From NCBI GenBank assembly GCA_030606465.1, contig JAUWGL010000048.1, forward strand, positions 1-6,659: DNA of 6,659 bases. Direction: 5' to 3'. This DNA is from Thermoplasmata archaeon (lineage in GTDB: Archaea > Thermoplasmatota > E2 > DHVEG-1). Below are positions 1-6,659 of the stretch, in pieces. Positions within the stretch are counted from its first letter, which is position 1; every line of letters begins with the position of its first letter. Below the pieces are notes generated by a model that worked only from the letters and a program-made list of their open reading frames with translations, was not told the origin of the DNA and searched no databases. The translations under genes and the position numbers were made by a program.

Positions 1-3000
1 ATGCTATTGTTATGTCAAGTTGTGTACCATATTTAAGATGAACATTGCTAAGAGTTAGATCTGCGCTCCCACTACCTTCAATCTTTATAGAATTTTGAAC
101 TGTATCCCATTCAGCATAAAATCTTCCACCAGCCTGGAAACTAATACTACTAGCTGATATTGAAAATGGAGCATATACAAAGTTAAGATTCGTTACTGTA
201 AGAGGAACATTAGCATTTTGAACATTCAATTCAACATTATTATTAGACCAAGTAAGTGTTATTTTACCTGAGTTGCCATGTAAACTGAAATCTCCACTAG
301 CAGTTATTGTTTCACCGTTTATTACAAACTGACAACTTCCAAGACTTATTGACCCGCTAACTTGTAGTTCAAGTTTGTTTTCAGCGACCAATACATAACC
401 ATTTGCATCAAGGTCAAGAGATCCAATTATTTTGATATTGGTAGAACCAGCCTTAACTTCAATGTCTTTGATTTTAAGATATGCACCATTTCCACCATCT
501 ACTTTCAACGCGTTTTGATCCCATGAAACATAGAAATGACCACCCGGAGCAAATTCAATTCTGTCAGCAATTACAATAAATGCGCCAGTGTCATAGTTGA
601 AGCTAAGACCATTAACAGTTAGTTTTCCACCGATTGCAGTTAGTTCAACATATTTTTGAGTGGTATCCCAGTTTAATGCAATTGTTCCAGCTCCACCAAG
701 GTTAAATGCCCCAGATACTGCGATCTCCTTTTGGTTAAAATGAAAAGTACAACCGAGATCAACAGTTCCTGAAACACTCATTTCAAACTTTTGATCTCCA
801 ACTTCTACATGTCCACCGGCATTTAGATCGATTACTCCATCGATTCTCACTTCAACCGTACTGGATTTGAAATAGAAATCTTCAAGGTAGAAGGCTACAT
901 CCCCATTTATCTTCAGTGTATTTCCTGATACAACAGAAACAGTTCCACTTGCTCCCAGATCGAGTTTTGTTAGTTCTAACCTTGGATTATCATTTCCAAT
1001 TGTTAGTACAACTGAACTCATTGAGAAACCACCTGATATCGTCCCAGATGCAGAAAACGTGTCACCAAGGTGGATGTTTACATCACCGCTTCCTTTAAGA
1101 TTTATATTACTTGAGGTAGCTTTTAGGGTTTGGTATTCAAAATAGAAATTATCAATTGTAGTCTGTCCGCTAACACCTAATTTCACAGAGTTTGAAGCAC
1201 CCCAGAAAACATTAATTGTACCTTTGCTAGTTGGTTTAAAGGTTCCTCGTATTATTATTGCCTCTCCATTTATAACAAATGTACATTGACTTGGAATGGT
1301 CACAGTAAGTGTACCCTGCAGTTCAAGATGGGATTTATCAAGGATAAGTTTCCCACCAGCAGAAATATCCAAATGCCCTTGTATTTTAATTGATAGGCTA
1401 CCATAATCAAAGTTTACACTTCCAACACCAAACGTTGTGCTACCTTGTACCTCAAGTGACTCAAGAGTTCCTTTTTTAACGCTGATACTACCGCTGCCTT
1501 CAAGATTTAGTGATCCAATTTGTAGATCTAAGCTTCCTACTCTAAGGTCAAAACTAGTCATTTTTATACTTGCACCTGCATTCACTGAAAAACCTTCGCC
1601 AATGACAATATTTGCAGTAGTTGCTCCTCCTAGTTCAAAAGAACCAGCACTAAGATGCAATCCTTCATAATCAAGTAAGATATCTGTACTTGTCAGTCTG
1701 GCGCTTGCACCAATTCCAACAGTTTTTGATGTTTCATCCCATAGGATCTCAGCATAGCCAGGGCCATAAAGATCTAAAGTGCCTATAGCCATGTTCAGAT
1801 TGTTAAATAATAGGTTGAAATTCTTCATTTTTAGAAATGTTGTAGCACCAAGATTAGCCTCAACTTTGAATCTTGGAGTATCATCCCAACTAATAACAGC
1901 TGATCCTCCACCGGATACTCCAAGACTCAATGATTCAACACCCACCTCTAGGCTTCCATACTTTATAGTTACACCAACGCTTACCTCAACACCAGAGATA
2001 TCATTGTTAACCGTGATGAAACCATTTTCAAAATCACTAAAGTCTATTTCAAGTTCTTCACCCGCCTGTGTAATTGAAAGCTGACCAGATAAATCAACAA
2101 ATAGCTCTTCCTGTGAAATTGAAAATGCAAAGTTAATTCGTGTGTCACTTCTAATAACCTTAAACCATTTCTCTGTTAGATCCCATGATGCAATAACATT
2201 AATATCTTTTTCTGAGTCAACATGAAAGTTTATCACCTGTTCTTCACTCCAACCATAGTAATCAAGAGCGATGTTACCGGTGTCTGTTGTTTTAAGCTGA
2301 ATTTGTCCCCCAATGGAGAGATCCCAGGATAAATCCACTGTATCTGGAAGATCTGTAATGTTTATCTTCCAAGTTGGATTTTTAAGATCATTGCAGATAC
2401 CAATTTCAAGGTTTTCATAAGCCTGAGTTATATCAGCTCTTATGAAACCATCAGACAAACTAGGATCCCATTCTACATCAACACTCTTCGGCAGATTTTT
2501 CAAGTAAAAGTATAGCTTTTCATCACCCTGCGTATCCTCAGATTGGGCAAACAATATAATGTTATCAATCACCTCATCACTCCTAAACGTGATACTACCG
2601 CCACCAGCTGTAAGGGGCGTGGCATCAACATGGAACGCAAAATTCTGAATAGGATCAATAAGCACACCGACACTAGCGCTACCCTGAGCATTCTCCCTAG
2701 TGAAATACAGTTTCACAGCTGACTGACCGGAACCCTGGAATGCAATATCATAAAGCCATAAGCCATCAGCGGTTTTACCTCTACGATGAGTCAATGTTGA
2801 ATCAATAAATGGATCATAATGAAGCGTAATAGTGGATTGAACAACAGGATTATTTACATCAGCAAAATTAGTAAACAATGAAAACTTATTTGCTCCACCA
2901 GAACCTGTAACTGAGGAACCAACCTCAGGATAAAGACCCCAGCTATCTTTCAAACCTCTTAAAAGAAGATATGGTCTAAATAAATGTTTAATACCAAAAT

Positions 3001-5335
3001 CACCAGAAGGTTTTACTTCCCCTGCATCAGAATGATAACCAACACGAACACGTTTCTCATCCAGATCAAGATTAGGTATTTTATCAAGAGACATTTGTAA
3101 ACAAACAGTGAAATCATCAGACTGACCAATAGCGCCACCGGAAAGAATTCTCACACTTGACAGAGTAGTAGTAAAAACAAACCATGGAATAGGGAAATCA
3201 TTAAACTGAGATTTATCAATAGAAAGCTTAAACAGGTTAATACTGCCAACATATACATCATTAGAGCCATCATTGTTAACATCAATACTAACTGGTAAAC
3301 TACCTGCTCTAACAGGTGTGTTCTTCTCAATGTCGTTGTAGTTCGTATATATTGAGACATCAAGATATTCATATAAATCAATAGCAGTAAACACATCTGC
3401 AAGACCACTAAGTATGAAGAAATCATCCATCTCAGTGAAATCTCTACCAATATCTGCATGGAGGATATCCTGACGCTTATTTCCTCGGCTATCCTTAACT
3501 TCTAATACAACCAGATAGACTTTATTAATATCGTAACTATGTGTGACTTGTTGTCCAGTTGCTTTTTCTCCATCGCCAAAGTACCATGTCCAACTTACAA
3601 TCGAAGCACTTGAATCCAAGCTTGTGGATTGCGATCCGTCAAATGTTATTGACTGATATTTATCCCCGCTGTAGTAGCATCTGCCATATGGAACTAGTGT
3701 ATCGCCCGGTTGATCTATGTATACAGGTGCGATATCCATAAGTTTGTTACCAGAGTTATCTTCCACTGTTAATGTGGCATAGTACTCTCCAGATCCAGTG
3801 TAGATATGTGTCGGTGTCTTTCCTGTTCCAGTGCTGCCGTCTCCGAAGTCCCATTGATATGAAACAGCACCTGTACTATCTGAGGCATCAAATTGAACAG
3901 GCACCCCTGCTTTCCCATAATATGGTCTGCCTGCATCAACCTTGAGATCTTTTTTAGTTGGAACAATGGGATCACAATCGAAATCGATTGTTTCTCCTTG
4001 ATTCAAACCTAGATTCGCATTATGAGCAAGTAGATTACTATTGTCAGAGAAGAAAACATTGTAATTGTGATACTTTTCTATTTCTAGGTTGTATGTAGGT
4101 TCACGTTTGTATACTCTTTCAAGAGAGGTAACAGTAATTCCTTCTCCTAGACCTATTTTGTCACCAATTTTTAAATTACCTGCCTCAACCCATCTATCCT
4201 GGATATATAAAAGATGATTAGGAGTAATCCTAAGATCATCATTGATTACAAGATAATATTCTGTCATCTCCTTCAGGGTGTGATGAAATACTTTTATAAC
4301 ACGTGCGTTTTTCCACACCTTTGTTTTTTCATCAAAAGCCTTTACCAGCTCTTCAACTTTTACATCTTCAATGTTTTTATAGCGGCCATCAGACATCATA
4401 ACTCTCGTACCCGCAAGGAAACAACTGTTATCATCATTTTTCACTGTACCGTTACCCGCCTGCTGTTCATCTCCTAAATCGTATGATCCATCAGACTGAC
4501 CATCATCATTTACCTCCTCAAATACTGTCCCATATTGACTTGCAGTACCATCAGTGGTCTGTGAACCATCAGAACTGGAAGAGGTAACAGTTACGGTAAC
4601 GGTAGATGTTGCAGTAGCAGTGGCACCATCATTATCCTTGACTTCTAGTTTAACCATGTAGGTTCCAGCAGCTGAATAGGTATAAGTAGTCGTAGACGTA
4701 GTCAACCAGCTAGAATCATAAATACCATCATTGTTGAAATCCCAACGATAACCAACAATGCCTCCGTCATGATCAAAGCTTCCTGATGCATGAAAAGTAA
4801 TTGGACTATTTTCATATCCCGTATATGGCCCACCAGCATCAGCAGTTGGATGATCAACCTTGGAGGATACTGATATACTTACCGTTCCCCTATCATAGCC
4901 GCTATGACCATCACTAATTTCATAAACAAAACTATCCTGGCCATAATAATTATTTTGCGGAGTATATGTAATTTTTCTGGAGGATATACTAGCAATACCA
5001 TGAGACGGAGAAATAGGAATTTTAACTATTGATAAGCTGTCACCATCATTGTCATAATCATTAGAAAGAACATAAATCGTTTTACTACTATCCTCATTAA
5101 TACTAACACTATCATCCATAGCAACAGGAGCACTATTAGAAGGAGTAATGTCATCGTTAGGAGAAGAACCTGAAGTACCTGAATCACCAGAATCCAAACC
5201 AGTTCCGCTAACTCCAGAACTGGAACCATAACTGACACCGAGAAAAACAGCACTAGCAGTTATACCTACATTAAACACGCTTAATAACAAGCCTACAATT
5301 ACTAAAACTACTATTGTTTTTTTCATATGTTTCAT
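1..5335 (-). CDS. Giant secreted PKD/Hint protein with beta-rich repeats, 3' end outside window
   Basis: One uninterrupted reading frame of 1778 complete codons starts at ATG 5335 and is still open at the left edge; I checked the frame line by line for stops and found none. Order of parts by residue: signal peptide 1-29; cadherin/Big-like domain about 68-157; PKD about 163-251; acidic Ser/Gly/Asp linker 252-304; Hint domain 305-439; PKD about 460-541 and 546-630; unrecognised beta-rich part about 631-935; repeats of about 46 residues from about 936 to the edge. The start at 5335 is preferred over the in-frame ATG at 5326 because GGAGGT lies 8 bases before it. Inferred role: exported surface or secreted adhesin-like protein that processes itself through the Hint domain. 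PKD and cadherin-like folds are known in extracellular archaeal proteins. The C-terminus, and so any membrane anchor or sorting signal, is not visible. No enzyme active site is seen in the visible part other than that of the Hint domain. Confidence 0.93.
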   Translation of the reverse strand, partial: MKHMKKTIVVLVIVGLLLSVFNVGITASAVFLGVSYGSSSGVSGTGLDSGDSGTSGSSPNDDITPSNSAPVAMDDSVSINEDSSKTIYVLSNDYDNDGDSLSIVKIPISPSHGIASISSRKITYTPQNNYYGQDSFVYEISDGHSGYDRGTVSISVSSKVDHPTADAGGPYTGYENSPITFHASGSFDHDGGIVGYRWDFNNDGIYDSSWLTTSTTTYTYSAAGTYMVKLEVKDNDGATATATSTVTVTVTSSSSDGSQTTDGTASQYGTVFEEVNDDGQSDGSYDLGDEQQAGNGTVKNDDNSCFLAGTRVMMSDGRYKNIEDVKVEELVKAFDEKTKVWKNARVIKVFHHTLKEMTEYYLVINDDLRITPNHLLYIQDRWVEAGNLKIGDKIGLGEGITVTSLERVYKREPTYNLEIEKYHNYNVFFSDNSNLLAHNANLGLNQGETIDFDCDPIVPTKKDLKVDAGRPYYGKAGVPVQFDASDSTGAVSYQWDFGDGSTGTGKTPTHIYTGSGEYYATLTVEDNSGNKLMDIAPVYIDQPGDTLVPYGRCYYSGDKYQSITFDGSQSTSLDSSASIVSWTWYFGDGEKATGQQVTHSYDINKVYLVVLEVKDSRGNKRQDILHADIGRDFTEMDDFFILSGLADVFTAIDLYEYLDVSIYTNYNDIEKNTPVRAGSLPVSIDVNNDGSNDVYVGSINLFKLSIDKSQFNDFPIPWFVFTTTLSSVRILSGGAIGQSDDFTVCLQMSLDKIPNLDLDEKRVRVGYHSDAGEVKPSGDFGIKHLFRPYLLLRGLKDSWGLYPEVGSSVTGSGGANKFSLFTNFADVNNPVVQSTITLHYDPFIDSTLTHRRGKTADGLWLYDIAFQGSGQSAVKLYFTRENAQGSASVGVLIDPIQNFAFHVDATPLTAGGGSITFRSDEVIDNIILFAQSEDTQGDEKLYFYLKNLPKSVDVEWDPSLSDGFIRADITQAYENLEIGICNDLKNPTWKINITDLPDTVDLSWDLSIGGQIQLKTTDTGNIALDYYGWSEEQVINFHVDSEKDINVIASWDLTEKWFKVIRSDTRINFAFSISQEELFVDLSGQLSITQAGEELEIDFSDFENGFITVNNDISGVEVSVGVTIKYGSLEVGVESLSLGVSGGGSAVISWDDTPRFKVEANLGATTFLKMKNFNLLFNNLNMAIGTLDLYGPGYAEILWDETSKTVGIGASARLTSTDILLDYEGLHLSAGSFELGGATTANIVIGEGFSVNAGASIKMTSFDLRVGSLDLQIGSLNLEGSGSISVKKGTLESLEVQGSTTFGVGSVNFDYGSLSIKIQGHLDISAGGKLILDKSHLELQGTLTVTIPSQCTFVINGEAIIIRGTFKPTSKGTINVFWGASNSVKLGVSGQTTIDNFYFEYQTLKATSSNINLKGSGDVNIHLGDTFSASGTISGGFSMSSVVLTIGNDNPRLELTKLDLGASGTVSVVSGNTLKINGDVAFYLEDFYFKSSTVEVRIDGVIDLNAGGHVEVGDQKFEMSVSGTVDLGCTFHFNQKEIAVSGAFNLGGAGTIALNWDTTQKYVELTAIGGKLTVNGLSFNYDTGAFIVIADRIEFAPGGHFYVSWDQNALKVDGGNGAYLKIKDIEVKAGSTNIKIIGSLDLDANGYVLVAENKLELQVSGSISLGSCQFVINGETITASGDFSLHGNSGKITLTWSNNNVELNVQNANVPLTVTNLNFVYAPFSISASSISFQAGGRFYAEWDTVQNSIKIEGSGSADLTLSNVHLKYGTQLDITIA
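2..2530 (-). repeat. Degenerate ~46-residue beta-strand repeats in the giant protein, about 18 copies
   Basis: From about residue 936 to the left edge the protein is a chain of units of 42-51 residues. A typical unit reads: strand, GSLxL or GxLDL, a Gly-rich turn (GGG, GSG, GAG), a strand ending in Trp (often Trp-Asp), a short turn, then two more strands ending in a YG or NG turn. The marker Trp is seen at residues 956, 1004, 1051, 1150, 1199, 1378, 1556, 1605, 1696 and 1743. All gaps fit one to four units with a mean near 46. The composition is Gly/Ser/Thr/Asn with alternating Ile/Val/Leu, and there are no membrane segments. Copies are well diverged at DNA level. A long beta-solenoid or other elongated beta fold is inferred, not proven. 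Confidence 0.8.
446..862 (-). repeat. Higher-order repeat B (about 139 residues) with conserved Cys
   Basis: Residues about 1492-1630 form a block of three basic units. The block aligns with the next one (residues about 1631-1770, bases 26-445) from the opening STVEVRIDG versus STNIKIIG onward. It also aligns with an earlier longer block (about 1313-1491, bases 863-1399, four units) that opens SLSIKIQG. Each block carries a Cys about 37 residues in, in the context C-T/Q-F-V/H-I/F-N (Cys1351, Cys1529, Cys1668). A further copy begins at TQLDITI right at the window edge. Confidence 0.65.
2531..3445 (-). other. Unrecognised beta-rich region with a calcium-loop-like motif
   Basis: Residues about 631-935 match no family I can name. 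The region starts MDDFFILSGLADVFTAI. At residues 685-693 it carries DVNNDGSND, the D-x-N-x-D-G-x-x-D spacing of EF-hand or dockerin-like calcium loops. Alternating hydrophobic stretches such as PIPWFVFTTTL and VKLYFTREN indicate beta strands. Its end grades into the Trp-Asp repeats. It may be a globular head or the ordered cap of the repeat fibre. Confidence 0.55.
3446..3958 (-). other. PKD domains 2 and 3
   Basis: PKD2 (residues about 460-541) has VDAGRPYYGKAG, then VSYQWDFGDGSTGTGK and YTGSGEYYATLTVEDNSGN. PKD3 (about 546-630) has TLVPYGRCYYSGD, then SWTWYFGDGEKATGQ and VYLVVLEVKDSRGN. Both carry the WxFGDG core and the V-x-D-x-x-G-N turn. They directly follow the Hint domain, with only about 20 residues between Asn439 and the start of PKD2. 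They would therefore form the new N-terminal portion after any cleavage at the Hint C-terminus. Confidence 0.9.
4019..4423 (-). other. Hint (intein-like) autoprocessing domain, residues 305-439
   Basis: The domain starts at Cys305 (CFLAGTRVMMSDG, then KNIEDVKVEE), has the block-B motif TPNH at residues 371-374, a block-F like segment YNLEIEKYHNYNV from residue 415, and ends LLAHN with His438-Asn439. At 135 residues it has no room for a homing endonuclease. Known chemistry of the Hint fold: Cys1 makes an N-S acyl shift helped by the TxxH His, and the terminal Asn cyclises. The residue after Asn439 is Ala, so the normal +1 Cys/Ser/Thr nucleophile is missing. This matches the bacterial intein-like (A-type BIL) pattern, where cleavage at either end or alternative splicing is expected. 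It lies between PKD1 and PKD2 in an exported protein. Cleavage would separate the N-terminal 304 residues from the large C-terminal part. Confidence 0.93.
4583..4849 (-). other. PKD domain 1
   Basis: Residues about 163-251 show PTADAGGPYTG at the start, then SFDHDGGIVGYRWDFNNDG and YTYSAAGTYMVKLEVKDNDG. These match the PKD beta-sandwich consensus (GGPY, WDFxxDG, YxxAGxYxVxLxVxDxxG). The domain ends in a Thr/Val-rich strand running into an acidic Ser/Gly linker that leads to the Hint domain. Confidence 0.92.
4865..5134 (-). other. Cadherin-like / Big_9-type Ig-like domain
   Basis: Residues about 68-157 begin with APVAMDDSVSINEDS and contain the signatures VLSNDYDNDGDSLSI, TYTPQNNYYGQDSFVYEISD and a closing GTVSISV. 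This is the standard pattern of the tandem cadherin-like domains (PF17963-type) found in large secreted bacterial and archaeal adhesins. The Asp-rich DYDNDGD loop is the usual calcium-associated position. Here it sits just after the signal peptide as a single copy. Confidence 0.8.
5249..5335 (-). other. Sec signal peptide of the giant protein
   Basis: Residues 1-29 have a classic layout: a positive start (MKHMKK), a hydrophobic core of about 15 residues rich in Val, Leu and Ile, and an A-S-A cleavage motif ending at residue 29. The chain then becomes Ser/Gly/Asp-rich. This indicates export through the Sec pathway, with the rest of the visible chain outside the cytoplasm. Confidence 0.85.
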
Positions 5336-5341
5336 ATATTT

Positions 5342-5422
5342 CTACCTCCCCACAATATTATAATAATTCCTAACTATTATGAGATTAATAAATTTTGCTA
5401 TCTCTTTTATAGATAGTGTCAA
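5342..5422 (-). CDS. Possible 26-codon leader ORF before the giant gene
   Basis: A TTG codon at 5422 follows GGAGGT (5435-5430) by 7 bases, a good ribosome-binding arrangement. The frame stays open for 26 codons (TLSIKEIAKFINLIIV in the middle) and ends in TAG at 5344-5342, which overlaps the giant gene's own ribosome binding site. It is in the same frame as the giant gene. It could be a leader peptide for translational coupling, or the relic of a gene that once followed the permease. A run this long is not rare by chance in such DNA. If the TATA-like element at 5404-5412 is the real promoter, this ORF would not be on that transcript. Confidence 0.3.
   Translation of the reverse strand: MTLSIKEIAKFINLIIVRNYYNIVGR
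5344..5349 (-). promoter_or_regulatory. Ribosome binding site of the giant gene
   Basis: GGAGGT on the minus strand, preceded by GG, sits 8 bases before ATG 5335. It would be 17 bases from the alternative ATG at 5326, so it decides the start. An in-frame TAG overlaps its end (bases 5342-5344), ruling out a longer N-terminus without readthrough. Confidence 0.8.
5398..5416 (-). promoter_or_regulatory. Possible TATA-box promoter inside a 6-bp palindrome
   Basis: On the minus strand CTATAAAAG (5412-5404) resembles an archaeal TATA box. With a start site about 25 bases downstream it would give a leader of roughly 45-50 bases before ATG 5335. The element is framed by the inverted repeat CTATCT / AGATAG (5398-5403 and 5411-5416), which could be an operator overlapping the TATA box or simple chance in AT-rich DNA. 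No clear purine-rich BRE is seen upstream. Confidence 0.4.
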
Positions 5423-5450
5423 AATAAGCACCTCCATATCTTAGACAACA

Positions 5451-5687
5451 CTACATAAGATAAACACCAACCAAGAATAAACCGGTTGGTACTATGATAT
5501 GTTCTTTATAATCCTCAATCTGTTCCTCAATCTGCTCATATGTTTCCTGAGTTTTATCCGTTGATGCTTTCACCCCCGAGTATACTGAAATAATTGCAGC
5601 AATAGAAACCCCTAGTAAAATAACAACTAACAATGTTCTAGTTTTTTTACGCCAAACGTTTCTAAAAGCTCTGCTTATTAATCCCAT
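5451..5687 (-). pseudogene. Truncated MacB/FtsX-type ABC transporter permease, N-terminal stub
   Basis: The 78-residue product begins MGLISRAFRNVWRKKTRTLL, the typical start of MacB/FtsX-type permeases: a short basic amphipathic helix, then one membrane segment at about residues 19-37 (LVVILLGVSIAAIISVYSG). The segment after it, KASTDKTQETYEQIEEQIED, is the start of the usual periplasmic/extracellular coiled region. After about residue 61 the sequence (EHIIVPTGLFLVGVYLM) no longer looks like the family and ends in TAG. Full-length members have several hundred residues and three more membrane segments; none is present here. AGGAAC lies 7 bases before the ATG, so the stub may still be translated. 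No ATPase partner gene is in the window. Most likely a gene remnant; a short retained membrane peptide is the alternative. Confidence 0.7.
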
Positions 5688-5703
5688 ATTTATCGTTCCT
5701 TTA

Positions 5704-5765
5704 ATTCTTTATTCCATAGTTGTTTTTTCGGTTTATATTCTTTATTCCCAATTCATTCCCAATTC
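5704..5765. repeat. Short direct and tandem repeats between the small ORF and the permease stub
   Basis: A 12-base word ATTCTTTATTCC occurs at 5704-5715 and again at 5737-5748. Next to it is a perfect 11-base tandem duplication of ATTCCCAATTC at 5744-5754 and 5755-5765, which also forms the last codons and stop of the small ORF. On the minus strand an ATATAAAC motif (5738-5731) sits about 45 bases before the permease start and could be its TATA element, but support is weak. The duplications look like slippage or operator half-sites. Confidence 0.55.
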
Positions 5766-5905
5766 CAAAAAATTATGCTGATTATCAATAAACCGTAAGA
5801 CTCCGTTTCTTCAAAACGGAAATGTTGTTTCGGATCAATTTCATGGTCTTTATACCTGCCAATTATGTCTTCTACAGCCTTCCAATTGGTGTTTGTTTTT
5901 TTCAT
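5753..5905 (-). CDS. Small hypothetical protein, 50 residues
   Basis: The ORF begins at ATG 5905 with GGAGG (5919-5915) 9 bases upstream and ends in TGA at 5755-5753. An in-frame TAA two codons upstream fixes the ATG as the only sensible start. The product is polar and charged in its first 35 residues (KKTNTNWKAVEDIIGRYKDH) and ends in a short hydrophobic stretch, LLIISIIFWNWE, too short for a confident membrane helix. I do not recognise a family. Its last residues are encoded by the 11-base tandem repeat, so the original end may have been different and the gene may be a fragment. It precedes the permease stub by 65 bases on the same strand. Confidence 0.5.
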   Translation of the reverse strand: MKKTNTNWKAVEDIIGRYKDHEIDPKQHFRFEETESYGLLIISIIFWNWE

Positions 5906-5935
5906 ATTTTATTTCCTCCATTCGCCGAGCTTCGC

Positions 5936-6066
5936 CGGTGCTATGAAGGAAAAGAACTTTTTGAGCAAGAGAGAACAATAGACTTTTAGCAACCTATGGT
6001 TGCGACCACGAAGTGGTAAAAGTTTATGTTCTATCTCGCGTTGTTCTTTTACTATCACATTCACCA
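5936..6066. ncRNA. Branched inverted-repeat structure A (three-way junction)
   Basis: AAAAGAAC (5950-5957) pairs with GTTCTTTT (6043-6050). A long imperfect stem follows: about 5965-5988 pairs with 6017-6039, with a one-base bulge and two or three mismatches. Inside it are two perfect hairpins with three-base loops: GCAACC-TAT-GGTTGC (5989-6003) and ACCAC-GAA-GTGGT (6005-6017). GGTG (5937-5940) and CACC (6062-6065) can close the base. On the minus strand it lies upstream of the small ORF, so it could instead be that gene's leader or a mobile-element relic. Strand and function are unknown, and it matches no RNA family I know. Confidence 0.45.
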
Positions 6067-6160
6067 ATAATTGGACTTAGAAAGTCCACTCGATCCAATG
6101 TTTAGAGACCTCATTTTTTAAAATGGGGTCATTGGATCGAAACCATCATTTGGTAATTGT
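6057..6160. ncRNA. Branched inverted-repeat structure B (second three-way junction)
   Basis: A closing stem pairs 6057-6067 with 6150-6160 (9 of 11 positions). Inside it are a hairpin GGACTT-AGA-AAGTCC (6073-6087) and a long hairpin. The long hairpin has a perfect 10-bp base, CGATCCAATG (6091-6100) with CATTGGATCG (6130-6139), and an upper stem pairing 6107-6117 with 6120-6130 that has one G-T wobble; C6130 can pair in either stem. A six-base bulge (6101-6106) lies on one side. It follows structure A at once, so the two may be domains of one RNA or the two ends of one element. Confidence 0.45.
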
Positions 6161-6181
6161 TGAGATGAAATCAGAATATTC

Positions 6182-6190
6182 TTTTTTTTT
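6182..6190 (+). terminator. Plus-strand T-tract after the structured region
   Basis: Nine consecutive T's begin 21 bases after structure B, directly after the palindrome GAATATTC (6174-6181). In archaea an oligo-T run alone can end transcription. Its place fits the 3' end of a plus-strand RNA covering structures A and B. No convincing plus-strand promoter is seen before 5936, which weakens the case. Confidence 0.35.
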
Positions 6191-6338
6191 GTTATATTTG
6201 TTCCATTTATTTTATTGTTTGTTATATTAAAATTTTATATTGCAGTCTTTGAAAAATTCTTTTTGAGAGTTTATAAAAAATTGAATATGTAATTATTATT
6301 AATTATATTCAATGCAATCTATAATACTATTTTTAATA
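6191..6338. other. AT-rich intergenic spacer
   Basis: No gene is seen on either strand. The stretch is strongly AT-rich and includes TTTGTTATATT twice, 30 bases apart (6188-6198 and 6218-6228). Its right part holds the possible terminator of the ABC-F gene. Otherwise I see no promoter or repeat worth calling. Confidence 0.6.
6275..6310 (-). terminator. Possible weak terminator of the ABC-F gene
   Basis: On the minus strand, about 29 bases after the stop codon, GAATATAATT (6310-6301) can pair with AATTACATATTC (6294-6283) with a two-base bulge. Six T's follow at 6280-6275. The stem is entirely A/T except for its ends, so the call rests mainly on position and the U-tract. Confidence 0.35.
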
Positions 6339-6659
6339 TCATTTATTACATGGTTTTAGGCTTCCACTTTTGATGGCCCATTTATACATCTTTTCGTTAT
6401 GATCACCAATAAAAACTACTTCACCTATCCTATGTTTTTTTCTATTATTCCATTCAGTAAAAGATTTTTTTACGACATACTTTTTAAGACCTGACTTTGA
6501 GAGATATGCCAAGTTTTTCCCTGTTATATCTTTTAATTCTTTTTGACGTTGAAGTCTAAACATGGAGTAATTACTATTGTACATTTTAATCTTGCTATTA
6601 ATCATTAAATATATATTATCCGTTACATCATCCAGGAAATTCCGGTCATGTGATACTAC
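6339..6659 (-). CDS. ABC-F family ATPase, C-terminal end (start outside window)
   Basis: The frame is open from the right edge to TGA at 6341-6339, giving 106 residues. It begins VVSHDRNFLDDVTDNIYLM, the Walker-B-distal H-loop segment of ABC-F proteins (Uup/EttA type), where the His contacts the ATP gamma phosphate. NSNYSMFRLQRQKELKDI follows, the usual G/SNYSxF strand and start of a basic helix. ABC-F proteins are soluble twin-ATPase proteins that act at the ribosome, without membrane segments. After about residue 50 comes a basic tail (LKKYVVKKSFTEWNNRKKH, ending IKSGSLKPCNK) that I do not recognise. The ATG at 6605 is internal, not the true start. Being last in the chain, this is probably the second ATPase domain; a single-domain or broken protein cannot be excluded. 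Confidence 0.82.
   Translation of the reverse strand, partial: VVSHDRNFLDDVTDNIYLMINSKIKMYNSNYSMFRLQRQKELKDITGKNLAYLSKSGLKKYVVKKSFTEWNNRKKHRIGEVVFIGDHNEKMYKWAIKSGSLKPCNK

Follow-up and report, generated by a model that had tools for sequence, protein, structure and literature searches.

A Hint domain of the A-type BIL kind in a giant, probably archaeal fibre protein: a candidate for self-removal without a +1 nucleophile

Introduction

Among described Hint domains, those closest to the one treated here are the A-type bacterial intein-like (BIL) domains, which are recognised by a HINT fold with Cys1 and a TxxH motif, a His-Asn pair at the C-terminal end, a variable +1 residue that need not be a nucleophile, and insertion where the host protein is not conserved. 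Their mechanism, as given in PMC4031507, is ligation by a freed amine, and the products of characterised members are mostly cleaved, according to PMC4031507 and PMC7664689. A related domain, BIL2 of the Tetrahymena BUBL1 polyubiquitin locus, forms isopeptide bonds (PMC8616854, section 2.4). In hedgehog Hog domains, the Hint is reportedly followed by a sterol-recognition region and carries no terminal Asn (in part from PMC5874633). The domain described below lies in a giant fibre protein that is predicted to be exported and whose host is probably a Thermoplasmatota archaeon, in agreement with the archaeal origin proposed in a preliminary description of this DNA.

The host protein

The window, meaning the whole stretch of DNA that was analysed (6,659 nucleotides), is an entire contig, and the Hint-bearing reading frame reaches the contig end with its C-terminal end open. 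Its parts are as follows.

2..5335, minus strand: open reading frame of at least 1778 residues, C-terminal end open
5249..5335, minus strand: N-terminal signal-peptide-like stretch, residues 1-29 (by eye)
4874..5137, minus strand: cadherin-like / Big_9 domain, residues 67-154 (Pfam scan)
4592..4807, minus strand: PKD domain 1, residues 177-248 (Pfam scan, PF22352 stretch)
4424..4585, minus strand: N-side linker, low-complexity and acidic, about residues 251-304, ending in NDDNS (sequence and comparison with ortholog P0077)
4019..4423, minus strand: Hint domain (A-type BIL), Cys305-Asn439
4421..4423, minus strand: Cys305, predicted thioester-forming nucleophile (30 of 30 rows of alignment A1)
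4214..4225, minus strand: TPNH motif (block B), residues 371-374 (Thr and His in 30 of 30 rows of alignment A1)
4019..4024, minus strand: His438-Asn439 (block G), predicted Asn cyclisation
4016..4018, minus strand: Ala440, the +1 residue, without side-chain nucleophile
3938..4015, minus strand: C-side linker, about residues 441-466 (sequence and comparison with P0077)
3743..3937, minus strand: PKD domain 2, residues 467-531 (Pfam scan)
3446..3694, minus strand: PKD domain 3, about residues 548-630 (Pfam scan, three PKD stretches; edges by eye)
2..2098, minus strand: fibre-like repetitive region, residues 1080-1778 and beyond

The base composition of the Hint hardly differs from that of its surroundings (GC 0.35 against 0.39). 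With residues 1-300 as query, the matches listed (120 of 347) are mostly cadherin-like and PKD proteins without a Hint in their Pfam lists, the exceptions being P0113, P0120 and P0150, which carry Hint_2.

Identity and conservation of the Hint domain

The complete Hint first noticed in the preliminary description, with Cys305, TPNH, His438-Asn439 and then Ala440, was confirmed in the sequence, where each of the four blocks A, B, F and G can be recognised between Cys305 and Asn439. The profile search and structure prediction proposed there both point the same way. The domain lies above the Pfam cut-off for PT-HINT; taken alone, it scores 25.6 bits against NCBIfam intein_Nterm (cut-off 24.5; 20.2 with the whole protein as query) and 14.5 against intein_Cterm, slightly below the cut-off of 15.6. 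AlphaFold2 predicts a confident HINT fold (pLDDT 93), for which the BIL chains 2lwy and 6y75/6tmm head both the Foldseek ranking by E-value and a ranking by Z, in which DnaB mini-inteins tie with them.

To the Cys1, TxxH motif, predicted fold and His-Asn end are added a +1 residue that varies among relatives and an insertion point in a low-complexity linker, the Hint being absent from P0077. All the sequence features tested place it among Hints of the A-type BIL kind, and the A-type reading offered earlier is upheld by these features together with the fold match; the flanking ubiquitin-like domains of BUBL-type BILs are missing from the Pfam scan, which shows cadherin-like and PKD domains beside the Hint. 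A canonical intein was set aside on account of Ala440, which takes the place of Cys, Ser or Thr at +1. We regard the domain as a new, probably archaeal member of an already known kind, the surprising part being the arrays described below.

Among 150 distinct Hints of related proteins, 130 end in HN or SN, and the C-terminal Asn is missing in the other 20, a point against the splicing reading given below. In the 111 full-profile Hints less than 80% identical to one another, the block-B His is invariant and Thr or Ser is found in 109, while the +1 residue is spread over Ala (34), Lys (21), Thr (14), Asp (10), Ser (9) and others; by these counts, the +1 residue drifts while the catalytic residues stay. 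Matches occur in 43 of the 292 genomes of the phylum, a figure that includes partial matches and apparent true inteins and is thus not a count of BILs.

Excision and rejoining

The Hint is likely to excise itself from its fibre protein, with the head and the fibre predicted to be rejoined without a +1 nucleophile, a reading to which we assign a probability of about 0.5. Cys305, with the help of Thr371 and His374, would convert the Ser304-Cys305 bond into a thioester, and cyclisation of Asn439, aided by His438, would leave a free amino end on Ala440. This amine could attack the thioester directly, joining residues 1-304 to residue 440 onward and releasing a Hint of 135 residues; were the thioester out of its reach, hydrolysis would yield two separate pieces. 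For the window Hint, we infer each of these steps as well as how far joining or cutting would prevail.

Comparative support comes from P0077, which is 72% identical to the window protein over residues 456-1778 and has neither the Hint nor a counterpart of the cadherin-like / Big_9 domain. Deletion of approximately residues 305-439 restores a P0077-like spacing between the PKD1 and PKD2 anchors (101 versus 97 residues), which favours splicing, in a comparison of one ortholog across the Hint site, with a linker that aligns at low identity. The excision that starts at 305 ranks second of the 102 possible excisions of 135 residues (score 94, the best being 95 at 304); among 5202 excisions with other lengths, 39 outscore it. 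The hope of finding an empty site in orthologs of several genera failed: P0078, P0087 and P0088 leave no room for PKD1, as they begin to match window residues 458-467 at their own residues 32-60. P0079, with several N-terminal PKD domains, was left out of the Hint-site comparison, and the remaining orthologs were seen as motif positions only.

Further support comes from P0015, whose Hint is 59% identical to that of the window and likewise has Ala at +1, and from P0028. In both, the Hint interrupts a PKD domain, and joining the flanks at Cys1 and Asn yields PF22352 matches of 30.3 bits (P0015) and 45.5 bits (P0028), against a cut-off of 27. In P0015, the 73 residues of the joined flanks fall on 73 profile positions, and the separate halves score no higher than 16.8 and 20.5 bits, below the cut-offs. 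The restoration of a PKD domain by exact excision argues for splicing, and a Hint placed so as to break such a domain, as in P0015, makes little sense if the two halves are never put back together; the two insertions may, it must be said, represent a single event. An AlphaFold2 model of the P0015 PKD and Hint is uninformative for the PKD halves (block-mean pLDDT 34-58).

Alternative outcomes

The preliminary description had envisaged splicing, shedding of the head and a hedgehog-like transfer; splicing has the best comparative support, by way of P0077, P0015 and P0028, and shedding is a strong rival given the A-type BIL chemistry published in parts of PMC4031507. In this quite possible, if somewhat doubtful, scenario, the Hint would cut at one or both of its ends and the cadherin-PKD1 head (approximately residues 30-304) would leave the fibre with no joining. 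Ala at +1 and the reported behaviour of A-type BILs (PMC4031507, PMC7664689, in part) are consistent with it, as are the linkers on either side of the window Hint, since cutting in a low-complexity linker breaks no domain, which counts against splicing. In L046, L054 and P0035, only 1, 2 or 4 residues follow the Hint, leaving nothing to splice to, although the end of P0035 is possibly not at a stop codon. Of the 24 single-Hint proteins, that of the window included, 18 have the Hint at residues 100-200, following an N-terminus judged pilin-like by eye, and a cut there would free an ectodomain. When the flanks of pilin-like relatives were joined (4 of the 7 prepared), the DUF7289 matches were below cut-off and none crossed the junction, so that nothing in these relatives points to an interrupted domain. 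Cleavage alone, however, leaves unexplained the uninterrupted PKD domain obtained on excision in P0015 and P0028.

The hedgehog-like transfer has BIL2 as its sole precedent (PMC8616854, in part): the Ser304 thioester would pass to an outside amine or other nucleophile, such as a lysine of a cell-surface partner, and the head would become covalently attached, as in Tetrahymena BIL2 with its ubiquitin-like domain. BIL2 is among the nearest folds, but the head consists of PKD and cadherin-like domains, the Pfam scan shows none that is ubiquitin-like and no acceptor is known, so that this outcome appears unlikely. More improbable still is a dead structural module, which would suit an insertion point in a variable linker but not the catalytic residues kept in the window Hint and, at the C-terminal end, in 130 of the 150 relatives. 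Release of a C-terminal toxin, the role from which PT-HINT takes its name, is hardly credible and was set aside: PKD domains and fibre follow directly (1339 residues behind the Hint), and the Pfam matches listed include no toxin family, in an ORF cut at the contig end. The earlier remark that this Hint is unlike a classic pre-toxin Hint thus holds.

Tandem arrays

Related proteins carry tandem arrays of up to 9 Hints separated by spacers of 1-5 residues, with the catalytic residues intact in nearly all, and a three-Hint array occurs in another protein of the window's own genome. Between two genomes, the spacers match at 18 of 21 residues, and they are mostly unlike those of a third array. Searches of the open literature listed no description of such arrays, subscription papers lying outside their scope. 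A speculative and rather unlikely extension is a self-editing surface proteome in Thermoplasmatota, in which A-type BILs would excise from pilin-like, PKD and fibre proteins and the nine consecutive Hints of poly-Hint proteins would fire in succession, stitching or releasing peptides of 1-5-residue exteins; the window Hint, splicing with plain Ala at +1, would be the simplest unit. The arrays could supply compact ligation domains that dispense with a nucleophile. Proteins such as P0015, in which a Hint with Ala at +1 breaks a PKD domain, lend themselves to testing whether splicing that lacks a +1 nucleophile is of genuine biological significance or a by-product.

Comparison with known systems

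The window Hint resembles A-type BILs such as that of Clostridium thermocellum (2lwy), its leading fold match, in Cys1, TxxH, the His-Asn end, the lack of a +1 nucleophile, a length of 130-140 residues and a variable host region; it differs in its probably archaeal PKD/fibre host and in having kin in tandem arrays. A group described mainly in bacteria is thereby extended to proteins of surface type in probable archaea. BIL2 (6y75, 6tmm) shares the BIL fold with equal Z, but its neighbours are ubiquitin-like and it forms isopeptide bonds (PMC8616854, in part), whereas those of the window Hint are cadherin-like and PKD domains. The PT-HINT of bacterial polymorphic toxins shares the Pfam family, with the window Hint differing in its place near the N-terminus and in having no toxin domain seen behind it. 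A hedgehog Hog reading was set aside, given Asn439 and the PKD domains that stand in place of a sterol-recognition region. Class 1 inteins are alike in fold (the DnaB mini-inteins tie in Z), in blocks A, B, F and G, and in an excision edge that agrees with the Hint-less ortholog to within about 3 residues; they have Cys, Ser or Thr at +1, where the window Hint has Ala, and the window Hint is set apart too by its place within a surface-type protein, in a linker that varies.

Insertion of the Hint domain into its host protein

Within the fibre protein of the window, residues 600-1080 have at least 14 matching proteins among the 7989 candidates scored. In a profile search of 24 sequences, comprising the window, fourteen matching proteins and the longest ORF of each of nine fetched loci (some proteins being present twice, and L152 being a different PKD protein from the window's genome), a Hint domain was detected in the window alone:

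4019..4423, minus strand: Hint domain, residues 305-439, with Ala440 directly after its C-terminal Asn (position +1)

The Hint-less ortholog P0077 is 72% identical to the window across residues 456-1778, and its N-terminal end can be aligned to the signal region and to PKD1, the PKD domain preceding the Hint. Between anchors at the end of PKD1 and the start of PKD2, the PKD domain that follows, the window has 101 residues after excision of 305-439, versus 97 in P0077. Scored against P0077, excision at 305 ranks second (score 94; the top score, 95, is at 304) among 102 possible 135-residue excisions; with free length, the top score of 103 is obtained from 303 or 304 to 442, and 305-439 is outscored by 39 of 5202. 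These scores place the boundaries of the insertion at the ends of the Hint itself, with a margin of about three residues. The cadherin-like domain of the window is also missing from P0077, so domain shuffling in this region extends beyond the Hint.

In two relatives, P0015 and P0028, the last PKD domain itself contains the Hint. Joining of the flanks at Cys1/Asn yielded, for P0015 and P0028 respectively, 30.3 and 45.5 bits with PF22352 (cut-off 27), 30.0 and 32.4 bits with PF18911 (cut-off 27), and 23.9 and 28.4 bits with PF00801 (cut-off 23.5); in a scan of separate halves, performed for P0015, both fell below every PKD cut-off. The P0015 Hint displays the highest identity to that of the window (59%) within the sets compared, and also carries Ala at +1; P0028 carries Asp. 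Since the two Hints adjoin in the tree (support 93/79), they may stem from a single insertion event. In four pilin-like relatives, the same flank-joining test gave no sign of a domain restored by excision. In the range P0017 to P0048, 18 proteins carry a single Hint at residues 100-200, directly after an N-terminus that looks pilin-like by eye; PKD, fn3 or cadherin-like parts follow, and some of these proteins give sub-cut-off matches to DUF7289.

Catalytic residues across relatives

The Hint sample was composed of Hint-matching proteins, most of them assumed to be archaeal, without the bacterial-looking P0054-P0075 and with the ORFs of archaeal loci added; its 127 distinct full-profile Hints were reduced to 111 at <80% identity. 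Cys1 and the C-terminal Asn are present in 111/111, both being favored by the filter, and the residue preceding Asn is His in 108 and Ser in three. By alignment, block B has His in all 111 and Thr/Ser in 109. Position +1 is variable (A 34, K 21, T 14, D 10, S 9, P 6, G 4, and others). This pattern matches that of the A-type bacterial intein-like (BIL) family. When the filter was relaxed to admit 150 distinct Hints, 130 had HN or SN as their final two residues; the other 20 include a group ending FLV|RSDVE or similar, and one piece that by eye resembles a gyrase intein. Such ends without His-Asn occur in P0042, P0045-P0047, P0051, L031 and L045, a B-type-like subgroup that resembles B-type BILs in missing Asn. 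Hint relatives also occur in the MG2/alpha-2-macroglobulin-type proteins P0054-P0056 and P0058-P0065, where a VHN end precedes a KG-containing stretch; several of these proteins match MG2-type families of Pfam, and P0056 is named Patescibacteria.

Host lineage

Among genome contigs with a named source, the nine strongest matches to the Hint, in a search from which the window's own genome was possibly left out, all come from Thermoplasmata, Thermoplasmatota or Thermoplasmatales. Relatives with named sources include:

P0079: Thermoplasmata archaeon, DRN24
P0087: Thermoplasmatales archaeon

Because of this kinship with Thermoplasmatota contigs, we infer that the protein of the window is archaeal. 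Two further features lie on the same strand:

6339-6659, minus strand: ABC-F-type ATPase fragment at the contig end, 38.5 bits over part of the ABC-F model (cut-off 380)
5451-5687, minus strand: 78-residue ORF, by eye resembling a truncated ABC-permease N-terminus, with no family above cut-off

Tandem Hint arrays

Locus L165 (G038:C62), of the same order as the window, encodes a 2927-residue ORF with nine consecutive Hints separated by 1-5 residues, in which Cys1, block-B His and His-Asn are present in 9/9 and block-B Thr/Ser in 8/9.

Spacers between consecutive Hints
G038: TCSE, TGV, TGCT, TCAIE, TC, T, SK, TC
P0008 (the seven units matched to G038): TCTE, TGV, TGCT, TCVIE, TC, T, AK
P0010: TL, TC, SC, TLIC, T, DK
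P0014: KGG, KGA, KGG, K, KC, RS

P0008 (Thermoplasmatales), whose Pfam list includes a subtilase family, is collinear with the G038 array over seven units (76-96% identity), has one additional unit in between, and ends inside a ninth; 18/21 of its spacer residues equal those of G038. P0010 (Thermoplasmatales) has seven full units, with best G038 matches at 52-87%, but only one (TC) of the six spacers leading from such a unit to another Hint equals its G038 counterpart. Spacers are thus conserved between the G038 and P0008 arrays, and not generally. Further arrays are found in P0050, P0012 and P0016. In P0001-P0006, a diverged middle Hint-like stretch (in P0001, from 2223) covers just the initial portion of the profile, amid normal copies in the same protein.

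The window's own genome encodes three Hints, separated by 7 and 6 residues, after a signal-like N-terminus (L034, G000:C6, 2-1990, minus strand). A Cys-rich protein of this genome (L033, G000:C19, 1-3315, plus strand) has two more at its C-terminal end. In a tree with few columns and many open forks, the other Hints of this genome fall outside the 27-row set that holds the window's Hint (94/85, below the star threshold), which includes Hints of P0001, P0002, P0004-P0007, P0009, P0011, L024 and L035, mostly multi-Hint proteins.

Mechanism and comparison with known systems

For the Hint of the window we favor excision followed by joining of the flanks through direct aminolysis, with a probability of roughly 0.5, because taking the domain out restores the continuity of the host protein in the window and reconstitutes a PKD domain in its most identical relative, P0015. 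Cleavage without joining is a serious, if somewhat weaker, contender: the A-type BILs tested so far reportedly mostly cleave, and in L046, L054 and P0035 almost nothing follows the Hint (1, 2 and 4 residues, respectively). Conjugation in the manner of BIL2 from Tetrahymena, for which section 2.4 of PMC8616854 offers a precedent, is improbable here.

Excision with direct aminolysis has its counterpart in PMC4031507, where type A BILs are described as having a His-Asn end and as capable of splicing, with cleavage dominant, and where ligation is ascribed to attack of the freed amino group on the thioester; PMC7765530 states that type A BILs are incapable of ligation. BILs are placed in variable regions of bacterial proteins by PMC5874633. 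Searches of the open-licence PMC literature showed no description of archaeal A-type BILs or of tandem Hint arrays, which does not prove that there is none. The domain of the window belongs to an already known kind, and it is the tandem arrays that go beyond it.
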